Assembly (NCBI GenBank): GCA_020630775.1
Contig: JAHDIN010000011.1
Location: 193-64,192 of the forward strand
Direction of reading: 5' to 3'
Origin: Saprospiraceae bacterium
GTDB taxonomy: Bacteria; Bacteroidota; Bacteroidia; Chitinophagales; Saprospiraceae
DNA length: 64,000 bases
This document shows positions 1-64,000 of this stretch, one piece after another. The first letter of the stretch is position 1, and every line of letters starts with the position of its first letter. The translations under genes and the position numbers were made by a program. The notes under the pieces are model-generated. The model had not been told where the DNA came from, searched no databases, and worked only from the letters and a program-made list of their open reading frames with translations.

Positions 1-112
1 AACCACTGAACCACTGAACCACTGAACCACTGAACCACTGAACCACTGAACCACTGAACCACTTAACCACTTAACCACTTAACCACTTAACCACTTAACC
101 ACTTAACCACTT
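1..112. repeat. 8-bp tandem repeat array (AACCACTG x7 then AACCACTT x7)
   Basis: Fourteen head-to-tail octamers fill the first 112 bases: seven AACCACTG units followed by seven AACCACTT units, differing only in the last base of the unit. The array may extend beyond the window start. Its right end overlaps the 3' end of the leftward MBL hydrolase gene, so the final codons and the stop of that gene are made of repeat sequence. The period of 8 is not a multiple of 3, so unit-number changes would alter the frame of anything translated across it. It has no spacers and is not a CRISPR array. Confidence 0.95.
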
Positions 113-966
113 AACCCAACAACACCCTCAAACCCCATAGAAGTATCGAAAGCAAAACGCCCTTTCTCATTCTGTATTAACTTACCAATGGCGTGCTGTG
201 GATCATGCTCGAAAAAAACAAAAACGTTTTCGGGTAATGCCGATTTATAAAAAGCATCACGTTCTTCTAGAGTCACCAAAGGGCGAATGTCATAAGACAT
301 AACGTAAGGTTTTCTGACATGAAAACTAGAAGGCATAAGGTCTGCTGCGTAAATTAAAGTGCGGCCATTGGGTAGGAGGATGTGAGGAATCATCATGGCC
401 TCTGTATGTCCATTTACGAAAGAAAAACTGATGTTGTCCGATAAGTGAGCGCCTGGTTCATTGTCAATAAATTTAAGGACACCTTCTTCCATCAAAGGGA
501 CAAAATTCTCTTTTAGAAAAGAGGCTTTCTCTCTTGCGTTAGGCCTAAGTGCCCATTGGAAGTGTTTATGATTGGACCAATAAGTGGCGTTTGGAAAAGT
601 GGGGTAGAGACGTCCTTGAGCATCTTTCTGAACGGCACCACCAACATGATCAAAATGCAGATGGGTGAGTATGACATCAGTGATATCTTCAACGCTTAAT
701 CCTGCATTAGAAAGCGACAGCTTTAAACTATCGTCTCCATGAGGTTCAAAGTGGGACATGAATTTTTCATCTTGCTTTTGTCCGATGCCTGTATCGATTA
801 ATATCTTTTGTGCACCATCCTCAATGAGTAAGCAACGCATTGACCAAGTGCATAGATTTTTTTCATCTGGAGGATTTAGTCTAGCCCACATGGATTTTGG
901 GACTACGCCAAACATGGCTCCACCATCTAATTTGAAAAAGCCAGTTTCAATAATTGAAAGTTTCAT
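103..966 (-). CDS. MBL-fold metallo-hydrolase
   Basis: A 287-aa metallo-beta-lactamase-fold hydrolase. The zinc motif HLHFDH lies at residues 102-107 (H102, H104, D106, H107), followed by H187 in a GHTE context, D209 in YAADL and H254 near the C-terminus. Together these form the usual two-metal ligand set. The arrangement resembles lactonase/glyoxalase-like members, but the substrate cannot be read from sequence. There is no signal peptide, so it is probably cytoplasmic. Its ATG overlaps the TAA of ribH by one base (TAATG), making it the last gene of a TPR-ribH-MBL operon. The last codons (Leu-Ser-Gly-stop) are encoded by the octamer array, so the C-terminus was probably reshaped by the repeat. 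Confidence 0.9.
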   Translation of the reverse strand: MKLSIIETGFFKLDGGAMFGVVPKSMWARLNPPDEKNLCTWSMRCLLIEDGAQKILIDTGIGQKQDEKFMSHFEPHGDDSLKLSLSNAGLSVEDITDVILTHLHFDHVGGAVQKDAQGRLYPTFPNATYWSNHKHFQWALRPNAREKASFLKENFVPLMEEGVLKFIDNEPGAHLSDNISFSFVNGHTEAMMIPHILLPNGRTLIYAADLMPSSFHVRKPYVMSYDIRPLVTLEERDAFYKSALPENVFVFFEHDPQHAIGKLIQNEKGRFAFDTSMGFEGVVGLSG

Positions 967-1475
967 TAGAATCCGATTGAAGATTTTGGCTTATTAATGC
1001 CTTTTTGCATATCTACCATTTTTATGGCAGTGACAGCAGCCTCGATACCTTTGTTGCCATGCTTACCACCAGCACGATCCACAGCTTGTTGTTCATTTTC
1101 TACAGTAAGTACACCAAAGATGACGGGCTTACCACTTAGAACAGATAATTGTGTGAGTCCAGTCGCTACAGCTTGGTTGATGTATTCATCGTGTCTGGTG
1201 TCGCCTTTTATAACACAACCTAGGCATATAACGGCATCTGAAGCTTTGCTACTTAATAAAGTTTTAGCAGCTATTGGTAATTCAAAAGAACCGGGTACAT
1301 GGACCACGGTAATCCCTTCTTCTGTCATACCGGCAGATACAAGTGTATCTATAGCTCCTTTTAATAGGGTATGCGTGATTTCTTCATTCCAATCAGAGAC
1401 AGCTATATGAATTTTAAATTCACTAGCGTCAGGAATGTCTTGATGTTCGGATAAATTTTTCTTGGAAGAACTCAC
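966..1475 (-). CDS. ribH: 6,7-dimethyl-8-ribityllumazine synthase
   Basis: Lumazine synthase, 169 aa, the penultimate riboflavin enzyme. It condenses 5-amino-6-ribitylamino-uracil with 3,4-dihydroxy-2-butanone 4-phosphate. Family landmarks are visible: the N-terminal substrate-binding segment around W29-N30, PGSFELP at 61-67, the GDTRHDEYIN block at 91-100 with the catalytic His at 95, and GVLTVEN at 121-127. Length is normal, with a slightly long polar N-terminus. It sits 2 bp after the upstream TPR gene and overlaps the downstream MBL gene by one base, so it is translated from an operon whose other members are not riboflavin genes. Confidence 0.97.
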   Translation of the reverse strand: MSSSKKNLSEHQDIPDASEFKIHIAVSDWNEEITHTLLKGAIDTLVSAGMTEEGITVVHVPGSFELPIAAKTLLSSKASDAVICLGCVIKGDTRHDEYINQAVATGLTQLSVLSGKPVIFGVLTVENEQQAVDRAGGKHGNKGIEAAVTAIKMVDMQKGINKPKSSIGF

Positions 1476-1477
1476 AA

Positions 1478-2167
1478 TTAGCTTGAAAGTTCTGCAATGA
1501 TAGCGTCAACTTTTCTTGCTTCTTCAGACTTCGGATAATTCTTTTTGATTTTTTCCAAAGCAGAAACAGCTTTTGAATTGTCTCCGTTTCTTTTAGCTAG
1601 TAATCCTAGTTTGTATAGGTAATAAGGCGTCAATAAAGCATCTTCAGAAACTGAAGTCGCTTTTGAGTAAAAACTCATGGCCTTGTCCAAATTACCTAGT
1701 TCAGAATGCGCATCTCCGAGATTGCCATTTTTTACAATAGGTCCGTAAGTACCGCTTGCTGAATAAGAATTAAGGTAATCTATAGCATCTTCGTATCTAC
1801 CAAGGTTGAGGTACGAGATTCCAGAATATAACTTCGCTAAGTTGGCAGTTGGTGTACCACCATAATTATCAATAATATCTAAAAAGCCTTCTGCGTCCGC
1901 GCCAGGATTTTCGAGAGCTAATGCAAATGAATCTCTTTGAAATTGCTTTTCAGCCTGGTAGATGGCTGCTTTAGCCGCTTCCATTTTAGGTTGTTGAAAC
2001 ATGTATTTGTATACTAAAAAACCAACAACAGCAGCGATCAATAAGAATATGACACCCAGAATCAGGTTTTTATTATTCTCAAAAAAATCGCCTGTTTGCT
2101 CTTTTGCTTCAACGATGTCGACTAATTGTTCGTCGTTTGTTTCTTCAGATTTTCTTCTCTTTGCCAT
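1478..2167 (-). CDS. Membrane-anchored tetratricopeptide (TPR) protein
   Basis: A 229-aa protein with a charged cytoplasmic N-terminus (residues 1-33), one transmembrane helix at about 34-54, and a C-terminal TPR region (about 95-229). Helical repeats are visible around LYSGISYLNLGRYEDAIDYL and GDAHSELGNLDKAMSFY. The layout (short N-tail, single helix, periplasmic TPRs) resembles the YfgM/ancillary SecYEG translocon family, and Bacteroidota often keep such a gene next to ribH. The function here is inferred, probably envelope protein quality control. It is the first gene of the leftward operon, and a good -7 box (TATTTTTG on the minus strand) lies 21-28 bp upstream of its ATG. Confidence 0.8.
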   Translation of the reverse strand: MAKRRKSEETNDEQLVDIVEAKEQTGDFFENNKNLILGVIFLLIAAVVGFLVYKYMFQQPKMEAAKAAIYQAEKQFQRDSFALALENPGADAEGFLDIIDNYGGTPTANLAKLYSGISYLNLGRYEDAIDYLNSYSASGTYGPIVKNGNLGDAHSELGNLDKAMSFYSKATSVSEDALLTPYYLYKLGLLAKRNGDNSKAVSALEKIKKNYPKSEEARKVDAIIAELSS

Positions 2168-2187
2168 AGCATTTTATTAAAGACGCG

Positions 2188-2195
2188 CAAAAATA
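2188..2195 (-). promoter_or_regulatory. Bacteroidota -7 box for the TPR-ribH-MBL operon
   Basis: The minus-strand sequence TATTTTTG matches the Bacteroidota sigma-ABfr -7 consensus TAnnTTTG exactly. It lies just upstream of the first gene of the leftward operon. No convincing -33 TTTG was found at the expected spacing. Confidence 0.5.
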
Positions 2196-2248
2196 CGATT
2201 TCTAAACTAAAAATGCGTGCTTTTAGAGGGGTAGAATAAACCCAAAAT

Positions 2249-2405
2249 ATGTGTTAGAACTTGGTAATGAGATCTTAAAGAGCAATAACTAAGCGACTTA
2301 TATTCAAAAAACATAGCATTACTGTGGTCATAGAATAAAAGTTGGCTAAGCTTTTGATTCGCAGCAGTTTAAGATCTTAATATACTTATTAATGCTAAGT
2401 TTGGG
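2249..2405. repeat. Nested inverted-repeat element, copy 1
   Basis: About 157 bp that aligns along its whole length, in the same orientation, with 13226-13384 at roughly 80 percent identity by eye. It is built of nested inverted repeats: an outer pair AGATCTTAAA (about 2270-2279) with TTTAAGATCT (about 2368-2377), and an inner pair around GCGACTTATATTC with GAATAAAAGTTGGC. CCCAAA at the left edge is matched by TTTGGG at the right edge. No open reading frame is conserved. It sits between the TPR gene start and the end of pdhA. It resembles a REP/MITE-type non-autonomous element. Confidence 0.8.
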
Positions 2406-2443
2406 TTGAGCCTTGTATGCGTAAAATATTTATACGAAAACCA

Positions 2444-3481
2444 TTAGTCCATAATGAAAGGGTAATCTTTCTGGACATAATTGTCATCATATAGTTCAGA
2501 TCCCAAAGGAAAATCAGATTCTTCAGCAAATTTTACTGCAGCTTCAATTTCTGCTTTGATCTTATCCTTGATAGCATCAATCTCCTTTTTTGAAGCGATT
2601 TTATCATTTAAAATCTTTTCTTCGGTCTCAGCTATAGGATCCCTGTCTTTGTAGTCTTGAAGCTCTTCTTTAGTTCTATATTTTCCTGGATCAGATACAG
2701 AGTGGCCTCTATATCTATATGTCTTGATTTCTAAGAAATATGGGCCTTTGCCAGCTCTGATATGGTCTGCAGCTCTTTTTAGTGCATGATGTACTTCTTC
2801 TGGCGACATGCCATCTACAGCTTCGCTAGGCATATCATAGCCTAATCCTAGTTTGTAGATATCTTGAACGTTACTGGTTCTTTCTACAGAAGTACCCATG
2901 GCATACTTGTTATTCTCACAGATATATAATACTGGAAGTTTCCAAGTCATCGCCATGTTGAATGATTCATGCAAAGCACCTTGTCTTGCAGCACCATCCC
3001 CAAACATTGTGACACATAAGTTCTTAGTACCCTTATATTGCTCAGCCAAAGCCACTCCTGTACCGATTGGAATTTGTGCGCCAACGATACCGTTTCCACC
3101 TATATAATTATGTTCTTTTGAAGAAAAGTGCATAGAACCGCCCTTTCCTTTTACACAGCCTGTTGCTTTACCAAACAACTCTGCCATACAAGCATCTGAC
3201 CTTAGACCTCTTGATAGTGCAATACCATGTTGTCTGTATGCAGTAGCAATTTTATCTTCTTTAGTTAATGCAGATACCAATCCAGCAGCAATGGCCTCTT
3301 GACCGATATATACATGAAGAAATCCCCTTATTTTTTGTTGACTATATGCTTTCAGCGCCGCTTCTTCAAATCTTCGGATTCTGAGCATCACTTCATACCA
3401 ATTGAGGTATGTTTCTTTATTGAATGTTTCCTTTTTAGTGGTAGATTTACCGTTTGCCTTAGACTTTGTCAACGTTGTCAT
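2444..3481 (-). CDS. pdhA: Pyruvate dehydrogenase E1 component, alpha subunit
   Basis: E1-alpha of the pyruvate dehydrogenase complex, 345 aa, which decarboxylates pyruvate on thiamine diphosphate and passes the acetyl group to E2. The TPP/Mg motif runs from GDG (161-163) to ENNKYAMGT (189-197). The phosphorylation-loop-like segment RYRGHSVSDP is at about 256-265, and the substrate/TPP region RQHG is at 83-86. The N-terminal 20 residues are Lys/Thr-rich and probably disordered. Neither E1-beta nor E2 is adjacent, so the complex is encoded at split loci. It is divergent from recF with 65 bp between the starts, and a -7 box for pdhA lies at 3534-3541. Confidence 0.96.
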   Translation of the reverse strand: MTTLTKSKANGKSTTKKETFNKETYLNWYEVMLRIRRFEEAALKAYSQQKIRGFLHVYIGQEAIAAGLVSALTKEDKIATAYRQHGIALSRGLRSDACMAELFGKATGCVKGKGGSMHFSSKEHNYIGGNGIVGAQIPIGTGVALAEQYKGTKNLCVTMFGDGAARQGALHESFNMAMTWKLPVLYICENNKYAMGTSVERTSNVQDIYKLGLGYDMPSEAVDGMSPEEVHHALKRAADHIRAGKGPYFLEIKTYRYRGHSVSDPGKYRTKEELQDYKDRDPIAETEEKILNDKIASKKEIDAIKDKIKAEIEAAVKFAEESDFPLGSELYDDNYVQKDYPFIMD

Positions 3482-3533
3482 AAATACTATTTTCGGTTAA
3501 TTAACAGATTTGGCATAAATTGGTTGAGCTTCA

Positions 3534-3541
3534 CAAATATA
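3534..3541 (-). promoter_or_regulatory. -7 box for pdhA
   Basis: The minus-strand sequence TATATTTG is an exact TAnnTTTG match, 53 bp upstream of the pdhA ATG. It ends only 5 bp before the TTG start of recF on the other strand, so the two divergent genes share a very compact control region. Confidence 0.5.
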
Positions 3542-3546
3542 TGTAA

Positions 3547-4656
3547 TTGAATCGGATAAGGATAGACTTCATTAAGATTTGGAATTTTAGAAATTATGAA
3601 CGGCTAGAATGCCCATTTAATTTCCATTTTAATGTTTTTACTGGTCTTAATGGTGCTGGGAAGACATCCTTGTTAGATGCTATATTTTATGCTACCAATG
3701 GGAAAAGCTATTTCTCCCATAGAGATCAGTACATCTATAGAGAAGGAACAGATTTCTTTAGAATTGAGGCACAGTTAGATGCAGAGTTGACGACGCCACT
3801 AGAAATTACCTCAAGCGCAGTTAAAGGAAAAGCTATCAAACTTGATGAAAAGCGATTAAGCAGACTCGTAGATTTTGTGGGGCGCTATCCATCATTTATG
3901 ATTGCACCAAGAGATATTTCGATATTACTTGAAAGTTCGGTCGAACGAAGGCGTCTCATTAATAAGACTTTATCACAGGTAGATCCGACTTATTTTAAAA
4001 TGCTTCTGGATTATAATAGGCTCTTAAAACAACGTAATGCTCTTTTAAAGTCTATGAATGAAGGTATGAAAGTAGATCCCATTTTAATGGAATCAATCAA
4101 CCAAAAAATGAAACCGCCATCTGATTATATTTTTGAGAAAAGAAATCAATACACGCAAGATATCAAGCCTCTTGTCAACACATTTTACAAAGAGTTAAGT
4201 AACGCCTCTGAAATATTGGAGATAGAATATGCCTCAGAATTACATGAGTCCGATTTGACTGCTTTATTTGAAGCGAATAAGCGTAAAGATATGTTTGCCG
4301 CAAAAACAACGTCCGGCATTCATAAGGATGATATTCGGTTTTTAATGAATAACAAAGAATTAAAAAAGTTTGCTTCCCAAGGACAATTGAAGTCCGCCAT
4401 TATCGCATTAAAATTGGCGCAGCTTGAATTTGTAAGGCAGCAGACTCAGAAAATTCCTATTTTATTATTGGATGATATCTTTGATAAGCTTGATCAACAA
4501 AGAGTAGAAAGCTTTCTGAAAATTTGTCTCGAGACGCTCAATGCTCAAGTTTTTATCACTGATACAGATAAAGAGAGAATTATTTCTCAGTTAGAGAAAC
4601 TAAAGGTAGATTACACCAGTTATGAAATTGCAAACGGTCAAATAGTATCCACTTAA
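3547..4656 (+). CDS. recF: DNA replication/repair protein RecF
   Basis: RecF, 369 aa, an SMC-like ATPase that loads RecA at single-strand gaps with RecO and RecR. Walker A GLNGAGKT is at 33-40, the ABC signature-like SQGQLKSA at 277-284, and Walker B ILLLDDIFDKLD at 305-316 with D309/D310. The N-terminal FRNY motif (14-17) is typical. The start is TTG: an in-frame ATG at 3541 is followed immediately by a stop, and the N-terminus from the TTG matches the family. A second TTG-started gene of the DciA type follows 1 bp after the stop, a common pairing in Bacteroidota. Confidence 0.96.
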   Translation: MNRIRIDFIKIWNFRNYERLECPFNFHFNVFTGLNGAGKTSLLDAIFYATNGKSYFSHRDQYIYREGTDFFRIEAQLDAELTTPLEITSSAVKGKAIKLDEKRLSRLVDFVGRYPSFMIAPRDISILLESSVERRRLINKTLSQVDPTYFKMLLDYNRLLKQRNALLKSMNEGMKVDPILMESINQKMKPPSDYIFEKRNQYTQDIKPLVNTFYKELSNASEILEIEYASELHESDLTALFEANKRKDMFAAKTTSGIHKDDIRFLMNNKELKKFASQGQLKSAIIALKLAQLEFVRQQTQKIPILLLDDIFDKLDQQRVESFLKICLETLNAQVFITDTDKERIISQLEKLKVDYTSYEIANGQIVST

Positions 4657-4657
4657 A

Positions 4658-4948
4658 TTGAGCTCAGACGATCAAAATATTAAAAACCTCATCGGTAATC
4701 TTTTTAGTAAGAACAGCCGCCTGTCCCATAAGTATAACAACTTTAACATGGAGCAAGTATGGAGAGATACCTTCGGTAATGTTATTGCTGACTATACTTC
4801 TAAAATTATATTTCATAAAGGTCGACTCACAGTTTACATCACTTCTTCTCCACTCAAACAAGAGCTGAATATGACCAAGGATAAAGTCATTCTCAGACTC
4901 AATGAAAATTTGAAATATAAGAAGGTCGAGGAGGTGGTGATAAGATGA
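4658..4948 (+). CDS. DUF721 (DciA-like) protein
   Basis: A small 96-aa DUF721 protein. The family core is visible: VWRDTFG (34-40), the T-S-K-IIFHKGRLTVYITSS strand region (about 46-65), then LKQELNMTKDKVILRLNENL. DUF721 includes DciA, the predominant helicase-loading operator in bacteria lacking DnaC/DnaI; whether this short Bacteroidota form does that is inference. It starts at TTG, 1 bp after the recF stop, so it is almost certainly co-transcribed with recF and probably works in replication or repair. Confidence 0.85.
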   Translation: MSSDDQNIKNLIGNLFSKNSRLSHKYNNFNMEQVWRDTFGNVIADYTSKIIFHKGRLTVYITSSPLKQELNMTKDKVILRLNENLKYKKVEEVVIR

Positions 4949-5189
4949 AGCTGAAGATGAAGCTGAAGTTGAGGGGCATTTGAAGTTTGAATTATAATTT
5001 TCTATTTAGCAATTTTCGATTTTCGATTTCCAATCTCCATTCTTCCCTCAACCATAAAAAGACATCGTACTGACATGTAAAACGTTATACTTAGACTTCC
5101 ACTTAATCTTCAACTTACCTTCCCCCTTCCTAACCAATCCTTACATCATGAAATAAAATGTTGATTTAGCAATGATCAACAATTGACTT
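4949..5189. other. Intergenic region, no gene seen
   Basis: 240 bp between the DUF721 gene and the secreted-protein operon. It begins with low-complexity GAAGCTGAAG-like purine repeats at about 4946-4985, similar to those at 8800-8830. Before the next gene there is a small hairpin, GTTGAT paired with ATCAAC (5160-5180). No ORF, RNA gene or clear promoter was recognised. Confidence 0.5.
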
Positions 5190-6740
5190 ATGTTTAAAAA
5201 ATATTTGTTCTTCGCGTTTTGCTCATTTTTATTTACTCATGTTAATGCGCAAAAATTAGGATTTTCTGAGTTTGGAATCTTCTCTTCAAGTAACAATTCA
5301 TCCAATGAGAATATTTACTTTAATTCGGGTGAACCTATTGTAAATACCAGTGATGAATTGGTCCGTCTTAATAACGGTATACTGAATCAAATTAAATTTA
5401 ACTCCCCAGATTTTAATATCATCCAAATTCAGTTCTTTTATGATGAAAATCAAAATGGTGTAAAGGAATTTGAAGAACCTTATCTTGATTTTGGAGCGGT
5501 TACCAGTGATTTTCAAAACTATATCAATGCCTCTCAAGAGGGTATATTACTCGTTGCTCAGAATGGTGACTATAGCTTTGAATTTAATTCTTTTAATACC
5601 AATAATTGGAATCTCTCCACATCAGCCGAAGTCACTGTTACTATTGATGAAAATAACAAGTTTGCAAATATTGAGTATGGTTTAATTCCTGATGTCATTT
5701 TTACTGATGCAGAAGTGTTTATGACGTCTGGTAATTTTAGATGTTGCAATGAAAGAAGCTATACCATAGGCATAAAAAATACAGGGACCACCATCATTAA
5801 GGATACACTTTGGATTAAGATGGATGAAAGAATTTCTAACGTTAGATTTTTTGAGGAGCCAGATTTAGTAATTGATAGTAACTATGTGGGATATGTCCTA
5901 GATCTCTTTATGCAGCATACGGCTAAATTCAGATTAACATTAAAGGTGCCGTGTATTCAAGATGGTTTTTTTGTTGGTGATTATTTCAAACAAGTAGCTT
6001 GGATAAAATCTGATGAATTATTCAAAGAGTTTTGTTTTGATCAAGAATTGCGCTGTGCCTACGATCCAAATGACAAGTTGGTACATCCTAATAGAGAGGA
6101 TAGTTTGGCACTGTTTGGTCAAACGCTGACCTATACTTTAAGGTTTCAAAATACGGGTAATGATTATGCAGAAGATGTTGTGGTAACGGATACATTGGAT
6201 ACTAATCTGGACTTGAGCACATTTAAAGTCTTAGATACAAGTCATCCTGATCATTTAGTGGTGGAAAGTGTAGCAGATGATCCCTATGTGTTCAATTTTA
6301 GATTCGATGACATCATATTGCCAGATAGCACATCAAATCCTATCGGAAGTAATGGGCACGTCACCTTCAGTATAAAACCTTTCGATGGATTGGCATATGG
6401 AACAACTATCAATAATACAGGGCATATCTATTTTGATTTTAATCCGCCTATTGTAACCAATACGACGGGGACCACTTATGTGGATGCTTTTCCTGTTGTA
6501 AGTGCCAAAGAAACACTTCATGATTTAAATATTGAAATATTTCCTAATCCCACGAAAGGTCATATTCAATTGTCTGAAACTGTAGATAGAATAAAAGTTC
6601 TTGATTTGACTGGACGACAGTTGTTGGAAGAATTTAATCAACATGCGTTCAGCTTAGAAGAATTTATATCAGGAATTTATATCGTTGAATTAACCAAAGA
6701 TGGTCGGTCAAGAACTGAGAAAATAACATTATCGAAATAA
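5190..6740 (+). CDS. T9SS-sorted secreted protein with DUF7619-type domain
   Basis: A 516-aa exported protein. It has a signal peptide at residues 1-20 (cleavage after VNA), a beta-rich N-terminal region with an EF-hand-like loop DENQNGVKEFEE at 85-96, and a domain from about 289 (CAYDPNDK) to 433. That domain resembles the DUF11/DUF7619 module common in Bacteroidota surface proteins. A C-terminal T9SS type A sorting domain spans about 448-516, opening with IFPNPTKG and ending with a Lys-rich strand. It is exported by Sec and then through the Por system to the surface or medium. The gene lies 21 bp before the first collagen-like gene and is probably co-transcribed with that trio. The specific function is unknown. 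Confidence 0.85.
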   Translation: MFKKYLFFAFCSFLFTHVNAQKLGFSEFGIFSSSNNSSNENIYFNSGEPIVNTSDELVRLNNGILNQIKFNSPDFNIIQIQFFYDENQNGVKEFEEPYLDFGAVTSDFQNYINASQEGILLVAQNGDYSFEFNSFNTNNWNLSTSAEVTVTIDENNKFANIEYGLIPDVIFTDAEVFMTSGNFRCCNERSYTIGIKNTGTTIIKDTLWIKMDERISNVRFFEEPDLVIDSNYVGYVLDLFMQHTAKFRLTLKVPCIQDGFFVGDYFKQVAWIKSDELFKEFCFDQELRCAYDPNDKLVHPNREDSLALFGQTLTYTLRFQNTGNDYAEDVVVTDTLDTNLDLSTFKVLDTSHPDHLVVESVADDPYVFNFRFDDIILPDSTSNPIGSNGHVTFSIKPFDGLAYGTTINNTGHIYFDFNPPIVTNTTGTTYVDAFPVVSAKETLHDLNIEIFPNPTKGHIQLSETVDRIKVLDLTGRQLLEEFNQHAFSLEEFISGIYIVELTKDGRSRTEKITLSK

Positions 6741-6761
6741 CTATCTCCAATACTCAATAAA

Positions 6762-7430
6762 ATGAAAAATTTAATAATACTTTTTTTAGTGCTCCCATGG
6801 AGCTTGGTCCATGCACAAACGGAAGTGATAGCATTTAATTCTATAGCTACCGATTTTCAAGATGAACCCATAAAGAATGTTTCGGTGGAAGTTGAAGCCA
6901 CTGTCATCCAAGGTTCCATTTCTGGACCTTCGGTTTATACAGAATTACACAATGTATTGACAGGTCAAAATGGTGAGTTTACTATTGAAATAGGTGACGG
7001 TAATGCGGTCTCCAGTGCATTTGAGGATGTGAATTGGGAATTAAGAAATTATATTTCTATTCGACTAAAACCATCAGGAACAAGCACCTTTTTCAATAAT
7101 GGTCAAGTCGAATTGTTGTCTGTTCCCTATGCCATTTTCGCTACAAAATTAGGTTGTGAAGTAGGTTGCCCTGGTGAAGATGGCGAGAGGGGATTGCAAG
7201 GCGTACAAGGTCCTCAAGGTCCTCAAGGTGATCAAGGTCCAAGTGGATTTGCTGGTCCAGAAGGGGAACCAGGAGAGCAGGGTGTGCCCGCTATTGATTT
7301 GATAGTCTTAAGAGACACAGAACTTAATAATCCTAGTAAAGGCGAATTTTATTTAGATGATGGCACAAACAGGCCTGATGGCAAGCCTGGATTTAGATAC
7401 TTTGATGGTACTAACTGGTTAAATCTATAG
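6762..7430 (+). CDS. Secreted collagen-like protein 1
   Basis: 222 aa: signal peptide (1-19, ending VHAQ), a beta-rich N-terminal domain (about 20-127) ending in VPYA, and an uninterrupted run of about 14 Gly-X-Y triplets at residues 135-176 rich in GPQ/GEQ/GEP. A C-terminal tail of about 45 residues carries YLDDGTN...DGKPGFRYFDG..W..L. The two following genes have the same architecture and tail signature. No T9SS sorting domain is visible, so it may be periplasmic or leave by another route. Prokaryotic collagen triplets of this length can trimerise, but no hydroxyproline is expected. Function unknown; a structural or adhesive surface role is inferred. First of a tandem trio. Confidence 0.88.
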   Translation: MKNLIILFLVLPWSLVHAQTEVIAFNSIATDFQDEPIKNVSVEVEATVIQGSISGPSVYTELHNVLTGQNGEFTIEIGDGNAVSSAFEDVNWELRNYISIRLKPSGTSTFFNNGQVELLSVPYAIFATKLGCEVGCPGEDGERGLQGVQGPQGPQGDQGPSGFAGPEGEPGEQGVPAIDLIVLRDTELNNPSKGEFYLDDGTNRPDGKPGFRYFDGTNWLNL

Positions 7431-7432
7431 AA

Positions 7433-8128
7433 ATGAAAAGATTACTATTTTTTGTTTGTTTGCTTTCCTTTCTGAGCACCAATGCTCAAAAAGTGATAAG
7501 ACCTGTTTGTGATGAGGTAAACGCTATTCCTTATTCATTTACATACACAGGGTTTATAATTTTAGATGACATTTCTCAATTGAATATTAATCAAGGATTG
7601 AGTTTGCGATTGCAAGTAGTAAGCTCTAATCCACAGGGTGAAGTTTTACTAAGTGAATTTCATAATGTCCCTTTTGATAAGTCAGGTTTTTTTAGCGTTC
7701 GAATAGGAAGACAAGGGACTCTACAAATGAATAATCTGATTGATGAAATGAATCAAAGCCAAAATGAATCCTATTTCATAGATGTATATCTACTACAAAA
7801 TGGAAGTTATGAATATATCGGAAGTAAAAAAATACTTACCGTTCCTTATGCTTTAGTGTCCAATGCATTAGGGGGTATTGGTAAGGCTGGTGCTACAGGG
7901 CCGCAAGGTGTTCAAGGTCCACAAGGGGAGCAAGGTGCACAAGGGGCTCCAGGGATTCAAGGCCCTAGCGGTTTGACTGGACCAGAAGGTGTGCCTGCAT
8001 TCGGTATTATGATAATGACAGATACACCTCCTACAGGACAGAATATTTACGTAGATGATGGCACTAATACGGCGGATGGGAAGCCACATCTTAGATTTAA
8101 TAACAATGGAGTTTGGATAGATTTATAA
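7433..8128 (+). CDS. Secreted collagen-like protein 2
   Basis: 231 aa with the same plan as its neighbours: signal peptide (1-19, STNAQ), N-terminal domain with LLSEFHNVPFDKSGFFSVRIG (72-92), then VPYA at 137-140. About 13 Gly-X-Y triplets follow (150-188), and the tail carries YVDDGTNTADGKPHLRFN and a final WIDL. It begins 2 bp after the stop of the previous paralogue, so translation is probably coupled. The N-terminal domain is the most divergent of the three. Function unknown; differences among the three suggest they form hetero- rather than purely homotrimers, which is inference. Confidence 0.87.
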   Translation: MKRLLFFVCLLSFLSTNAQKVIRPVCDEVNAIPYSFTYTGFIILDDISQLNINQGLSLRLQVVSSNPQGEVLLSEFHNVPFDKSGFFSVRIGRQGTLQMNNLIDEMNQSQNESYFIDVYLLQNGSYEYIGSKKILTVPYALVSNALGGIGKAGATGPQGVQGPQGEQGAQGAPGIQGPSGLTGPEGVPAFGIMIMTDTPPTGQNIYVDDGTNTADGKPHLRFNNNGVWIDL

Positions 8129-8137
8129 TAAAGAATT

Positions 8138-8794
8138 ATGAAACAACTAGCAATTTACGTTTTACTCTTAATGAGTATTTCATTACATGGACAGATTAGT
8201 GATGCCTTTACCTTTCAAGGTTTTCTAAGTTCTGCAAATGGGCAAGTATTGGAAAATACAAAAGCAGAAATTCAAGTGACCATTCATAGTCGTGCATTTA
8301 TAACAGAGCCAGTATATACGGAAGTACATGATTTACAAACCAACCAACATGGCATTTTTAATATCGAAATTGGTTCTGGTGTAGCGGTATTTGGAAAGTT
8401 TGAAGATATAGACTGGCTGACTAATGTACCTAGCATAGAATTAAGTTACGACCTAGATGATGGTAAAGGAATGAGAACATTGGAAAGACAAAGCTTAGAT
8501 GCTGTACCATTCTGTTTCTCGTCTAAATATATAGTTTGTCAAGATGGCGTTGAAGGTCCGCAAGGTCCTCAAGGTCTTCAAGGTCCTCAGGGGGAACAAG
8601 GTCCTCAAGGTGCTATTGGATTTCCTGGGGAGAAAGGCCTTCAAGGGCCTCCCGGAGAATTAAAGTTACCTCTATTAGATAGCCCACCTTTAAATCCTCA
8701 AGAAGGAACCATATATATGGATGATGGCACCAATACTGAAGATAATAGTCCAAGTTTTAGGTATTACGATGGAAGCGTTTGGATTGATTTGTAA
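8138..8794 (+). CDS. Secreted collagen-like protein 3
   Basis: 218 aa: signal peptide (1-19, SLHGQ) and an N-terminal domain closely resembling paralogue 1, with [21 protein letters not shown] at 59-79 and FEDIDW near 88-93. About 13 Gly-X-Y triplets at 137-175 include GFP, GEK and GPP. The tail carries [20 protein letters not shown] and WIDL. Cysteines at 126 and 134 flank the entry to the triplet region, as two Cys (132, 136) do in paralogue 1, which could cross-link chains. Last gene of the operon; a purine/pyrimidine-rich hairpin follows. Confidence 0.87.
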
Positions 8795-8796
8795 GT

Positions 8797-8901
8797 AAGT
8801 TGAAGGTGAAGTTGAAGACAAAGATGAGAACCATATTTCTCAAAGAAATACTACTTAACAAGAAAAACATTCAACTTAAACTTAGCCTTCAACTTCAACT
8901 T
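8797..8901. terminator. Bidirectional hairpin between convergent genes
   Basis: GTAAGTTGAAGGTGAAGTTG at about 8797-8816 is complementary to CTTCAACTTCAACTTAC-type sequence at about 8887-8904, enclosing a roughly 70-bp loop. It lies between the end of collagen-like gene 3 and the end of ald, which converge. A role as a two-way terminator is inferred; there is no strong T-run. Confidence 0.45.
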
Positions 8902-8902
8902 A

Positions 8903-10003
8903 CTAAATCTCATGATATTTCATCTTGAACGCATCCGATACACCCTTATGGACAACTTTACCATGAATAACATTCAGTCCATTTTTTAATCCTTCATCTG
9001 CAGACGTTGCTTTTTCCCAACCCATATCCGCTAATTTAATAGCATAGGGTAGAGTAGCATTAGTTAAAGCAATTGTACTTGTGTAAGGAACTGCACCAGG
9101 CATATTAGCCACGCAGTAATGGACAATGTCATCAATGATGTAAATTGGTTTTGCATGCGTTGTTGGCTTGCAAGTCTCAATACAGCCACCTTGATCCACG
9201 GCAACGTCTACCAAGACACTGCCAGGATTCATAGCCTTTAAATCCTTTCGTTTAATGAGATGAGGAGCCTTAGCGCCTGGAATTAAAACAGCTCCAACTA
9301 TAAGGTCATGATATCTTATCGCTTTTTGAATATTGTATGCGTTCGAATATTGGGTTTGAACATTTGCAGGCATAACATCAGCTAGATATCTTAATCTATT
9401 TAAATTAATGTCCATGATCGTGACGCTTGCACCTAATCCAGCCGCCATTTTAGCAGCTTGAGTTCCTACAACACCACCACCTAAAACTAGAACGTTAGCA
9501 GGAGGTACGCCTGGCACACCGCCTAATAAAATCCCTTTACCCATCATAGGCTTTTCCAAATACTTGGCGCCTTCTTGGATTGCCATACGACCAGCTACTT
9601 CTGACATAGGTACCAATAATGGCAGAGAACCATCTGGATTGGTAACCGTTTCGTAAGCCAGACAAACTGAGCCACTTTTAATCATAGCATTTGTCAGTGG
9701 TCTTGAAGAAGCAAAGTGGAAGTAGGTGAATAATAGTTGGTCTTTTTTAACCAACTTGTATTCTGATTTAATGGGTTCTTTTACCTTGATAATCATTTCA
9801 GCCTTTTTATAGACATCTTCAATCTTAGGTAAAATTTTAGCACCTGCTTTTTTATATTCAGCATCAGAAAAGCCAGAGCCGACACCAGCTGTTTTTTGTA
9901 TAAAAACTTTGTGGCCTCTGTTGCTCAATTCAAATGCACCAGCAGGGGTTAATGCGACACGATTCTCGTTGTTTTTGATTTCCTTTGGAACACCTATAAT
10001 CAT
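8903..10003 (-). CDS. ald: Alanine dehydrogenase
   Basis: NAD-dependent alanine dehydrogenase, 366 aa (family norm about 370), interconverting L-alanine and pyruvate plus ammonia. The N-terminus MIIGVPKEIKNNENRVALTP is diagnostic. Catalytic/substrate residues R15, K75 (in KVKEP) and H96 (in YFHFA) are all in place. The Rossmann motif VLVLGGGVVG is at 171-180 and the Asp-containing VDVAVDQGG near 268. Upstream, in the same orientation, lie two intrinsic-terminator hairpins each preceded by the same 19-nt block, so expression may be attenuated. Divergent from the pseudouridine synthase gene. Confidence 0.96.
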   Translation of the reverse strand: MIIGVPKEIKNNENRVALTPAGAFELSNRGHKVFIQKTAGVGSGFSDAEYKKAGAKILPKIEDVYKKAEMIIKVKEPIKSEYKLVKKDQLLFTYFHFASSRPLTNAMIKSGSVCLAYETVTNPDGSLPLLVPMSEVAGRMAIQEGAKYLEKPMMGKGILLGGVPGVPPANVLVLGGGVVGTQAAKMAAGLGASVTIMDINLNRLRYLADVMPANVQTQYSNAYNIQKAIRYHDLIVGAVLIPGAKAPHLIKRKDLKAMNPGSVLVDVAVDQGGCIETCKPTTHAKPIYIIDDIVHYCVANMPGAVPYTSTIALTNATLPYAIKLADMGWEKATSADEGLKNGLNVIHGKVVHKGVSDAFKMKYHEI

Positions 10004-10061
10004 GAGTTTAGGTTTGTAGTTAGGTTAGATTTAATTTGGATGGGTAAATTAAGGAAAGAAA

Positions 10062-10088
10062 TAAAAATACCCGTGAAAAAATCACGGG
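10062..10088 (-). terminator. Intrinsic terminator module A upstream of ald
   Basis: On the minus strand, arms CCCGTGA (10088-10082) and TCACGGG (10076-10070) form a 7-bp stem with a 5-nt loop, followed by a TATTTTTATTT tract. It lies about 65 bp upstream of the ald start and points toward ald. The block CAATTTAATAACCAAAACT (plus strand, 10096-10114) precedes it, 7 nt away. Confidence 0.75.
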
Positions 10089-10095
10089 CATTACT

Positions 10096-10114
10096 CAATT
10101 TAATAACCAAAACT
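10096..10114 (-). repeat. 19-nt conserved block, copy A
   Basis: The minus-strand AGTTTTGGTTATTAAATTG is identical to the block at 10272-10290. In this copy it is preceded by AT, giving a minimal reading frame ATG-AGT-TTT-GGT-TAT-TAA (Met-Ser-Phe-Gly-Tyr-stop). The other copy lacks the ATG but keeps Ser-Phe-Gly-Tyr-stop in frame. Each copy is directly upstream of a terminator hairpin. Confidence 0.85.
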
Positions 10115-10228
10115 CATTTGATTATTATTTTTCAAAGAGCATGCCAAGTATGATGTTTTTTCTATATATGTACTTAAACTAGTGATTTTTAACACTTTAT
10201 ATAGAAATTTAAGGGCTGAGGGAGGTAC

Positions 10229-10257
10229 AAAAAAAAAGCTCGTGACATTTCACGAGC
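10229..10257 (-). terminator. Intrinsic terminator module B upstream of ald
   Basis: On the minus strand, a perfect 8-bp stem GCTCGTGA/TCACGAGC with a 4-nt loop (10257-10238) is followed by nine T residues (10237-10229). This is a textbook Rho-independent terminator. It lies 225 bp before the ald start, downstream of block copy B and of a -7-like box. Confidence 0.9.
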
Positions 10258-10271
10258 AAAAACGAATTTTA

Positions 10272-10290
10272 CAATTTAATAACCAAAACT
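10272..10290 (-). repeat. 19-nt conserved block, copy B
   Basis: Identical over 19 nt to copy A at 10096-10114 and placed 14 nt before the stem of terminator B. Block, linker and terminator recur twice in the same order within about 220 bp, while the flanking sequence does not match. This indicates selection on the block rather than a recent duplication. Confidence 0.85.
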
Positions 10291-10299
10291 TACACAATA

Positions 10300-10307
10300 C
10301 AAATATA
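10300..10307 (-). promoter_or_regulatory. -7 box upstream of the ald leader
   Basis: The minus-strand TATATTTG is an exact match to TAnnTTTG, placed so that transcription would begin near 10294 and run through terminator B toward ald. The surrounding 10310-10400 is extremely AT-rich, with alternating TATATA stretches and no other feature recognised. Confidence 0.5.
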
Positions 10308-10421
10308 TACATATTATTAAATATACATATATGTAAATGTGTTAAAATCAGTATTTTATAAATAATATTATATTTTAATATAATAATAACTGATAATCAA
10401 CTATTTATAACTTTTTGCTTC

Positions 10422-11114
10422 ATGATTGAAATGCCTGATATTGATATTATACACGAGGATAATCATCTTTTGGTGGTAAATAAGCCCTCAGGTGTATTAA
10501 GCCAAGGGGATCAAACTGGAGATTTGACAATTCTAGATATTGGAAAAGCATATATCAAAGTCACTTATGATAAACCTGGAGAGGTATTTTTAGGCTTACC
10601 GCATCGATTAGATCGACCTACCTCAGGAATTATGGTATTATGTAAAACTTCAAAATCACTTACTAGAATGACTCAGTTGATAAAGGATCGTGATTTCGAA
10701 AAGGAATATTTATGTATAACCAAAGGCAAGACAAAGATGCCTCAAGGAAGATTAATCAATTTTCTTAAAAAGGATACCAAAAGAAATAAAGCCATAGTCA
10801 GAGATCAGCCCTTTAAAGGTGCAAAAGAAGCCATTCTGAATTATGAATTAAAAGGGCAGAAGCGGGATAGATACCTCTATTCAATACTACTAGAAACTGG
10901 GCGACCACACCAAATTAGAGCACAAATGTCTAATCAAGGAGCTATCATACTAGGTGATAAAAAATATGGTATGAAAAAGCCTCTGCCTGATAAATCAATA
11001 GCCCTCCATGCCAGAAGATTGAAATTTATTCACCCAGTATCAAAAACCGAATTGAATCTTGTCGCTCACTGTCCCTCTGACGCTTGGTGGAAAGCGTTTT
11101 CAGATCTTATTTAA
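10422..11114 (+). CDS. RluA-family pseudouridine synthase
   Basis: A 230-aa RNA pseudouridine synthase of the RluA/RluC/RluD family. The catalytic motif HRLDRPTSG is at 61-69 (Asp64), with the downstream ETGRPHQIRAQM block (about 165-176) and KYG near 192. It is shorter than RluC/RluD because there is no N-terminal S4 domain, so it is of the compact single-domain type. The target (rRNA or tRNA uridine) cannot be assigned. Divergent from ald and followed by the SRP RNA gene. Confidence 0.92.
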   Translation: MIEMPDIDIIHEDNHLLVVNKPSGVLSQGDQTGDLTILDIGKAYIKVTYDKPGEVFLGLPHRLDRPTSGIMVLCKTSKSLTRMTQLIKDRDFEKEYLCITKGKTKMPQGRLINFLKKDTKRNKAIVRDQPFKGAKEAILNYELKGQKRDRYLYSILLETGRPHQIRAQMSNQGAIILGDKKYGMKKPLPDKSIALHARRLKFIHPVSKTELNLVAHCPSDAWWKAFSDLI

Positions 11115-11164
11115 TTTGACTTTACAATTTCCTATTCTTTATTATTCTGTAATTCCAAATTAAT

Positions 11165-11172
11165 TACCTTTG
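11165..11172 (+). promoter_or_regulatory. -7 box for SRP RNA
   Basis: TACCTTTG is an exact TAnnTTTG match ending 5 bp before the predicted 5' end of the SRP RNA, which is the expected spacing for Bacteroidota. Confidence 0.65.
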
Positions 11173-11177
11173 CAGCC

Positions 11178-11270
11178 GGTGAGGGGCAAACGGCAAGCTC
11201 CTGCTGAATTCCCCCAGGGCAGAAATGCAGCAAGGGTAGGCGGTTGAGCGGCTGGGTTTGCTTCCTCACT
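11178..11270 (+). ncRNA. ffs: Signal recognition particle RNA (small bacterial 4.5S type)
   Basis: The hallmark apical domain CAGGGCAGAAATGCAGCAAGG (around 11215-11235) carries the asymmetric and symmetric loops bound by Ffh. Long terminal complementarity pairs GTGAGG...GCAAAC at the 5' end with GTTTGC..CCTCAC at the 3' end, giving one rod-like hairpin of about 93 nt. A T-run follows (11270-11274) as terminator. It lies between the pseudouridine synthase and aldolase genes, with its own -7 box. The product scaffolds Ffh for co-translational targeting to FtsY at the inner membrane. Confidence 0.93.
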
Positions 11271-11295
11271 TTTTCATTTTAAACTCAATCTTACT

Positions 11296-11952
11296 ATGCG
11301 ATTTTTTATCGATACTGCCGATCTTGATCAGATCCAAGAAGCTAAAGACCTCGGTGTTTTAGATGGTGTAACAACAAATCCGTCTCTCATGGCGAAAGCC
11401 GGTATCACCGGTGCTAAAAATATTGAAGATCACTATGTGAAAATTGCTAGTATGGTTGAAGGTGATGTAAGCGCTGAAGTGATTGCCACTGATGTTCAAG
11501 GAATCATTTCGGAAGGCGAATATCTAGCTTCTTTGGCTCCAAATATTGTGGTTAAAGTCCCAATGATTAAAGATGGTATTAAAGCTATATGCCACTTCTC
11601 AGAAAAAGGTATCAAAACAAATTGCACATTAGTCTTCTCTGCTGGCCAAGCTATCTTGGCTGCGAAAGCAGGCGCAACATATATCTCTCCTTTCCTAGGT
11701 CGTATTGACGATATCAGCTGGGACGGTATTGGGCTTATCCAACAAATTGCCGAAATCTATGCCGTACAAATGTATGATACAGAAATTTTAGCAGCATCAA
11801 TTAGAAGCTCTAAACATATTGTACAAGCCGCTCAATCTGGTGCTGATATTGCCACTTGTCCACTACATACCATTCTAGGATTATTGAAACACCCTTTAAC
11901 TGATATTGGGTTAGAGAAGTTTCTGGCGGATTATCAGAAGGGGAACGGGTAG
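11296..11952 (+). CDS. fsa: Transaldolase / fructose-6-phosphate aldolase-like (TalC type)
   Basis: A 218-aa member of the small transaldolase (MipB/TalC/FSA) family, a decameric TIM barrel. The start MRFFIDTADLDQI, the TTNPSL motif (26-31) and the Schiff-base lysine K87 in VVKVPM are present, along with TLVFSAGQA (about 112-120), ATYISPFLGRIDD (126-138) and AASIRS (about 173-178). Members act either as transaldolase in the non-oxidative pentose phosphate pathway or as fructose-6-phosphate aldolase. Sequence alone does not settle which, and the symbol follows the family. It lies directly downstream of the SRP RNA. Confidence 0.9.
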   Translation: MRFFIDTADLDQIQEAKDLGVLDGVTTNPSLMAKAGITGAKNIEDHYVKIASMVEGDVSAEVIATDVQGIISEGEYLASLAPNIVVKVPMIKDGIKAICHFSEKGIKTNCTLVFSAGQAILAAKAGATYISPFLGRIDDISWDGIGLIQQIAEIYAVQMYDTEILAASIRSSKHIVQAAQSGADIATCPLHTILGLLKHPLTDIGLEKFLADYQKGNG

Positions 11953-11967
11953 TAGCGCGGGTCATGC

Positions 11968-11991
11968 GGTCTAAAGGTCTAAAGGTCTAAA
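11968..11991. repeat. GGTCTAAA octamer x3
   Basis: Three exact head-to-tail 8-bp units begin 16 bp after the fsa stop, followed by decayed units (GGTATCTC, GGTGACTG). Same style as the arrays at 1-112 and 27453-27476. Confidence 0.9.
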
Positions 11992-12231
11992 GGTATCTCG
12001 GTGACTGGGTCTATAGGTAAAAAGGATTCTATTTAATGCTTACTATTAGCAGACTAGTTTCCAATCTCTAATCCCTAATTTAGTCCTGATACAACATTTT
12101 AATGTTCATCATTCAGTCTGTGGCGAGTAAATTTACGTCAGCGGCTTGGGCTACGAAGTAGACCACGAGCAGTAAATTTGGGAGCTGAAGGAGATGAGAA
12201 GAGCAAAAAGACCTTTTGATGAATTAGAGTT

Positions 12232-12264
12232 TTTGTTACTTTGGGGCAATACCAAAGTAACAAA
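12232..12264. terminator. 13-bp perfect inverted repeat
   Basis: TTTGTTACTTTGG (12232-12244) and CCAAAGTAACAAA (12252-12264) are exact reverse complements separated by a 7-nt loop. The hairpin lies between convergent genes and may terminate transcription in both directions. It is also a plausible end of a dispersed repeat. Confidence 0.6.
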
Positions 12265-12356
12265 TAAGAAATAGTTATACTTCTAAATTGCCTAAGTTCA
12301 ATTAGTATAAAGATCATAAAGCTTAGGGTGATATCAATCACCATTTTAATTCTTAA

Positions 12357-13199
12357 TCAAAGCTGAGTAAGCACATTCTCAATCAATTTCCGCACTGTCT
12401 CCTTAGGTTGCTTAGAAAATTCCCTCGTGGCTCTATTTGCTAAAATGGCGTTAAAAGCAATGGCTCTATGGCCTAAAAGTTTTGATAAAAGAAATATGCC
12501 AGCAGTTTCCATTTCTAAATTCGTACAATGCAGTCCTTCATATTCTACATCTACAAGTTGGTTAATCCAATCGAAAGAAGGCTTGATTCGTATGCCTCTA
12601 GATTGAGGACCATAGAATCCTGCAGCGGTTAAGGTAATACCTTGGTGACCGATCCCATTGAATTGATTGATTAAGTCATCGGATGCAGCAAAAGCATAGA
12701 CGGATTTAGAAATTTTATCTGAAAGTATTTGACTTAATGCAGGTACGGCCGCCTCATCATTTGGATAATAGTCTGCAATGCCATCTAAACTTGCTGCATA
12801 AGCACTTGTAATGATACTATCCAAAGCAATTTCTTCCCTAATGGTTCCTGACGTCCCAATTCTAATAAAATCAAGTTGTTTTAAATGCGCATTAACCGTT
12901 CGGTTTTTGAAATCTACATTAACCAATGCATCTAATTCATTGATGACTATATCAATGTTGTCGGTACCTATGCCTGTAGAAATGACAGTGATGTCCTTTG
13001 AACCCAATCGACCAGTCACTGTTTTAAATTCCCGGTTTTGCTTAGTCAAGTAGATCTCATCAAAATGCTGAGCAACTTGATCTACACGGTTTTGATCACC
13101 AACAGTGATCACTCTATTGGCAATGTCACCCGGATGTAATTTTAAATGATAAACACTACCATCTTCATTTATGATGAGTTCAGATTCAGGTATAAACAT
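12357..13199 (-). CDS. Nucleoside phosphorylase (uridine phosphorylase-like)
   Basis: A 280-aa NP-I family phosphorylase that splits a nucleoside with phosphate into base and ribose-1-phosphate. Motifs seen: GDQNRV near 34-39 (phosphate loop), STGIGTDNIDIVINEL at 74-89, RIGTSGT at 113-119 and NLEMETAG at 227-234 (ribose/base contacts). The combination is closest to uridine phosphorylase, but purine specificity cannot be excluded. It acts in nucleoside salvage in the cytoplasm. Divergent from the ArsC-like gene, with nested-repeat copy 2 in between. Confidence 0.88.
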   Translation of the reverse strand: MFIPESELIINEDGSVYHLKLHPGDIANRVITVGDQNRVDQVAQHFDEIYLTKQNREFKTVTGRLGSKDITVISTGIGTDNIDIVINELDALVNVDFKNRTVNAHLKQLDFIRIGTSGTIREEIALDSIITSAYAASLDGIADYYPNDEAAVPALSQILSDKISKSVYAFAASDDLINQFNGIGHQGITLTAAGFYGPQSRGIRIKPSFDWINQLVDVEYEGLHCTNLEMETAGIFLLSKLLGHRAIAFNAILANRATREFSKQPKETVRKLIENVLTQL

Positions 13200-13225
13200 T
13201 GATTATTTTATTTTTAATTCGAATT

Positions 13226-13384
13226 ATGTGTTAGAACTTCGTTATGAGATCTTAAAGTGCAATAAATCAGCGACTTATATTCGAAAAGCATAGCACCGTT
13301 ATGGTTAGAGAATATAAGTCGGCGAAGCTTTTGATTTGAAGCAATTTAAGATCGTAATAGATTTTCTAATGCATAGTTTGGATT
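13226..13384. repeat. Nested inverted-repeat element, copy 2
   Basis: About 159 bp aligning end to end with 2249-2405 in the same orientation. The inverted repeats are clearer here: GACTTATATTC (about 13272-13282) against GAATATAAGTC (about 13310-13320) inside AGATCTTAAA against TTTAAGATC. The centre reads GCATAGCA...TTATGG. It fills the intergenic space between the divergent phosphorylase and ArsC-like genes, so the promoters of both must lie within or beside it. Confidence 0.82.
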
Positions 13385-13403
13385 TAACAACAAACTCTAA
13401 ATT

Positions 13404-13745
13404 ATGAATAAAGCATTTATTCTTTCTTCTTGTTCTACTTGTCAGCGCATTTTAAATGAAGTCAATTGGAAAGGAGACATTCAAAATATAAAAGAGCAAA
13501 ATATTGATGCTAAAACGCTAGATAAAATAGCGAAGGATCATGGTTCTTATGAAGCCGTATTTTCCAAAAGAGCGATGAAGTATCGGAGCTTAGGATTAAA
13601 CAATATGGATCTAACAGAAAAGGATTACAAAAATTGGATACTTAAAGAATACACGTTTTTGAAACGGCCCGTTTTTATCATAGGTGATCAATCCTTTGCA
13701 GGCAATTCGAAAAAGGTCGTTGAAGCTATTAAATCGGCCCTTTAA
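13404..13745 (+). CDS. ArsC/Spx-like thioredoxin-fold protein
   Basis: A 113-aa protein of the ArsC/Spx/YffB family. A redox-type C10-S-T-C13 motif sits at the N-terminus after the first strand, and a cis-Pro-containing KRPVFIIGD (about 86-94) and the family-typical KRAMKYR (56-62) follow. Members are glutaredoxin-like arsenate reductases or transcriptional regulators. No arsenic resistance gene is nearby, so an arsenate role is not supported. The stop abuts the hemF ATG (TAAATG), so the two are co-transcribed. Confidence 0.8.
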   Translation: MNKAFILSSCSTCQRILNEVNWKGDIQNIKEQNIDAKTLDKIAKDHGSYEAVFSKRAMKYRSLGLNNMDLTEKDYKNWILKEYTFLKRPVFIIGDQSFAGNSKKVVEAIKSAL

Positions 13746-14636
13746 ATGAAAGAGCAAATACAGTCTCAATTCATGCAACTTCAAGATCAAATTTGTGCGC
13801 ATCTTGAAGCTTTAGATGGTGTCGGTAAATTTAGACAAGACCTCTGGGAAAGGCCCAAAGGGGGCGGTGGGCGAACAAGAATTATTACGGGTCAACACAT
13901 TGAAAAGGGTGGGGTTAACTTTTCTGCAGTGCATGGTCCAATGCCTCAAAAGATCAGCGATAAATTAGGATTGCCCGAGAATAAATTCTTTGCTACAGGT
14001 GTGTCCATAGTCTTACATCCCATTAATCCGCATGTGCCGATTATCCATATGAATGTCCGATACTTCGAAACAGATGCCGGTATGTGGTGGTTTGGTGGCG
14101 GTATAGATTTGACACCCCATTTTGTCGATCCAGAACTAGCCAAAGATTTTCATTCGCGATTGAAAGCAGTATGTGATAAACATGGAGCCCACTACTTTAA
14201 AGATTTTAAGAAATGGGCAGATGATTACTTTTATGTAAAACATCGAAAAGAAACACGAGGTATTGGCGGTATTTTTTTTGATAGACTAGATAGCTCTAAA
14301 GGCAAACAATCCGAACACTTTGATTTCGTTATGGATGTAGGACGATCCTTTATTCCCATTTACACACATCAATTTAATGAAGGATTCAATAAGGCTTATT
14401 CAGATAGAGAAAAGAAATGGCAATTATACAGAAGAGGCAGATATGTTGAGTTTAACTTAGTCTGGGATAGAGGCACCAAGTTTGGTTTAGATACAGACGG
14501 TAACATCGAATCCATATTGATGAGTTTGCCGCCCCAAGTAGAATGGACGTACAGATATGAAATGAATGAGAAAGAACAGCATACAATTGATCTATTGAAG
14601 AAGGGGATTGATTGGGTTTCAGTCTTTGGTCTTTAG
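13746..14636 (+). CDS. hemF: Oxygen-dependent coproporphyrinogen III oxidase
   Basis: HemF, 296 aa (E. coli 299), converting coproporphyrinogen III to protoporphyrinogen IX with O2 in heme synthesis. Signature blocks: ERPKGGGGRTRI (35-46), EKGGVNFSAVHG (53-64), the histidine-containing IIHMNVRYFE (99-108), WWFGGGIDLTP (114-124), and near the C-terminus RRGRYVEFNLVWDRGTKFGL. The enzyme implies life with oxygen. Its last codons lie in sequence that is the reverse complement of the GACCAAA repeat motif (GTCTTTGGTCTTTAG). Confidence 0.97.
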   Translation: MKEQIQSQFMQLQDQICAHLEALDGVGKFRQDLWERPKGGGGRTRIITGQHIEKGGVNFSAVHGPMPQKISDKLGLPENKFFATGVSIVLHPINPHVPIIHMNVRYFETDAGMWWFGGGIDLTPHFVDPELAKDFHSRLKAVCDKHGAHYFKDFKKWADDYFYVKHRKETRGIGGIFFDRLDSSKGKQSEHFDFVMDVGRSFIPIYTHQFNEGFNKAYSDREKKWQLYRRGRYVEFNLVWDRGTKFGLDTDGNIESILMSLPPQVEWTYRYEMNEKEQHTIDLLKKGIDWVSVFGL

Positions 14637-14771
14637 CTATTGGCTATTAGTCTTTATTCGCTTAACCGGAATTTCCGTTGCACCTCTACACCTGTATTCC
14701 TCTAAACCTTTAAACCACACTACTCTGACCAAAGACCAAAGACCAAAGACCAAAGACCAAAGACCAAAAAA
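14619..14771. repeat. GACCAAA heptamer array x6 with inverted partner
   Basis: Six exact GACCAAA units run 14727-14768. About 90 bp earlier, across the hemF stop, GTCTTTGGTCTTTAGCTATT (from 14622) is the reverse complement of the same motif, so the two can pair into a long stem. In between is CCTCTACACCTGTATTCCTC-type octamer-like sequence. The region separates convergent hemF and the T9SS gene and could terminate both. Confidence 0.85.
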
Positions 14772-14781
14772 TTAAGGCCTC

Positions 14782-16866
14782 TCAATATCTCAATACCCTT
14801 TCTGTCCACTGCCCTCGATCAGTTATCAATGTCAGTAAGAATATACCCTTGTAAGGCAAATAGATACCTTGACTATCATAACTACCAGATTTTATAACTT
14901 GTCCATTTGTATTGCTTAGTATAAACTTCATGTCGAATGCTCCATCTTCTATATATACAATTCCGTCAGTGGGGTTAGGGTATATGTTAAAATACTTTTC
15001 TATTATATCGTTAGTGCTTGTCGTTATCCATGTACTATCGCAAGAATAATCGACGAAACGGTAAGATGCTGTGGAGTTTTCAAAACACCTTAAATCAGTC
15101 ATTACTTTTTCTTCAAATTCCCCCATTTCTATACAATTATCTGATCGCAGAAATGGACTCCAAAATGCAGATCCTATGCCTTCATAAACCTTAAAGTCAA
15201 GTCCCGGAACTACGAAATCAAAATTTGCTTCTGCCCTTACATATTGCACATTCAATAATTGACCATCTGCAATCTGCTCGGTACCAATAGAGTCTATTGT
15301 AACTGTAAAGTCTTTAACGGTGTCATTGTAAATATCATAACACTGAGAAGTATATGCATCTTGAGCATCAAAATCATATATTAATCGAAATTGTTCAATC
15401 TGCTTAAACTTTTTAAACACCTTATTTCCTGAGATACATATGGTGTCATTAAATGGTTCAACGGTATGACAAGTCATAGTATCTATGTTAAAACTATCCA
15501 CAAACTCATAAGTCAAAAAAGAAGTTTTGTTTTCATTTGGTAGTTCACATTCATAAGTCCACTTTGCACCCAATTCAAACTTAGGTTTGTTACTCAAGCG
15601 CTTATCAATAACTATCGTATCACTACAATTGCCCTTATAACAGTCGTCTTCATCTAGTGCCAGTATCCAAGCGTACTGCATATGTGGTGGTGTTAGATTT
15701 ATTTGAGTAGATTCCCCTAAGAAGCATAGTGTACTATCTGTCCTCTCAAATACTCTTTTGAGTATATCAAAATGATAAGGGCCTTTCTCCTCTGGGTTTG
15801 TTTCATTAGGCACAAGGAATCTTCTGAACCATTTCAACTCGCCTTCCGATGATAATCTTGCGGCAATAGCTGTCCATCGCGACTTATCCCATATGTCATC
15901 TAGTACCTCCTGTACTAAACCACAGATGACAATATCACCATTACTGGTCTCCGCATAATCTCGTATCGAGAATCTGTTAAACTCATTGAACATGCCTTTG
16001 GGTAATTCCCAATCCCAGATGACCTCACCTGTCTCATGATCTATACATTGAATACGACCGTATACTGTCTCTCTAAAGTTCATAATGACGTAGTTGCCGT
16101 TTCTGAGTGTATGGAAAAACTCCTTAATGTCCATTCCTTCTTCAATAGTGATTTCCTTAATAATATTCCCTGATGTATCAATTTTTATGAGATGTAATGA
16201 ATCAGTTCTTTCTATGTTGGAACTTGGTGGCCCATCAGACTTTATCAAGAATGTAAGATTTCCATCTGGCTGTATTTGAAGATCATTTAGGTAACTTCGA
16301 AAAGTCCCTCGATTGAAATACCAAGCATCCTTAACTAATGTTAAGCTGCTGTCAAGCTTGATAATATGTCCATTAGGTTCACTTATAACATCGTTAGAAC
16401 CTTCTCCCCATACATAATAGTCGCCTTTATGTTTGAGGATACCATCATTTATGTAACGAATTGTATCTTGATCTATAAAGTGTTTATATGTAATAGTAGA
16501 GTCACCGAAACCAATCAATTTAGTAAGTTCAATGTTATTCAGATTATTATCATCCGCTTGCGATGAAATGATTATTCTATTATCATCTTTTAATAAGGAA
16601 CGATTGTTACCAGGAAATATATAATCTTCATCAAAGTAAGTAGAGTCTATTTTACCATTAGAATAATCTATGGTAGATAAACTAAAACATTCATTGATAT
16701 TATCACATATATGTCCCAATAAAACTAACAACTCATTATTATCGAAGTTGTAATCTTGGATAACATTTTGGTTATCAATTCCAAGATCAATAAGTTTAGA
16801 ATATGATTGGGCCTTGGAATGTGAAATTATTAAAAGGCTTATTGTTAAGGCGTATAGTGTCTTCAT
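14782..16866 (-). CDS. T9SS-sorted secreted protein, PQQ/propeller-like
   Basis: A 694-aa exported protein: signal peptide (1-19, SHSKAQ), a long beta-rich body, and a C-terminal T9SS type A sorting domain from about 627 (FNIYPNPTDG) to 694. Repeated segments such as GRIQCIDHETGEVIWDW, NGDIVICGLVQE and DGNLTFLIKSDG suggest a beta-propeller of the kind that carries quinoprotein-like or SBBP-type blades, though no cofactor residues can be named. The second half has paired cysteines (e.g. CYKGNCSD) and resembles other poorly described Bacteroidota surface proteins. Function unknown. Its 3' end is 13 bp from the heptamer array. Confidence 0.75.
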   Translation of the reverse strand: MKTLYALTISLLIISHSKAQSYSKLIDLGIDNQNVIQDYNFDNNELLVLLGHICDNINECFSLSTIDYSNGKIDSTYFDEDYIFPGNNRSLLKDDNRIIISSQADDNNLNNIELTKLIGFGDSTITYKHFIDQDTIRYINDGILKHKGDYYVWGEGSNDVISEPNGHIIKLDSSLTLVKDAWYFNRGTFRSYLNDLQIQPDGNLTFLIKSDGPPSSNIERTDSLHLIKIDTSGNIIKEITIEEGMDIKEFFHTLRNGNYVIMNFRETVYGRIQCIDHETGEVIWDWELPKGMFNEFNRFSIRDYAETSNGDIVICGLVQEVLDDIWDKSRWTAIAARLSSEGELKWFRRFLVPNETNPEEKGPYHFDILKRVFERTDSTLCFLGESTQINLTPPHMQYAWILALDEDDCYKGNCSDTIVIDKRLSNKPKFELGAKWTYECELPNENKTSFLTYEFVDSFNIDTMTCHTVEPFNDTICISGNKVFKKFKQIEQFRLIYDFDAQDAYTSQCYDIYNDTVKDFTVTIDSIGTEQIADGQLLNVQYVRAEANFDFVVPGLDFKVYEGIGSAFWSPFLRSDNCIEMGEFEEKVMTDLRCFENSTASYRFVDYSCDSTWITTSTNDIIEKYFNIYPNPTDGIVYIEDGAFDMKFILSNTNGQVIKSGSYDSQGIYLPYKGIFLLTLITDRGQWTERVLRY

Positions 16867-17078
16867 GTTATGGAAGTTCAGACCAAGACTGCTTGTGTAA
16901 ATATTCGCTTTGTGTAAAATATCAAAAATTTCTGCCTCATGGCATATTATGTTTTAGTTAAAAGTCAGAAAAATGAATAAAATATTAATTACGACAAATT
17001 GAAGCAGTGGACCTTATCAGTAAGGTTTAGATATTAGCTATAGTTAACTTTACTTGTCGAACACATTATTTACCTTTA

Positions 17079-17127
17079 AGCCAATAGCCAAAGACCAAAG
17101 ACCAAAGACCAAAGACCAAAGACCAAA
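17079..17127. repeat. GACCAAA heptamer array x5
   Basis: Five exact GACCAAA units (17093-17127) preceded by AGCCAATAGCCAAA. The same lead-in plus heptamer occurs at 20805-20854. It sits just before the ATG of the next gene, replacing a normal leader. Confidence 0.92.
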
Positions 17128-17134
17128 AAAAATC

Positions 17135-17758
17135 ATGATACCAAAATCCACTACCATCATCATAGCCCTACTCGCGACATGTTCAGCATTCTCGCAAGTT
17201 TGCTTCAAAACGTTCAGTCTTGAAGATTGTAAGTATCAAATCGTCAATGAATTTAAAGTCGCTAAAAGATTACCTCCTAGTGATCGAAATGACTTCAATC
17301 CAGGTTTAGAATTGGGTTTGAACTTAGGATTACACAAACATATCAGTAAAGAAGAAGGATATGGTGTTCATGGTTTTTTTGATGCTTTTGCAGGTAGCGG
17401 AGGTGCTATACAAGTCGGGCTGAGTGGTCGTTATAGTCGCTATTTTAAAGATAAGTGGGTACTTAATTTCTCTCCAGGCTTAATAGTCTACCATTCAAGA
17501 AATAATGATTTTCGTTCCTTTACTCAAGAAAGAATTGATTATGGATTTTTAGCAGGCATGACCATGGAAGCCAGTATTTCTTATAAGCACAACATTGGGG
17601 TATTTACGCGTTTTGATCATTTAAATGATCGCAATGGACCTAATGAAAATATCCTGGCCTTTGGGTTGAAGTCAGGCGGTTTAGGTGGGTCCATTGGTAC
17701 AGGAGCAGCGGTGTTAACGGGGGTAGGTCTTGTAGTAGCGCTTTTGTTGAGTTTGTGA
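17135..17758 (+). CDS. Exported protein, probable beta-barrel
   Basis: 207 aa from the ATG at 17135. An upstream in-frame start would translate the heptamer array into Lys-Asp-Gln-Arg-Pro repeats and push the signal peptide inward, so it is rejected. The N-terminus (MIPKSTTIIIALLATCSAFSQ) is a clear signal peptide. The rest alternates polar and aromatic residues as in small outer-membrane barrels (e.g. GLSGRYSRYFKDKWVLNFSPGLIVY), and the end is a glycine-rich hydrophobic stretch. Not matched to a named family. It converges with the next gene with one base between the stops. Confidence 0.7.
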   Translation: MIPKSTTIIIALLATCSAFSQVCFKTFSLEDCKYQIVNEFKVAKRLPPSDRNDFNPGLELGLNLGLHKHISKEEGYGVHGFFDAFAGSGGAIQVGLSGRYSRYFKDKWVLNFSPGLIVYHSRNNDFRSFTQERIDYGFLAGMTMEASISYKHNIGVFTRFDHLNDRNGPNENILAFGLKSGGLGGSIGTGAAVLTGVGLVVALLLSL

Positions 17759-17759
17759 A

Positions 17760-18260
17760 TTAATCACACAACAGCATTATTGTAGGCGTCGTCACCACAT
17801 TACTTCGATTGCGACTATCATCTATCATCACAATGTCAAAAGATATTTCGTTTGTTGGAAATTGAGGTGGCGCGAAGCATGGTGGCGTACCATCTGGAAA
17901 TACACAACAAGTTGTAAATAACTTCATTTGTACCTCACCTTCGATGCCATTACCCAAACCCATATTAACGATATCTGGAATTTTAAAAAATTCGTAAGGG
18001 ACCCCCGTTCGATTATCGGTAATGATGAAATTTTCGGTGATGCCATTTTGTCCGGTGCCTATATCCCCATCACCATCTTGAAAGGCTAATGTTATAAACA
18101 CAGAGTCTTGATTCAAATCGCTTTGCGACATACTCGTTTTTGAAAAACTAATGAATTCTATCTGTGGAGCATCATCAAAATTTGGGCTATTATTGCACCC
18201 TGAGCTAATCATTAAAATAGCAAGGAAACAGAATATTGATATTAAGATTTTATCCGTCAT
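17760..18260 (-). CDS. Predicted lipoprotein
   Basis: 166 aa with a lipoprotein signal (hydrophobic core then ISSGC, Cys22). The mature part has an acidic DGDGDIG loop (around 61-67) reminiscent of calcium-binding turns and a pair of cysteines (TTCC) near 117. Similar short lipoproteins of unknown role are common in Bacteroidota. Its ATG (18258-18260) is directly back to back with the ATG of the LuxE-like gene (18261), with no base between them. Confidence 0.7.
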   Translation of the reverse strand: MTDKILISIFCFLAILMISSGCNNSPNFDDAPQIEFISFSKTSMSQSDLNQDSVFITLAFQDGDGDIGTGQNGITENFIITDNRTGVPYEFFKIPDIVNMGLGNGIEGEVQMKLFTTCCVFPDGTPPCFAPPQFPTNEISFDIVMIDDSRNRSNVVTTPTIMLLCD

Positions 18261-19238
18261 ATGGATTTTTCAAAACAAGTTTTAGACTTATATAACGCTA
18301 ATGAACCAGAAAAATTTCTCCAACTCGCATTGGCTATATATGAATATCAGTCTAAAAGTAATAAAGTCTATAATCAATATCTGCAATTGATAGGTCGGGA
18401 AAATGTTCAACCGACAAGTTTAGACCAAATACCCTTAATGCCTATCAGCTTTTTTAAGTATCACGATATCAAATCTGGCAATTGGACTGCACAGACTTTG
18501 TTTAAAAGCAGTGGGACAACACAATACGCGCATCGAAGTACACATCATGTCCATAGTATTGATTTTTATAATGATGTAATCAAACGCGGTTTTGATAAAA
18601 TTATAGAGCCTGATACCGAGATATTTGCTCTATTGCCTTCTTATATGGAGAATGGAGAATCATCTTTGGTGGCTATGATGCAACATCTTATACAGGATGA
18701 TACCCGCTTTTACCTTTATAGTCATGAAGATTTATTTAATATTATTCAAAGCCAATTAGCGAAGCCCAACACTAAAGTACTTTTGTTAGGTGTCAGCTTT
18801 GCTTTATTCGATTTTGCTCAAACATATTCTATTGACTCTGATCGCTTAACTTTAATGTTTACCGGAGGAATGAAAAACAGAAAGGCTGAAATGACTCAAG
18901 AGCTTTTTATCAACCACCTAAAAGAAGCTTTCCCCAAAAGCCCCATTATGTCTGAATTCGGAATGACTGAAATGTTTTCTCAATTCTATGCTCAAGATGG
19001 CATTTTATTCCAGCCGTCCGCCAGCACTTTTCCCATAATCAAAGATATGAATGACCCGTTTCAATCTGCGCCTGAGGATCGTGTTGGACAATTAGGTATT
19101 ATCGATCTCGCCAATTTTAAAACGATCTCATTTATACAAACAGAAGATTTAGCTATCAAAAAGTCGAATGGATTTTTGCATTGGGGTAGGATGGATCAGA
19201 GTGATTTGAGGGGATGCGCTCTTCTATATAATCCATAG
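18261..19238 (+). CDS. LuxE-like acyl-protein synthetase
   Basis: 325 aa related to the LuxE/acyl-protein synthetase family, which activates fatty or other acyl groups as AMP esters and transfers them to a carrier. Visible family blocks are LMPISFFKYHDIKSG (about 59-73), LFKSSGTTQYAHRS (about 80-93, the P-loop-like SSGTT), FTGGMKNR (about 199-206) and EFGMTEMFSQFYA (about 234-246). There are no luxC/luxD or bioluminescence genes here, so the acyl substrate is unknown. The stop codon lies in the loop of an 11-bp hairpin. Confidence 0.78.
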   Translation: MDFSKQVLDLYNANEPEKFLQLALAIYEYQSKSNKVYNQYLQLIGRENVQPTSLDQIPLMPISFFKYHDIKSGNWTAQTLFKSSGTTQYAHRSTHHVHSIDFYNDVIKRGFDKIIEPDTEIFALLPSYMENGESSLVAMMQHLIQDDTRFYLYSHEDLFNIIQSQLAKPNTKVLLLGVSFALFDFAQTYSIDSDRLTLMFTGGMKNRKAEMTQELFINHLKEAFPKSPIMSEFGMTEMFSQFYAQDGILFQPSASTFPIIKDMNDPFQSAPEDRVGQLGIIDLANFKTISFIQTEDLAIKKSNGFLHWGRMDQSDLRGCALLYNP

Positions 19239-19248
19239 GATTATATAG
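19224..19248 (+). terminator. Stop-codon-overlapping hairpin
   Basis: CTATATAATCC (19224-19234) and GGATTATATAG (19238-19248) are perfect reverse complements with a 3-nt loop. The TAG of the LuxE-like gene occupies 19236-19238. The hairpin lacks a T-run; a further imperfect inverted repeat (TTATGGAATAGGGTAT against ATACCTTATTCC) lies at about 19268-19350, between convergent genes. Confidence 0.55.
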
Positions 19249-19368
19249 GGTGTATGGATTAGGGTTTATGGAATAGGGTATGACTATGCCTAAATAACGT
19301 TGACCCTCTTTTGACTGCCTTAAACCTTAGGCCATATACCTTATTCCTTGAAGCTGAATAGGCTTTGC

Positions 19369-20625
19369 CTAGTCAGCTTTTATTCCTGTTAACCCTTCAA
19401 ACAACCACAAAGCCAACAATTCTCTGTTGCGTGGTTTGATAAGACGTTGACGGTCTTTTTTGTTTCGGATATTGGCCAATTCTACATATACAGAAGTAGG
19501 TTGTGTATAGTTGAGCATGAACAAGCCTCTTTCTTTCACGAAACCTTTGTAGCCGCGTCCTTTTCTGTGTTGGGCGTATTTCTTTTCAAATGTATTCTGA
19601 AGAGATTGTGCTAGTTTTTTTGAAGACTTGCTTGTTTTATGGTGCATGAAATAAGTATCCACACGTTTTGAATTATCGTCGTATGAGTCAACGTGGATCA
19701 TTATTGCATTTTGCTTTTTAGCGCCTTTCTTTTTGTGTTTTCTGTATAATGAATTGATATAAGAGGCCCTTTGAACCAATCTTGGTTGCGGTTTTCTTGG
19801 TAGTTTCTTTCCATCACATCTTTCGTCTCTATCACATTTAAGATATTCCTCTTCCCTAATGCCATCATTTTCATCTTGAATGATCATATATACTGTAGCG
19901 CCATGACTTTTTAAAGCCCGCATCAATCTTAATGAAACATCATAGGCATACTCATCTTCGCAGAGTGTTTTCGGACAATCATTGCACATAGCACCAGGAT
20001 CTAGTCCTCCATGGCCAGATACGATATAGTACACTTCGTTATTAAGTCTTTTAGAAGCGATGGCTACTTTTTCATTGGTTTTTCCGAATAGTGGTTCTTT
20101 GAGGTATTGGGTATTTGCAGATGATGTTGGACTATTGGGTTTGTCAGCTTTTTTGGTTGGAGCCGTAACAAGCTCTTTTTTTATAATCTCAGAAGTAGGG
20201 TTGGCGTTGGTTAATGGTTCTTCTTCGGCGCAATTTAATTCGTGAAAAGGCACCCATAGGATTTTACTATCTATAAAGTTGTAGCGCCTCAGATTATCCT
20301 TAAGGATATCCTCATTGTAGTTTTTAATTCTAACAGCTTGATCATAGCTATCGATGCCTATAGTAGATCTAATGCTTTTACCATTGTACTCATAGATAAG
20401 CACAGGTAATTTGTATTTTTTACCCGATATCAGATTATCCTTAATGGATAACTTATTCAGTTCAAGAAATTGCGATCGATTACAAGCATGATCATTCAAA
20501 TGGTATCTTCTTAATAATGAAAAGATACCATCGCCTTTTTTTGCTTTAACTGCGTGATGATAGGGTTCTACCGCTGACACAGTGGCACACCACAAGAGCA
20601 TTAATGGAAGTAATAAAACTTTCAT
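19369..20625 (-). CDS. N-acetylmuramoyl-L-alanine amidase (Amidase_3)
   Basis: 418 aa from the ATG at 20625, chosen because it gives a clean signal peptide (MKVLLLPLMLLWCATVSA); an upstream start would add nine residues. An N-terminal LysM-like region follows (HHAVKAKKGDGIFSLLRRYHL...). The zinc amidase domain spans about 205-418, with ligands in VSGHGGLDPGA (His), the Glu of CEDEYAYDV and the His of IMIHVDSYDD, and the catalytic Glu in VYVELANI. A cysteine-containing insert (CNDCPKTLC) follows the first His. It cleaves the amide between MurNAc and the stem peptide, in cell separation or wall remodelling. Confidence 0.88.
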   Translation of the reverse strand: MKVLLLPLMLLWCATVSAVEPYHHAVKAKKGDGIFSLLRRYHLNDHACNRSQFLELNKLSIKDNLISGKKYKLPVLIYEYNGKSIRSTIGIDSYDQAVRIKNYNEDILKDNLRRYNFIDSKILWVPFHELNCAEEEPLTNANPTSEIIKKELVTAPTKKADKPNSPTSSANTQYLKEPLFGKTNEKVAIASKRLNNEVYYIVSGHGGLDPGAMCNDCPKTLCEDEYAYDVSLRLMRALKSHGATVYMIIQDENDGIREEEYLKCDRDERCDGKKLPRKPQPRLVQRASYINSLYRKHKKKGAKKQNAIMIHVDSYDDNSKRVDTYFMHHKTSKSSKKLAQSLQNTFEKKYAQHRKGRGYKGFVKERGLFMLNYTQPTSVYVELANIRNKKDRQRLIKPRNRELLALWLFEGLTGIKAD

Positions 20626-20804
20626 AATTCGGTTTTTGGATAATCGGCTCACAAGTTAAGAAATATTACTAAAATATTCAACTACAAGTAGTTATGTATA
20701 GTATAAATGTTTAATATGTTGATTTTTAGTGGTTTGTATAGAAGGGTAGTAATCCTAGGTGTATTATTAACGCAACTGTTGGGGGTAAAATTATTTGGTG
20801 TTAT

Positions 20805-20854
20805 TAGCCATTAGCTAAAGACCAAAGACCAAAGACCAAAGACCAAAGACCAAA
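20805..20854. repeat. GACCAAA heptamer array x5
   Basis: Five exact GACCAAA units (20820-20854) preceded by TTAGCCATTAGCTAAA. It lies 43 bp before the TTG start of ccmB. Same composite motif as at 17079-17127. Confidence 0.92.
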
Positions 20855-20897
20855 ATATTAACCCACAAACCGTAACTTCGCATCACACGTTGCTTGA

Positions 20898-21551
20898 TTG
20901 CTAAACCGAGTTATCCATATCATACGTAGGGACTTGACCATTGAATGGCGAGAAAAGCATACATTTCTTTCCTCGTTACTTTATCTGGTAACCATAACCT
21001 TTGTAATCTTCAAGATATTTAGCACCATGCAAAGGCCAACTAGAATGGGTTTGTTTTGGATATTGTTCTTATTTACAGCATTGAATATCATAAATCAAAG
21101 TTTTAGCTTTCATGCGCAAAGAAGAAAGCTATTTCATTATAACCTATACGATCCCTTAGATTTGATTACAGCTAAGCTGCTGATTAATTTTATTAAGTTG
21201 CTTATTGCAGGAGTGATTTTGATAGGTCTGCAAATCTTATTCAGTAGCATGCCTTTATTGGATCCTATTTTATTTTTTAAAGGCTTCATTTTAGCAGCTT
21301 TAGGAATTGCGCTTGTTTTTACATTGATATCCTCGATTTCAACCATAAGTCAAAATCAAAATACTTTAACAGCCATTTTAGCAATCCCTTTGCTGATTCC
21401 TGTGTTATTAATATCGATGCGTGTTTCTTTAATATCAGAGCGAATGATTGTAGATACTGCCGTAGATAACTATTTTCTTATACTTGGTGGAATAAACATA
21501 GTGTTATTAGCATTGACACTCATATTTTTCCCTTTAACTTGGAAGTCATGA
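20898..21551 (+). CDS. ccmB: Heme exporter protein B (CcmB)
   Basis: 217 aa with six hydrophobic segments. The membrane subunit of the CcmAB ABC transporter for system I cytochrome c maturation. The start is TTG (MLNRVIHIIRRDLTIEWREK), and REK/HTF with the LLY segment is typical of CcmB. The FHAQRRKLFHYNLYDP block (about 71-86) matches the CcmB cytoplasmic loop. ccmA is not adjacent. It overlaps the next gene by ATGA, starting a ccmB-ccmC-ccmD string. Confidence 0.9.
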   Translation: MLNRVIHIIRRDLTIEWREKHTFLSSLLYLVTITFVIFKIFSTMQRPTRMGLFWILFLFTALNIINQSFSFHAQRRKLFHYNLYDPLDLITAKLLINFIKLLIAGVILIGLQILFSSMPLLDPILFFKGFILAALGIALVFTLISSISTISQNQNTLTAILAIPLLIPVLLISMRVSLISERMIVDTAVDNYFLILGGINIVLLALTLIFFPLTWKS

Positions 21552-22609
21552 CAAATTTTAAATCTAATTGGTGGAAGTGGCTCGGGGTAGTCTTGTTGTT
21601 ATATACAATCGTATTCGGTTTTCAAATACCTATTAATGCGGGTATTTTAAATGTGCCGACCACTAAAGTGAAAACTGGTGAAAATGCCAATTTAAAAATC
21701 GAATGTTACAATACCCACTTTTCGGAAGCAGAGGATGTACGTGTATACTTGATGACTGATGACAATAAATTGCTAACCTCAAGTCAATTAAATATTGTTG
21801 ATGATAACAAATTAAATGCAGTTGTTGAAATCCCCAATAATCTAGATGTTCCTCAAGACGGCACCACAAAACTGACAGCTATTGTCACTAACGAAATAGA
21901 TGGATTTATTCATCAAAGTGATGCTGTAATAGTTTCGAAAGGCCCTAATTCAAATAGTTATAAGACTTTCTTTACGGATTTAAGCATTTTGCATCAAACA
22001 GATGATTTTCGGTTTCCTTTCAGACCTATATTGTACGAAACTATAAGAAACACGTTTTTTCATGTAGCGATTTGGATGGCGATGTTTCTTTTACTTATCG
22101 TTTCTTGTGGATACAGTATCGCTTATCTAAGGACTAAAAACTATAAATATGATCATTGGTCTGCATCCATAACAACAATCGCTATCGTTTTCGGGATTGC
22201 AGGTTTGTTGACTGGGATGATGTGGGCCAACTATACTTGGGGTACTCCTTGGACTAATGATATCAAGTTGAATATGACGGCCATTTCTTTAATGGTCTAT
22301 TTAGGTTATTGGATATTGCGATCTTCCATTAAAGATGTTGATTCAAGAGCTAGATTAGCTGCGATTTTTAACCTTTTCGCTTTTGTCAACTTAATGATTT
22401 TAGTCATGGTAATTCCAAGATTTACGGATAGCTTGCATCCAGGAAATGGAGGAAATCCAGCATTTGGGAGTGAAGATTTGGATAATACATTGAGAGCTAT
22501 TTTTTATCCTGCGATCATTGGTTACTTTTTGATAGGTCTATGGATGTCGCAACTATCTTTTCGATTCCGACTAATAGAAGAGAAAATAGCTTTATCACAA
22601 GAATATTAA
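21548..22609 (+). CDS. ccmC: Cytochrome c assembly protein CcmC (heme handling)
   Basis: 353 aa from the ATG that overlaps the ccmB stop (ATGA); a TTG nine bases upstream is possible but less likely. An N-terminal membrane helix is followed by a periplasmic beta-rich insert of about 110 residues (about 35-150) not found in proteobacterial CcmC (about 245 aa). The CcmC/CcsA core follows, with WANYTWGTPWTND (around 230-242), the tryptophan-rich heme-binding motif, and histidines on flanking helices. It moves heme to the apocytochrome maturation machinery. The insert is typical of Bacteroidota homologues as I recall them. Confidence 0.88.
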   Translation: MTNFKSNWWKWLGVVLLLYTIVFGFQIPINAGILNVPTTKVKTGENANLKIECYNTHFSEAEDVRVYLMTDDNKLLTSSQLNIVDDNKLNAVVEIPNNLDVPQDGTTKLTAIVTNEIDGFIHQSDAVIVSKGPNSNSYKTFFTDLSILHQTDDFRFPFRPILYETIRNTFFHVAIWMAMFLLLIVSCGYSIAYLRTKNYKYDHWSASITTIAIVFGIAGLLTGMMWANYTWGTPWTNDIKLNMTAISLMVYLGYWILRSSIKDVDSRARLAAIFNLFAFVNLMILVMVIPRFTDSLHPGNGGNPAFGSEDLDNTLRAIFYPAIIGYFLIGLWMSQLSFRFRLIEEKIALSQEY

Positions 22610-22660
22610 TGAAGCCTTAGTTTAATATTAAACAAAAAAGAACGAGATTCGTCTTGACAA

Positions 22661-22870
22661 ATGAAAACTAAATTACTCAGTCTTTCCGTCCTATTCTTTT
22701 TCTGCCAAAACCTCATTGGGCAGAGCCAAATTGATGATTTCTTTAGAAGTACTGGAAAAATTAATACTGTTACAGCAGTCGTTGTTATCCTTTTTTTAGT
22801 GCTCCTTTTCTTTCTGTTAAGATTGGATAGAAAGCTGAATCGAATTGAAAAAAGAATCAATAATGAGTGA
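22661..22870 (+). CDS. CcmD-like small membrane protein
   Basis: 69 aa: signal-like N-terminus (1-21) followed by one transmembrane helix (about 37-57) and a basic tail (RLDRKLNRIEKR). Its size, topology and position after ccmB-ccmC fit a CcmD-type protein, which helps release holo-CcmE in proteobacteria. Sequence similarity alone would not prove this. It overlaps the glutamate dehydrogenase start by 8 bp (ATGAGTGA). Confidence 0.7.
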   Translation: MKTKLLSLSVLFFFCQNLIGQSQIDDFFRSTGKINTVTAVVVILFLVLLFFLLRLDRKLNRIEKRINNE

Positions 22871-24281
22871 AAAACAAGCGAGTTTTTACGCAAGTGTAGA
22901 ACGCAACTTCGAAAAAGCAGCGTCGCACACAGGTTTGCCAAAAGGACTACTAGAGCAAATCAAAGTATGCAACTCCATTTACCAAATGAATTTCCCTGTC
23001 AAAATCGGTAATTCTTACCAAGTTATCGAAGCTTACAGGGTACAACACAGTCATCACCGTTTACCAACAAAAGGAGGCATCAGATTTAGCCATTTAGTTA
23101 ATCAAGATGAGGTCATGGCCTTAGCTTCTTTAATGACTTATAAATGTGCTTTAGTAGATGTACCATTTGGTGGAGCTAAAGGTGGTGTAAAGGTGAGTCC
23201 AAGAGCTTACAATGAAGAGCAATTGGAGAAAATCACAAGAAGATATACTGTTGAGTTGGTTCGTAAAAATTTCATCGGACCTGGTGTAGATGTGCCAGCG
23301 CCTGATTACGGAACAGGCTCCAGAGAAATGGCTTGGATTTTAGATACGTACCAGCAATTAAATAATGGTGAGCTAGATTCTGCAGCTTGTGTTACAGGAA
23401 AACCTGTCAATCAAAATGGTATTAGAGGAAGAACGGAAGCCACAGGAAGAGGTGTCTTTTATGGCCTTAAAGAAATGTTGAGCAATGAGAAAGATTGCAA
23501 GGAAATGGGCTTAAAGCCTGGTATTGGTGGAAAAACCATGGTTATCCAAGGACTTGGAAATGTAGGATCTTACACAGGAAGTATTTCTATAGAAGAGGGA
23601 GGAGCTAAAGTGATTGCTGTTTCAGAGATAGAAGGTACTATCGTCGATGAAAATGGCATTGACATCAATAAATTAATAAAGTACAGAAAGTCTAAAGGTA
23701 CAATCATTGGATTTCCTGGAACGAAGAAAACGGCTAAACGTGAAGACTGGGTAGGTTTAAAATGCGATATTTTAGTTCCAGCTGCCTTAGAAAGTCAAAT
23801 TACTAAAGCCAATGCTAAGAAAGTCAAAGCAAAAATTATTGCTGAAGCTGCCAATGGTCCTGTTACAGCTGACGCTGAAGAGATATTATTAAAGAAAGGT
23901 GTGATTATCGTGCCTGATATGTATTTAAATGCAGGAGGTGTGACGGTATCATACTTCGAATGGTTGAAGAATTTGTCTCACGTAAGGTATGGCAGGATAG
24001 AAAAGAGATTTGACGAAAGGGCTTACTCTAATTTGGTAAATTTGGTTGAAAAAATGACTGGCAAGAAGGTCGGCCAAAAGGAAAGAGATTACTTGACTAG
24101 AGGTGCTGATGAGGTAGATTTAGTAAGATCTGGTTTAGAAGAAACAATGATTACTGCTTACCAGCAGATAAGAGATATCTACAAACGTAAAAAGAAGGTG
24201 AATGACTTAAGAACTGCCGCATTTGTTAATGCAATTAATAAAGTCGCCTCGGATTACACAACTTTAGGAATATTCCCGTAA
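22863..24281 (+). CDS. Glutamate dehydrogenase (Glu/Leu/Phe/Val family)
   Basis: 472 aa from the ATG at 22863, an upstream TTG being rejected because the ATG overlaps the CcmD-like stop. It interconverts glutamate and 2-oxoglutarate plus ammonia. The conserved lysine block KCALVDVPFGGAKGGVKVSP (about 94-113) holds the catalytic Lys. PAPDYGTGSREMAWI is at about 140-154, the Rossmann segment VIQGLGNVGSYTG near 223-235 and GGVTVSYFEW near 359-368. The coenzyme cannot be assigned. Translational coupling to cytochrome maturation genes is unusual. Confidence 0.93.
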   Translation: MSEKQASFYASVERNFEKAASHTGLPKGLLEQIKVCNSIYQMNFPVKIGNSYQVIEAYRVQHSHHRLPTKGGIRFSHLVNQDEVMALASLMTYKCALVDVPFGGAKGGVKVSPRAYNEEQLEKITRRYTVELVRKNFIGPGVDVPAPDYGTGSREMAWILDTYQQLNNGELDSAACVTGKPVNQNGIRGRTEATGRGVFYGLKEMLSNEKDCKEMGLKPGIGGKTMVIQGLGNVGSYTGSISIEEGGAKVIAVSEIEGTIVDENGIDINKLIKYRKSKGTIIGFPGTKKTAKREDWVGLKCDILVPAALESQITKANAKKVKAKIIAEAANGPVTADAEEILLKKGVIIVPDMYLNAGGVTVSYFEWLKNLSHVRYGRIEKRFDERAYSNLVNLVEKMTGKKVGQKERDYLTRGADEVDLVRSGLEETMITAYQQIRDIYKRKKKVNDLRTAAFVNAINKVASDYTTLGIFP

Positions 24282-24347
24282 TCCATAATATATTTGAATT
24301 ACATAGCGTTAAAGAGAAAGTAGAGAGTTTTTTCATAGTTGGTTTCA

Positions 24348-24377
24348 AGCCGAAGTTCATACTTCGGCTTTTTTTTA
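24348..24377 (+). terminator. Intrinsic terminator after glutamate dehydrogenase
   Basis: AGCCGAAGT (24348-24356) and ACTTCGGCT (24361-24369) form a perfect 9-bp stem with a 4-nt loop followed by eight T residues. Confidence 0.93.
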
Positions 24378-24502
24378 TTTCTAATTTAAAATTATTAGTG
24401 GTCAACACTTAATTTTTTAATTAAATGCTTTGATATTTTGCATAGTTGTAAAATTTAATTTTACTTTGGGCTTTCTAATTCAAAGAGTGAACGAAAGAGA
24501 AA

Positions 24503-24976
24503 ATGTCAGAAAAACTAGATAAGATCGACCTCAAAATTCTGAAAATCCTTCAGGAGAACAGTAAAATTACCAACTTAGAATTATCAAAGCAGATTGGATT
24601 ATCACCGGCACCTACGCTTGAAAGAGTTAAAAAGCTGGAAAACATTGATATCATCCAAAGTTATCATGCTAAAGTCAACGCTGAAAAGATTGGCTTGAAT
24701 GTGAGAACTTTCGTTTTGGTTTCTTTAGCTTGGAATAAGGAAAACGCTTTAGAAAATTTCATTGAAAAGGTGAATAAAATTCCTGAAATTACCGAAGGCT
24801 ATATCATAACGGGCGATGGAGACTTTCTACTTAAAATTGTAACTAAAGATATTTCAAGTTACGAACAATTACTATTTAAGAAGTTATCTCAAATCGATGA
24901 AGTCGAAAGATTAAAGACTTTTATGACCTTATCAAAAATTAAGAAGTCAAAAATCTTACCCTACGATTACGAATAG
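24503..24976 (+). CDS. Lrp/AsnC-family transcriptional regulator
   Basis: 157 aa. An N-terminal winged helix (LDKIDLKILKILQENSKITNLELSKQIGLSPAPTLERVKKLE, 4-46) is followed by a C-terminal RAM/AsnC ligand domain (about 70-150), with the GDGDFLLKIV strand (about 111-120). Members bind amino acids and control amino-acid metabolism. The nearby glutamate dehydrogenase is a plausible target, and the alanine dehydrogenase at 9 kb is another, but neither is shown. A 7/8 match to the -7 box (TACTTTGG) lies upstream. Confidence 0.93.
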   Translation: MSEKLDKIDLKILKILQENSKITNLELSKQIGLSPAPTLERVKKLENIDIIQSYHAKVNAEKIGLNVRTFVLVSLAWNKENALENFIEKVNKIPEITEGYIITGDGDFLLKIVTKDISSYEQLLFKKLSQIDEVERLKTFMTLSKIKKSKILPYDYE

Positions 24977-25035
24977 AATTTCATCTCTTTAAAAAAAGAG
25001 ATATGTAGTATAAAGATGAATTATACCTCCGAAAG

Positions 25036-25070
25036 TGGCTGTTTCTTTAAGTGAGAAGCAGCCATTTTTC
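25036..25070 (+). terminator. Intrinsic terminator after the Lrp gene
   Basis: TGGCTG (25036-25041) pairs with CAGCCA (25059-25064), with further TTCTT/GAGAA pairing inside, followed by TTTTT. A weaker hairpin ATCTCTT...AGAGAT precedes it at about 24983-25003. Confidence 0.8.
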
Positions 25071-25090
25071 TTAGCTGTCCAAAATGCTCC

Positions 25091-25867
25091 ATGATTAAAA
25101 ATAGTCTTCTTTGGAAATTAGAATATGAGCAAATGCCAACATCCTATTTGTTTGGTACAATGCATCTGAAAGATGAAGCCGCTTTCAAACATCACCAAAA
25201 AGTATTAGATGTATTGCCACTTTGCGAGAACTTTATGACTGAAATTGATATTGATAAGGCTAAGCTCGAGATAAATGCCAGTGACTATATGATGGATTTG
25301 GGACTTGTTGATATGCTCAGCGCCCATAAAATTGAAAGAATGGACAGAGCTATGCAACGAGCTTTTAATTTATCCTTGCATAATTTCAATCGAGTATATC
25401 CTGTCTTAACCATCAATCATATTACAGAGTCTATCATGCAAAGTTTTCATTCGGTACCTTTGGATGTCTATCTATGGGAAAAGGCCAAAGCTTTAGGATT
25501 AAAATTAGATGGAGTAGAAAGAATTCAAGATCATTTAAAGGTTTTAAAGAATATTCCGATTGAGATACAGTTAAAATCCTTAAAGGACTTATTGAGAGAT
25601 ACTCGAAAGTTCAAAAAATCTTTGCTTAGGTTGATGGAGATTTATAAAAATGAAGATATACAAGAGTTATTTAGACGCACCAAAAAAAGTATTGGTGGAA
25701 TGAGAAAAGTGATGCTTTATGACCGGAACGTATTGATGGCCAATAGGATTTTTGATAATAAAGGTGCTTCAACAACCTATGCTGTAGGAGCAGCCCATTT
25801 AGCTGGTCAAAAGGGTGTATTGAATATATTGAAAAAGAAAAACTTTAAACTAACTGCAATCAGATGA
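25091..25867 (+). CDS. TraB/GumN family protein
   Basis: 258 aa TraB/GumN (TIKI-like) domain. The opening strand SYLFGTMHLKDE (about 18-29) and the closing YAVGAAHLAGQKGVLNILKKKNF (about 229-251) are the family's two conserved blocks, with a central helical region containing the DGVERIQDHL turn. The eukaryotic relative TIKI is a metalloprotease; activity in bacteria is poorly defined. No signal peptide is visible, so it is probably cytoplasmic. It overlaps gldC by 4 bp (ATGA). Confidence 0.85.
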   Translation: MIKNSLLWKLEYEQMPTSYLFGTMHLKDEAAFKHHQKVLDVLPLCENFMTEIDIDKAKLEINASDYMMDLGLVDMLSAHKIERMDRAMQRAFNLSLHNFNRVYPVLTINHITESIMQSFHSVPLDVYLWEKAKALGLKLDGVERIQDHLKVLKNIPIEIQLKSLKDLLRDTRKFKKSLLRLMEIYKNEDIQELFRRTKKSIGGMRKVMLYDRNVLMANRIFDNKGASTTYAVGAAHLAGQKGVLNILKKKNFKLTAIR

Positions 25868-26199
25868 GGAGTTCAAACATAACTTTAGAAATTCAATTAG
25901 ACGAAACTAAAACCCCAGAGAAGATTTTTTGGGAAGCTGAGGATAACAATAATGGTACACAAAGGCGAGAGGTTAAAGCTATGTTGCTTTCACTTTTTGA
26001 TAAGGAGTCGCTTGATACCTTTAAAATTGATCTTTGGACTAAGGAAATGCAAGTCTCCGAAATGGACAGATTAATGTATTATACTTTAAAGGGATTAGCA
26101 GACAGCTATATTAGATCTACAAACAATCAAGAATTAGCGAATCAAATGCAGAATTTTGTCCAGTTTTTTGGAGAGCAAACCAAGATTTTAAATACTTAA
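25864..26199 (+). CDS. gldC: Gliding motility-associated protein GldC
   Basis: 111 aa matching GldC: LEIQLDE near the N-terminus (8-14), PEKIFWEA (18-25), EVKAMLLSLFDKES (36-49), and the conserved FKIDLWTKEMQVSEMDRLMYYTLKGLADSYIR segment (53-84). GldC is cytoplasmic and enhances gliding in Flavobacterium, stabilising other Gld proteins. Its presence fits the T9SS cargoes in this window, since gliding and Por secretion share machinery. Overlaps the TraB-like gene by 4 bp. Confidence 0.9.
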   Translation: MRSSNITLEIQLDETKTPEKIFWEAEDNNNGTQRREVKAMLLSLFDKESLDTFKIDLWTKEMQVSEMDRLMYYTLKGLADSYIRSTNNQELANQMQNFVQFFGEQTKILNT

Positions 26200-26366
26200 A
26201 CATATTATATCTTTTATATATATGTCTTTTTATTAATATGAATTAGATATATATAAAAAAAATATATGTATATATATTAACTGATTATCAGATGGTTAGG
26301 GCAGGGTGTTTCAAGGTTATTATAGGTCTTATATATTAAAAAATTTTATTATATATTTTATATGTG

Positions 26367-26374
26367 TATATTTG
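26367..26374 (+). promoter_or_regulatory. -7 box for the S24-like regulator
   Basis: TATATTTG is an exact TAnnTTTG match 16 bp before the ATG, giving a leader of about 10 nt. It sits at the end of a 190-bp, very AT-rich intergenic stretch (26200-26390) of TATATA runs in which nothing else was recognised. Confidence 0.55.
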
Positions 26375-26390
26375 ATCGACCTTACATGAT

Positions 26391-27224
26391 ATGTTTATAC
26401 CCAGCGAAGTAACCAACAGATACATCAATTGTCTTAATTACCTTAAGGCATCAAAACAAATACCATCTATACGTCAATATGCGCTTGCAATAGGGATTCA
26501 TCCCCAATGTATTAGCGATATTATTCGCGGTAAAAGGGATGTTAATTCTGACATCATTCATAAGAGTGTTACCCATTTTGATCTGAATCTCAATTATATC
26601 TATAAAGGGATTGGTGATTTTTTAAATTCAACTGTTGTGGCGTTGCCCAATGAGTTGTTCAATACTCAAGGCATAGCTTTCGTATCGTCGAGTGAACAAT
26701 CCAATTATGTAAGGGATAATGGAGCTGAAGGATATTTAGAAGGACTTCCTAAAATCCATTTAACTGATCGAAAATATCTAAAAGGTGATTGGAGAGCCTT
26801 CGAAGTAAGTTCCGATAGAATGAGTCCTTTATTGAATGTAGGCGAACAATTAATCTGCGATTCTATTGCTAGAGAAGAATTTGGAAGACGTATCAGACAT
26901 GGTAATGTCTATGTGGTTGTAACTAACTTTACGGTATTCATTGGACGGATCCAAAATCTTATCAAAAATCAAAGCAAAATAATTATCAATTTAGACAACC
27001 CATTTTATCCTTCTGAAGAACTTTATCTACACGAATTAAAAGAAGTTTGGGAAGTTAGATCTAAAGTATCTGTTTTTGTTCCTACGCCTAAAGAAGATAA
27101 AAAGACATTTAGCCATGACGTAGATTGCCTTAAAGAAACAATTTCCAATCAAGGTAAAATGATTAATAGTCTGAATGCTACAATAGAAAAACTACTGAAG
27201 CAAAACAGAGCAGTTCGTGTCTAA
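26391..27224 (+). CDS. XRE-type regulator with degenerate S24 (LexA/CI-like) domain
   Basis: 277 aa: an N-terminal helix-turn-helix (about 25-56, SIRQYALAIGIHPQCISDIIRGKRD), then a C-terminal domain resembling the LexA/CI S24 peptidase fold (about 118-235). The usual G-D-S-M self-cleavage motif reads SSDRM (140-144), so the nucleophile Ser is Arg, and the Lys partner strand (TNFTVFIGRI) lacks the lysine. It should not self-cleave. A predicted coiled coil (about 246-273) ends the protein. No phage genes are nearby. Probably a stable repressor or sensor. It overlaps a small downstream gene by 8 bp. Confidence 0.8.
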   Translation: MFIPSEVTNRYINCLNYLKASKQIPSIRQYALAIGIHPQCISDIIRGKRDVNSDIIHKSVTHFDLNLNYIYKGIGDFLNSTVVALPNELFNTQGIAFVSSSEQSNYVRDNGAEGYLEGLPKIHLTDRKYLKGDWRAFEVSSDRMSPLLNVGEQLICDSIAREEFGRRIRHGNVYVVVTNFTVFIGRIQNLIKNQSKIIINLDNPFYPSEELYLHELKEVWEVRSKVSVFVPTPKEDKKTFSHDVDCLKETISNQGKMINSLNATIEKLLKQNRAVRV

Positions 27225-27453
27225 GCTTGCATTAATACAAATCAAAGGCACAATTCAATACTTAGATTTTGAAGGTGGTTTTTGGGGCATCCAATCAGAA
27301 TCAAATTACCTACCCATCAATTTTCCAGAACAATTAAAGATTAAAAACGCTCCAGTTTACTGCTGGGTCGAATTACTCGATGTGATGACCTTTCAATCTT
27401 GGGGCACACCTTGTAGAATACATGGGTTTAGGGTAGATTACGAGAAGGTATAA
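27217..27453 (+). CDS. Small conserved-looking protein of unknown function
   Basis: 78 aa from a GTG that overlaps the end of the regulator gene. The composition is beta-rich, with Trp/Gly pairs (GGFWGI near 20-25, SWGTPCRIHGF near 61-71). An OB-fold-like or small beta-sandwich is possible, but I do not recognise the family. The overlap suggests it is co-expressed with, and may partner, the degenerate S24 regulator. Its stop codon opens into AAGGTGTC-type repeats. Confidence 0.6.
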   Translation: MSKLALIQIKGTIQYLDFEGGFWGIQSESNYLPINFPEQLKIKNAPVYCWVELLDVMTFQSWGTPCRIHGFRVDYEKV

Positions 27454-27562
27454 AGGTGTCACGGTATCAAGGTGTCACTGTTTCTGGGCTTAATTGTTTC
27501 AAATATTATAAACTTTATTTTTAGTGGATACTAAATCCAAAATCCAAAATCCAAAATCCAAA
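27453..27562. repeat. Short tandem repeats between convergent genes
   Basis: AAGGTGTC ACGGTATC AAGGTGTC (27453-27476) is an octamer pattern touching the stop of the small protein gene. Further on are four exact ATCCAAA heptamers (27535-27562), 13 bp before the end of the DUF255 gene. The latter resembles the GACCAAA arrays in unit length and in AAA-ended purine/CC composition. Confidence 0.88.
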
Positions 27563-27574
27563 ATAAAAACAGGT

Positions 27575-29725
27575 TTACCTATCCAACAACCCCAACGCCT
27601 TATCTACTTCTTCAACAGGAAACTTACAAACCTTATTCTGACAGACATAAATCATGGTCCTTCCTTCTTGATGCTTTTCTTTGAGTAATTCTAAATCTTC
27701 ACTTCCAGTACTGCCTAATAAAAGACTATTGCCCAAGTAGTTAGCGGCTAAAGCATTTCTTAAGCTTGGAGCATCATCACCAATTATAGCAATTTCATAA
27801 GGGGCATTGATAACATCAAGCAGTAGTTGAAGCCAATTGCTATAAAAACTTAAGAATGTGGTCTCTTTGATTTGAGGCATCATGTTATTGAGCATTTGCT
27901 TAGAAATGTCGATATAATCAGGATTATAGTTGAGTGTGCCTAATCCAAATAGACTTCTGGCCATTGCAGAATTCGATGAAGGGATGACATTATCCGCGTA
28001 TTCAGTCTTTTTGGCAATCAAGGGTGGATCTAACTTGGATGTAAAATCAAACATTTTTAATTCCTCGTTATAGAAGTTTTCAATCGCATATTGAGTTAAC
28101 TTTTCTGCTTGATCGAGCCATTCTTTATTAAAAGTGGCTTGATAGAGTTTGGTGAAGGCATCGATAGTCAGAGCGTAATCATCCAAAAATGCATTGATCG
28201 AAGATTGCCCATCCTTAAGGTTTCTAAATAAGCGTCCATCTTCGTTCATCTGCTTTGAAGTTATTAATGATGCATTTTTTATAGCGCTCTGAAGATATTT
28301 GGGATTCCCCAAAGCATTGTATGCATCTACATAACCTTTCAGCATTAAAGCATTCCAAGAGGTCAATATTTTATCATCCAATCCTGGTCTTACCCGTTCA
28401 GATCGTTTTGCTAATAACGCGTTTTTGTATTCGGTGATTTTTTGATCAAAGGCAGTTTCGTCAATATTGTACTTCTTTAAAAGATCGGCTTTATCACCTT
28501 CAATATTTAGGATATTACTATGCTCCCAATTGCCTTTATCTGAGACATCATAATATTCACAAAATAGGTCCAAGTCTTTTTCATCTTTTATGACTGACGC
28601 AATTTCGTCTTTGGTCCAAATGTAAAACTTACCTTCTTCGCCTTCACTGTCAGCATCTAATGACGAGTAGAATCCCATATCGGGTGAACTTAATTCACGC
28701 TCTATAAAGGAGATAGTTTCTTCAACAATCCTTTTGTACATTGGATCCTTGGTCAATTGATACGCTTGCGCATAAACCGAAACCAGTTGTCCATTATCGT
28801 AGAGCATTTTTTCAAAGTGGGGGACTAGCCAAAATTCATCCACAGAATATCTCGCAAAGCCACCGCCTATCTGATCGTATATGCCTCCTTTTGCCATATT
28901 GTCTAAGGCCGTTTTCACTGTATTGAGTGCATTCTGTTTTCCAGTATACCAATGATACTTCATTAAAAATTCATAGCTGTTGGGCATAGGAAATTTTGGA
29001 GCACCCATCCGACCTCCATATCGTGTATCAAAAGTTTGAATAGTTTGATCTACGAATTCAATAAGATTATCTTGAGTAAAATCAAATGCTGAATCATTAA
29101 CTTCAATCAAACTCCTTGCAACAATTCCTTCAGTTATTTTTTCTGAAGATTCTTTTAGCTTGTCTGGTTGTTCATTTTTTAACTTTACAAGCTGTTCTAG
29201 AATTTTAATCCATTGGTCTTTTTGGAAGTAGGTGCCAGCAAATACAGGTTTGCCATCTGCTAATGCAACCGCATTAAGCGGCCATCCGCCACGACCATTA
29301 AGCAATTGCGCAGCAGACATATAAACATCATCTACATCAGGTCTTTCTTCTCGATCAACTTTTATAGAAACAAAATTTTCATTCATAATAGAAGCAACAA
29401 GTGAATCTTCAAATGATTCGTGTTCCATGACATGACACCAATGACAAGCTGCATAGCCAACACTCACGATAATTAACTTGTCCTCTGCTTTAGCCTTTTC
29501 CAGAGCTTCATCACCCCAAGGATACCAATCAACAGGATTATAGGCATGTTGCAATAAATAAGGACTAGACTCATTGATGAGCTTATTGGCTTTTTTATTA
29601 TTATTCATATCTGAGGGTTTTCCAGAGCCACACATAGAGCATATCATTACACTCAATAAAGCAGCTGTTAATCTGAATCCATTTATTAACATGATTCGGC
29701 TTGATAAAGATGTCTTGCGTGTCAT
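27575..29725 (-). CDS. DUF255 thioredoxin-fold / glycosidase-like protein (YyaL/SSP411 family)
   Basis: 716 aa. After a hydrophobic N-terminus comes a thioredoxin-like domain (about 41-200) with [21 protein letters not shown] and the CxxC motif in [15 protein letters not shown] long alpha-helical (alpha/alpha)6-type domain follows (about 210-620), with [24 protein letters not shown] near its start. The family is widespread, from bacteria to human SPATA20, with unclear chemistry; a redox role is inferred. The N-terminus could be a signal or lipoprotein signal, with an atypical Cys in CSMC. An alternative ATG lies 33 bp downstream at 29692. Confidence 0.85.
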
Positions 29726-29945
29726 TTTTTATATGATAGGTTTAAGCTACTTCTAACCCGTAAGGATTGAAGAAGATGCAAGCTAGCAAAAGCTAGTAAA
29801 TCGAAGTTATTATATAATGCTTTTCGTATAACACGTTATTCTACAATGAAGTTTGATGGTTTGTGTATTTAAGGATTTTATACTGAAAACTTCAATGATT
29901 GACAAATTAAATATGTAATTTAATCACATAACCAAACTCATTATC

Positions 29946-30416
29946 ATGCATTGGCGACGTTTAAACGGTGATAGACTAGAATTACCAATAAAAGAAGCGG
30001 TTGAAAAAGCCATTCTAAAAGAGCATCAATTGGGTAATAAGCTCAAGGTTTGTATTGGCTCAGATTCAATGGATAAAGGTAATGAGATAGAGTTTGCTAC
30101 GGTTATTGTGTTCGTCAGAGAAAAGAAAGGTGGATTTATGTTCATTCAGAATGATACGAGTTATAACCGAATGTCCATCAGAGAAAGAATGATAAGCGAA
30201 GTAGCTAAATCTATCGAAATTGCCTATGCATTATGTGATTTATTGGATAAGTATAATGTAGAACTTGAAGTGCACGCTGACATCAATACCGACCCTAATT
30301 TCAAGTCAAATGCAGCATTAAAAGAGGCTATGGGCTATATTTTGTCAATGGGATTCGTGTTTAAAGCCAAACCAGACGCATTTGCGAGTTCTAGCTGTGC
30401 GGACAAGTTTGTCTAA
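29946..30416 (+). CDS. YkuK-like (DUF458) RNase H-fold protein
   Basis: 156 aa of the YkuK/DUF458 family. An RNase H-like core is visible: VCIGSDSMDKGNEIEFATVIVFV (36-58, first strands, acidic D40) and LEVHADINTDPNFKS (about 106-120, second acidic strand), ending with KPDAFASSSCADKF (about 142-155). The fold is shared with nucleases, but activity is undemonstrated for most members. No partner genes are adjacent. The 220 bp upstream of it (29726-29945) showed no feature. Confidence 0.8.
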   Translation: MHWRRLNGDRLELPIKEAVEKAILKEHQLGNKLKVCIGSDSMDKGNEIEFATVIVFVREKKGGFMFIQNDTSYNRMSIRERMISEVAKSIEIAYALCDLLDKYNVELEVHADINTDPNFKSNAALKEAMGYILSMGFVFKAKPDAFASSSCADKFV

Positions 30417-30466
30417 AACCAATGGATTTACATCTGATTATTCCTACTATTTAGCATAGAATTTCA

Positions 30467-30474
30467 TTCCTTTG
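30467..30474 (+). promoter_or_regulatory. Likely -7 box for the M16 pair
   Basis: TTCCTTTG matches TAnnTTTG in 7 of 8 positions. Transcription would begin near 30480, which makes an upstream GTG at 30477 an unlikely start and supports the ATG at 30522. Confidence 0.4.
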
Positions 30475-30521
30475 CGGTGTTTTTGTTAAAACATTTATTC
30501 TATCACTATAAAATTGACATA

Positions 30522-31847
30522 ATGCGATTTTTCTTTATTGCTATTATCAGTCTTTTGTTATCAGGTTTTGCCTCAGCACAAATGAATAAAATTGATTTTG
30601 TGGAGTATGACTTGGACAACGGATTACATGTGATTCTTCATCAAGATGCATCAACACCAATAGTTACTGTATCTATAATGTATCACGTAGGTTCAAAAAA
30701 TGAAAAACCAGACAAAACAGGTTTTGCACACTTTTTTGAACATCTTCTATTTGAAGGTTCAGAGAATATTGAAAGAGGTGAATACGATTCTTATATCGAG
30801 AAAGCCGGTGGAACTTTGAATGCAAACACTTCTTATGACAGAACTTACTACTTTGAGATCTTACCTTCTAATCAATTGGAGTTAGGATTGTGGTTAGAGT
30901 CTGAAAGATTGTTGCATGCAAAAGTTGAAAACAAAGGTATCGAAACTCAGAGAGAGGTAGTTAAAGAAGAAAGAAGACAACGTATCGATAATCAACCGTA
31001 CGGTTCTATTCTTGAAGAGACAATGAAACGTCTCTTTACTAAGCATCCTTACAAGTGGCCAATCATTGGCTATATGGAGCACTTAAATGCTGCTGAAGAA
31101 ATGGATTACAAAAATTTCTATTCAGATTTTTATGTTCCTAATAATGCCGTTTTAAGTATTGCTGGTGATTTAGATATCGAACAAACTAAAGTTTGGGTTG
31201 AAAAATATTTTGGATCTATTCCAAGAGGTACAAAGGAGATCTATAGACCTAATGTTATTGAACCAGAAATGACTGGTGAAGTAAGAGATACAGTTTATGA
31301 CAACATTCAATTACCTGCAGTTATTCAAGCTTACAGAATACCTGCTCAAGGTACACCTGATTTTTATGCAGTAGATATGCTTTCAACATTACTTTCAAGA
31401 GGGGGGTCGTCAAGATTAAACAAAACAATTGTTGAAGACCAGCAAAAAGCATTGACTGTAGGATCTTTTCCTTTAGCATTAGAGGATTACTCTGTAAACT
31501 TAGCTTTCGCTATTACAAATATGGGAATCGATCCATCTGAGGTTGAGTCATCAATAGATGCTGAAATCAAGAAGGCGCAAGAAGAGTTGATGTCTGATGA
31601 AGAATTTCAGAAGTTGAGAAACCAAATGGAAAATGATTTTGTAAGCTCTAATTCTAGAGTAGCAGGTATCGCTGAAAGTTTGGCTAATTACCACATGTAC
31701 TTTGGTGATGCTAACCTAATCAATACAGAGTTAGACAGATATTTAGCAGTCACTAAAGAAGATATTAGAGAAGCTGCAAGAAAATATTTAAGACCAGATA
31801 GAAGGGTAGTATTATATTATTTACCTAAGCAAAATAATACGCCTTAA
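30522..31847 (+). CDS. M16-family zinc metallopeptidase, active subunit
   Basis: 441 aa from the ATG at 30522, which gives a signal peptide (MRFFFIAIISLLLSGFASAQ). The inverted zinc motif HFFEH lies at 70-74 and the distal ligand Glu150 in VVKEERRQR, 76 residues on, as in insulinase/pitrilysin-type enzymes. The C-terminal half is the non-catalytic M16_C domain. Exported, so it degrades peptides in the periplasm or at the surface. The next gene is an M16 protein without the zinc motif, and the two are expected to pair as the alpha/beta halves of a clam-shell peptidase. Confidence 0.93.
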   Translation: MRFFFIAIISLLLSGFASAQMNKIDFVEYDLDNGLHVILHQDASTPIVTVSIMYHVGSKNEKPDKTGFAHFFEHLLFEGSENIERGEYDSYIEKAGGTLNANTSYDRTYYFEILPSNQLELGLWLESERLLHAKVENKGIETQREVVKEERRQRIDNQPYGSILEETMKRLFTKHPYKWPIIGYMEHLNAAEEMDYKNFYSDFYVPNNAVLSIAGDLDIEQTKVWVEKYFGSIPRGTKEIYRPNVIEPEMTGEVRDTVYDNIQLPAVIQAYRIPAQGTPDFYAVDMLSTLLSRGGSSRLNKTIVEDQQKALTVGSFPLALEDYSVNLAFAITNMGIDPSEVESSIDAEIKKAQEELMSDEEFQKLRNQMENDFVSSNSRVAGIAESLANYHMYFGDANLINTELDRYLAVTKEDIREAARKYLRPDRRVVLYYLPKQNNTP

Positions 31848-31882
31848 TCAATCATTTTCGTAATCATTAAATGCAAACAATA

Positions 31883-34018
31883 ATGAAATTGAATTATATA
31901 ATCATCCTCTTAGCTGGTTTCTTCCTAATTCAATGTTCGCCGAAAGTGGCTGACAAAATGGAAGAAAAAGTAGTTGAAGAGGTTACAACAAATACTGAGG
32001 CTTGGAGATCTAGTTCGCCAGCAGCAGGCCCTGCAAGAAAAATTAATCTTGGTACTTTCAATACTTTCGATATGGACAATGGTCTTAAAGTGATCGTTGT
32101 TGAGAATCACAAATTACCGAGAGTTTCTTATTCTCTATCATTGATGAACAAGCAAATCAATGAAAAAGATAAAGCAGGTATGGTGTCTTTCCTTGGCCAA
32201 ATGTTAAACAGTGGAACGACAAATAGAACAAAAGCAGAATTGGATAAAGCTAAAGACTTTATTGGTGCAAATGTTAATGCTTCTGGCTTTGGTGTTTTCG
32301 CAACATCATTAACTAAGCACCAAGATAAGTTACTAGATTTAATGACAGATATATTATACAATCCGTCATTCCCGAAAGATGAGTTTGATAAAATTTTAAA
32401 GCAAAATTTATCAGGTATAGAAAGCAGTAAGTCTGATCCTAATGCTATGGCAGGGAATGTAGCAGCTGTAGTTAATTACGGAGCAAGCCACCCTTATGGT
32501 GAAGTAGAAACAGCAGAAACATACAATTCTATTTCAATTAAAGATTGTAAAGAATACTATAATACTTTTTTCAAGCCTAATAACGCCTACCTAACGATTG
32601 TAGGCGATATTACAATTGATGAAGCTAAAGCCAATGCTCAAAAATATTTTGGTGATTGGAAAAAAGGTGATGTGCCAAATGTAACACATGACATGCCTGC
32701 TAGACCTGATGAAGCTAAGGTGGCTTTAGTTAATAAAGATGGTGCAGTACAGTCTGTGGTAAGAATCACTTACCCTCTAGATTACAAAATTGGAAGTGAT
32801 GATATGATGGCTGCCAGTTGTATGAATTCTATCTTAGGTGGTGGAATTTTCATGGGTAGATTAATGCAAAACTTAAGAGAAGATAAGGCCTTTACTTATG
32901 GTGCTCGTTCAAGTATAACTCCAAACAAATTGGTTGGTAATTTTAATGCGTCAGCTAGTGTAAGAACTGAAGTAACGGATTCTTCTATCGTTGAGTTTTT
33001 ATACGAAATGAATAGAATGGCTAGTGAACCAGTAAGTGAAGATGACTTGCAATTAGCTAAAAACTCATTAGCAGGTAGTTTCGCCAGATCTTTAGAATCT
33101 CCTCAGACTTTAGCAAGATTCGCAAGAAATATCGCTGAATACAATCTACCTGAAGATTACTACAGCACATATCTTGAAAGATTACAAGCAGTAACTGTAG
33201 CTGATGTTCAGAATGCTGCTAGAAAATATGTAACTGCAGATAGAGCTAACATCGTAGTTGTTGGAAATAAAGATGAAATCGCTGATAAAATCAAAGTATT
33301 TGATTCGGATGGAGAATTAGATTACTATGACGCATTCGGTAATAAATTGGAGCAAATGGATACGCCATTACCAATGGATATTACTGGTGAAATTGTTATT
33401 AATGATTATCTTAAAGCAGTCGGTGGCGCTGGTAAATTACAGGCTGTGAAAACTTTAGAGTCTCACTTTACTACTGAAATGATGGGGCAGGCGATCAATA
33501 TTGATATGTATCAAATGGCACCAAATATGATGGCTATGACAGTCGGTAATGGCCAGATGGTATTCCAGGAAATGAAGTTTGATGGTACAACTGCTATGAC
33601 AGGAGGAATGGGACAATCTCAAACAGCCACTGAAGGACCAGTATTTGAAACTACGAAAGAGCAGGCGGTTATGTTCCCTCAATTAAGCTACAAAGCTGAT
33701 GAACTAGAATTGAAAGGCATTGATAATGTTGAAGGAGAGTCCTGCTACAAAGTGATTGTTACTAGAGATGGTAAATCTGAAACACAGTACTACAGTGTTA
33801 AGACAGGTTTACTTATGAGAAGTGTAAAATCAGAAGAAGCGGCACCAGGACAAGTAGTAACAATGACAACTGATATGTCAGATTACAAAGAAGTAGGAGG
33901 TATTATGATACCTCACAAAATGGTAACTGCAGGTGCTATGCCTACACCTATGGTTATGGAAGCCAAGTCAATTAAAGTCAACGAAGCTATCGATAAAGCA
34001 ATGTTTGAAATTAAGTAG
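31883..34018 (+). CDS. M16-family lipoprotein subunit, zinc motif absent, with C-terminal LolA-like extension
   Basis: 711 aa from the ATG at 31883, giving a lipoprotein signal (LLAGFFLIQCSPK, Cys near 19). In the position where HxxEH would sit the sequence reads GMVSFLGQML, so the zinc ligands are lost and this is the substrate-binding partner of the active M16 protein 35 bp upstream. After the two M16 halves (to about 485) there is an extra domain of about 210 residues resembling outer-membrane lipoprotein sorting/LolA-like beta folds (e.g. YKVIVTRDGKSETQYYSVKTGLLMRS). The extension is known from other Bacteroidota M16 proteins as I recall them. Confidence 0.88.
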   Translation: MKLNYIIILLAGFFLIQCSPKVADKMEEKVVEEVTTNTEAWRSSSPAAGPARKINLGTFNTFDMDNGLKVIVVENHKLPRVSYSLSLMNKQINEKDKAGMVSFLGQMLNSGTTNRTKAELDKAKDFIGANVNASGFGVFATSLTKHQDKLLDLMTDILYNPSFPKDEFDKILKQNLSGIESSKSDPNAMAGNVAAVVNYGASHPYGEVETAETYNSISIKDCKEYYNTFFKPNNAYLTIVGDITIDEAKANAQKYFGDWKKGDVPNVTHDMPARPDEAKVALVNKDGAVQSVVRITYPLDYKIGSDDMMAASCMNSILGGGIFMGRLMQNLREDKAFTYGARSSITPNKLVGNFNASASVRTEVTDSSIVEFLYEMNRMASEPVSEDDLQLAKNSLAGSFARSLESPQTLARFARNIAEYNLPEDYYSTYLERLQAVTVADVQNAARKYVTADRANIVVVGNKDEIADKIKVFDSDGELDYYDAFGNKLEQMDTPLPMDITGEIVINDYLKAVGGAGKLQAVKTLESHFTTEMMGQAINIDMYQMAPNMMAMTVGNGQMVFQEMKFDGTTAMTGGMGQSQTATEGPVFETTKEQAVMFPQLSYKADELELKGIDNVEGESCYKVIVTRDGKSETQYYSVKTGLLMRSVKSEEAAPGQVVTMTTDMSDYKEVGGIMIPHKMVTAGAMPTPMVMEAKSIKVNEAIDKAMFEIK

Positions 34019-34089
34019 GTTTGGATAGCAAGAATAATAAACCAAAATGATTTATAAAGGTTGTGCTATTATTAGTGCAACCTTTTTTT
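34016..34089 (+). promoter_or_regulatory. menC promoter and leader hairpin
   Basis: TAGGTTTG (34016-34023) is an exact -7 match overlapping the M16 stop codon. Then AAAGGTTG (34056-34063) pairs with CAACCTTT (34078-34085), with wobble pairs inside, followed by a T-run through 34089. The menC ATG begins at 34090, immediately after the T-run. The structure looks like an intrinsic terminator placed exactly at the translation start, so it either ends M16 transcripts or attenuates the men operon. Confidence 0.6.
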
Positions 34090-35130
34090 ATGAAAGCCAA
34101 ATTTCTAAAACATACGCTTCAGTTTAAAACCCCAGGGGGTACCTCACGTGGTATTCTCAAAACTAAAACAAGTTGGTTTTTAATATTGGAGAATGATAAC
34201 CAAGTGGGTATTGGTGAATGTTCCATTATTGAAGGACTTAACCCGGAGCCTACTGGGGTCTTAGATCAGACTTTCCAGGAAATTATAAACAAGATTAATA
34301 ATGGCGTTGATGCAGATCAAATTCAACTAGGTAACAGTCCATCGGTAAGGTTTGCTATTGAGATGGCCTTATTGGATTTGAGGTCAGGTGGTCAACGTCG
34401 ATTATTTGATTCGGATTTTGTTAACCACCATGCAGGTATTAAAATTAATGGCCTGGTATGGATGGGTTCTAGGTCATACATGCAAGAACAAATAAAACAA
34501 AAGTTGGATCAAGGATTTGATTGTATCAAGCTTAAAGTAGCGGCTATTAATTTTGAAGAAGAACTTGATTTGATTAAATCTATTAGGAAAGAATTTGATG
34601 CAAAGACAATAGAAATTCGAGTTGATGCTAATGGCGGGTTCACAGTAAAAGACGCATTGGATAAGTTAAAGCGTCTTTCAGATTTAGATATTCATTCTAT
34701 AGAACAACCCATAAAGCCGAACCAATTCGAAGATATGGCGCGCCTGACAGAGGTTTCTCCCTTACCTATAGCGCTCGACGAAGAAGTCATTGGTCTAAGA
34801 AATTTAGAAAATAAACTAGCTATAATTACCCAATTGCAGCCACAGTATGTCATCTTAAAACCGAGTTTAGTGGGAGGCATCAAGGAAGCTAATGAATGGA
34901 TAGAAGCTTGTGAAGAAAACGGTATTGGTTGGTGGGTAACGTCTGCCTTAGAAAGCAATATCGGATTGAATGCTATCGCACAATGGACATATACGCTGCA
35001 TTCTAAATTGCCACAAGGTTTAGGTACCGGACAGCTATTTACTAATAATATATCCTCACCTTTAAAAATTAAAGATGGTGCACTATACCATTCAGATGAA
35101 GCATGGGATATGCAATTGTTTTCGAATTGA
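34090..35130 (+). CDS. menC: o-Succinylbenzoate synthase
   Basis: 346 aa from the ATG at 34090; the start is fixed by the family-typical KFLKHTLQFKTPGGTSRGIL opening. An enolase-superfamily TIM barrel that dehydrates SHCHC to o-succinylbenzoate in menaquinone synthesis. KLKVA (about 152-156) carries the first catalytic lysine, VDANGGF (about 178-184) and EQP (about 210-212) the metal ligands, and ALDEEV plus ILKPSLVGG (about 258-266) the second lysine. First gene of menC-menE-menF-menD. Confidence 0.93.
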   Translation: MKAKFLKHTLQFKTPGGTSRGILKTKTSWFLILENDNQVGIGECSIIEGLNPEPTGVLDQTFQEIINKINNGVDADQIQLGNSPSVRFAIEMALLDLRSGGQRRLFDSDFVNHHAGIKINGLVWMGSRSYMQEQIKQKLDQGFDCIKLKVAAINFEEELDLIKSIRKEFDAKTIEIRVDANGGFTVKDALDKLKRLSDLDIHSIEQPIKPNQFEDMARLTEVSPLPIALDEEVIGLRNLENKLAIITQLQPQYVILKPSLVGGIKEANEWIEACEENGIGWWVTSALESNIGLNAIAQWTYTLHSKLPQGLGTGQLFTNNISSPLKIKDGALYHSDEAWDMQLFSN

Positions 35131-36167
35131 GTTTAATTTATAAGAATCAAATATGGTCTTTTACTGATTTTCATCATCTCGATGATAATGATCCTTTCTT
35201 AAATTCAATAAAGTCAGTGCTTACCCAATGGTTCAATACCAATGAAACCATGGAACTCAATACGTCTGGGAGTACTGGAGCGCCTAAAACAATATCTCTT
35301 TCTAAAAAAGCGATGCGAGAAAGTGCTCGGAAGACGATCAATTTTTTCAACTTGAAAAAGGGCGATAAGGCATTGTTGTGTCTCCCCGTAAAGTTTATTG
35401 GTGGTATGATGATGTTGATTAGAGCCATAGAACAAGGTCTTGATTTACATATTGATCATCCATCTTTAAGACCTTTGCGTGGTTATGATGAATCATTTGA
35501 TTTTATACCCATGACACCTGCACAAATGATGCAGTCGTTCCTTCATGACTCAGGCCATTTGCATAATCAAAAAAAGATATTGTTAGGAGGAGCACCGATA
35601 TCCATAACACTAGAAAATGCAATTCATAATTCTTCGCTTGATGTCTATCATTCGTTTGGAATGACAGAGACGATCTCACACATAGCTTTAAGAGAACTAA
35701 AAGCCAAAGATCGTGTCTTTAATGCGCTACCAGGTGTTCAATTTTCTAAGGATCAAAGATCTTGTTTAGTCATAGATGCTGATCACTTAAATCAATCAAT
35801 TATTACTAACGACATTGTAGAAATTATTTCTAAAACTGCATTTATTTGGCAAGGAAGGTGGGATAATGTTGTTAATTCTGGAGGTGTGAAATTGCATCCC
35901 GAATTGATAGAAGAGAAGTTAAAATCCATGATGTCCAAAGATTTTTTCTTAATTGGAAAAAATGATGAGCAATTTGGTGAGGTGCTCGTACTGGTTTATG
36001 AAGGGGATGATTCTCACGAAGCATCCATTAATGCTTTATGCAAAAGATATCTGAGTAAATTTGAACAACCTAAGGCGCTATTAAATATCTCCAATTTTCT
36101 GAGAACTGAGACTGGAAAAATTAGACGAAGCGAAACTTATAATTTAGCTTTGCGATCAACAAAATGA
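35103..36167 (+). CDS. menE: o-Succinylbenzoate-CoA ligase (AMP-binding)
   Basis: 354 aa ANL-superfamily enzyme, shorter than typical MenE (about 450) as in many Bacteroidota. The AMP P-loop NTSGSTGAPKTISLSKKA is at about 53-70, SFGMTETISHIA (about 192-203) and a hinge/Lys-containing C-terminal segment (TETGKIRRSET, about 338-348) follow. It activates o-succinylbenzoate with CoA. The ATG at 35103 overlaps menC by 28 bp; a TTG at 35127 in a TTGA overlap is an alternative start. Assignment to menE rests on motif plus operon position. Confidence 0.87.
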   Translation: MGYAIVFELSLIYKNQIWSFTDFHHLDDNDPFLNSIKSVLTQWFNTNETMELNTSGSTGAPKTISLSKKAMRESARKTINFFNLKKGDKALLCLPVKFIGGMMMLIRAIEQGLDLHIDHPSLRPLRGYDESFDFIPMTPAQMMQSFLHDSGHLHNQKKILLGGAPISITLENAIHNSSLDVYHSFGMTETISHIALRELKAKDRVFNALPGVQFSKDQRSCLVIDADHLNQSIITNDIVEIISKTAFIWQGRWDNVVNSGGVKLHPELIEEKLKSMMSKDFFLIGKNDEQFGEVLVLVYEGDDSHEASINALCKRYLSKFEQPKALLNISNFLRTETGKIRRSETYNLALRSTK

Positions 36168-36200
36168 CCCTTTATTGGTTTAATATCCAGAATCTCTATA

Positions 36201-37208
36201 TTGGAAGAAAAGTCGTCAATATTAATCTATAGCTTACCCAACGAATCCGACCATTTTACATGCGTCTTGGATCAATTAAATACTGCTAATCCAGAAGAAT
36301 TAGAGGCTCAATCTGACTTTGTCTTCATGCCTTTTGATAATTCGATGAACAAAGCACTCCATTTTCAAATCAAAGAAAAACTTAAAAATCACGCTATTGA
36401 TGTAAAGGTTGATGAGCACTTCGATGGACCTTTCCAATCACGTGAAGATTACAATCTTAAGTTTGATGCAACGAAACAAGCTATTGCATCTGGACAAATA
36501 GATAAAATGGTTTTGTCTCGTATAAAGTTTGTGGATGAACCAATTGATGATATTTATCAATATTATTTAGCACTTAAGCGAGAGCAAGAGAATAGTTTTT
36601 GTTACTTACTCAAACATCCAGAAATAGGTACTTGGATAGGTGCTACACCAGAAGCCTTTCTTCTCCAGATAGGAAGCAGTTGGACAACGATTGCATTAGC
36701 GGGTACACAGTTGTTAGATAAGCCTATTGCTGACATCCGTTGGCGTAAAAAAGAAAAGGACGAACACCTTTTTATAGAAAAATTTATTGAAGAGGCGCTC
36801 CATGAAGAGGAAATTGCTTTTTCAAAAACCGAAAGATATACCAGCCCAGCAGGGAATGTTTGTCATATCAAATCAGAGTATGTTTTCCCTCATACATCGG
36901 GTCAAATAAAACTTTTCAATGCACTCCATCCAGGGCCTGCTATCAGCGGTTATCCCAAAGCTGAAGCGATAGCCATGATTAAAGAAATTGAGAATTACGA
37001 TAGGGCTTATTATACAGGTTACCTTGGATTTGTAAAAGACGAAATTCAGACATACATTAACTTAAGATGTATGCGCATTTATAAAAATGGAATGGCACTC
37101 TACTTAGGAGGTGGTATTACATCAGCATCATCTAAAGATGCGGAGTGGAATGAGACAGAATATAAGTCCATGACCCTATTGAATGTGCTTCAAAAAACAC
37201 TTTCGTGA
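36201..37208 (+). CDS. menF: Isochorismate synthase
   Basis: 335 aa chorismate-binding family enzyme converting chorismate to isochorismate. Start TTG (MEEKSSILIYSLPNE); no in-frame ATG lies nearby upstream. Conserved C-terminal blocks are visible: IDKMVLSRIKFV (about 99-110), IGATPEAFL (about 143-151), LAGTQ (about 163-167), HPGPAISGYPKAEA (about 243-256) and YYTGYLGFV (about 273-281). The N-terminal extension found in many synthases is reduced. Its stop overlaps the menD GTG (GTGA). Confidence 0.9.
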   Translation: MEEKSSILIYSLPNESDHFTCVLDQLNTANPEELEAQSDFVFMPFDNSMNKALHFQIKEKLKNHAIDVKVDEHFDGPFQSREDYNLKFDATKQAIASGQIDKMVLSRIKFVDEPIDDIYQYYLALKREQENSFCYLLKHPEIGTWIGATPEAFLLQIGSSWTTIALAGTQLLDKPIADIRWRKKEKDEHLFIEKFIEEALHEEEIAFSKTERYTSPAGNVCHIKSEYVFPHTSGQIKLFNALHPGPAISGYPKAEAIAMIKEIENYDRAYYTGYLGFVKDEIQTYINLRCMRIYKNGMALYLGGGITSASSKDAEWNETEYKSMTLLNVLQKTLS

Positions 37209-38890
37209 TCACTACAGATAAGCAGAGTATCGCACGACTTGTATACATCTGTGAAAAGAGAGGTATCAAGAATATTGTGTTTAGTCCAGGCTCAAGAAAT
37301 GCCGCCCTGATTATCGCCTTCACGAAAAATCCTCATTTTAATTGTTTTAATATTCCAGATGAAAGGGTAGCTGCGTTTTTTGCTATGGGTATGGCACTCC
37401 AAACTCAAGTTTCTACAATAATATGTTGTACTTCTGGAACTGCGGCACTCAACTATGCGCCTGCTATTTGTGAAGCGTACTACCAACGCATTCCACTTTT
37501 TGTTATTACAGCGGACCGACCAGTCGAATTGATCGATCAAGGTATTGGACAGTCTATGAGGCAAAAGGATGTTTATAGAAACTATATTGATTATAGTGCA
37601 GAATTGATTCAAGAAGCTCATTTAGCCGAAGATTTAATTCATAATGATCAATTGGTTAATCTTTGTCTGGATACGGCAATATTTCAAAAAGGCCCCGTGC
37701 ATCTTAATTGCCCTTTTCATGAACCTTTATATAGTCTTAAAGAATATGTATCATTCGATAATGTGATTGTAAATCAGAAGAAGGACGAAAAGGTGGCTAC
37801 TGAATTTTCTTTAATGACTCCTTTGGAGGACGTTTGGAAAAATTCGAAAAAGAAAATGCTGATCGTTGGTCAAGGACAAATTGATCAAGATCTAAAAAAT
37901 AGCTTGGATACACTAGTTGCCCAAGGAGAAATAGTTTTATTGACAGAAACATGTTCAAATATTTATGTTGATGGAGCCATTCATAATATTGACAGAGTCA
38001 TCAACTCTATAACCAAACAAAATAATAATGCGTTCTGTCCTGATTTGCTCGTTTATCTAGGAGGGCAAATCATCTCTAAGCGTATTAAGAAACTATTTAG
38101 CCATCATGAAAATGTCGAACAGTGGCATGTCGGTCCCTCAAAATCTAGAAATACTTTTGGGCGGTTAACTGCTTTTATAAGATCAGAGAGCGTTCCTTTT
38201 TTAAATGCTGTGAGTGCATTGTCATCGCCAAATAATGAGGATTATCAAAATAGTTGGCATGCACTCAATTTAGCTGTTTTAAAATTACATGAAGCTTATT
38301 TTCAAAAAGAAACGTATTCAGATTTACATGTTTTTCAAACACTTCTAAAATGCTTGCCAAACGATGTGGTTTTGCACATGGCTAACAGTACAGTTGTAAG
38401 GTACGTGCAATTGTGTAATCAAAGAGCAGATATAATCTATCAGGCTAATAGGGGAGTAAGCGGAATCGATGGATGCACGTCAACAGCTATTGGTTATAGT
38501 TATTTTTCTGAAAGAAATAACGTTTTGATAACAGGTGATGTTTCTTTTCTTTACGATTCTAATGCATTTTGGCATCACCATCATCCAAGGAATCTAAAAA
38601 TTGTTTTGATCAATAATCAAGGTGGTGGGATATTCAGAATAATCGACGGCCCTTCAGATACACAAGCCTTAGCAACGCATTTCGAAGCGCATCATCAGTA
38701 TGATGGTCAACATATAGCCAATATGTATGCGCTCGACTATACCTGCGTGGATAGCATGGAGGATTTTAATAAGGTCCTCCCAGAATTCTTTAAAACTAAT
38801 AGCGGTATGGCATTGCTTGAAGTCAAGACACCAAGAGAACAAAATGATGTGACTTTAAAATCTTATTTCGATTCAATTCGAGTGCAGTAA
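37205..38890 (+). CDS. menD: SEPHCHC synthase (MenD)
   Basis: 561 aa ThDP-dependent enzyme joining 2-oxoglutarate and isochorismate to form SEPHCHC. A GTG start overlaps the menF stop. Family motifs are the N-terminal FSPGSRNAAL (about 27-36), DERVAAFFAMGMA (about 52-64), CCTSGTAALNYAPA (about 75-88) and PLFVITADRP (about 97-106). In the C-terminal ThDP site are GDVSFLYDSNAF and NNQGGGIFR. Last gene of the men operon visible here; menB and menA lie elsewhere. Confidence 0.95.
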   Translation: MITTDKQSIARLVYICEKRGIKNIVFSPGSRNAALIIAFTKNPHFNCFNIPDERVAAFFAMGMALQTQVSTIICCTSGTAALNYAPAICEAYYQRIPLFVITADRPVELIDQGIGQSMRQKDVYRNYIDYSAELIQEAHLAEDLIHNDQLVNLCLDTAIFQKGPVHLNCPFHEPLYSLKEYVSFDNVIVNQKKDEKVATEFSLMTPLEDVWKNSKKKMLIVGQGQIDQDLKNSLDTLVAQGEIVLLTETCSNIYVDGAIHNIDRVINSITKQNNNAFCPDLLVYLGGQIISKRIKKLFSHHENVEQWHVGPSKSRNTFGRLTAFIRSESVPFLNAVSALSSPNNEDYQNSWHALNLAVLKLHEAYFQKETYSDLHVFQTLLKCLPNDVVLHMANSTVVRYVQLCNQRADIIYQANRGVSGIDGCTSTAIGYSYFSERNNVLITGDVSFLYDSNAFWHHHHPRNLKIVLINNQGGGIFRIIDGPSDTQALATHFEAHHQYDGQHIANMYALDYTCVDSMEDFNKVLPEFFKTNSGMALLEVKTPREQNDVTLKSYFDSIRVQ

Positions 38891-38894
38891 GGAT

Positions 38895-39554
38895 TTATAA
38901 ATCTAACATCTCAAACAATTCTTCTAAATGACTTTTTACTATTCTGTGGTCTCCATCGAAGGAAGTAATGCTCAAGTTTAAATTATTCCTGGTGATGACG
39001 TCCTGAATTTTGGCCACCGTATTTTCTGAAATAAATTGATCCTCACGTCCATAAGTGAATATTGTTTTAATTGCATTTAAGTCTGTTCGTGAAGCCTTGA
39101 GATCTATCTCTTCAGGGATCCATGATGCATAAGGTATGAAAGCATCAAAAGCAATTTGTTTGCTATGTAACCATCTGTAAGCCATAGTGCCTCCTTGTGA
39201 AAATCCCATGAGTATCCTTTTACAATCTGAAGGCAATTGGTCCATATATCTCGAGTAAGTATTGGTCAGATAATCAGAAATGTCACTTATTTCATGTAAC
39301 CGATCTCTCTTTGTCATCCATGAAGCCACTACATCACCACCAAACCCTTCACCATAGAATCTCAACAGCGCTTCTGGCGCAATGACAAAATGCGTATCTG
39401 GATCAAAGTTTTCAAACTTATAAAGCACCTGTTCACATAACATCCTAGAACCATGCAAGACCATCCAGAAGTATTTTGTATTTGGTCCTAAAGTACCATA
39501 AGTACTTATTCTAGCTGTTTTTTCAACTGTGATATATTCTGTATTAATTTCCAT
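38895..39554 (-). CDS. Alpha/beta-hydrolase, phospholipase/carboxylesterase family
   Basis: 219 aa. The nucleophile elbow GFSQGGTMAYRWL (about 117-129) gives Ser119 as catalytic, with an Asp in FTYGREDQFI (about 168-177) and a C-terminal His in FDGDHRI (about 199-205) completing the triad. The family includes small esterases/lysophospholipases and predicted depalmitoylases. The substrate is unknown. It converges with menD, 4 bp between stops. Confidence 0.87.
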   Translation of the reverse strand: MEINTEYITVEKTARISTYGTLGPNTKYFWMVLHGSRMLCEQVLYKFENFDPDTHFVIAPEALLRFYGEGFGGDVVASWMTKRDRLHEISDISDYLTNTYSRYMDQLPSDCKRILMGFSQGGTMAYRWLHSKQIAFDAFIPYASWIPEEIDLKASRTDLNAIKTIFTYGREDQFISENTVAKIQDVITRNNLNLSITSFDGDHRIVKSHLEELFEMLDL

Positions 39555-39590
39555 GTATTGAAGTGATTTAATAACAAGTGTTAAAAAGTT

Positions 39591-39690
39591 ATGTAAGTGC
39601 TTGATTCAGAAGACGAAGCTCATTTTGAGATGCATAGCAGTAGCTATGGATGGAAAAATAGCTGAAGTATTGTGGATCAATGACTTGCAT
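39591..39690. repeat. Nested inverted-repeat element, possible diverged copy 3
   Basis: ATGTAAGTGCTTGATT (39591-39606) is nearly the reverse complement of GATCAATGACTTGCAT (39675-39690). Inside, AGCTCATTTT pairs imperfectly with AAAAATAGCT, and the tip CATAGC (39633-39638) pairs with GCTATG (39643-39648). The GCATAGCA centre resembles copies 1 and 2. It lies 154 bp before the transposase gene. Membership in the same family is inferred. Confidence 0.5.
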
Positions 39691-39843
39691 AGAAATTAAC
39701 AATTTGTTTTTAAATGACTTCATTATATAGCTTAAAAACTTTTAATGAAAGTAGGGGTTTTGGATGTTTACTTGACAATTAATTTCCAATTAAGTAGTAT
39801 GGAAGTTTTGTGTGAAGAAAAGAATAATTCAATATCCTAATTA

Positions 39844-40296
39844 GTGGCCAATACTTATAGTAGAATATATTACCATGTAGTATTTGCTGTCCGCGGAAGA
39901 CGGAATCTTATTTCGAAGCAATGGCAACAAGAGTTGTATAAATATATTACAGGTATCGTAACCCAGAAGAATCACAAGTTGATGCAAATTAACGGGATGC
40001 CAGATCACATACATATCTTAATCGGCTCGCATCCTAATTGCAAACTTTCGGACTTAGTTAGAGACATAAAATCAAATAGTACTAAGTGGATTAATGAAAT
40101 GGGATTTGTAAAAGGAAAATTCTCATGGCAAACTGGTTTTGGTGCTTTTACTGTTGGCCATCCCGAAGTCCACATAGTTATCAACTACATAAAGAACCAA
40201 GAGCAGCATCATCTTCGGCGCACTTTTAGGAAGGAATACCTTGATGTTTTAAAGAAGAACGATGTAGACTTTAATGAAGATTATATATTCAAGTAG
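39844..40296 (+). CDS. IS200/IS605-type Y1 transposase, REP-associated (RAYT-like)
   Basis: 150 aa from a GTG. It has the TnpA fold marks: YYHVVFAVRGRR at the start (9-20), the HUH motif HIHIL (about 55-59) in MPDHIHILIGSHP, and the catalytic Tyr in VINYIKNQEQHHLRRTF (Tyr121 region). There is no tnpB. The gene is bounded by imperfect palindromes rather than by a recognisable IS end pair, which fits RAYT proteins, domesticated transposases that process REP sequences. A standard IS200-like IS is the alternative. Confidence 0.85.
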   Translation: MANTYSRIYYHVVFAVRGRRNLISKQWQQELYKYITGIVTQKNHKLMQINGMPDHIHILIGSHPNCKLSDLVRDIKSNSTKWINEMGFVKGKFSWQTGFGAFTVGHPEVHIVINYIKNQEQHHLRRTFRKEYLDVLKKNDVDFNEDYIFK

Positions 40297-40311
40297 CGAT
40301 GGGTCATATGT

Positions 40312-40375
40312 CGCTCCTCTGGAGCTAAGTTTAACTTAGAGATTCAAGTTAAAAATATAAAGCTCCTCTGGAGCT
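40312..40375. repeat. Two GCTCCTCTGGAGC palindromes with inner stem
   Basis: CGCTCCTCTGGAGCT (40312-40326) and AGCTCCTCTGGAGCT (40361-40375) are each self-complementary hairpins. Between them TTTAACTT (40330-40337) pairs with AAGTTAAA (40346-40353). The cluster starts 16 bp after the transposase stop and is likely a recognition site or end of the element. Confidence 0.75.
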
Positions 40376-40436
40376 AAAACCTATCCCAGAAATTTGAATA
40401 CTATAATCAAACATAGTCCTGCATTTTGAATATCTA

Positions 40437-40508
40437 TAGCCACGTCGTGGAGACACCAGATCTAGCCACATCGCGGCGACACATGCCCTAGCCGCAGCGC
40501 GGCGAAAT
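40437..40508. repeat. 26-bp palindromic tandem repeat x3
   Basis: Three copies begin at 40437, 40463 and 40489, exactly 26 bp apart, each starting TAGCC and containing a GC-rich palindrome: CCACGTCGTGG, CCACATCGCGG and CCGCAGCGCGG. The GC content is strikingly higher than the AT-rich surroundings. The array ends 10 bp before the end of the ROK kinase gene. REP-like; likely related to the adjacent transposase. Confidence 0.8.
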
Positions 40509-40517
40509 ATGAGTCAA

Positions 40518-41423
40518 CTACAACAACGCCGCCCCAATCACCCCAGAACTATCCCCAAAATGAGGTTTCAAAAAACGCGTCTTCAAATGCGTATTAAAAT
40601 GATACGGTTTGATAGCTTCTACACCTTCTGTATAAAGGGAGTCAATATTCCCTACACCGCCTCCAAGAATCACGATATCAGGATCCAAGAAATTTAAAAT
40701 AGGCGCAATGCCTTTGCCAAACATTTGATGCAATCTATCGATAGTTTGGACGGCATGTGCGTCAGTATTATCTATGGCCATTTGGTTGATATCCTTGAGG
40801 CTTTTACTTGTGCTAGATATAGAAGCAAAATACTTCTCTAATGCAGGACCCGCAATGACTTTCTCTACACAACCCACTTTACCACAATAACAATCACCTC
40901 CTGAATCATCCAAATGATTATGACCCCATTCGCCGCCGATACCATGCAGTCCGCCTATGACTTTACCGTTAACAACGATACCGCCGCCGACGCCTGTGCC
41001 CATGATGACACCGAATATAACTTGTGCATTTTTATATCCATTGCTGGTGTAGTAAATAGCTTCAGACAGTGCAAAGCAATTGGCGTCATTTTCTATCTTA
41101 ACGTCTAAAGCAAGGCGGTCCTTCAAATCATCTAATAACGGTTGTCCATTTAAGCAGGTTGAATTGCTGTTTTTCATGGTTTGAGATTCGGGATCTAGTC
41201 GTCCTGGGGTACCGATACCAATCTCATTGGTATCTAGACCACTTTTATCCCGCATGATATTAAGAAGCGTTTTTACCTGATTGATAACTGTATCATATCC
41301 TTCACTAGAAAGGGTAGGGACACGTTGTCTTTCGATAATTTTATTGTTATCTAGGCTGTCCAAGATGACAGCTTCAATCTTGGTACCGCCTAAATCAAAT
41401 CCCCATTTATACTGAGACGCCAT
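40518..41423 (-). CDS. ROK-family sugar kinase
   Basis: 301 aa. ATP motif WGFDLGGTKIEAVIL (7-21), the GTGVGGGIVV motif (about 133-142), and the ROK zinc signature GHNHLDDSGGDCYCGKVGCVE (about 156-176) with the catalytic Asp in ENDANCFAL (about 102-110). ROK kinases phosphorylate glucose, fructose or other hexoses. No helix-turn-helix is present, so this is the enzyme form. The start lies 17 bp inside the LacI gene, so they are co-transcribed. It probably phosphorylates glucose released by the GH65/GH13 enzymes of the rightward operon, which is inference. Confidence 0.9.
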   Translation of the reverse strand: MASQYKWGFDLGGTKIEAVILDSLDNNKIIERQRVPTLSSEGYDTVINQVKTLLNIMRDKSGLDTNEIGIGTPGRLDPESQTMKNSNSTCLNGQPLLDDLKDRLALDVKIENDANCFALSEAIYYTSNGYKNAQVIFGVIMGTGVGGGIVVNGKVIGGLHGIGGEWGHNHLDDSGGDCYCGKVGCVEKVIAGPALEKYFASISSTSKSLKDINQMAIDNTDAHAVQTIDRLHQMFGKGIAPILNFLDPDIVILGGGVGNIDSLYTEGVEAIKPYHFNTHLKTRFLKPHFGDSSGVIGAALL

Positions 41424-42477
41424 AGTTGTTTTCTTTGGTGACAGTTGATGTTTGAATGTGGTTCCTTAAGCTAGATGCTCTAACCACTAATCTAGCCTCA
41501 AAAGTACGTTCTAGAGTTGAGGAATTATCAATAATTGTTTGTTGTAAAAAATCAAAGGCTTGCTCGCCCATCAACATGCCCGGTTGTTCTACAGAAGTTA
41601 ATCTTGGAGAGATAACAGAAGATATTTTACTATTGCTGTAACCTACAATACCTACTTCGTTAGGGATTTTCATTCCTAATTCATTGACTGTTTGATAAAT
41701 GCCTGAAGCAATTTCATCTGTCACAGTAAAAAAGGCATCCGGGCGATTCATTGAAGTCAACATCTGTTTTGATAAATGATAACCTTCTCCAGATTCATCT
41801 ATAAAACCACAATGTTTTACAAAGTCTGGATTTAAAGACAGACCATTGTTTTCCAAGGCTTTTTTATAACCCTTAAATCGTGCATTTGAAATCGTACAAT
41901 AATCAAAACCTTTGATCATGGCTATTTTTCTATAGCCTTGTTTGATTAGATGATCTACGGCCAAGAAAGCACCATACTCATCATCAAACCTTACTATTCT
42001 TTCGTTTTTACTATCCTCTAAAGGCCTATCCACTAAAATATATGGAATCCTTTTACTCTTCAATAAGGCCAAATTATTGCCGTAAGAGCTTTTGTTAGAA
42101 GGGGATATAATGACTCCAGAAACACAATGCGCAATGAATTTTTCTATTATTTCTTGCTCTTTTACGAGGTCATGAGATGATTCGCCTATGATGACAAGGT
42201 AATTGGCCATGTGGGCCTTATTCATAATGCCTTTTAGAACGGTAGAAAAGAAATAATGATCTATAGAGGGTAGGATTACTCCAATAGCATAGTATTCGTT
42301 CTTTCTTAATGAAATAGCATGAGCATTAGGTCTGTAGTTCAGTTCTTCAGCTTTTTTAAGGATTTTATCTCTGGTATCCTTAGAAATATCAAACTTGTTA
42401 TTAAGTGCTCTAGATACAGTTGTCACTGATACATTGAGTGCTTTGGCGATGTCTTTTAGTCCTACTCGGTTGGGCAT
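41407..42477 (-). CDS. LacI-family transcriptional regulator
   Basis: 356 aa: N-terminal HTH (VGLKDIAKALNVSVTTVSRALNN, 5-27) with hinge helix about 45-60, and a periplasmic-binding-protein-like effector domain to the end (YRKIAMIKGFDY, FFTVTDEIASGIYQ and similar). It is divergent from the susC gene with 234 bp between starts. The likely operator site(s) in that gap are TAAACGTTTA (42572-42581) and overlapping AAGTTAACTT/CTTAACGTTAAG (42600-42618). Expected to control both directions in response to a sugar. Confidence 0.92.
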   Translation of the reverse strand: MPNRVGLKDIAKALNVSVTTVSRALNNKFDISKDTRDKILKKAEELNYRPNAHAISLRKNEYYAIGVILPSIDHYFFSTVLKGIMNKAHMANYLVIIGESSHDLVKEQEIIEKFIAHCVSGVIISPSNKSSYGNNLALLKSKRIPYILVDRPLEDSKNERIVRFDDEYGAFLAVDHLIKQGYRKIAMIKGFDYCTISNARFKGYKKALENNGLSLNPDFVKHCGFIDESGEGYHLSKQMLTSMNRPDAFFTVTDEIASGIYQTVNELGMKIPNEVGIVGYSNSKISSVISPRLTSVEQPGMLMGEQAFDFLQQTIIDNSSTLERTFEARLVVRASSLRNHIQTSTVTKENNYGVSV

Positions 42478-42571
42478 TTTCGGAAATTTACGGTAATATA
42501 CTATAAGCTCCGAAAATAAGATGTTTAGCAGATAATATCTGTATAGGTTTATGCTTAATTTATTTATTTCG

Positions 42572-42618
42572 TAAACGTTTAAGTAGATTTTGAAGAAATA
42601 AGTTAACTTAACGTTAAG
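42572..42618. promoter_or_regulatory. Palindrome cluster, candidate LacI operators
   Basis: TAAACGTTTA (42572-42581) is a perfect 10-bp palindrome of the type bound by LacI-family repressors with a central CG. AAGTTAACTT (42600-42609) and CTTAACGTTAAG (42607-42618) are two further palindromes that overlap. They lie between the divergent lacI and susC starts. A weak -7-like TGTTTTTG (42661-42668) for susC lies downstream. Confidence 0.55.
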
Positions 42619-42711
42619 GGGAAAAATAAAATGAATTGTAACTTCCGCCTTACAAAATTCTGTTTTTGACAGACTTTTAAATATTTAATTAACCAACATC
42701 AAACTTTACAC

Positions 42712-45693
42712 ATGAAAAAACTACACGCTAGGAATCTCCTGGCTGCACTGTTTTTCCTGTTCTTTGTTATGGGGTCTTCTTATGCTCAGCAGAGAGTTTC
42801 AGGTACAGTGTATGACGGAGAAACTAACGAAACCCTAATCGGGGCAAACGTGTTAGTCAATGGTACTACTGTAGGTACAATTACAGACATTGATGGATCT
42901 TTTTCAATCAACATGCCAGAAGGAACTAATGAATTAGTTGTTTCTTTTGCTGGTTATAGCGAACAAGTAATCGCTGTTGATGGAAGATCGAACATCGATA
43001 TTCGAATGGCGGCAGGGGAGCTCTTAGATGAGATCGTTGTCGTCGGTTATGGTTCTCAAAGTGAAAAGGAAATTACATCTTCTGTTGTCTCTTTAGATGC
43101 GGAAGACTTCAACCAAGGGGATATTTCTGATCCCGCTCAGCTTCTTCAAGGTAAAGTAGCTGGTCTTCAAGTTTACAACAGAGGTGGTGATCCTAACGGA
43201 CGAAGTACTATCAGATTGAGAGGTATTTCTACTGTAGGTGCAAACGTGCAGCCATTAGTTGTAATTGATGGTATTATCGGTGGTTCTTTGGATAATGTAG
43301 ATCCAAATGATATCGAAACAATTAACGTATTAAAAGATGGTTCTGCAGCTGCGATCTATGGTTCGAGAGGATCAAGTGGTGTAATCATTGTTACAACTAA
43401 AAAAGGTTCTAACAGTGGTGAGGCTAAATTCTCTTACAATGGCCAATTGGTTTCTGCATCACCTTTTAATTCAGTTGCTGTACTAGATGGTGACGCTTTC
43501 GTTGCTGCTGGTGGTACAGATTTAGGTTCTAGAACAAACTGGACTGATGAAGTAACTAGAAATGCCTTAAGCCACTTACATGGTTTAGCAGTTACTGGTG
43601 GTTCTGGTAATACAACTTATAGAATCTCTGGAAACATCAGAGATGTACAAGGTGTATTAGATAACACTGGATTCCAACAGTTTAACACTAGATTAAACTT
43701 GAATACTAAAGCTTTAAATGACCGTTTATCAATTGATTTCACATCGTCATATACGAATAGAGATCAACAAGCGGGTTTTGATGAAGCTTTAAGATATGCT
43801 GTATTATATAACCCAACAGCTCCAGTATTTGGTGATGATTCTCCATTCCCATTCAACTCTGATCAGTTTGGTGGATACTTCGAAACTTTAGGTTTATTCG
43901 ATAGTTTCAACCCTGTATCTATTATCCAGCAGAATAGAAATGATGGAAAGAGAAGAGAGTTCAACATGGGTGCCTTATTTGGTTACAAAATTAGTGATGG
44001 ATTAACGGCTAACTTTAGAATAGCTCAACAGCAAACGGACTTCTCTAATGTTATCTACTATCCTACGACTTCTAACTTTAATGGTAATGCAACATCTCCA
44101 TTAAGAAAAGGTCTAGCTCAATTCTACAATCAAGATATTGAAACTGATCTTTACGAAGGTTACTTAAACTATATCACTGATTTAGGATTAGGAAGTTTAA
44201 CATTGACAGGGGGTTATAGTTACCAACAAGAAAACTTTAATGACAATTTCTTCCAGTTAGGAGATTTTCCTAATGATGATTTAGATTTCAGTAATGCTAT
44301 CGAAACATCTCAGGATCTTCAAAATGCTGGTTTTATTGCAGCTAATTCAAATGCTTCTCCAGATGCGAAAATTATTGCATTCTTCGGTAGAGCTAACTTG
44401 AATATTGATGATAAGTTATTTGTGAATGCTTCATTAAGAAGAGAAGGTTCTACAAAATTAGGAGCTGACAACAGATGGGGTTTATTCCCAGCTTTAGGCG
44501 TTGGTGTTGATTTAGGTAGAATGATGAACCTTAATGGCTTCGATTTGTTCAAAGTGAGATTAGGATATGGTGTTACAGGTTCATTACCTGGACCTTCTGG
44601 TCTTTCTCAGGAAACAAGAAACATTGTTAATGGTGATGATGGATCTGTTAGTACAAACAAAGCAAGAGCAGCAAATCCTGAATTAAAATGGGAGGAGAAA
44701 GCAGAGACGACATTAGGTATCGAAGTTGCTTCAGGTAGATTCTCAGGTGTTTTAGATCTTTATACAAGAGATATCGACGACTTTATCTTATTAAGAAATG
44801 TTGACGTTGCAGTATTTGGTGTACCACAGAGATATGAAAATGTCGGCGCGCTGAACACAAAGGGAGTTGAATTAGCATTAAATTACGATGTAGTTCAAAA
44901 CTCGAACTTCAACTGGAATACAGGAGTGGTATTGAGTTCTTACACGACAACATTAAACGAATTCGTAGGTGATTCGATCCAAGTTACTGGTAACCTAGGA
45001 GCACCAGGACAGAACGGAACGAATATGATTAGAATTGCTGTAGGTGAAGAAATTGGACAAATTTGGGGTCCAGTTTATGATGGTGTTGATGATAATGGTG
45101 AGCCTATCTTCGCTGATCTTAACGGTGATGGCATGAGAATAGGTGCAGCAGATCAAGCTTTGAATCCGGATGCGGATTTCCAAGTATTAGGTAATGGTTT
45201 ACCTGATTTTGAATTAGGATGGACGAATAATATTACAATAGGAGACTGGGGTATTAATGCATTCTTTAGAGGTGCATTTGGTCATAGTTTAGTGAATACT
45301 TTTAGAGCTTTCTATGAGCCAAGAATTTCTACTCAATCTTCTTACAATTTCGTGACAACTGAACTAGCAGTGGATGGTTTAACAGCTGCAAGATATAGTT
45401 CTCTTTATGTAGAGAAAGCAGATTTCTTTATGTTAGACAACTTGACAATTTCTAGAGGCATCAATTTATCAGGTGCATTAGATAATGCTAGAGTATCTCT
45501 GACTTTCAGAAATCCTTTCATTTTGACAAGTTATACTGGAACAAGTCCAGAGCCAAGTTTAGTAGATGGTGGTGCTGAGGATAATGGTCAAAGATTAGCT
45601 GGTGACGGTAACGTATTAGCTCCAGGTATTGAAAGAAGAAATAACTTTTTTAATCAAAGATCAATCACTTTCGGATTGAACTTGAATTTCTAA
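42712..45693 (+). CDS. SusC/RagA-type TonB-dependent outer-membrane transporter
   Basis: 993 aa: signal peptide (1-26, SSYAQ), carboxypeptidase-regulatory-like domain (about 27-105, RVSGTVYDGETNETLIGANVLVNG), and TonB-box region EIVVVGYGSQ (about 107-117). The plug (about 120-235, PLVVIDGIIGGSLDNVDPNDIETINVLKDGSAAAIYGSRGSSGVIIVTTKKG) is followed by a 22-strand beta barrel ending in FGLNLNF. It imports large oligosaccharides energised by TonB. The partner SusD follows 10 bp downstream. Given the GH65/GH13 genes, the cargo is probably an alpha-glucoside. Confidence 0.97.
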   Translation: MKKLHARNLLAALFFLFFVMGSSYAQQRVSGTVYDGETNETLIGANVLVNGTTVGTITDIDGSFSINMPEGTNELVVSFAGYSEQVIAVDGRSNIDIRMAAGELLDEIVVVGYGSQSEKEITSSVVSLDAEDFNQGDISDPAQLLQGKVAGLQVYNRGGDPNGRSTIRLRGISTVGANVQPLVVIDGIIGGSLDNVDPNDIETINVLKDGSAAAIYGSRGSSGVIIVTTKKGSNSGEAKFSYNGQLVSASPFNSVAVLDGDAFVAAGGTDLGSRTNWTDEVTRNALSHLHGLAVTGGSGNTTYRISGNIRDVQGVLDNTGFQQFNTRLNLNTKALNDRLSIDFTSSYTNRDQQAGFDEALRYAVLYNPTAPVFGDDSPFPFNSDQFGGYFETLGLFDSFNPVSIIQQNRNDGKRREFNMGALFGYKISDGLTANFRIAQQQTDFSNVIYYPTTSNFNGNATSPLRKGLAQFYNQDIETDLYEGYLNYITDLGLGSLTLTGGYSYQQENFNDNFFQLGDFPNDDLDFSNAIETSQDLQNAGFIAANSNASPDAKIIAFFGRANLNIDDKLFVNASLRREGSTKLGADNRWGLFPALGVGVDLGRMMNLNGFDLFKVRLGYGVTGSLPGPSGLSQETRNIVNGDDGSVSTNKARAANPELKWEEKAETTLGIEVASGRFSGVLDLYTRDIDDFILLRNVDVAVFGVPQRYENVGALNTKGVELALNYDVVQNSNFNWNTGVVLSSYTTTLNEFVGDSIQVTGNLGAPGQNGTNMIRIAVGEEIGQIWGPVYDGVDDNGEPIFADLNGDGMRIGAADQALNPDADFQVLGNGLPDFELGWTNNITIGDWGINAFFRGAFGHSLVNTFRAFYEPRISTQSSYNFVTTELAVDGLTAARYSSLYVEKADFFMLDNLTISRGINLSGALDNARVSLTFRNPFILTSYTGTSPEPSLVDGGAEDNGQRLAGDGNVLAPGIERRNNFFNQRSITFGLNLNF

Positions 45694-45703
45694 TAAAAAA
45701 ATT

Positions 45704-47308
45704 ATGAATAACATATCTAAATTTTTATTCGCACTAGCGCTTTTAACATTGCCTTTTGCATGTACTGATTTGGAGGAAGATTTGGTAGGTGAAATTACTA
45801 CTGATATCGCTATCGACGGTGTAAGCTCAGGTGGTGGTGATACAGGTGGTGGTGCGCTTACAGCTGTCTACGCATCTTTAAGAGACGCAGGTACAGCTAA
45901 CCACGGTGGATATTATGCCACTCAGGAGCTTCCATCAGATGAGATGTTAATTGCTGCTAAAGGTGGTGACTGGTTCGATGGAGGTATCCTTATTGAGTTA
46001 CACAGACACACTTATGGTGCAAACCACGCTTTTATAAATGGAACGTGGGCACAAACTTATTCAGCTATCAACACTTGTAATGAAGCTGCAAATAATTCTA
46101 GTCTTGATGCAAATCAAATAGCTCAAGCTAGAGCTTTAAGAGCGTACTACTACTGGAGATTAATGGACCTTTACGGAAACGTAAAGCTTATTACTCAACC
46201 TGAAACGGATGCTCAGCAATCTACAAGAGAAGAAGTTTTCAACTTTGTAGAATCAGAATTATTAGATGTTTTAGGTGTATCAGCAATTACTTCTGGAATG
46301 GATTTATCAAACAGTCCATTATCTGAAGATCCTAACGCTTATCAAATCAACAGATACGCTGCTTTAGGTATCCTTGCAAAAGTATACTTGAATGCTGAAG
46401 TATACACAGGCACTCCAAGATGGGGCGAAGCAGCTATGGCTTCTGCAGCTATTATGGATAGCGGTTTATACCAATTATGTGGCGATGGTTGTTCTGTAAC
46501 TAACTTAGGTAAAAGAGCTGCTGTAGCATCTGATCCTGATGAGTTATCTGGCTACGCTGCAGTATTTGCACCAAATAACGAAGGTAATCCAGAGCATATT
46601 TTCACAGTAAACTATGATGAAGTGACTGGTCCTAATATGAATTTCTCTCAGATGAACCTACACTATTCATCTCAGTTTACTTGGAACTTAGAGTCTCAGC
46701 CATGGAATGGTTACGCTACTCTAGAAGAATTCTATAACTCTTACGAAGATGGTGATGCTAGAAAGACAGCTAACTTCATTGTTGGTGAGCAATTAGATTT
46801 CGGTGGTTCTGCAGTATTAGATTTCGCATCTGATGATGGAAACTTAGTATTGAACTACAATCCAAATATCAATGAACTAGCTCCAAACTCTTTAAGAGAA
46901 GCTGGTGCTAGACCTGGTAAGTTTAGCTTCAAGCAATTTGGTAGAAATAACATGGATAATGATTATCCTATCGTAAGATTAGGAGATGTTTACTTAACTA
47001 GAGCTGAAGCTATGGGTAGAATGGCTGGCGATTGGAATGCAGGTTTACAGTTTGTAAACGCATTAAGAGCAAGAGCTGGTGTATCTGAGTACGCTTCAAT
47101 TGATGCTGACGAATTTTTAGCAGAAAGAGGTCGTGAGATGTTCCAAGAAGCTTCTAGAAGAACAGACTTGATAAGATTCGGAAGATATAACGATGCATGG
47201 TGGGAAAAGCCAGCGTCTGAGTCTTTCAGAAATATCATGCCTATACCGTTTGATCAGATTCAGGCTGCGGATCCTGCGTTCCCATTATCACAGAATCCTG
47301 GCTATTAA
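45704..47308 (+). CDS. SusD/RagB-type surface glycan-binding lipoprotein
   Basis: 534 aa with a lipoprotein signal (LLTLPFACTDLEE, Cys20) and an alpha-helical SusD fold. The N-terminal SusD-like block (TWAQTYSAINTCNEAANN, about 113-130) and AQARALRAYYYWRLMDLYGNVKLI (about 145-168) are typical. The C-terminal RagB block YPIVRLGDVYLTRAEAMGRM (about 424-443) and FLAERGREMFQEASRRTDLIRFGRY are also present. It lids the SusC barrel. A hairpin (47330-47364) follows, separating it from the FG-GAP genes. Confidence 0.96.
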   Translation: MNNISKFLFALALLTLPFACTDLEEDLVGEITTDIAIDGVSSGGGDTGGGALTAVYASLRDAGTANHGGYYATQELPSDEMLIAAKGGDWFDGGILIELHRHTYGANHAFINGTWAQTYSAINTCNEAANNSSLDANQIAQARALRAYYYWRLMDLYGNVKLITQPETDAQQSTREEVFNFVESELLDVLGVSAITSGMDLSNSPLSEDPNAYQINRYAALGILAKVYLNAEVYTGTPRWGEAAMASAAIMDSGLYQLCGDGCSVTNLGKRAAVASDPDELSGYAAVFAPNNEGNPEHIFTVNYDEVTGPNMNFSQMNLHYSSQFTWNLESQPWNGYATLEEFYNSYEDGDARKTANFIVGEQLDFGGSAVLDFASDDGNLVLNYNPNINELAPNSLREAGARPGKFSFKQFGRNNMDNDYPIVRLGDVYLTRAEAMGRMAGDWNAGLQFVNALRARAGVSEYASIDADEFLAERGREMFQEASRRTDLIRFGRYNDAWWEKPASESFRNIMPIPFDQIQAADPAFPLSQNPGY

Positions 47309-47329
47309 TAGTTTATAAATTTTAAATCG

Positions 47330-47364
47330 AAAGGGGAATTTTCATATTTGAATCTTCCCCTTTT
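47330..47364 (+). terminator. Hairpin after susD
   Basis: AAAGGGGAA (47330-47338) pairs with TTCCCCTTTT (47355-47364), giving a 9-bp stem with a T-rich 3' side. It may partly terminate transcription so that the downstream FG-GAP genes are made in lower amount than SusCD. Confidence 0.7.
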
Positions 47365-47386
47365 GGTTTATTAGAGGTGGTCTATT

Positions 47387-50300
47387 TTGCGCATACTCTT
47401 CCTTCCAACCTTGATAACACTTCTTCTGATATCATGTCAAAATGATGTCACAACAACCCCATTCGTTTTACGAAAGGATACCCAACTTCAATTCTTAAAC
47501 GCACTCACTTATACAGAATCATTTAATCCCTATACCTACAGGAATTTTTATAATGGTGGTGGTGTCTCTCTTGGGGACATCAATAATGATGGATGGATTG
47601 ATGTTTACTTCACAGGGAATTTAGTAGGAAACAAACTCTTCTTAAATAAAGGCAACTGGTTATTTGAAGATATAACCATCCCTGCAGGTGTGGGATGTGA
47701 AAACGTCTGGTCTACAGGAGCCAATATGGTTGATGTGAATGGCGATGGCTGGTTGGATATTTATGTTTGTAAAGGGGGAAACCCAGAAGGGGAGCGACGC
47801 TATAATGAACTCTTTATTAATAACGGAGATCTGACTTTCACTGAAGAATCAGAAAAATATAATTTAAACATAAAAGGACTTTCTATTCAATCAGCTTTTT
47901 TTGATTATGATAAAGACGGCGACTTGGATTGTTACCTTTTGAATAACTCTACAAAATCTGTTGGAGGTTTTGATTTGAAAAAAGACCAAAGACTAACGCC
48001 AAGTGAAAATGGGAATATGTTGTTGCGAAATGATAATGGTCGATTCACTAACGTGTCCCAAGAGTCAGGCATATACACCAGTGATATTGGTTTCGGTCTC
48101 GGTATCACTTTAAGTGATTTTAATTCTGATAGTTGGCCTGATATTTATATCTCTAATGACTTTTATGAGAGAGACTATCTCTACATCAACAATCAAGATG
48201 GAAGTTTCTCCGAGAAGGGCGATTCACTATTTCAATGTTTTCCATTAGGTTCTATGGGAGCCGATGTAGGTGATTTAGATAATGACCTACTGCCTGACCT
48301 CATGATAACCGAAATGTTTCCTTCTACTACAGCTAGAAAGAAAACGAAGCAGTTGTATGAGAGTTGGAAGAAATACCAATTAGCTCATAAGGAAGGATAT
48401 CATCATCAATTTCCACGTAACATGTTGCAACGCAATTTGGATGCATCTGGTTTTTTAGAGGTCGGAAGATTTGCAGGTGTTGAAGCCACAGATTGGAGTT
48501 GGTCTTGCTTGATGCAGGATTTTGATAATGACGGGCTTAAGGATATTTTCATAAGCAATGGGATTTATAAAGACTTGTTAGATCGCGATTACTTGACATT
48601 TATTGGCAATGATGCCAACGTGAAAAAGTTAATTAATACATCTGAACAAGCCATAATGAACTTGATTGATAGCATGCCTTCGCAAGCCATTCCCAATGCT
48701 ATGTTTAAGAATAAAGGGGGATTCGAATTTGAAAATGTTTCTAGAAAATGGGGCTTAGACCAGAATAGTTTTAGCAATGGATGCGCCTATGGGGATCTGG
48801 ATAATGATGGGGACTTAGACCTTATTGTGAATAATGCCAATATGCCTAGCTTCGTTTATGAAAATACAATTGATACATCGACGCATAGATCCGTGTCTAT
48901 CCGATTGCAAGGCGAAGGAAAAAATAAATTTGCTATAGGTGCAAAAGTTATTCTTTACTTCGGTGATCAAAGTATCATGCATGAACAGTTTCCCTCAAGA
49001 GGTTTCCAGTCAAGCGTTTCAAATATTTTGAATTTTGGCGTAGGCAATAACCATACTATTGATTCAATTCTTGTGATATGGCCTAATGCTCAAAAGATGA
49101 AGTTGGTAGATCAACCAACCAATCAGAGAATAGATATAAATCAACAACAAACACCTACACTGGACTTTAACTCTAACACAAATTCAAATGCACATTGGAC
49201 ATTAACCGATAAGATAACATATGACTTGAATAAATCAAGATTCAATCAGTTCAATAGAGAACGATTGATGTACAAAATGAATACACAGCAGCAGCCTGCT
49301 ATCGCTTCTGTTGATATCAATGGTGACGGCATCTTGGATCTATTTATTGGTGGTGCTAAAAATCAAAAATCACAAATTCTAATTTCTAGCCAGAATGGAT
49401 TTTCGAAAATGGGAATAGATGATGACCCGCGATCTGAAGTGGTCAATGCAGAATTTTTTGATGCGGATAATGATGGAGATTTAGATTTATATGTGGCTCA
49501 TGGGGGAACGGCATTCCCACCTATTACGCCAGAGTTAAATGATCGTTTATATATAAATGATGATCTAAATTTCACTTTTGATAAACAGGCGATCAGCTTT
49601 AAACATACCATTTCTTCAGAAGCACTTGATATCGCGGATATAGATAACGATGGTGATTTAGATATTGTCATTGGGGATAGTAATTCGAATGAGGCATATG
49701 GCACCCCTGGGCATTTATATCTTTTTAAAAACGATGGCACTGGGCAATTTAAGTTAGAAGGACAATCTAATTTTTTAAACCTAGGAGTCATCAAGAAAGT
49801 CAAGGTAGCGGACTTAGATCAAGATGCTCAAAATGAGATTATTGTAATTGGTGAATGGATGCCCATTATGATCTTTAAAAATATAGATGGCAATTATGTG
49901 GATAGACGAAAGGATTTTGGTTTAGATAGGTCAAGGGGTATGTGGACTTCCTTGCATATTGCTGACTTTAATGGTGATGATCAACTGGATATTTTTGCTG
50001 GTAATGTTGGTATGAATGCAGGCATTACAACGCAGCATAATTTATGTATTGGTGATTTTGATGCCAATGGTTCGAAGGAACAAATTTTATGTATAAAAGA
50101 AGGCAGCAAGAATGTACCTGTTTTAGATATGGATGAATTGTTTTCTCAATTACCACACCTCAAAAAACAATTTGTGAGATATCAAGACTATGCTCAAAAG
50201 TCTATGCAAGATTTGTTTGAAAACACTCTTCTAAACAATTCTAGTCATCTAAGTCTGGATGTTGTTGGAAGCCAAATCTGGTTGAATACTGATGGCCAAT

Positions 50301-50620
50301 TAAAGCCCATGGACTTGCCCTCAGAAGTTCAATATTCTAGCTTGAATGCTTCTTATTCCGGAGACTTTGATAATGATGGTGACTTAGATTTTATAGTAGG
50401 GGGTAATCATTACCTGGTCAAGCCGCAGTTTGGCCGAAATGATGCTTCCCAAGTATGGTATTTAGAGCAATATGAAAGCAATGATATACCCAGCTTTAAA
50501 TGCCATGCATTGAATATTTCGGGAGAATTAAGAGATATCGAAAAATGGAATGATTCTTCACTAGTTTTGGGCTTAAACGGTAAGGATTTGCATGTAATAA
50601 AACCTAACTTTAACGAATGA
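47387..50620 (+). CDS. CRTAC1-type FG-GAP/VCBS repeat lipoprotein 1
   Basis: 1077 aa from TTG with lipoprotein signal (LLLISCQND, Cys17). Two blocks of FG-GAP/VCBS beta-propeller repeats with calcium-loop motifs such as GDINNDGWIDVYF, DVNGDGWLDIYVCKG and GDLDNDGDLDLIVNN. They are separated by an ASPIC/UnbV-type domain at about 500-590 (SVSIRLQGEGKNKFAIGAKV...GFQSSVSNILNFGVG). Such proteins are surface-exposed; ligand unknown. First of three homologues in tandem, here in a SusCD locus. Confidence 0.9.
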   Translation: MRILFLPTLITLLLISCQNDVTTTPFVLRKDTQLQFLNALTYTESFNPYTYRNFYNGGGVSLGDINNDGWIDVYFTGNLVGNKLFLNKGNWLFEDITIPAGVGCENVWSTGANMVDVNGDGWLDIYVCKGGNPEGERRYNELFINNGDLTFTEESEKYNLNIKGLSIQSAFFDYDKDGDLDCYLLNNSTKSVGGFDLKKDQRLTPSENGNMLLRNDNGRFTNVSQESGIYTSDIGFGLGITLSDFNSDSWPDIYISNDFYERDYLYINNQDGSFSEKGDSLFQCFPLGSMGADVGDLDNDLLPDLMITEMFPSTTARKKTKQLYESWKKYQLAHKEGYHHQFPRNMLQRNLDASGFLEVGRFAGVEATDWSWSCLMQDFDNDGLKDIFISNGIYKDLLDRDYLTFIGNDANVKKLINTSEQAIMNLIDSMPSQAIPNAMFKNKGGFEFENVSRKWGLDQNSFSNGCAYGDLDNDGDLDLIVNNANMPSFVYENTIDTSTHRSVSIRLQGEGKNKFAIGAKVILYFGDQSIMHEQFPSRGFQSSVSNILNFGVGNNHTIDSILVIWPNAQKMKLVDQPTNQRIDINQQQTPTLDFNSNTNSNAHWTLTDKITYDLNKSRFNQFNRERLMYKMNTQQQPAIASVDINGDGILDLFIGGAKNQKSQILISSQNGFSKMGIDDDPRSEVVNAEFFDADNDGDLDLYVAHGGTAFPPITPELNDRLYINDDLNFTFDKQAISFKHTISSEALDIADIDNDGDLDIVIGDSNSNEAYGTPGHLYLFKNDGTGQFKLEGQSNFLNLGVIKKVKVADLDQDAQNEIIVIGEWMPIMIFKNIDGNYVDRRKDFGLDRSRGMWTSLHIADFNGDDQLDIFAGNVGMNAGITTQHNLCIGDFDANGSKEQILCIKEGSKNVPVLDMDELFSQLPHLKKQFVRYQDYAQKSMQDLFENTLLNNSSHLSLDVVGSQIWLNTDGQLKPMDLPSEVQYSSLNASYSGDFDNDGDLDFIVGGNHYLVKPQFGRNDASQVWYLEQYESNDIPSFKCHALNISGELRDIEKWNDSSLVLGLNGKDLHVIKPNFNE

Positions 50621-51192
50621 AATATTGGGCTATAGGCATATCGATTTTCATCCTTTTCTCAGCTTGTCAGACTTCTGAATATGAAGCCTTGGTCAAACAA
50701 GAATTAGAGACAGGAGTTGTGTATGAAGAAACATTCTTAGGTCTTAAAAATGGATTAACTAAGAAAGCATTTTATGATGAATGTTGGCAATTAAATAAGC
50801 AACAATTGGTTAGTCAAGGTCCTGATAATAACTATGCTCAATATATCTTGGATGCTCCTGAATACGAGTCCGATTCTCTCAAAAAAGTAAAGATATTATT
50901 CTACGGCATTTTTGATGATAATGACATCATGCACGGTATGGATATGAAAATGTCATTCGTAAGTTGGGCGCCATGGAATAAAAAGTATTATTCTGATCAA
51001 CTCATAGATCATATGAAGCAGTGGTACATGTATAAATACGGAAAGAATGAGTTTATAAAAATTAGTATAAAAGACAATCTTGAGGCTTGGGTAAAAGTAG
51101 ATGGTAATAGACAAATATTAATGTATCCAAATGGCGTCGAGGAAGTAATTGTAAGAATTGAAGACCTAAGACAAAAATATTCAAAAAGCTAG
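50617..51192 (+). CDS. Small lipoprotein of unknown function
   Basis: 191 aa, lipoprotein signal (FILFSACQTS, Cys17). The ATG overlaps the previous stop (ATGA) and its TAG overlaps the GTG of the next gene, so it is wedged between two CRTAC1 homologues. No domain recognised. The mature part is rich in Tyr, Trp, Lys and Asp, with repeated aromatic patches (e.g. SFVSWAPWNKKYYSDQ). It may help assemble or anchor the neighbouring FG-GAP proteins; this is inferred from position only. Confidence 0.6.
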   Translation: MKYWAIGISIFILFSACQTSEYEALVKQELETGVVYEETFLGLKNGLTKKAFYDECWQLNKQQLVSQGPDNNYAQYILDAPEYESDSLKKVKILFYGIFDDNDIMHGMDMKMSFVSWAPWNKKYYSDQLIDHMKQWYMYKYGKNEFIKISIKDNLEAWVKVDGNRQILMYPNGVEEVIVRIEDLRQKYSKS

Positions 51193-54100
51193 TGAAGGTT
51201 TTGAAATACATATCCATTATTTTAATGATCCTATGCATTGGATCTTGTGGAGAAGAAGCGCTAGCTCCTTCTAAAATATTTAAACGTTTAGATAATAATT
51301 CCATCGGAGTCAATTTTTCAAATGACCTCGTTTCTACAATGGATTTTAATGTCTATAAATACCGAAACTTTTATAATGGTGGTGGCGTCGCATTAGGGGA
51401 TGTTAACAATGATGGTCTACTTGATATTTATTTAGTATCCAATCTAGACTCCAATAAGTTATTTGTCAATAAAGGTAATTTTCAATTTGAGGACGTTACA
51501 AAACAAGCTGGTGTAAAAGGTCAAAAAGCATGGTCTACAGGTGTGAGTTTTGTAGATATTAATCATGATGGTTTTATGGATATCTATGTGTGCAACTCAG
51601 GTGACCTGAAAGGCGACAATAAAGAAAATGAGCTATTCATAAATAATGGGGATTTGACATTTACTGAAGCTGCTGCAGAATATGGTTTAAATGACAAAGG
51701 TTATTCGACGCACGCTTCATTTTTTGATTATGATAAAGATGGGGATCTCGATGTCTATATTTTAAATAATTCTTACACAGCAATAGGTAGTTTCAATCTC
51801 CGTAAAAATGAACGCCCTAACCGAGATGAATTGGGAGGAGATAAATTGATGCGCAACGATAATGGAAAATTCGTTGATGTCAGCGAAGCGGCTGGGATCT
51901 ATGGAAGCGAAATTGGTTTTGGACTCGGTGTTACTTTATCTGATTTTAATAATGACAATTGGGATGATATTTTTATATCCAATGATTTCTTTGAGCGTGA
52001 CTACTTATACATTAATCAAAAGAACGGCACTTTCAAAGAAGACTTGGTTAACCAAATGCATTCAATAAGTGGTGCTTCTATGGGCGCCGATGCAGCGGAT
52101 ATAAATAATGATGGTCATTCTGATTTATTCGTTACTGAAATGTTGCCCTTTCAATATGACCGACTTAAAAGTGTCACCACATTTGAGGATTGGAATAAAT
52201 ATTCTTATGTCGTTAAAAATGATTACCATCACCAGTTTACCAGAAATGTCATGCAGCTCAATAATGGCAACAACTCATTTTCTGAAGTATCTCGTTTGGC
52301 TGGAGTCGAAGCATCTGATTGGAGTTGGGGTGCTTTGTTTTTTGATATGGATAATGATGGCCTCAAGGATTTGTTTATTGCCAATGGCATCTATAAAGAT
52401 TTAACCGATCAAGATTACTTGCAGTATATTGCCAATGAATCTGTCATCAGTAAAATCATTTCTGATGAGGGTGTGGATTATAAAGAGTTGATAGATATCA
52501 TTCCTTCTAATAAAGTGCCTAACAGAGCCTTTTTGAATAAAGGGAATATGGTTTTTGACGAACTAGAACATATCGGCTTAAGTGAGCCAAGTTTCTCTAA
52601 TGGTGCAGCTTATGGTGATTTAGATAATGATGGAGATCTAGACCTTGTTGTCAATAACATCAACATGCCTTGTTTTGTATATGAAAACACAACTTCAGGT
52701 GTCTCGAATAATTATTTGAAAATTGAATTGAAGTCTAACTCCAAGAATATTCATGCGATTGGTGCAAAAGTCCAAGTTACTGGAAATGGCCAAACAATAA
52801 CCTATGAGAATGTAACCGCAAAGGGTTTTCAGTCAAGCATCGATCATGTCATGACAATAGGCTTGGGCAATTTAACTACTGTTGATGTACTTGTTAATTG
52901 GCCTTCTGGCAAGACTTCTCAAATGAAGGCTGTGAATGCTAATCAGAAAATTATTTTGGAGGAGCCCGCGCAAGCTAAGAATTCGCTAAGTGTAAGGACG
53001 CCACGTTCTTCAAGAAAATTTAAAGTAAGCAACGCCGATTGGAATTATATCAAGGGCGAAAAAAATTATTCGGACTTTAATCGAGAGCGATTGATTTATC
53101 ATATGCGTAACAATGAAGGCGCATGCATAGGTCAGGCTGACCTAAATGGTGATGGTAAAGAAGATTATGTTTTACCAGGTGCGAAAGGATTTGCTTCCGA
53201 GATATTTTTAAGTCAACAGGATGGAAGCTATCTGTCAACGCTTAATGATTTGACCGCACACACGGAAGCAGAACAATTGGACTGTACTATAGATGACTTT
53301 GATGGTGATGGTGACTTAGATATATTTTTTGCAAGCGGAGGGGTAGAGCATTCAGAGTTTTCACCTTTCTTAAATGATCAGTTGTATGTAAATGATGGAT
53401 CAGGAAAATTTGATTTATCAGATTTAGGTCCTGAAAAACAAAAGTTGGTTAGTTCCACGGTAGAAAGTGCTGATTTCGATGGAGATGGGGATATGGATTT
53501 ATTTATTGGCGAACGATTAAAGTTAGGTCTCAATGGAGAGGCTTGTTCGGGCTTTATTTATCAAAATGATGGTTCGGGTAATTTTAAAGATGTGACGACT
53601 TCTTTGGCGCCAGAATTAAAAGACTTGGGTATGATCACAGATAGTCAGTGGGCAGATATAGACGGCGATGGTGATCAGGATTTATTAGTCATTGGCGAGT
53701 ATATGGGATTAAATATATTCGTGCAGGATGGTGGTCAATTTAAACTCAAAATGGCGAATGCCAATATTCCACTTAAAGGCTGGTGGAATGTATTAGAATT
53801 AGCAGACATAGATCAGGATGGTGACTTAGATGTGCTCATGGGTAATCATGGAAAAAACAGCAGGTTTAGCGCTTCTGAAGATCAGCCATTGAAGTTGTAT
53901 TATTCAGATTTTGATAAGAATGGATTTAAGGAAGGGATTCTGACATTCAACGATGGTGAAAAAGATTTTCCATTTGCATTACGTCATAATTTGATTGACC
54001 AGATCAAGTCATTAAAGAAAAATTTCCCAGATTATAAGTCGTTTAAAGACGCGGACATACTCAAAATATTCACAAAGGAACAGATTGCAGAAGCAGATAT

Positions 54101-54467
54101 TTTAGAGGTCAACCAATTAAGCACTGTACTACTAATAAATGAAGGTCGCCTAAATTTTAAATCTGTAGATCTTCCTATAGAAACCCAGTTTAGTACAGTC
54201 AATGCCATAGAAGTCGGTGACTTTGATAATGATGGAGATCACGATATTTTAATGGGCGGTAACTTGTATAAGGCTTTGCCAGAAGTAGGTATTTATGATG
54301 CGACTCAAGGATTGTATTTAGAAAATGAAGGTGCACTCAAGTTTAAGTATGTGCCTTCAACGCATAGCTTAGGAATTAAAGGTCAGATTAGAGACTTTGC
54401 AAAAGTTGGCAATGAAGTAATGGTCGTAGTTAGCGGAGACACTTTAAAAACTATTGAATTTAACTAA
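51192..54467 (+). CDS. CRTAC1-type FG-GAP/VCBS repeat lipoprotein 2
   Basis: 1091 aa from GTG, lipoprotein signal (ILCIGSCGEE, Cys19). Same architecture as copy 1: N-terminal FG-GAP repeats (YRNFYNGGGVALGDVNNDGLLDIY near 54-77), an acidic loop region with DWSWGALFFDMDNDGLKDLFIANG, and an ASPIC/UnbV-like domain in the middle (GAKVQVTGNGQTITYENVTAKGFQSSIDHVMTIGLG). A second set of repeats follows (DQDGDLDVLMGNHG, DFDNDGDHDILMGGN). It shares long stretches with copies 1 and 3. Overlaps copy 3 by 1 bp (TAATG). Confidence 0.9.
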   Translation: MKVLKYISIILMILCIGSCGEEALAPSKIFKRLDNNSIGVNFSNDLVSTMDFNVYKYRNFYNGGGVALGDVNNDGLLDIYLVSNLDSNKLFVNKGNFQFEDVTKQAGVKGQKAWSTGVSFVDINHDGFMDIYVCNSGDLKGDNKENELFINNGDLTFTEAAAEYGLNDKGYSTHASFFDYDKDGDLDVYILNNSYTAIGSFNLRKNERPNRDELGGDKLMRNDNGKFVDVSEAAGIYGSEIGFGLGVTLSDFNNDNWDDIFISNDFFERDYLYINQKNGTFKEDLVNQMHSISGASMGADAADINNDGHSDLFVTEMLPFQYDRLKSVTTFEDWNKYSYVVKNDYHHQFTRNVMQLNNGNNSFSEVSRLAGVEASDWSWGALFFDMDNDGLKDLFIANGIYKDLTDQDYLQYIANESVISKIISDEGVDYKELIDIIPSNKVPNRAFLNKGNMVFDELEHIGLSEPSFSNGAAYGDLDNDGDLDLVVNNINMPCFVYENTTSGVSNNYLKIELKSNSKNIHAIGAKVQVTGNGQTITYENVTAKGFQSSIDHVMTIGLGNLTTVDVLVNWPSGKTSQMKAVNANQKIILEEPAQAKNSLSVRTPRSSRKFKVSNADWNYIKGEKNYSDFNRERLIYHMRNNEGACIGQADLNGDGKEDYVLPGAKGFASEIFLSQQDGSYLSTLNDLTAHTEAEQLDCTIDDFDGDGDLDIFFASGGVEHSEFSPFLNDQLYVNDGSGKFDLSDLGPEKQKLVSSTVESADFDGDGDMDLFIGERLKLGLNGEACSGFIYQNDGSGNFKDVTTSLAPELKDLGMITDSQWADIDGDGDQDLLVIGEYMGLNIFVQDGGQFKLKMANANIPLKGWWNVLELADIDQDGDLDVLMGNHGKNSRFSASEDQPLKLYYSDFDKNGFKEGILTFNDGEKDFPFALRHNLIDQIKSLKKNFPDYKSFKDADILKIFTKEQIAEADILEVNQLSTVLLINEGRLNFKSVDLPIETQFSTVNAIEVGDFDNDGDHDILMGGNLYKALPEVGIYDATQGLYLENEGALKFKYVPSTHSLGIKGQIRDFAKVGNEVMVVVSGDTLKTIEFN

Positions 54468-57400
54468 TGAGGCGTATAGTCATTTATATCATGTCCTTCT
54501 TTTTGCTATTGGTATCGTGCACCAGTGAAAATTCCGTAGAAAGTAACGTTCTTGATAATTCAATTTTTAGTGAACTCGATCCTGCGCAAACGGGATTAGA
54601 ATTTTCCAATGATTTAAAACCTGATACAAGATTAAATATTTTGGAATACCTCTACTACTATAATGGTGGAGGTGTGGCGATTGGCGATATCAATGGTGAT
54701 GGTTTAGAAGATGTTTATCTAACGGCAAATCAGAAACCCGATAAACTTTTTCTCAATAAGGGTGACTTGCATTTTGAAGATATATCAGCTTCCGCTGGAA
54801 TCGAACAGGGTTTGGACTGGGCCACTGGAGTGACGATGGACGATGTCAATAATGATGGACTTATGGATATCTATGTGTGTATCGTCGATCCTGTCACAGC
54901 TAATAAAACGCATAATCGATTATATATCAACCAAGGAGATCTCACTTTTAAAGAAATGTCAACAGCTTACGGTTTAGATTTTTCTGGGTTTTCTACACAA
55001 GCCAGTTTTTTCGATTATGATAATGATGGTGATCTGGATATGTATCTCTTAAATCATTCTATTCACTCTGTTAGAAGTTATGGTAAAGTCGAAAAGCGTA
55101 ATGAAAAAGATGCTTTGGCAGGGGATCGTCTTTTCGAAAGTCAAATAAATCAAGGTGAAGAAAAATTTATTGATGTCACAGAAAAAGCTGGCATTTACAG
55201 CAGTGCTTTAGGGTATGGTTTAAGTGTGGCGACAGCTGATGTAAATGGAGATGGTTATGATGATATTTATGTGGCCAATGACTTTCATGAAAATGACTAC
55301 CTCTATATAAATCAAGGTAACAAGACTTTCACAGAGCGTAATAAATTAATGGCGCACACCAGCAAGTTTTCAATGGGTGTTGACATCGCTGATATGAATA
55401 ATGATGGCTTGCAAGACATTTTTACGACAGATATGTTGCCCTATGATGTCGGTGTAGCGATGAGGTCTGGCGGTGAAGATACAGATCAGATATTTCAGAT
55501 ACGTAAAGATTTAGGATTCGAAGATCAGTATGCTCGAAATCATTTTCAACTACAACAGTCCAATGGGCAATTTTCAGATATTGCTTTGATGACCAAAACT
55601 TATGCCACCGATTGGAGTTGGGCCGTATTATTAAATGACTTTGATAATAATGGTTTGCAAGATATCTTCATATCGAATGGTATCGTCAAACGACCAAATG
55701 ATTTAGATTATATAAAGTACATCAATCAGAATGAGAAAATTTTAGGTGATGGCATTACACAACAAGAGCTAGATGATGTCTTAGCGATAATGCCTTCTCA
55801 AAAATTGAGTAATTTTCTGTTTACTCAAGATGCGCATTTAGAATTTTCTAGTCTAAATAAAAGTGCGATTGGAAGTCCTAGTTTTTCTAATGGTGCCGCA
55901 TATGCAGATTTAGATCATGATGGAGATCTGGACTTGATTGTTAATAATATCAATGCTTCGGCTTCTGTTTTTGAAAATAATACGAAGCAGTCTGGAAAAT
56001 CAAGTGGCGCTAATAATTATATACAATTTAGTTTTCCTCTGCCTAAAGCGACCATTCATCCAAAAGGATCCAACGTTAAGGTTTGTACAAAGGGCGTTTG
56101 TCAAACCAAGCTCTATGCCAACGTGAAAGGCTACCAATCTTCTTCTTCGCATATATTACACTTCGGATTAGGTAATGCTCAGAAAGTTGATTCAGTTGTT
56201 GTGACATGGAAGCATGCAGGTCAATCGACTTGGCGCAATATTGATGTAAATCAGACCATGGCATTAAGCATGGATAAAGAATTGAAATCTGCAAAATCTG
56301 ATACGCAGTCAGCTTTATTCAATACATCTGTTTGGTCTATCGCCCATCAAGAAAATGATTTTAAAGATTATAACTACGAAAAACTAATTCCAGAACGCTT
56401 ATCAGCAGAGGGCCCTGCTGCTGTATCTGCGGATTTTAATCAAGATGGAATTAAAGACATATTCCTAGGTGGAGGTAAATTTCAAGAGGCAAAGCTCTTT
56501 CTAGGTAATCGTTCTGGTGCATACAAAATGTTGCAGAATAAAGATTTCAAACGTGATGCAAAGTATGAGGATGTACATGCAGCTACCATAGATTTCGATA
56601 AAGACGGTGATTTGGATTTGTATGTCGTTAGTGGCGGAAGTCAAAATAAAGAATTAGATAAGGAATTAGAGGATAGGCTCTACCTTAATGACGGGAAGGG
56701 TAATCTAAAACGCATTCCATTATCATTACCACATACCAACGGTAGTTGTGTAGCTGTAGGAGATTTTGATCAAGATGGTTATGATGATCTGTTTGTGGGT
56801 GCGCGTAATATGCCATTCTTTTATGGACTCTCTCCTTACAGTTTTATTCTGCGAAATAAAAATGGAACTGGTGTAGAAATTTCAGATCAACAAAGGTGGG
56901 GTATGGTGACCGATGCACAATGGGTTGATATTGATAATGATGATGATCTAGATTTGGTTATGTGTGGAGACTGGATGAATGTGACAATTCTAGAAAACGA
57001 TAATACTGGAAAGTTTAAAGATGTAAGTGAAAAGTATAATCTTGGTGATCATGGCATGTGGAATGGTATCGCTTTAAAAGACCTGAATAATGATGGCATG
57101 CTTGATATCATTGCAGCAAATACAGGATTAAACTTTAAAATGTCTGCGAGCAGTGATCAGCACATCACCATGACCATAGCTGATACAGATAATAATGGCG
57201 CACCAGAACCCATTATCAGTTATCCCTATTTCGGTAAAGAGAAATTATTTTATGGCCTCGATATGTTGAGCGCACAGACGCCGATTTTTAGAAAGCAATT
57301 TCAGACGTATAAGGATTTTTCAAAAGTAGATCAAGCAGGCTTGGGTATTCAAAATATAGTTGAAGAAAAATATATCGATGAATTAGGGTCTTGTATGTAT

Positions 57401-57721
57401 TTATCAAAAGATGGACAATACGATAAAGTACTGTTGCCTAAAGAAGCTCAATTATCAACAATCCAAGACTTGTACTTTACGAGTGAGGGTGATTTGGTTT
57501 ATGTAGGAAATCATCATGATTATTTGACAGAGCTGGGTACCAATCAAGCTAATTCGGGAGGTGTCTTTTCTAACTTTAATTTAGAAACGCAATCCTATGA
57601 TGTGCATCAAAGCTTAGGCCTGGCACCACATATAAATACACGAGAAATTGTAGAGTTGACCAATAATAGATACTTAGTCGTATGCAATAATGATTATCAA
57701 TATTTTATTGACCTAAATTGA
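54467..57721 (+). CDS. CRTAC1-type FG-GAP/VCBS repeat lipoprotein 3
   Basis: 1084 aa, lipoprotein signal (FFLLLVSCTS, Cys18). Third homologue in the run: calcium-loop repeats (GDINGDGLEDVYL, DVNNDGLMDIYVC, DLDHDGDLDLIVNN) with an UnbV-like domain around 520-610 and a second propeller set to the C-terminus. The mid-protein DYDNDGDLDMYLLNHS and HENDYLYINQG segments match the paralogues. Predicted surface protein. Its TGA overlaps a TTG upstream of the GH65 ATG. Confidence 0.9.
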   Translation: MRRIVIYIMSFFLLLVSCTSENSVESNVLDNSIFSELDPAQTGLEFSNDLKPDTRLNILEYLYYYNGGGVAIGDINGDGLEDVYLTANQKPDKLFLNKGDLHFEDISASAGIEQGLDWATGVTMDDVNNDGLMDIYVCIVDPVTANKTHNRLYINQGDLTFKEMSTAYGLDFSGFSTQASFFDYDNDGDLDMYLLNHSIHSVRSYGKVEKRNEKDALAGDRLFESQINQGEEKFIDVTEKAGIYSSALGYGLSVATADVNGDGYDDIYVANDFHENDYLYINQGNKTFTERNKLMAHTSKFSMGVDIADMNNDGLQDIFTTDMLPYDVGVAMRSGGEDTDQIFQIRKDLGFEDQYARNHFQLQQSNGQFSDIALMTKTYATDWSWAVLLNDFDNNGLQDIFISNGIVKRPNDLDYIKYINQNEKILGDGITQQELDDVLAIMPSQKLSNFLFTQDAHLEFSSLNKSAIGSPSFSNGAAYADLDHDGDLDLIVNNINASASVFENNTKQSGKSSGANNYIQFSFPLPKATIHPKGSNVKVCTKGVCQTKLYANVKGYQSSSSHILHFGLGNAQKVDSVVVTWKHAGQSTWRNIDVNQTMALSMDKELKSAKSDTQSALFNTSVWSIAHQENDFKDYNYEKLIPERLSAEGPAAVSADFNQDGIKDIFLGGGKFQEAKLFLGNRSGAYKMLQNKDFKRDAKYEDVHAATIDFDKDGDLDLYVVSGGSQNKELDKELEDRLYLNDGKGNLKRIPLSLPHTNGSCVAVGDFDQDGYDDLFVGARNMPFFYGLSPYSFILRNKNGTGVEISDQQRWGMVTDAQWVDIDNDDDLDLVMCGDWMNVTILENDNTGKFKDVSEKYNLGDHGMWNGIALKDLNNDGMLDIIAANTGLNFKMSASSDQHITMTIADTDNNGAPEPIISYPYFGKEKLFYGLDMLSAQTPIFRKQFQTYKDFSKVDQAGLGIQNIVEEKYIDELGSCMYLSKDGQYDKVLLPKEAQLSTIQDLYFTSEGDLVYVGNHHDYLTELGTNQANSGGVFSNFNLETQSYDVHQSLGLAPHINTREIVELTNNRYLVVCNNDYQYFIDLN

Positions 57722-57726
57722 ACACT

Positions 57727-59760
57727 ATGAAAACTTTATCTTGCTTAATAGCCAGTTTTATATTTTCAATTAGTCTTACAGCCCAAGACGCTTGGACAGT
57801 TGAAGCCAATGAAATTGATCCCAATAATTATTTTGGCGTTACCGTCGCTAATGGCATTATCGGTGTGGTGTCTTCTCCTGAGCCTATGAAAGTAAAGGAC
57901 GTCGTACTGAATGGTACTTTCGATTATTATCAAAGAGGCAGAGTCTCCAATATCCTAAAGTCATTTAATCACCTCAATATGAATTTGGATATTGATCGTC
58001 ACAGAATAGGACCTTCTAATATTCAAAATTATAAGCAAGTGCTTAATATGAAAAATGCCTCGCTTGAAACCAGTTTTGATGTTGGTAAGAAAGCTAATGT
58101 AAAAACAACGATGATGGCATTGAGGCATTTGCCGTATACCTCTATGATCGTAGTAGAAATAAAAGCGAAGCAAGATATCTTAATAACACCTATGTCTGTC
58201 ATAGAGGCGCCAGTGCATTTGAATGATGTTAGGAATTATTATGCAGAGATAGATCGTCCACATGTTAAGATTCCTTTGATGACAAGTGTAGGTTTAAGTC
58301 CAAGTGGGAGAATAAAAGTAGCGGCATCCAACAGTTTTATTTTTGAAGAAGGTCATGGTCACGAACCAGATTTAATTCATGAGGACTGGGACTATAATAT
58401 GCACTTAACAAAATTTCATAAAGAACTAAAAGCGGGTGAAACTTATTCATTTACCATAGTAGCATCAACTTGTTCTTCTGACCAATATGAAGATCCCCAT
58501 AATGAAGCTGAGCGTTTGAGCATTTATGCCATGTTGGAAGGAAAGGATCGCCTTCTAAAGAGACATACCGCAGCTTGGGACAATCTTTGGAAATCTAATG
58601 TTACGGTGGAAGGAGATGTCGATGTGACACGTGATATAAGATTTGCTTTGTATCATTTGTATTCGTTTGCGAGAGCAGGTACGGCCTATTCTCTTTCTCC
58701 AATGGGACTATCGGGACTGGGTTATAATGGTCATGTTTTTTGGGATACGGAGTTATGGATGTATCCGCCACTGCTTATGATGCATCCAGATATTGCACGT
58801 TCTCTACTAGATTATAGATTTGAAAGATTAGAAGCAGCCAAGCAAAATGCTTTTGCTCATGGTTATAAAGGTGCTATGTTCCCTTGGGAATCTGCAGGTG
58901 ACGGATCAGAGGATACGCCTGTATGGGCATTGACAGGCCCGTTTGAGCATCACATTACTGGATGTATAGGATGGGCACATTGGAAGTATTATCAAGTTAC
59001 AAAAGATAAAGAATGGCTAGAGGAAAGAGGCAACCCTGTGCTTAGAGAGATAGCCGACTTTTGGGCGAGTAGAGTGGAGCGCAATGGGCCAGGTGCTTAT
59101 GATATTAAAAATGTTGTAGCCGCTGACGAATGGGCAGAGAATGTAGACAATAATGCGTTTACTAATGCTGTGGCCATTTTATCATTACAATATGCTACTG
59201 AAGCAGCTAATGTTTTGGGTAAGAAAGCGGATCCAGATTGGAATCATGTAGCAGATAACATTCCTATTTTAAAATTTAAAGATGGTGTTATTCGTGAACA
59301 TGCGACTTTTAACGGTGAAGAAATCAAACAGGCGGATGTCAACTTATTAGCTTATCCTTTGAAGTTGTATACTGAAAAAGAGCAGATCAGAAAGGACTTG
59401 GATTATTACGAACCTATAATGTCTCCAACTGGTCCAGCAATGGGTGCGGGGATATTGTCTATTCTGTATAATCGATTAGGTGAAGCCGATCAAGCCGCTG
59501 ATGTTTTTGCTTACAGTTATAAACGAAATGAAGTGCCTCCCTTTGGCGTAATTAGTGAAGCAGCAGGAGGCAGTAATCCTTACTTTGCTACCGGCGCTGG
59601 AGCTATGCTGCAGGCGGTATTGTCAGGATTTGGTGGACTAGATATCACTGATGAAGGGGTAGAGCAAGTGGGTTCGTCAATACCGGCTTCTTGGAAGTCA
59701 ATTAAAATTACAGGTGTAGGAAAAGAGGATAAAACCTTTGAAGTCAAATCTGGAAAATAG
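57727..59760 (+). CDS. GH65-family glycoside hydrolase/phosphorylase-like protein, exported
   Basis: 677 aa from the ATG at 57727, which gives the signal peptide MKTLSCLIASFIFSISLTAQ; an upstream TTG is rejected. GH65-like: an N-terminal beta-sandwich (to about 290), then an (alpha/alpha)6 barrel with GLGYNGHVFWDTELWMYP (330-347) and VVAADEWAENVDNNAFTNA (464-482). Glu468 corresponds to the GH65 general acid. Members are maltose/trehalose/kojibiose phosphorylases, acid trehalases or the glucosyl-galactosyl-hydroxylysine glucosidase. The signal peptide argues for a hydrolase in the periplasm, since phosphorylases are cytoplasmic. Likely frees glucose from an alpha-glucoside. Confidence 0.85.
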   Translation: MKTLSCLIASFIFSISLTAQDAWTVEANEIDPNNYFGVTVANGIIGVVSSPEPMKVKDVVLNGTFDYYQRGRVSNILKSFNHLNMNLDIDRHRIGPSNIQNYKQVLNMKNASLETSFDVGKKANVKTTMMALRHLPYTSMIVVEIKAKQDILITPMSVIEAPVHLNDVRNYYAEIDRPHVKIPLMTSVGLSPSGRIKVAASNSFIFEEGHGHEPDLIHEDWDYNMHLTKFHKELKAGETYSFTIVASTCSSDQYEDPHNEAERLSIYAMLEGKDRLLKRHTAAWDNLWKSNVTVEGDVDVTRDIRFALYHLYSFARAGTAYSLSPMGLSGLGYNGHVFWDTELWMYPPLLMMHPDIARSLLDYRFERLEAAKQNAFAHGYKGAMFPWESAGDGSEDTPVWALTGPFEHHITGCIGWAHWKYYQVTKDKEWLEERGNPVLREIADFWASRVERNGPGAYDIKNVVAADEWAENVDNNAFTNAVAILSLQYATEAANVLGKKADPDWNHVADNIPILKFKDGVIREHATFNGEEIKQADVNLLAYPLKLYTEKEQIRKDLDYYEPIMSPTGPAMGAGILSILYNRLGEADQAADVFAYSYKRNEVPPFGVISEAAGGSNPYFATGAGAMLQAVLSGFGGLDITDEGVEQVGSSIPASWKSIKITGVGKEDKTFEVKSGK

Positions 59761-59782
59761 GCTAATAAATACAACGACAAAC

Positions 59783-61432
59783 ATGACAACGATAACCAAA
59801 AATTGGTGGAAAGAAGAAGTAATCTACCAAATATATCCCAGGAGTTTTAAGGATAGTAACGGCGATGGTATTGGTGACTTAAGAGGTATTATTTCAAAGT
59901 TAGATTATTTGAAAAATCTGGGTGTAGATATCATTTGGATGAGCCCTGTATATGAGTCGCCTAATGATGATAATGGTTATGATATAAGTGATTACTATAA
60001 AATTCATCCTGAGTTTGGGACAATGGAGGATTTTGATGAATTGCTAAAAGGGATTCATGATAGAGGTATGAAGTTGATCATGGATTTGGTTGTGAATCAT
60101 AGTTCTGATGAACACGAATGGTTTCAAGAATCGAGAAAGAGTTTAGATAATCCTTATCGTGATTACTACTACTGGAAAAAAGGTGTTAATGGAGGGCCTC
60201 CTAATAATTGGAAATCTTTCTTTGGTGGATCAGCTTGGCAAAAGGATGACTTGACAGATGAATATTATCTGCATTTATTTACCAAGAAACAACCTGACTT
60301 AAATTGGGAAAATGAGAAAGTCAGACATGCCGTTTATGATATTTTACGATTTTGGTTAGATAAAGGTATCGATGGATTCAGGATGGATGTGATCCCATTA
60401 ATATCAAAGCGTTTAGAATTTGCTGATGCTAATGAAAAGAGTTTTAATGATGTGATTGAAAATATCTATTCTAATGGACCCAAAGTTCATCAGTATATTA
60501 ATGAAATGTACGAGGAGGTATTGAAGCATTATGATATCATGACAGTAGGGGAAGGTCCAGGGATAAGTAAGGATGTCGGACTCAAGTATGTAGGTCATGA
60601 TCGAGGTGAGCTCAACATGATTTTTCATTTAGATCATATGTTTTTAGGTTCAGGCCCTAGAGGTAAGTTCGATCCTTTACCATACGACTGGTCTGACATC
60701 AAAGCGCTCTTCGAAGAATGGGATACGGCAATGGGAGAGTCGGGTTGGATAAGTATTTTTCTTGATAATCATGATTTTCCAAGATTGGTATCTAGGTTTG
60801 GTAATGATACAGAGTATAGAATTGAAAGTGCAAAGATGCTGGCAACAATGGTCTTGACTTTAAGAGGAACACCATGTATCTATCAAGGGTCAGAGATTGG
60901 GATGACCAACGTTGATTTCGATACGATCGATGATTATCGTGATATTGAAACGATAAACTTCTTTAATGAATTTACCTCTGAAGGTATGCAGCCGCGTGAG
61001 TTTTTAGATCTCGTATATCGTCATGGTAGAGATAATGTGCGGACACCTATACAATGGGATAGTACAGCTCATAGTGGATTTACAAATGGTCAGCCTTGGA
61101 TTAAATTAAATCCCAATTATCCAGACATAAATGTAGAGTCAGCATTAAAGGATGACAACTCAATATTTTACTTTTACAAACAATTGCTTGAATATAGAAA
61201 GGCGCATCCGACTTTTGTTTATGGAGCATTTCATGTTTTGAGTCAACGCACAGATGATATTTATGTATATGAACGTAAAGGGGAGGAAGATTTACTCGTT
61301 GTACTTAATCACAGCAATGAACGTCAAGAATTCAATTATGATATTAATGGATATGCTCTTGATATTCAAAACTTAGAAAATAAAATAGATAATGTATTGC
61401 TTCCTTGGGAGGCAAGAATTTATAGAAAATAA
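59783..61432 (+). CDS. GH13 alpha-glucosidase (oligo-1,6-glucosidase/maltase type)
   Basis: 549 aa from the ATG at 59783; a longer start at 59738 would overlap the previous gene and add a non-family N-terminus. A GH13 TIM barrel opening with WWKEEVIYQIYPRSFKDSNGDGIGDL. The conserved regions are DLVVNH (101-106), the nucleophile Asp202 in DGFRMDVI, Glu257 in TVGEG and Asp331 in FLDNHD. No signal peptide, so cytoplasmic, complementing the exported GH65 enzyme. Hydrolyses alpha-linked di/oligosaccharides; linkage preference is not certain. Confidence 0.93.
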   Translation: MTTITKNWWKEEVIYQIYPRSFKDSNGDGIGDLRGIISKLDYLKNLGVDIIWMSPVYESPNDDNGYDISDYYKIHPEFGTMEDFDELLKGIHDRGMKLIMDLVVNHSSDEHEWFQESRKSLDNPYRDYYYWKKGVNGGPPNNWKSFFGGSAWQKDDLTDEYYLHLFTKKQPDLNWENEKVRHAVYDILRFWLDKGIDGFRMDVIPLISKRLEFADANEKSFNDVIENIYSNGPKVHQYINEMYEEVLKHYDIMTVGEGPGISKDVGLKYVGHDRGELNMIFHLDHMFLGSGPRGKFDPLPYDWSDIKALFEEWDTAMGESGWISIFLDNHDFPRLVSRFGNDTEYRIESAKMLATMVLTLRGTPCIYQGSEIGMTNVDFDTIDDYRDIETINFFNEFTSEGMQPREFLDLVYRHGRDNVRTPIQWDSTAHSGFTNGQPWIKLNPNYPDINVESALKDDNSIFYFYKQLLEYRKAHPTFVYGAFHVLSQRTDDIYVYERKGEEDLLVVLNHSNERQEFNYDINGYALDIQNLENKIDNVLLPWEARIYRK

Positions 61433-61435
61433 ACG

Positions 61436-62797
61436 ATGAAAAAACTCTGGTTATTTACAATGGCAATAAGCTTATTTACAGTATTCTATTTGACTACTTG
61501 TAAAAGTGAAAGTGCTAAATTATCTGTCGCTGCATGTGAGACGCAAATGTCTAAGCCAAGTTATTTCCATAAAGCCTTAGATCATTTGACTGATGTTATT
61601 GTACACGATATATTTTCGCCACCAGTAGCTTCTCGGGTTTATGTTTATCCATGTGTTGCAGCCCATCAAACCTTAGTGCAAAAACCCAATAATAAGTTAC
61701 AAGATTTGTCAGGTAAGCTCAGTGAGTTGAAAGCTTTGAGTCCTCAGCCTGATACTTCTGATGTTTCATATAATTTGGCTTCCATATATGCATTTCTAAA
61801 GACGGGTAAAGCACTGATTTTTTCTGAAGATAAATTCAATACTTATGCTAATGAGCTGCAGGCTGAATTAGATAGTCTAGGTTTTTCAAAACGTGTCGTC
61901 AGTCAATCAAAAGCATTTGGTGAAGCTTATGCCGATTATATTTTGGCTTGGGCCAATACGGACAATTATAAAGAATCTAGATCCTTTCCCAAGTACTCTT
62001 TAAGCGAAGATAAGAAAGAATGGAAACCAACACCGCCCGGTTATATGGAAGGTATTGAGCCTCATTGGCGAGAAATCAGAACAATGGTTATCGATTCTGC
62101 AGAACAATTTAAACCGGAGCCACCAACTAAATTTGACTTGAATAAATCGAGTCAATTTATGAAAGAAACCATGGAGGTGTATGAAGCTGTAAAAGATGGT
62201 TCTGAAGAAGACCGAATGATTGCCAGCTTTTGGGATTGCAATCCATTTGTTATTAATCAGACGGGACATATCATGTATGCTTCAAAGAAGATAACACCGG
62301 GAGGACATTGGATGGGCATTGCGAATATAGCATCTAAAAAATCCAATGATGACTTTGAACAATCTGTGGCTACAGCTACGTATGTCGCTATCGGTTTGTT
62401 TGATGCCTTTATCAGTTGTTGGGATGAAAAATATAGATCTAATTTGGTGAGGCCTGAAACAGTCATCAATGAGAATATAGATGAAGATTGGATTCCTTTA
62501 TTACAGACACCGCCATTTCCAGAACACACGTCTGGTCATAGCGTCATATCCACTGCCTCGGCATCTATATTAACTGCTCTTTATGGTGATAATTTCAATT
62601 ATACCGATGATGTAGAGGTGAAATATGGATTGCCGATGAGAAATTATAGGTCCTTCAAGGAAGCATCTGGAGAGGCAGCTATAAGCAGACTATATGGCGG
62701 TATACATTATATGCCTGCGATTACGGAAGGTGTGAAGCAGGGAGAACAAGTTGGTGCTATGATTATTAAGAAATTGAATTTAAAAAATGTAAATTGA
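61436..62797 (+). CDS. Vanadium-dependent haloperoxidase-like PAP2 protein
   Basis: 453 aa. The vanadate/phosphate-binding residues are complete: Lys332 and Arg339 in KYRSNLVRPET, the core EHTSGHS with His364 and His368, and Arg418 and His424 in SRLYGGIHY. The N-terminus (hydrophobic, then FYLTTCKSES) may be a lipoprotein signal with an atypical Thr before Cys22. Such proteins either oxidise halides with peroxide or act as acid phosphatases, and the sequence cannot separate the two. It follows GH13 by 3 bp in the same operon. Confidence 0.88.
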   Translation: MKKLWLFTMAISLFTVFYLTTCKSESAKLSVAACETQMSKPSYFHKALDHLTDVIVHDIFSPPVASRVYVYPCVAAHQTLVQKPNNKLQDLSGKLSELKALSPQPDTSDVSYNLASIYAFLKTGKALIFSEDKFNTYANELQAELDSLGFSKRVVSQSKAFGEAYADYILAWANTDNYKESRSFPKYSLSEDKKEWKPTPPGYMEGIEPHWREIRTMVIDSAEQFKPEPPTKFDLNKSSQFMKETMEVYEAVKDGSEEDRMIASFWDCNPFVINQTGHIMYASKKITPGGHWMGIANIASKKSNDDFEQSVATATYVAIGLFDAFISCWDEKYRSNLVRPETVINENIDEDWIPLLQTPPFPEHTSGHSVISTASASILTALYGDNFNYTDDVEVKYGLPMRNYRSFKEASGEAAISRLYGGIHYMPAITEGVKQGEQVGAMIIKKLNLKNVN

Positions 62798-62800
62798 TAC

Positions 62801-63769
62801 ATGAGATCATTGGTACTTTTATTTAGCTTCATCTTCTTGTCATTTGCGGCTCAAGCTATTGATGATAAAAGTATATCTGATCAAGCCCAAAAATTTATTC
62901 AGTCCTTAAATAACGAACAAACTCAATTAGCACTTCATGGATTCGATGATCCTAAACGAACCACTTGGGATCGCATCCCTGAAACCAGATATGGTTTATG
63001 CATAGAGCAATTAAGCACCTATCAAAAAGGATTACTACACGAACTATTAAAGTCTTGTTTGTCCTACCAAGGCTATTTGTTGGCCACCTCTGTTATGTTT
63101 AATGAAGACATCCAAAAACAATTTGAACCCAATTTGGGTAAGAATGCTTATTGGGTTGAATTTTTTGGTCAAGTATCTCGTGAGGACTATTGGACTTGGC
63201 AGCTCGAAGGCCATCATCTGTCACTCAATTTTACTTTTAAGGGGGATGAAATGATTTCTAATACGCCATTTTTAATGGGTTCAAACCCTCAGGTGGTTAA
63301 TGCTGATAAAGAGAGAAACGGTTACAATTTTATTCATTTAGAAGAGTCGTCAATTGGAGCATTGATTGAAAGCTGTAATGCCGAGCAGAAATCAATAGCT
63401 TACGCTGAAAATGATTTCCCAGAAAATATGTTTGGCGAAATGAATAAAGAGGGTTTAGTAGCTCCTGAATCAGGCCTCTCCATAGTTAAGCTTAATGAGC
63501 AGCAATTACAATTGTTACAAACAGCTATCAAAAATTACAACGCTAATTTTTTAAAGATTTTCCATGACATAGATTGGCAAAATCTCAACGATATAAAATT
63601 ATACTTTGTAGGTGAAACCAAATTCAACGGTAAGCATTACTACAGAATAAAAAATAACCAATTCATGATTGAATGTGAAAATTATGGCAACCATACCCAT
63701 CATCTTTACAGAACAGTTAATGATTTTGGTATTCTTGAATGTCAATGCCTGAAATACGTTGACCACTAA
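62801..63769 (+). CDS. DUF3500 family exported protein
   Basis: 322 aa with a signal peptide (1-19, FAAQA). DUF3500 marks: WDRIPETRYGLCIEQLS (about 55-71), REDYWTWQLEGHHLSLNFTFKGDEM (about 126-150) and a His-rich C-terminal block (NYGNHTHHLYRTVNDFGILE). Members are exported proteins of unknown function. It starts 3 bp after the haloperoxidase-like gene, so the two are co-transcribed. The conserved His/Glu/Asp pattern would fit a metal site, but this is inference. Confidence 0.85.
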   Translation: MRSLVLLFSFIFLSFAAQAIDDKSISDQAQKFIQSLNNEQTQLALHGFDDPKRTTWDRIPETRYGLCIEQLSTYQKGLLHELLKSCLSYQGYLLATSVMFNEDIQKQFEPNLGKNAYWVEFFGQVSREDYWTWQLEGHHLSLNFTFKGDEMISNTPFLMGSNPQVVNADKERNGYNFIHLEESSIGALIESCNAEQKSIAYAENDFPENMFGEMNKEGLVAPESGLSIVKLNEQQLQLLQTAIKNYNANFLKIFHDIDWQNLNDIKLYFVGETKFNGKHYYRIKNNQFMIECENYGNHTHHLYRTVNDFGILECQCLKYVDH

Positions 63770-63780
63770 AATTATTTAAA

Positions 63781-64000
63781 ATGAGTGGAAAACAAGAATT
63801 AAAACTAAGTAGATCAGAGCGTCAAAGAAGGACCTTTAGTGATTCCTTCAAGAGGAAAAAGGTCAAGGATTTGGAGTTAGGAAAAGTAAAGGTAGTAGAG
63901 CTAAGCCGAGCTTATCAGGTGTCAGTTTCATCTATTTACAAATGGATTAATAAATTTGGGAGTATTAATAAACCAGAACGAATAATAGTGGAATCAAAAA
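63781..64000 (+). mobile_element. IS3-type transposase orfA (5' part, cut by window end)
   Basis: An open frame from the ATG at 63781 to the window end (73 codons) is basic and contains a helix-turn-helix of the IS3/IS911 OrfA type. It reads SRSERQRRTFSDSFKRKK near the start and then VVELSRAYQVSVSSIYKWINKFG. No stop within the window. It starts 11 bp after the DUF3500 stop, so the element borders the carbohydrate locus. Inverted repeats cannot be checked because the element is truncated. Confidence 0.8.

Follow-up and report, generated by a model that had tools for sequence, protein, structure and literature searches.

A 19-nt block, AGTTTTGGTTATTAAATTG, occurs twice, in exact form, on the minus strand between ald and a divergent rluA-family gene in the DNA of a Saprospiraceae bacterium, and the question that this locus raises is what the two copies do. 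We refer to the whole stretch of DNA that was analysed, 64,000 nucleotides in length, as the window. A first-pass annotation had placed the blocks at 10290–10272 and 10114–10096, each followed by an intrinsic terminator and the first preceded by a -7 box at 10307–10300, and had offered two readings, a tandem attenuator controlling ald or two tiny small RNA genes. All of its coordinates were verified: both blocks are where it put them, both terminators are genuine, and TATATTTG is found exactly at 10307–10300. It had mentioned neither a sigma-54 promoter located between the two units nor a dyad lying across the first promoter. The features of the region are as follows, with A denoting the upstream unit and B the downstream one.

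8903–10003, minus strand: ald, alanine dehydrogenase, neighbour of the pair (TIGR00518, E 1.8e-157)
10060–10120, minus strand: predicted sRNA B, about 60 nt, beginning 5′ AAAUGAGUUUUGGUUAUUAAAUUGAGUAAUGCCCGUGA..., with its 5′ end placed from the -12 element
10060–10092, minus strand: terminator of sRNA B, AATGCCCGTGA-(5)-TCACGGGTATT at 10092–10066, then a T-rich tail
10096–10114, minus strand: block copy B, common seed, exact repeat
10132–10147, minus strand: putative sigma-54 -24/-12 promoter of copy B, TTGGCATGCTCTTTGA; TTGGCAT-N4-TTTGA
10229–10295, minus strand: predicted sRNA A, about 67 nt, beginning 5′ GUGUAAGUUUUGGUUAUUAAAUUGUAAAAUUCGUUUUUGCUCGUGA..., with its 5′ end placed from the promoter
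10229–10257, minus strand: terminator of sRNA A, an 8-bp stem and 9 T; GCTCGTGA-AATG-TCACGAGC-T9, stem-loop part at 10257–10238
10272–10290, minus strand: block copy A, common seed, exact repeat
10300–10307, minus strand: -7 box TATATTTG of copy A, at a fixed distance to the block across type A loci
10309–10334, minus strand: dyad over the type A promoter, ACATATA (10334–10328), 12-nt spacer, AATATGT (10315–10309)
10422–11114, plus strand: RluA-family pseudouridine synthase (PF00849; synteny)

When up to three mismatches are allowed, 0.12 block matches are expected by chance in the window and two matches arose in 1 of 100 shuffles; at the same threshold the 64-kb window holds no further copy. 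The sigma-54 promoter stands after the first terminator and before the second block. Its geometry in type B and that of the -7 box in type A both put the transcription start a few nucleotides before the block, and the block would therefore lie at the 5′ end of both RNAs. Elsewhere in the window, an RF04183 (Bacteroidales small SRP RNA) gene lies at 11171–11272, directly past the rluA-family gene, and three successive secreted ORFs at 6762–8794 all carry collagen-like repeats (G-P-Q/G-x-y) and resemble one another at the C-terminus ('DDGTN...').

An exact scan for the block across 84,980 species genomes returned 75 contig stretches, about 71 of which come from Saprospiraceae or from unnamed Bacteroidetes/Chitinophagales MAGs and have the same anatomy, far more than chance would give; the four exceptions (Flavobacterium, Mycoplasma, Desulfosporosinus, and Maribacter) are single block matches without this anatomy. 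Two exact copies are present in 22 of the 75 stretches, mostly 120–280 nt apart, and many apparent single-copy loci have a partner with a slightly altered block close by. Type A loci (alignment A1, 36 relatives) read ACATATT-N12-AATATGT, TATATTTG, GTGTA, block, TAAAATTCGTTTTTGCTCG, and terminator, and type B loci (alignment A3, 41 relatives) read TTGGCAY-N4-TTTG, about 15 nt, (AT)ATG, block, AGTAATGCCCGTG, and terminator. The block is nearly invariant throughout, and in type A so are the 10 nt that follow it. Part of the block's invariance comes from the way loci were selected, since many were found through the exact block; the altered-block partners and the long form described below were found without that requirement. 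Covariance models detect type A-like RNAs (model R1) in 123 and type B-like RNAs (model R2) in 86 of 248 Saprospiraceae genomes, counts in which some weak matches of either model belong to the other type.

Block and hairpin are kept as a unit across relatives, in agreement with the earlier view that they are selected together. Covariation of the terminator stem reaches 0.401 in type A (0.127 in shuffles; 97.6% of cells paired), 0.188 in type B (0.116 in shuffles), and 0.603 in a wider alignment (0.273 in shuffles), in which 5 of 5 core pairs show covariation and pairing holds in 100% of cells; kinship of the sequences inflates this shuffle test, and slid controls fall far below too. By motif, then, each unit has its own promoter and intrinsic terminator, and the seed is conserved while the remainder varies and the terminator covaries, as looked for in a trans-acting sRNA gene. 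At gathering score, Rfam contains no sRNA family that matches the window or its relatives; at a relaxed threshold RprA, Anti-Q, and others were matched at chance level only and were set aside. A literature search returned no paper mentioning Saprospiraceae together with sRNAs. As far as these searches of Rfam and the literature show, the pair belongs to an undescribed Saprospiraceae sRNA family of the sibling type, and the first-pass annotation had likewise known of no described family that fits.

The same alignments bear on whether the block is instead a tiny coding gene, Met-Ser-Phe-Gly-Tyr-stop. The reading ATG-AGT-TTT-GGT-TAT-TAA suggested earlier is correct for the downstream copy but not for the upstream one, where GTA replaces ATG. 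This difference is general: a start codon, ATG or TTG, stands before the block in 60 of 62 type B copies, as a coding gene would require, but GTA takes its place in 46 of 47 type A copies with the block unchanged. Synonymous variation is zero across five codons in more than 100 copies, and conservation extends beyond the stop, so that we give a coding function next to no probability.

The promoter motifs of the two types recur with their loci. A -24/-12 motif lies 28–35 nt 5′ of the block in 59 of the 62 type B loci, and the exact form TTGGCAY-N4-WTTG is present in 50 of the 62, against a background density of 0.049 per kb in the same DNA. Sigma-54 is encoded (rpoN) in 187 of 189 good Saprospiraceae genomes and in all three genus relatives; rpoN was not found in the organism's own assembly, which is 54% complete. 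Three type B RNAs (L028:948, L040:5905, and L050:157) are without a sigma-54 promoter and have a different loop, CCCGGGGAAAAGTCTCACGGG; in L040 a -7 promoter motif resembling that of type A lies farther upstream. Among type A promoters, 40 of 47 carry ACATATT-N(10–14)-AATATGT with at most one mismatch per half, compared with 0.95 expected in shuffles, and the spacer is 12 nt in 41 of 46; the dyad is probably the operator of some regulator. The ACATATT half-site is also enriched 5′ of type B (50 of 62, about 20 expected), and its enrichment before both types hints that both may be under a common regulator. The full dyad is seen in 15 of 62 type B upstream regions (e.g. in L065 around 4640–4700). 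Judged by these motifs, the unusual trait of the family is that identical seeds sit side by side beneath two sigma-factor classes.

This arrangement, together with the genomic context, weighs against a tandem transcription attenuator of ald, in which upstream transcripts would end at either terminator unless a signal gave read-through. What speaks for attenuation is that the window and about two dozen relatives have ald downstream of the pair in the same orientation, and that in the window no clear -7 promoter was seen in the DNA separating ald from the second terminator. Each unit nevertheless has its own promoter motif, with the sigma-54 promoter standing between the two, and comparison of relatives shows that the pair does not always precede ald: L048 and L075 have it in inverted orientation to ald, L037 has its two units on opposite strands, and convergent genes follow it in ten loci or more (L025, L031, L039, L042, L049, L051, L057, L060, L062, and L063). 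Some genomes have A beside a gene that by eye is Fur-like or MqnD-like and B before ald elsewhere, and many loci have the RluA-family gene next to copy A in divergent orientation. The varied contexts and the promoter between the units thus argue against a conserved cis role for ald. Nor is the block paired with the terminator stems, whose sequences vary freely; the pairing predicted between block and downstream sequence is weak and conserved, and leaves the terminator uninvolved. Arrays of the long form, finally, are located elsewhere. We therefore regard attenuation of ald as very unlikely, and ald is probably not a target of the A and B RNAs either, whereas the alternative of two tiny small RNA genes is strongly supported. 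A recurrent ORF of about 85–90 aa, helix-turn-helix-like (MNITFEELRKIKHSLPTGSISKIATMLDLEEQTVRNYFGAKKY...), occurs near the locus in about 20 cases, past ald in L010, L015, L020, L034, and L035 and near the RNA in L016 and L022.

The weaker matches of the type A model proved to be a sister long form with the layout GTGTAAGTTTTGGTTAAAGAATTGTAAGATTCGTTT-terminator, which is arrayed in tandem in groups of two to four copies or more (L143–L146, L148, L149, L153, and L178). A sigma-54 promoter precedes 48 of 54 long-form copies and a -7 box precedes 5. Searched against 345 Bacteroidota genomes, the long-form model gave only two weak matches outside Saprospiraceae (E 0.003–0.01), both without the anatomy. 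The sigma-54 form has the wider distribution, and the simplest reading of type A is therefore a duplicate that would have switched its promoter.

If the block is a seed, its antisense, TTTAATAACCAAAACT, should mark the targets, and this site was found in front of genes for secreted proteins, where it ends about 7 nt short of the ATG. The best non-self match in the organism's own genome (18 of 19) lies in the leader of a gene that we call T1, as CAATTTATTAACCAAAACT-N7-ATG (leader sequence, TTTATTAACCAAAACTTTATCCCATG); the product, 1,399 aa long, has a signal peptide as well as a T9SS type A sorting domain (TIGR04183, E 1.1e-10). A near-match, L003, taken for a third block copy, is actually the T1 target on the opposite strand. 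An initial search with AATAACCAAAACT and one mismatch gave no bulk enrichment over the reversed pattern, and after this null result a signal emerged only with anchoring to start codons and gene class. We compared 37 genomes that have A/B RNAs with 37 that lack them, using the pattern TAACCAAAACT-N3..15-ATG and calling signal peptides by a hydrophobicity heuristic. The pattern has about 110 matches in the former and 46 in the latter, which comprise a larger amount of DNA. In the genomes with the RNAs, 56 of 61 non-self ORF-opening sites precede hydrophobic, signal-like N-termini, mostly at a spacing of 7–8 nt; in those without, 8 of 17 ORF-opening sites examined are signal-like and the recurring genes are absent, a negative control on targets that is weak because true T1 orthologues are mostly absent from these genomes. 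The total count of TAACCAAAACT-N-ATG is not above that of the reversed-pattern control, and the target signal resides in recurrence, gene class, and spacing. Two classes of protein recur: T1, large surface proteins with an N-terminus like ACNDNVQVSLD..CEADITPDMILEG, and T2, orphan secreted proteins of about 120–140 aa, three of which were searched against Pfam and gave no match.

An independent test was provided by T1 homologues picked by protein similarity alone and with a start that could be placed (n = 20). At least 11 of the 13 site bases are present within 45 nt before the start in 17 of the 20, the organism's own T1 included, and shuffled T1 leaders reach the observed site score in 0–0.5% of trials. 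Two of the remaining homologues have a degenerate site in the same place, and the last probably has a misassigned start, its genome holding an exact site (L363). When 21 T1 leaders are aligned, 17 found via protein similarity and 4 via the site, a 14-base stretch is near-invariant and the flanks diverge. Duplex energies for the organism's own target, -29.3 and -33.8 kcal/mol, are only moderately better than the shuffled-leader means of -23.0 and -22.2 kcal/mol. A leader motif with another role could account for part of the fixed 7-nt spacing. In many T1 leaders a short hairpin of varying sequence (CGTCTC..GAGACG, CCTCG..CGAGG) lies just 5′ of the antisense site, for example in L401 upstream of 495 (G000:C5).

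Beyond the common core, the base that follows is usually T at T1 sites, which extends the match to A, and C at T2 sites, which extends it to B (Fisher p 3e-4; related genes were counted individually), a split that is suggestive only of A and B specialising on T1 and T2, respectively. Genomes with the long form yielded no such leader targets. A second conserved region of the long form, GAATCTTACAA, was tried before ATG (50 matches, about 20 for the reversed control) and was rejected, the N-termini being signal-like at only 3 of 9 ORF-opening sites examined.

Complementary sites are thus conserved at unlinked mRNAs in genomes with type A/B RNAs, and their location at defined genes is difficult to reconcile with a dispersed repeat or mobile element that carries a terminator and has no function in trans. 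Such an element would be multicopy and tandem, as the family is in several genomes, but most genomes have one to few copies, no transposase was noticed next to them, and promoter types, seed, and covarying terminator are all under selection. We accord this explanation a very small probability.

A different alternative accepts the pairing with secreted-protein leaders and reverses its consequence: the RNAs would activate or stabilise these mRNAs, or would be titrated by them, as abundant messages acting as a sponge. The complementarity is conserved, and the sequence is compatible with either sign. The site falls inside the ribosome footprint, though, the computed fold of the organism's own T1 leader has no strong inhibitory structure over the site that pairing might relieve, and FopS, the experimentally studied analogue in the phylum, represses. 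We thus hold activation or titration to be unlikely, while giving it more weight than the other alternatives.

Our preferred reading, which we consider probable, is that A and B are sibling trans-acting sRNAs with one shared seed that, under two sigma factors, repress the translation of secreted surface proteins. What the sequence itself gives is the layout of the genes, their conservation, the promoter motifs, the distribution of the family, and the conserved complementary sites; from these we infer transcription, pairing, its negative sign, and the response of the two promoters to different signals. A would be made from a housekeeping-type -7 promoter overlapped by the conserved dyad operator, and B from a sigma-54 promoter, for which it would need an enhancer-binding activator. 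Both RNAs would start a few nucleotides from the block, leave it largely unpaired, and stop at their own terminators. The seed AGUUUUGGUUAUUAAA would then pair with UUUAAUAACCAAAACU, a site that stops some 7 nt short of the AUG in mRNAs encoding exported proteins, predicted to be the surface protein of about 1,400 aa sorted by the T9SS and the orphan signal-peptide proteins of about 120–140 aa; pairing at the leader would block ribosome access and translation would fall. With two promoter types, two different conditions could trigger the same repression. Repression near the start codon through a 5′ seed, as reported for FopS (PMC11697453), gives the proposed mode a precedent in the phylum.

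More tentatively, and with less than even confidence, the RNAs may form a Saprospiraceae-wide sigma-54 sRNA regulon, equivalent in Bacteroidota to sigma-E with RybB and MicA, in which the twin in one clade was re-wired to a housekeeping promoter and A and B are starting to specialise. Envelope or secretion stress would act through sigma-54 to fire the tandem sRNA genes and turn off translation of surface proteins exported by the T9SS; in one clade the twin, moved to a housekeeping promoter with a new operator, would let a second signal evoke the same repression, and large surface proteins would tend to extend the match to A and small secreted ones to B. In another member of the phylum, Flavobacterium psychrophilum, the functions under sigma-54 promoters span protein quality control, envelope stress, gliding, and exported proteins (PMC9723704), so that stress on the envelope or on secretion would by analogy be a plausible input.

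If these proposals are true, Saprospiraceae gain a conserved sRNA regulon with predicted direct targets, sigma-54 is linked in Bacteroidota to post-transcriptional control of T9SS surface proteins, and the duplicated RNAs, with one seed and two sigma-factor classes, offer a natural experiment on how promoters are re-wired. Activated sludge and marine systems commonly harbour Saprospiraceae.

RybB and MicA are envelope-stress sRNAs that depend on sigma-E and shut down the synthesis of exported surface proteins, RybB pairing via its 5′ end; they differ from the RNAs described here in their sigma factor, sigma-E and not sigma-54, and in belonging to another phylum. The Qrr sRNAs are driven by sigma-54, are encoded at distal loci, have quorum-sensing targets, and are Hfq-dependent. 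Like Qrr of Vibrio, which is listed among sibling sRNAs (PMC4211561), the Saprospiraceae RNAs comprise several siblings with a common seed and sigma-54 promoters, although the sequences are unrelated. They resemble OmrA/OmrB and other tandem siblings in having near-identical 5′ ends, divergent bodies, and (predicted) surface-protein targets (PMC4211561), but OmrA/OmrB are enterobacterial and unrelated in sequence, and the Saprospiraceae siblings differ from one another by two sigma-factor classes of promoter. Rfp18 of F. psychrophilum, with predicted protease and adhesin targets, pairs via a stem-loop, and its deletion lowers target mRNA (PMC9723704); we found no evidence of homology between Rfp18 and the Saprospiraceae RNAs or of a sigma-54 promoter for it. 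A close parallel in the phylum is with FopS and GibS of Bacteroides thetaiotaomicron, paralogous sRNAs with a common seed and different promoters, of which FopS represses surface-protein mRNAs near the start codon through its 5′ seed (PMC11697453). FopS has reportedly been deposited in Rfam, and the lack of an Rfam match here is telling only if the search set included its model. Both groups are multicopy Bacteroidota sRNAs with a single-stranded 5′ seed and a terminator; FopS and GibS have another seed and sequence and SusC targets, and FopS uses canonical sigma-ABfr promoters (PMC11697453), whereas the Saprospiraceae RNAs are distinguished by their sigma-54 promoters and tandem pairs.
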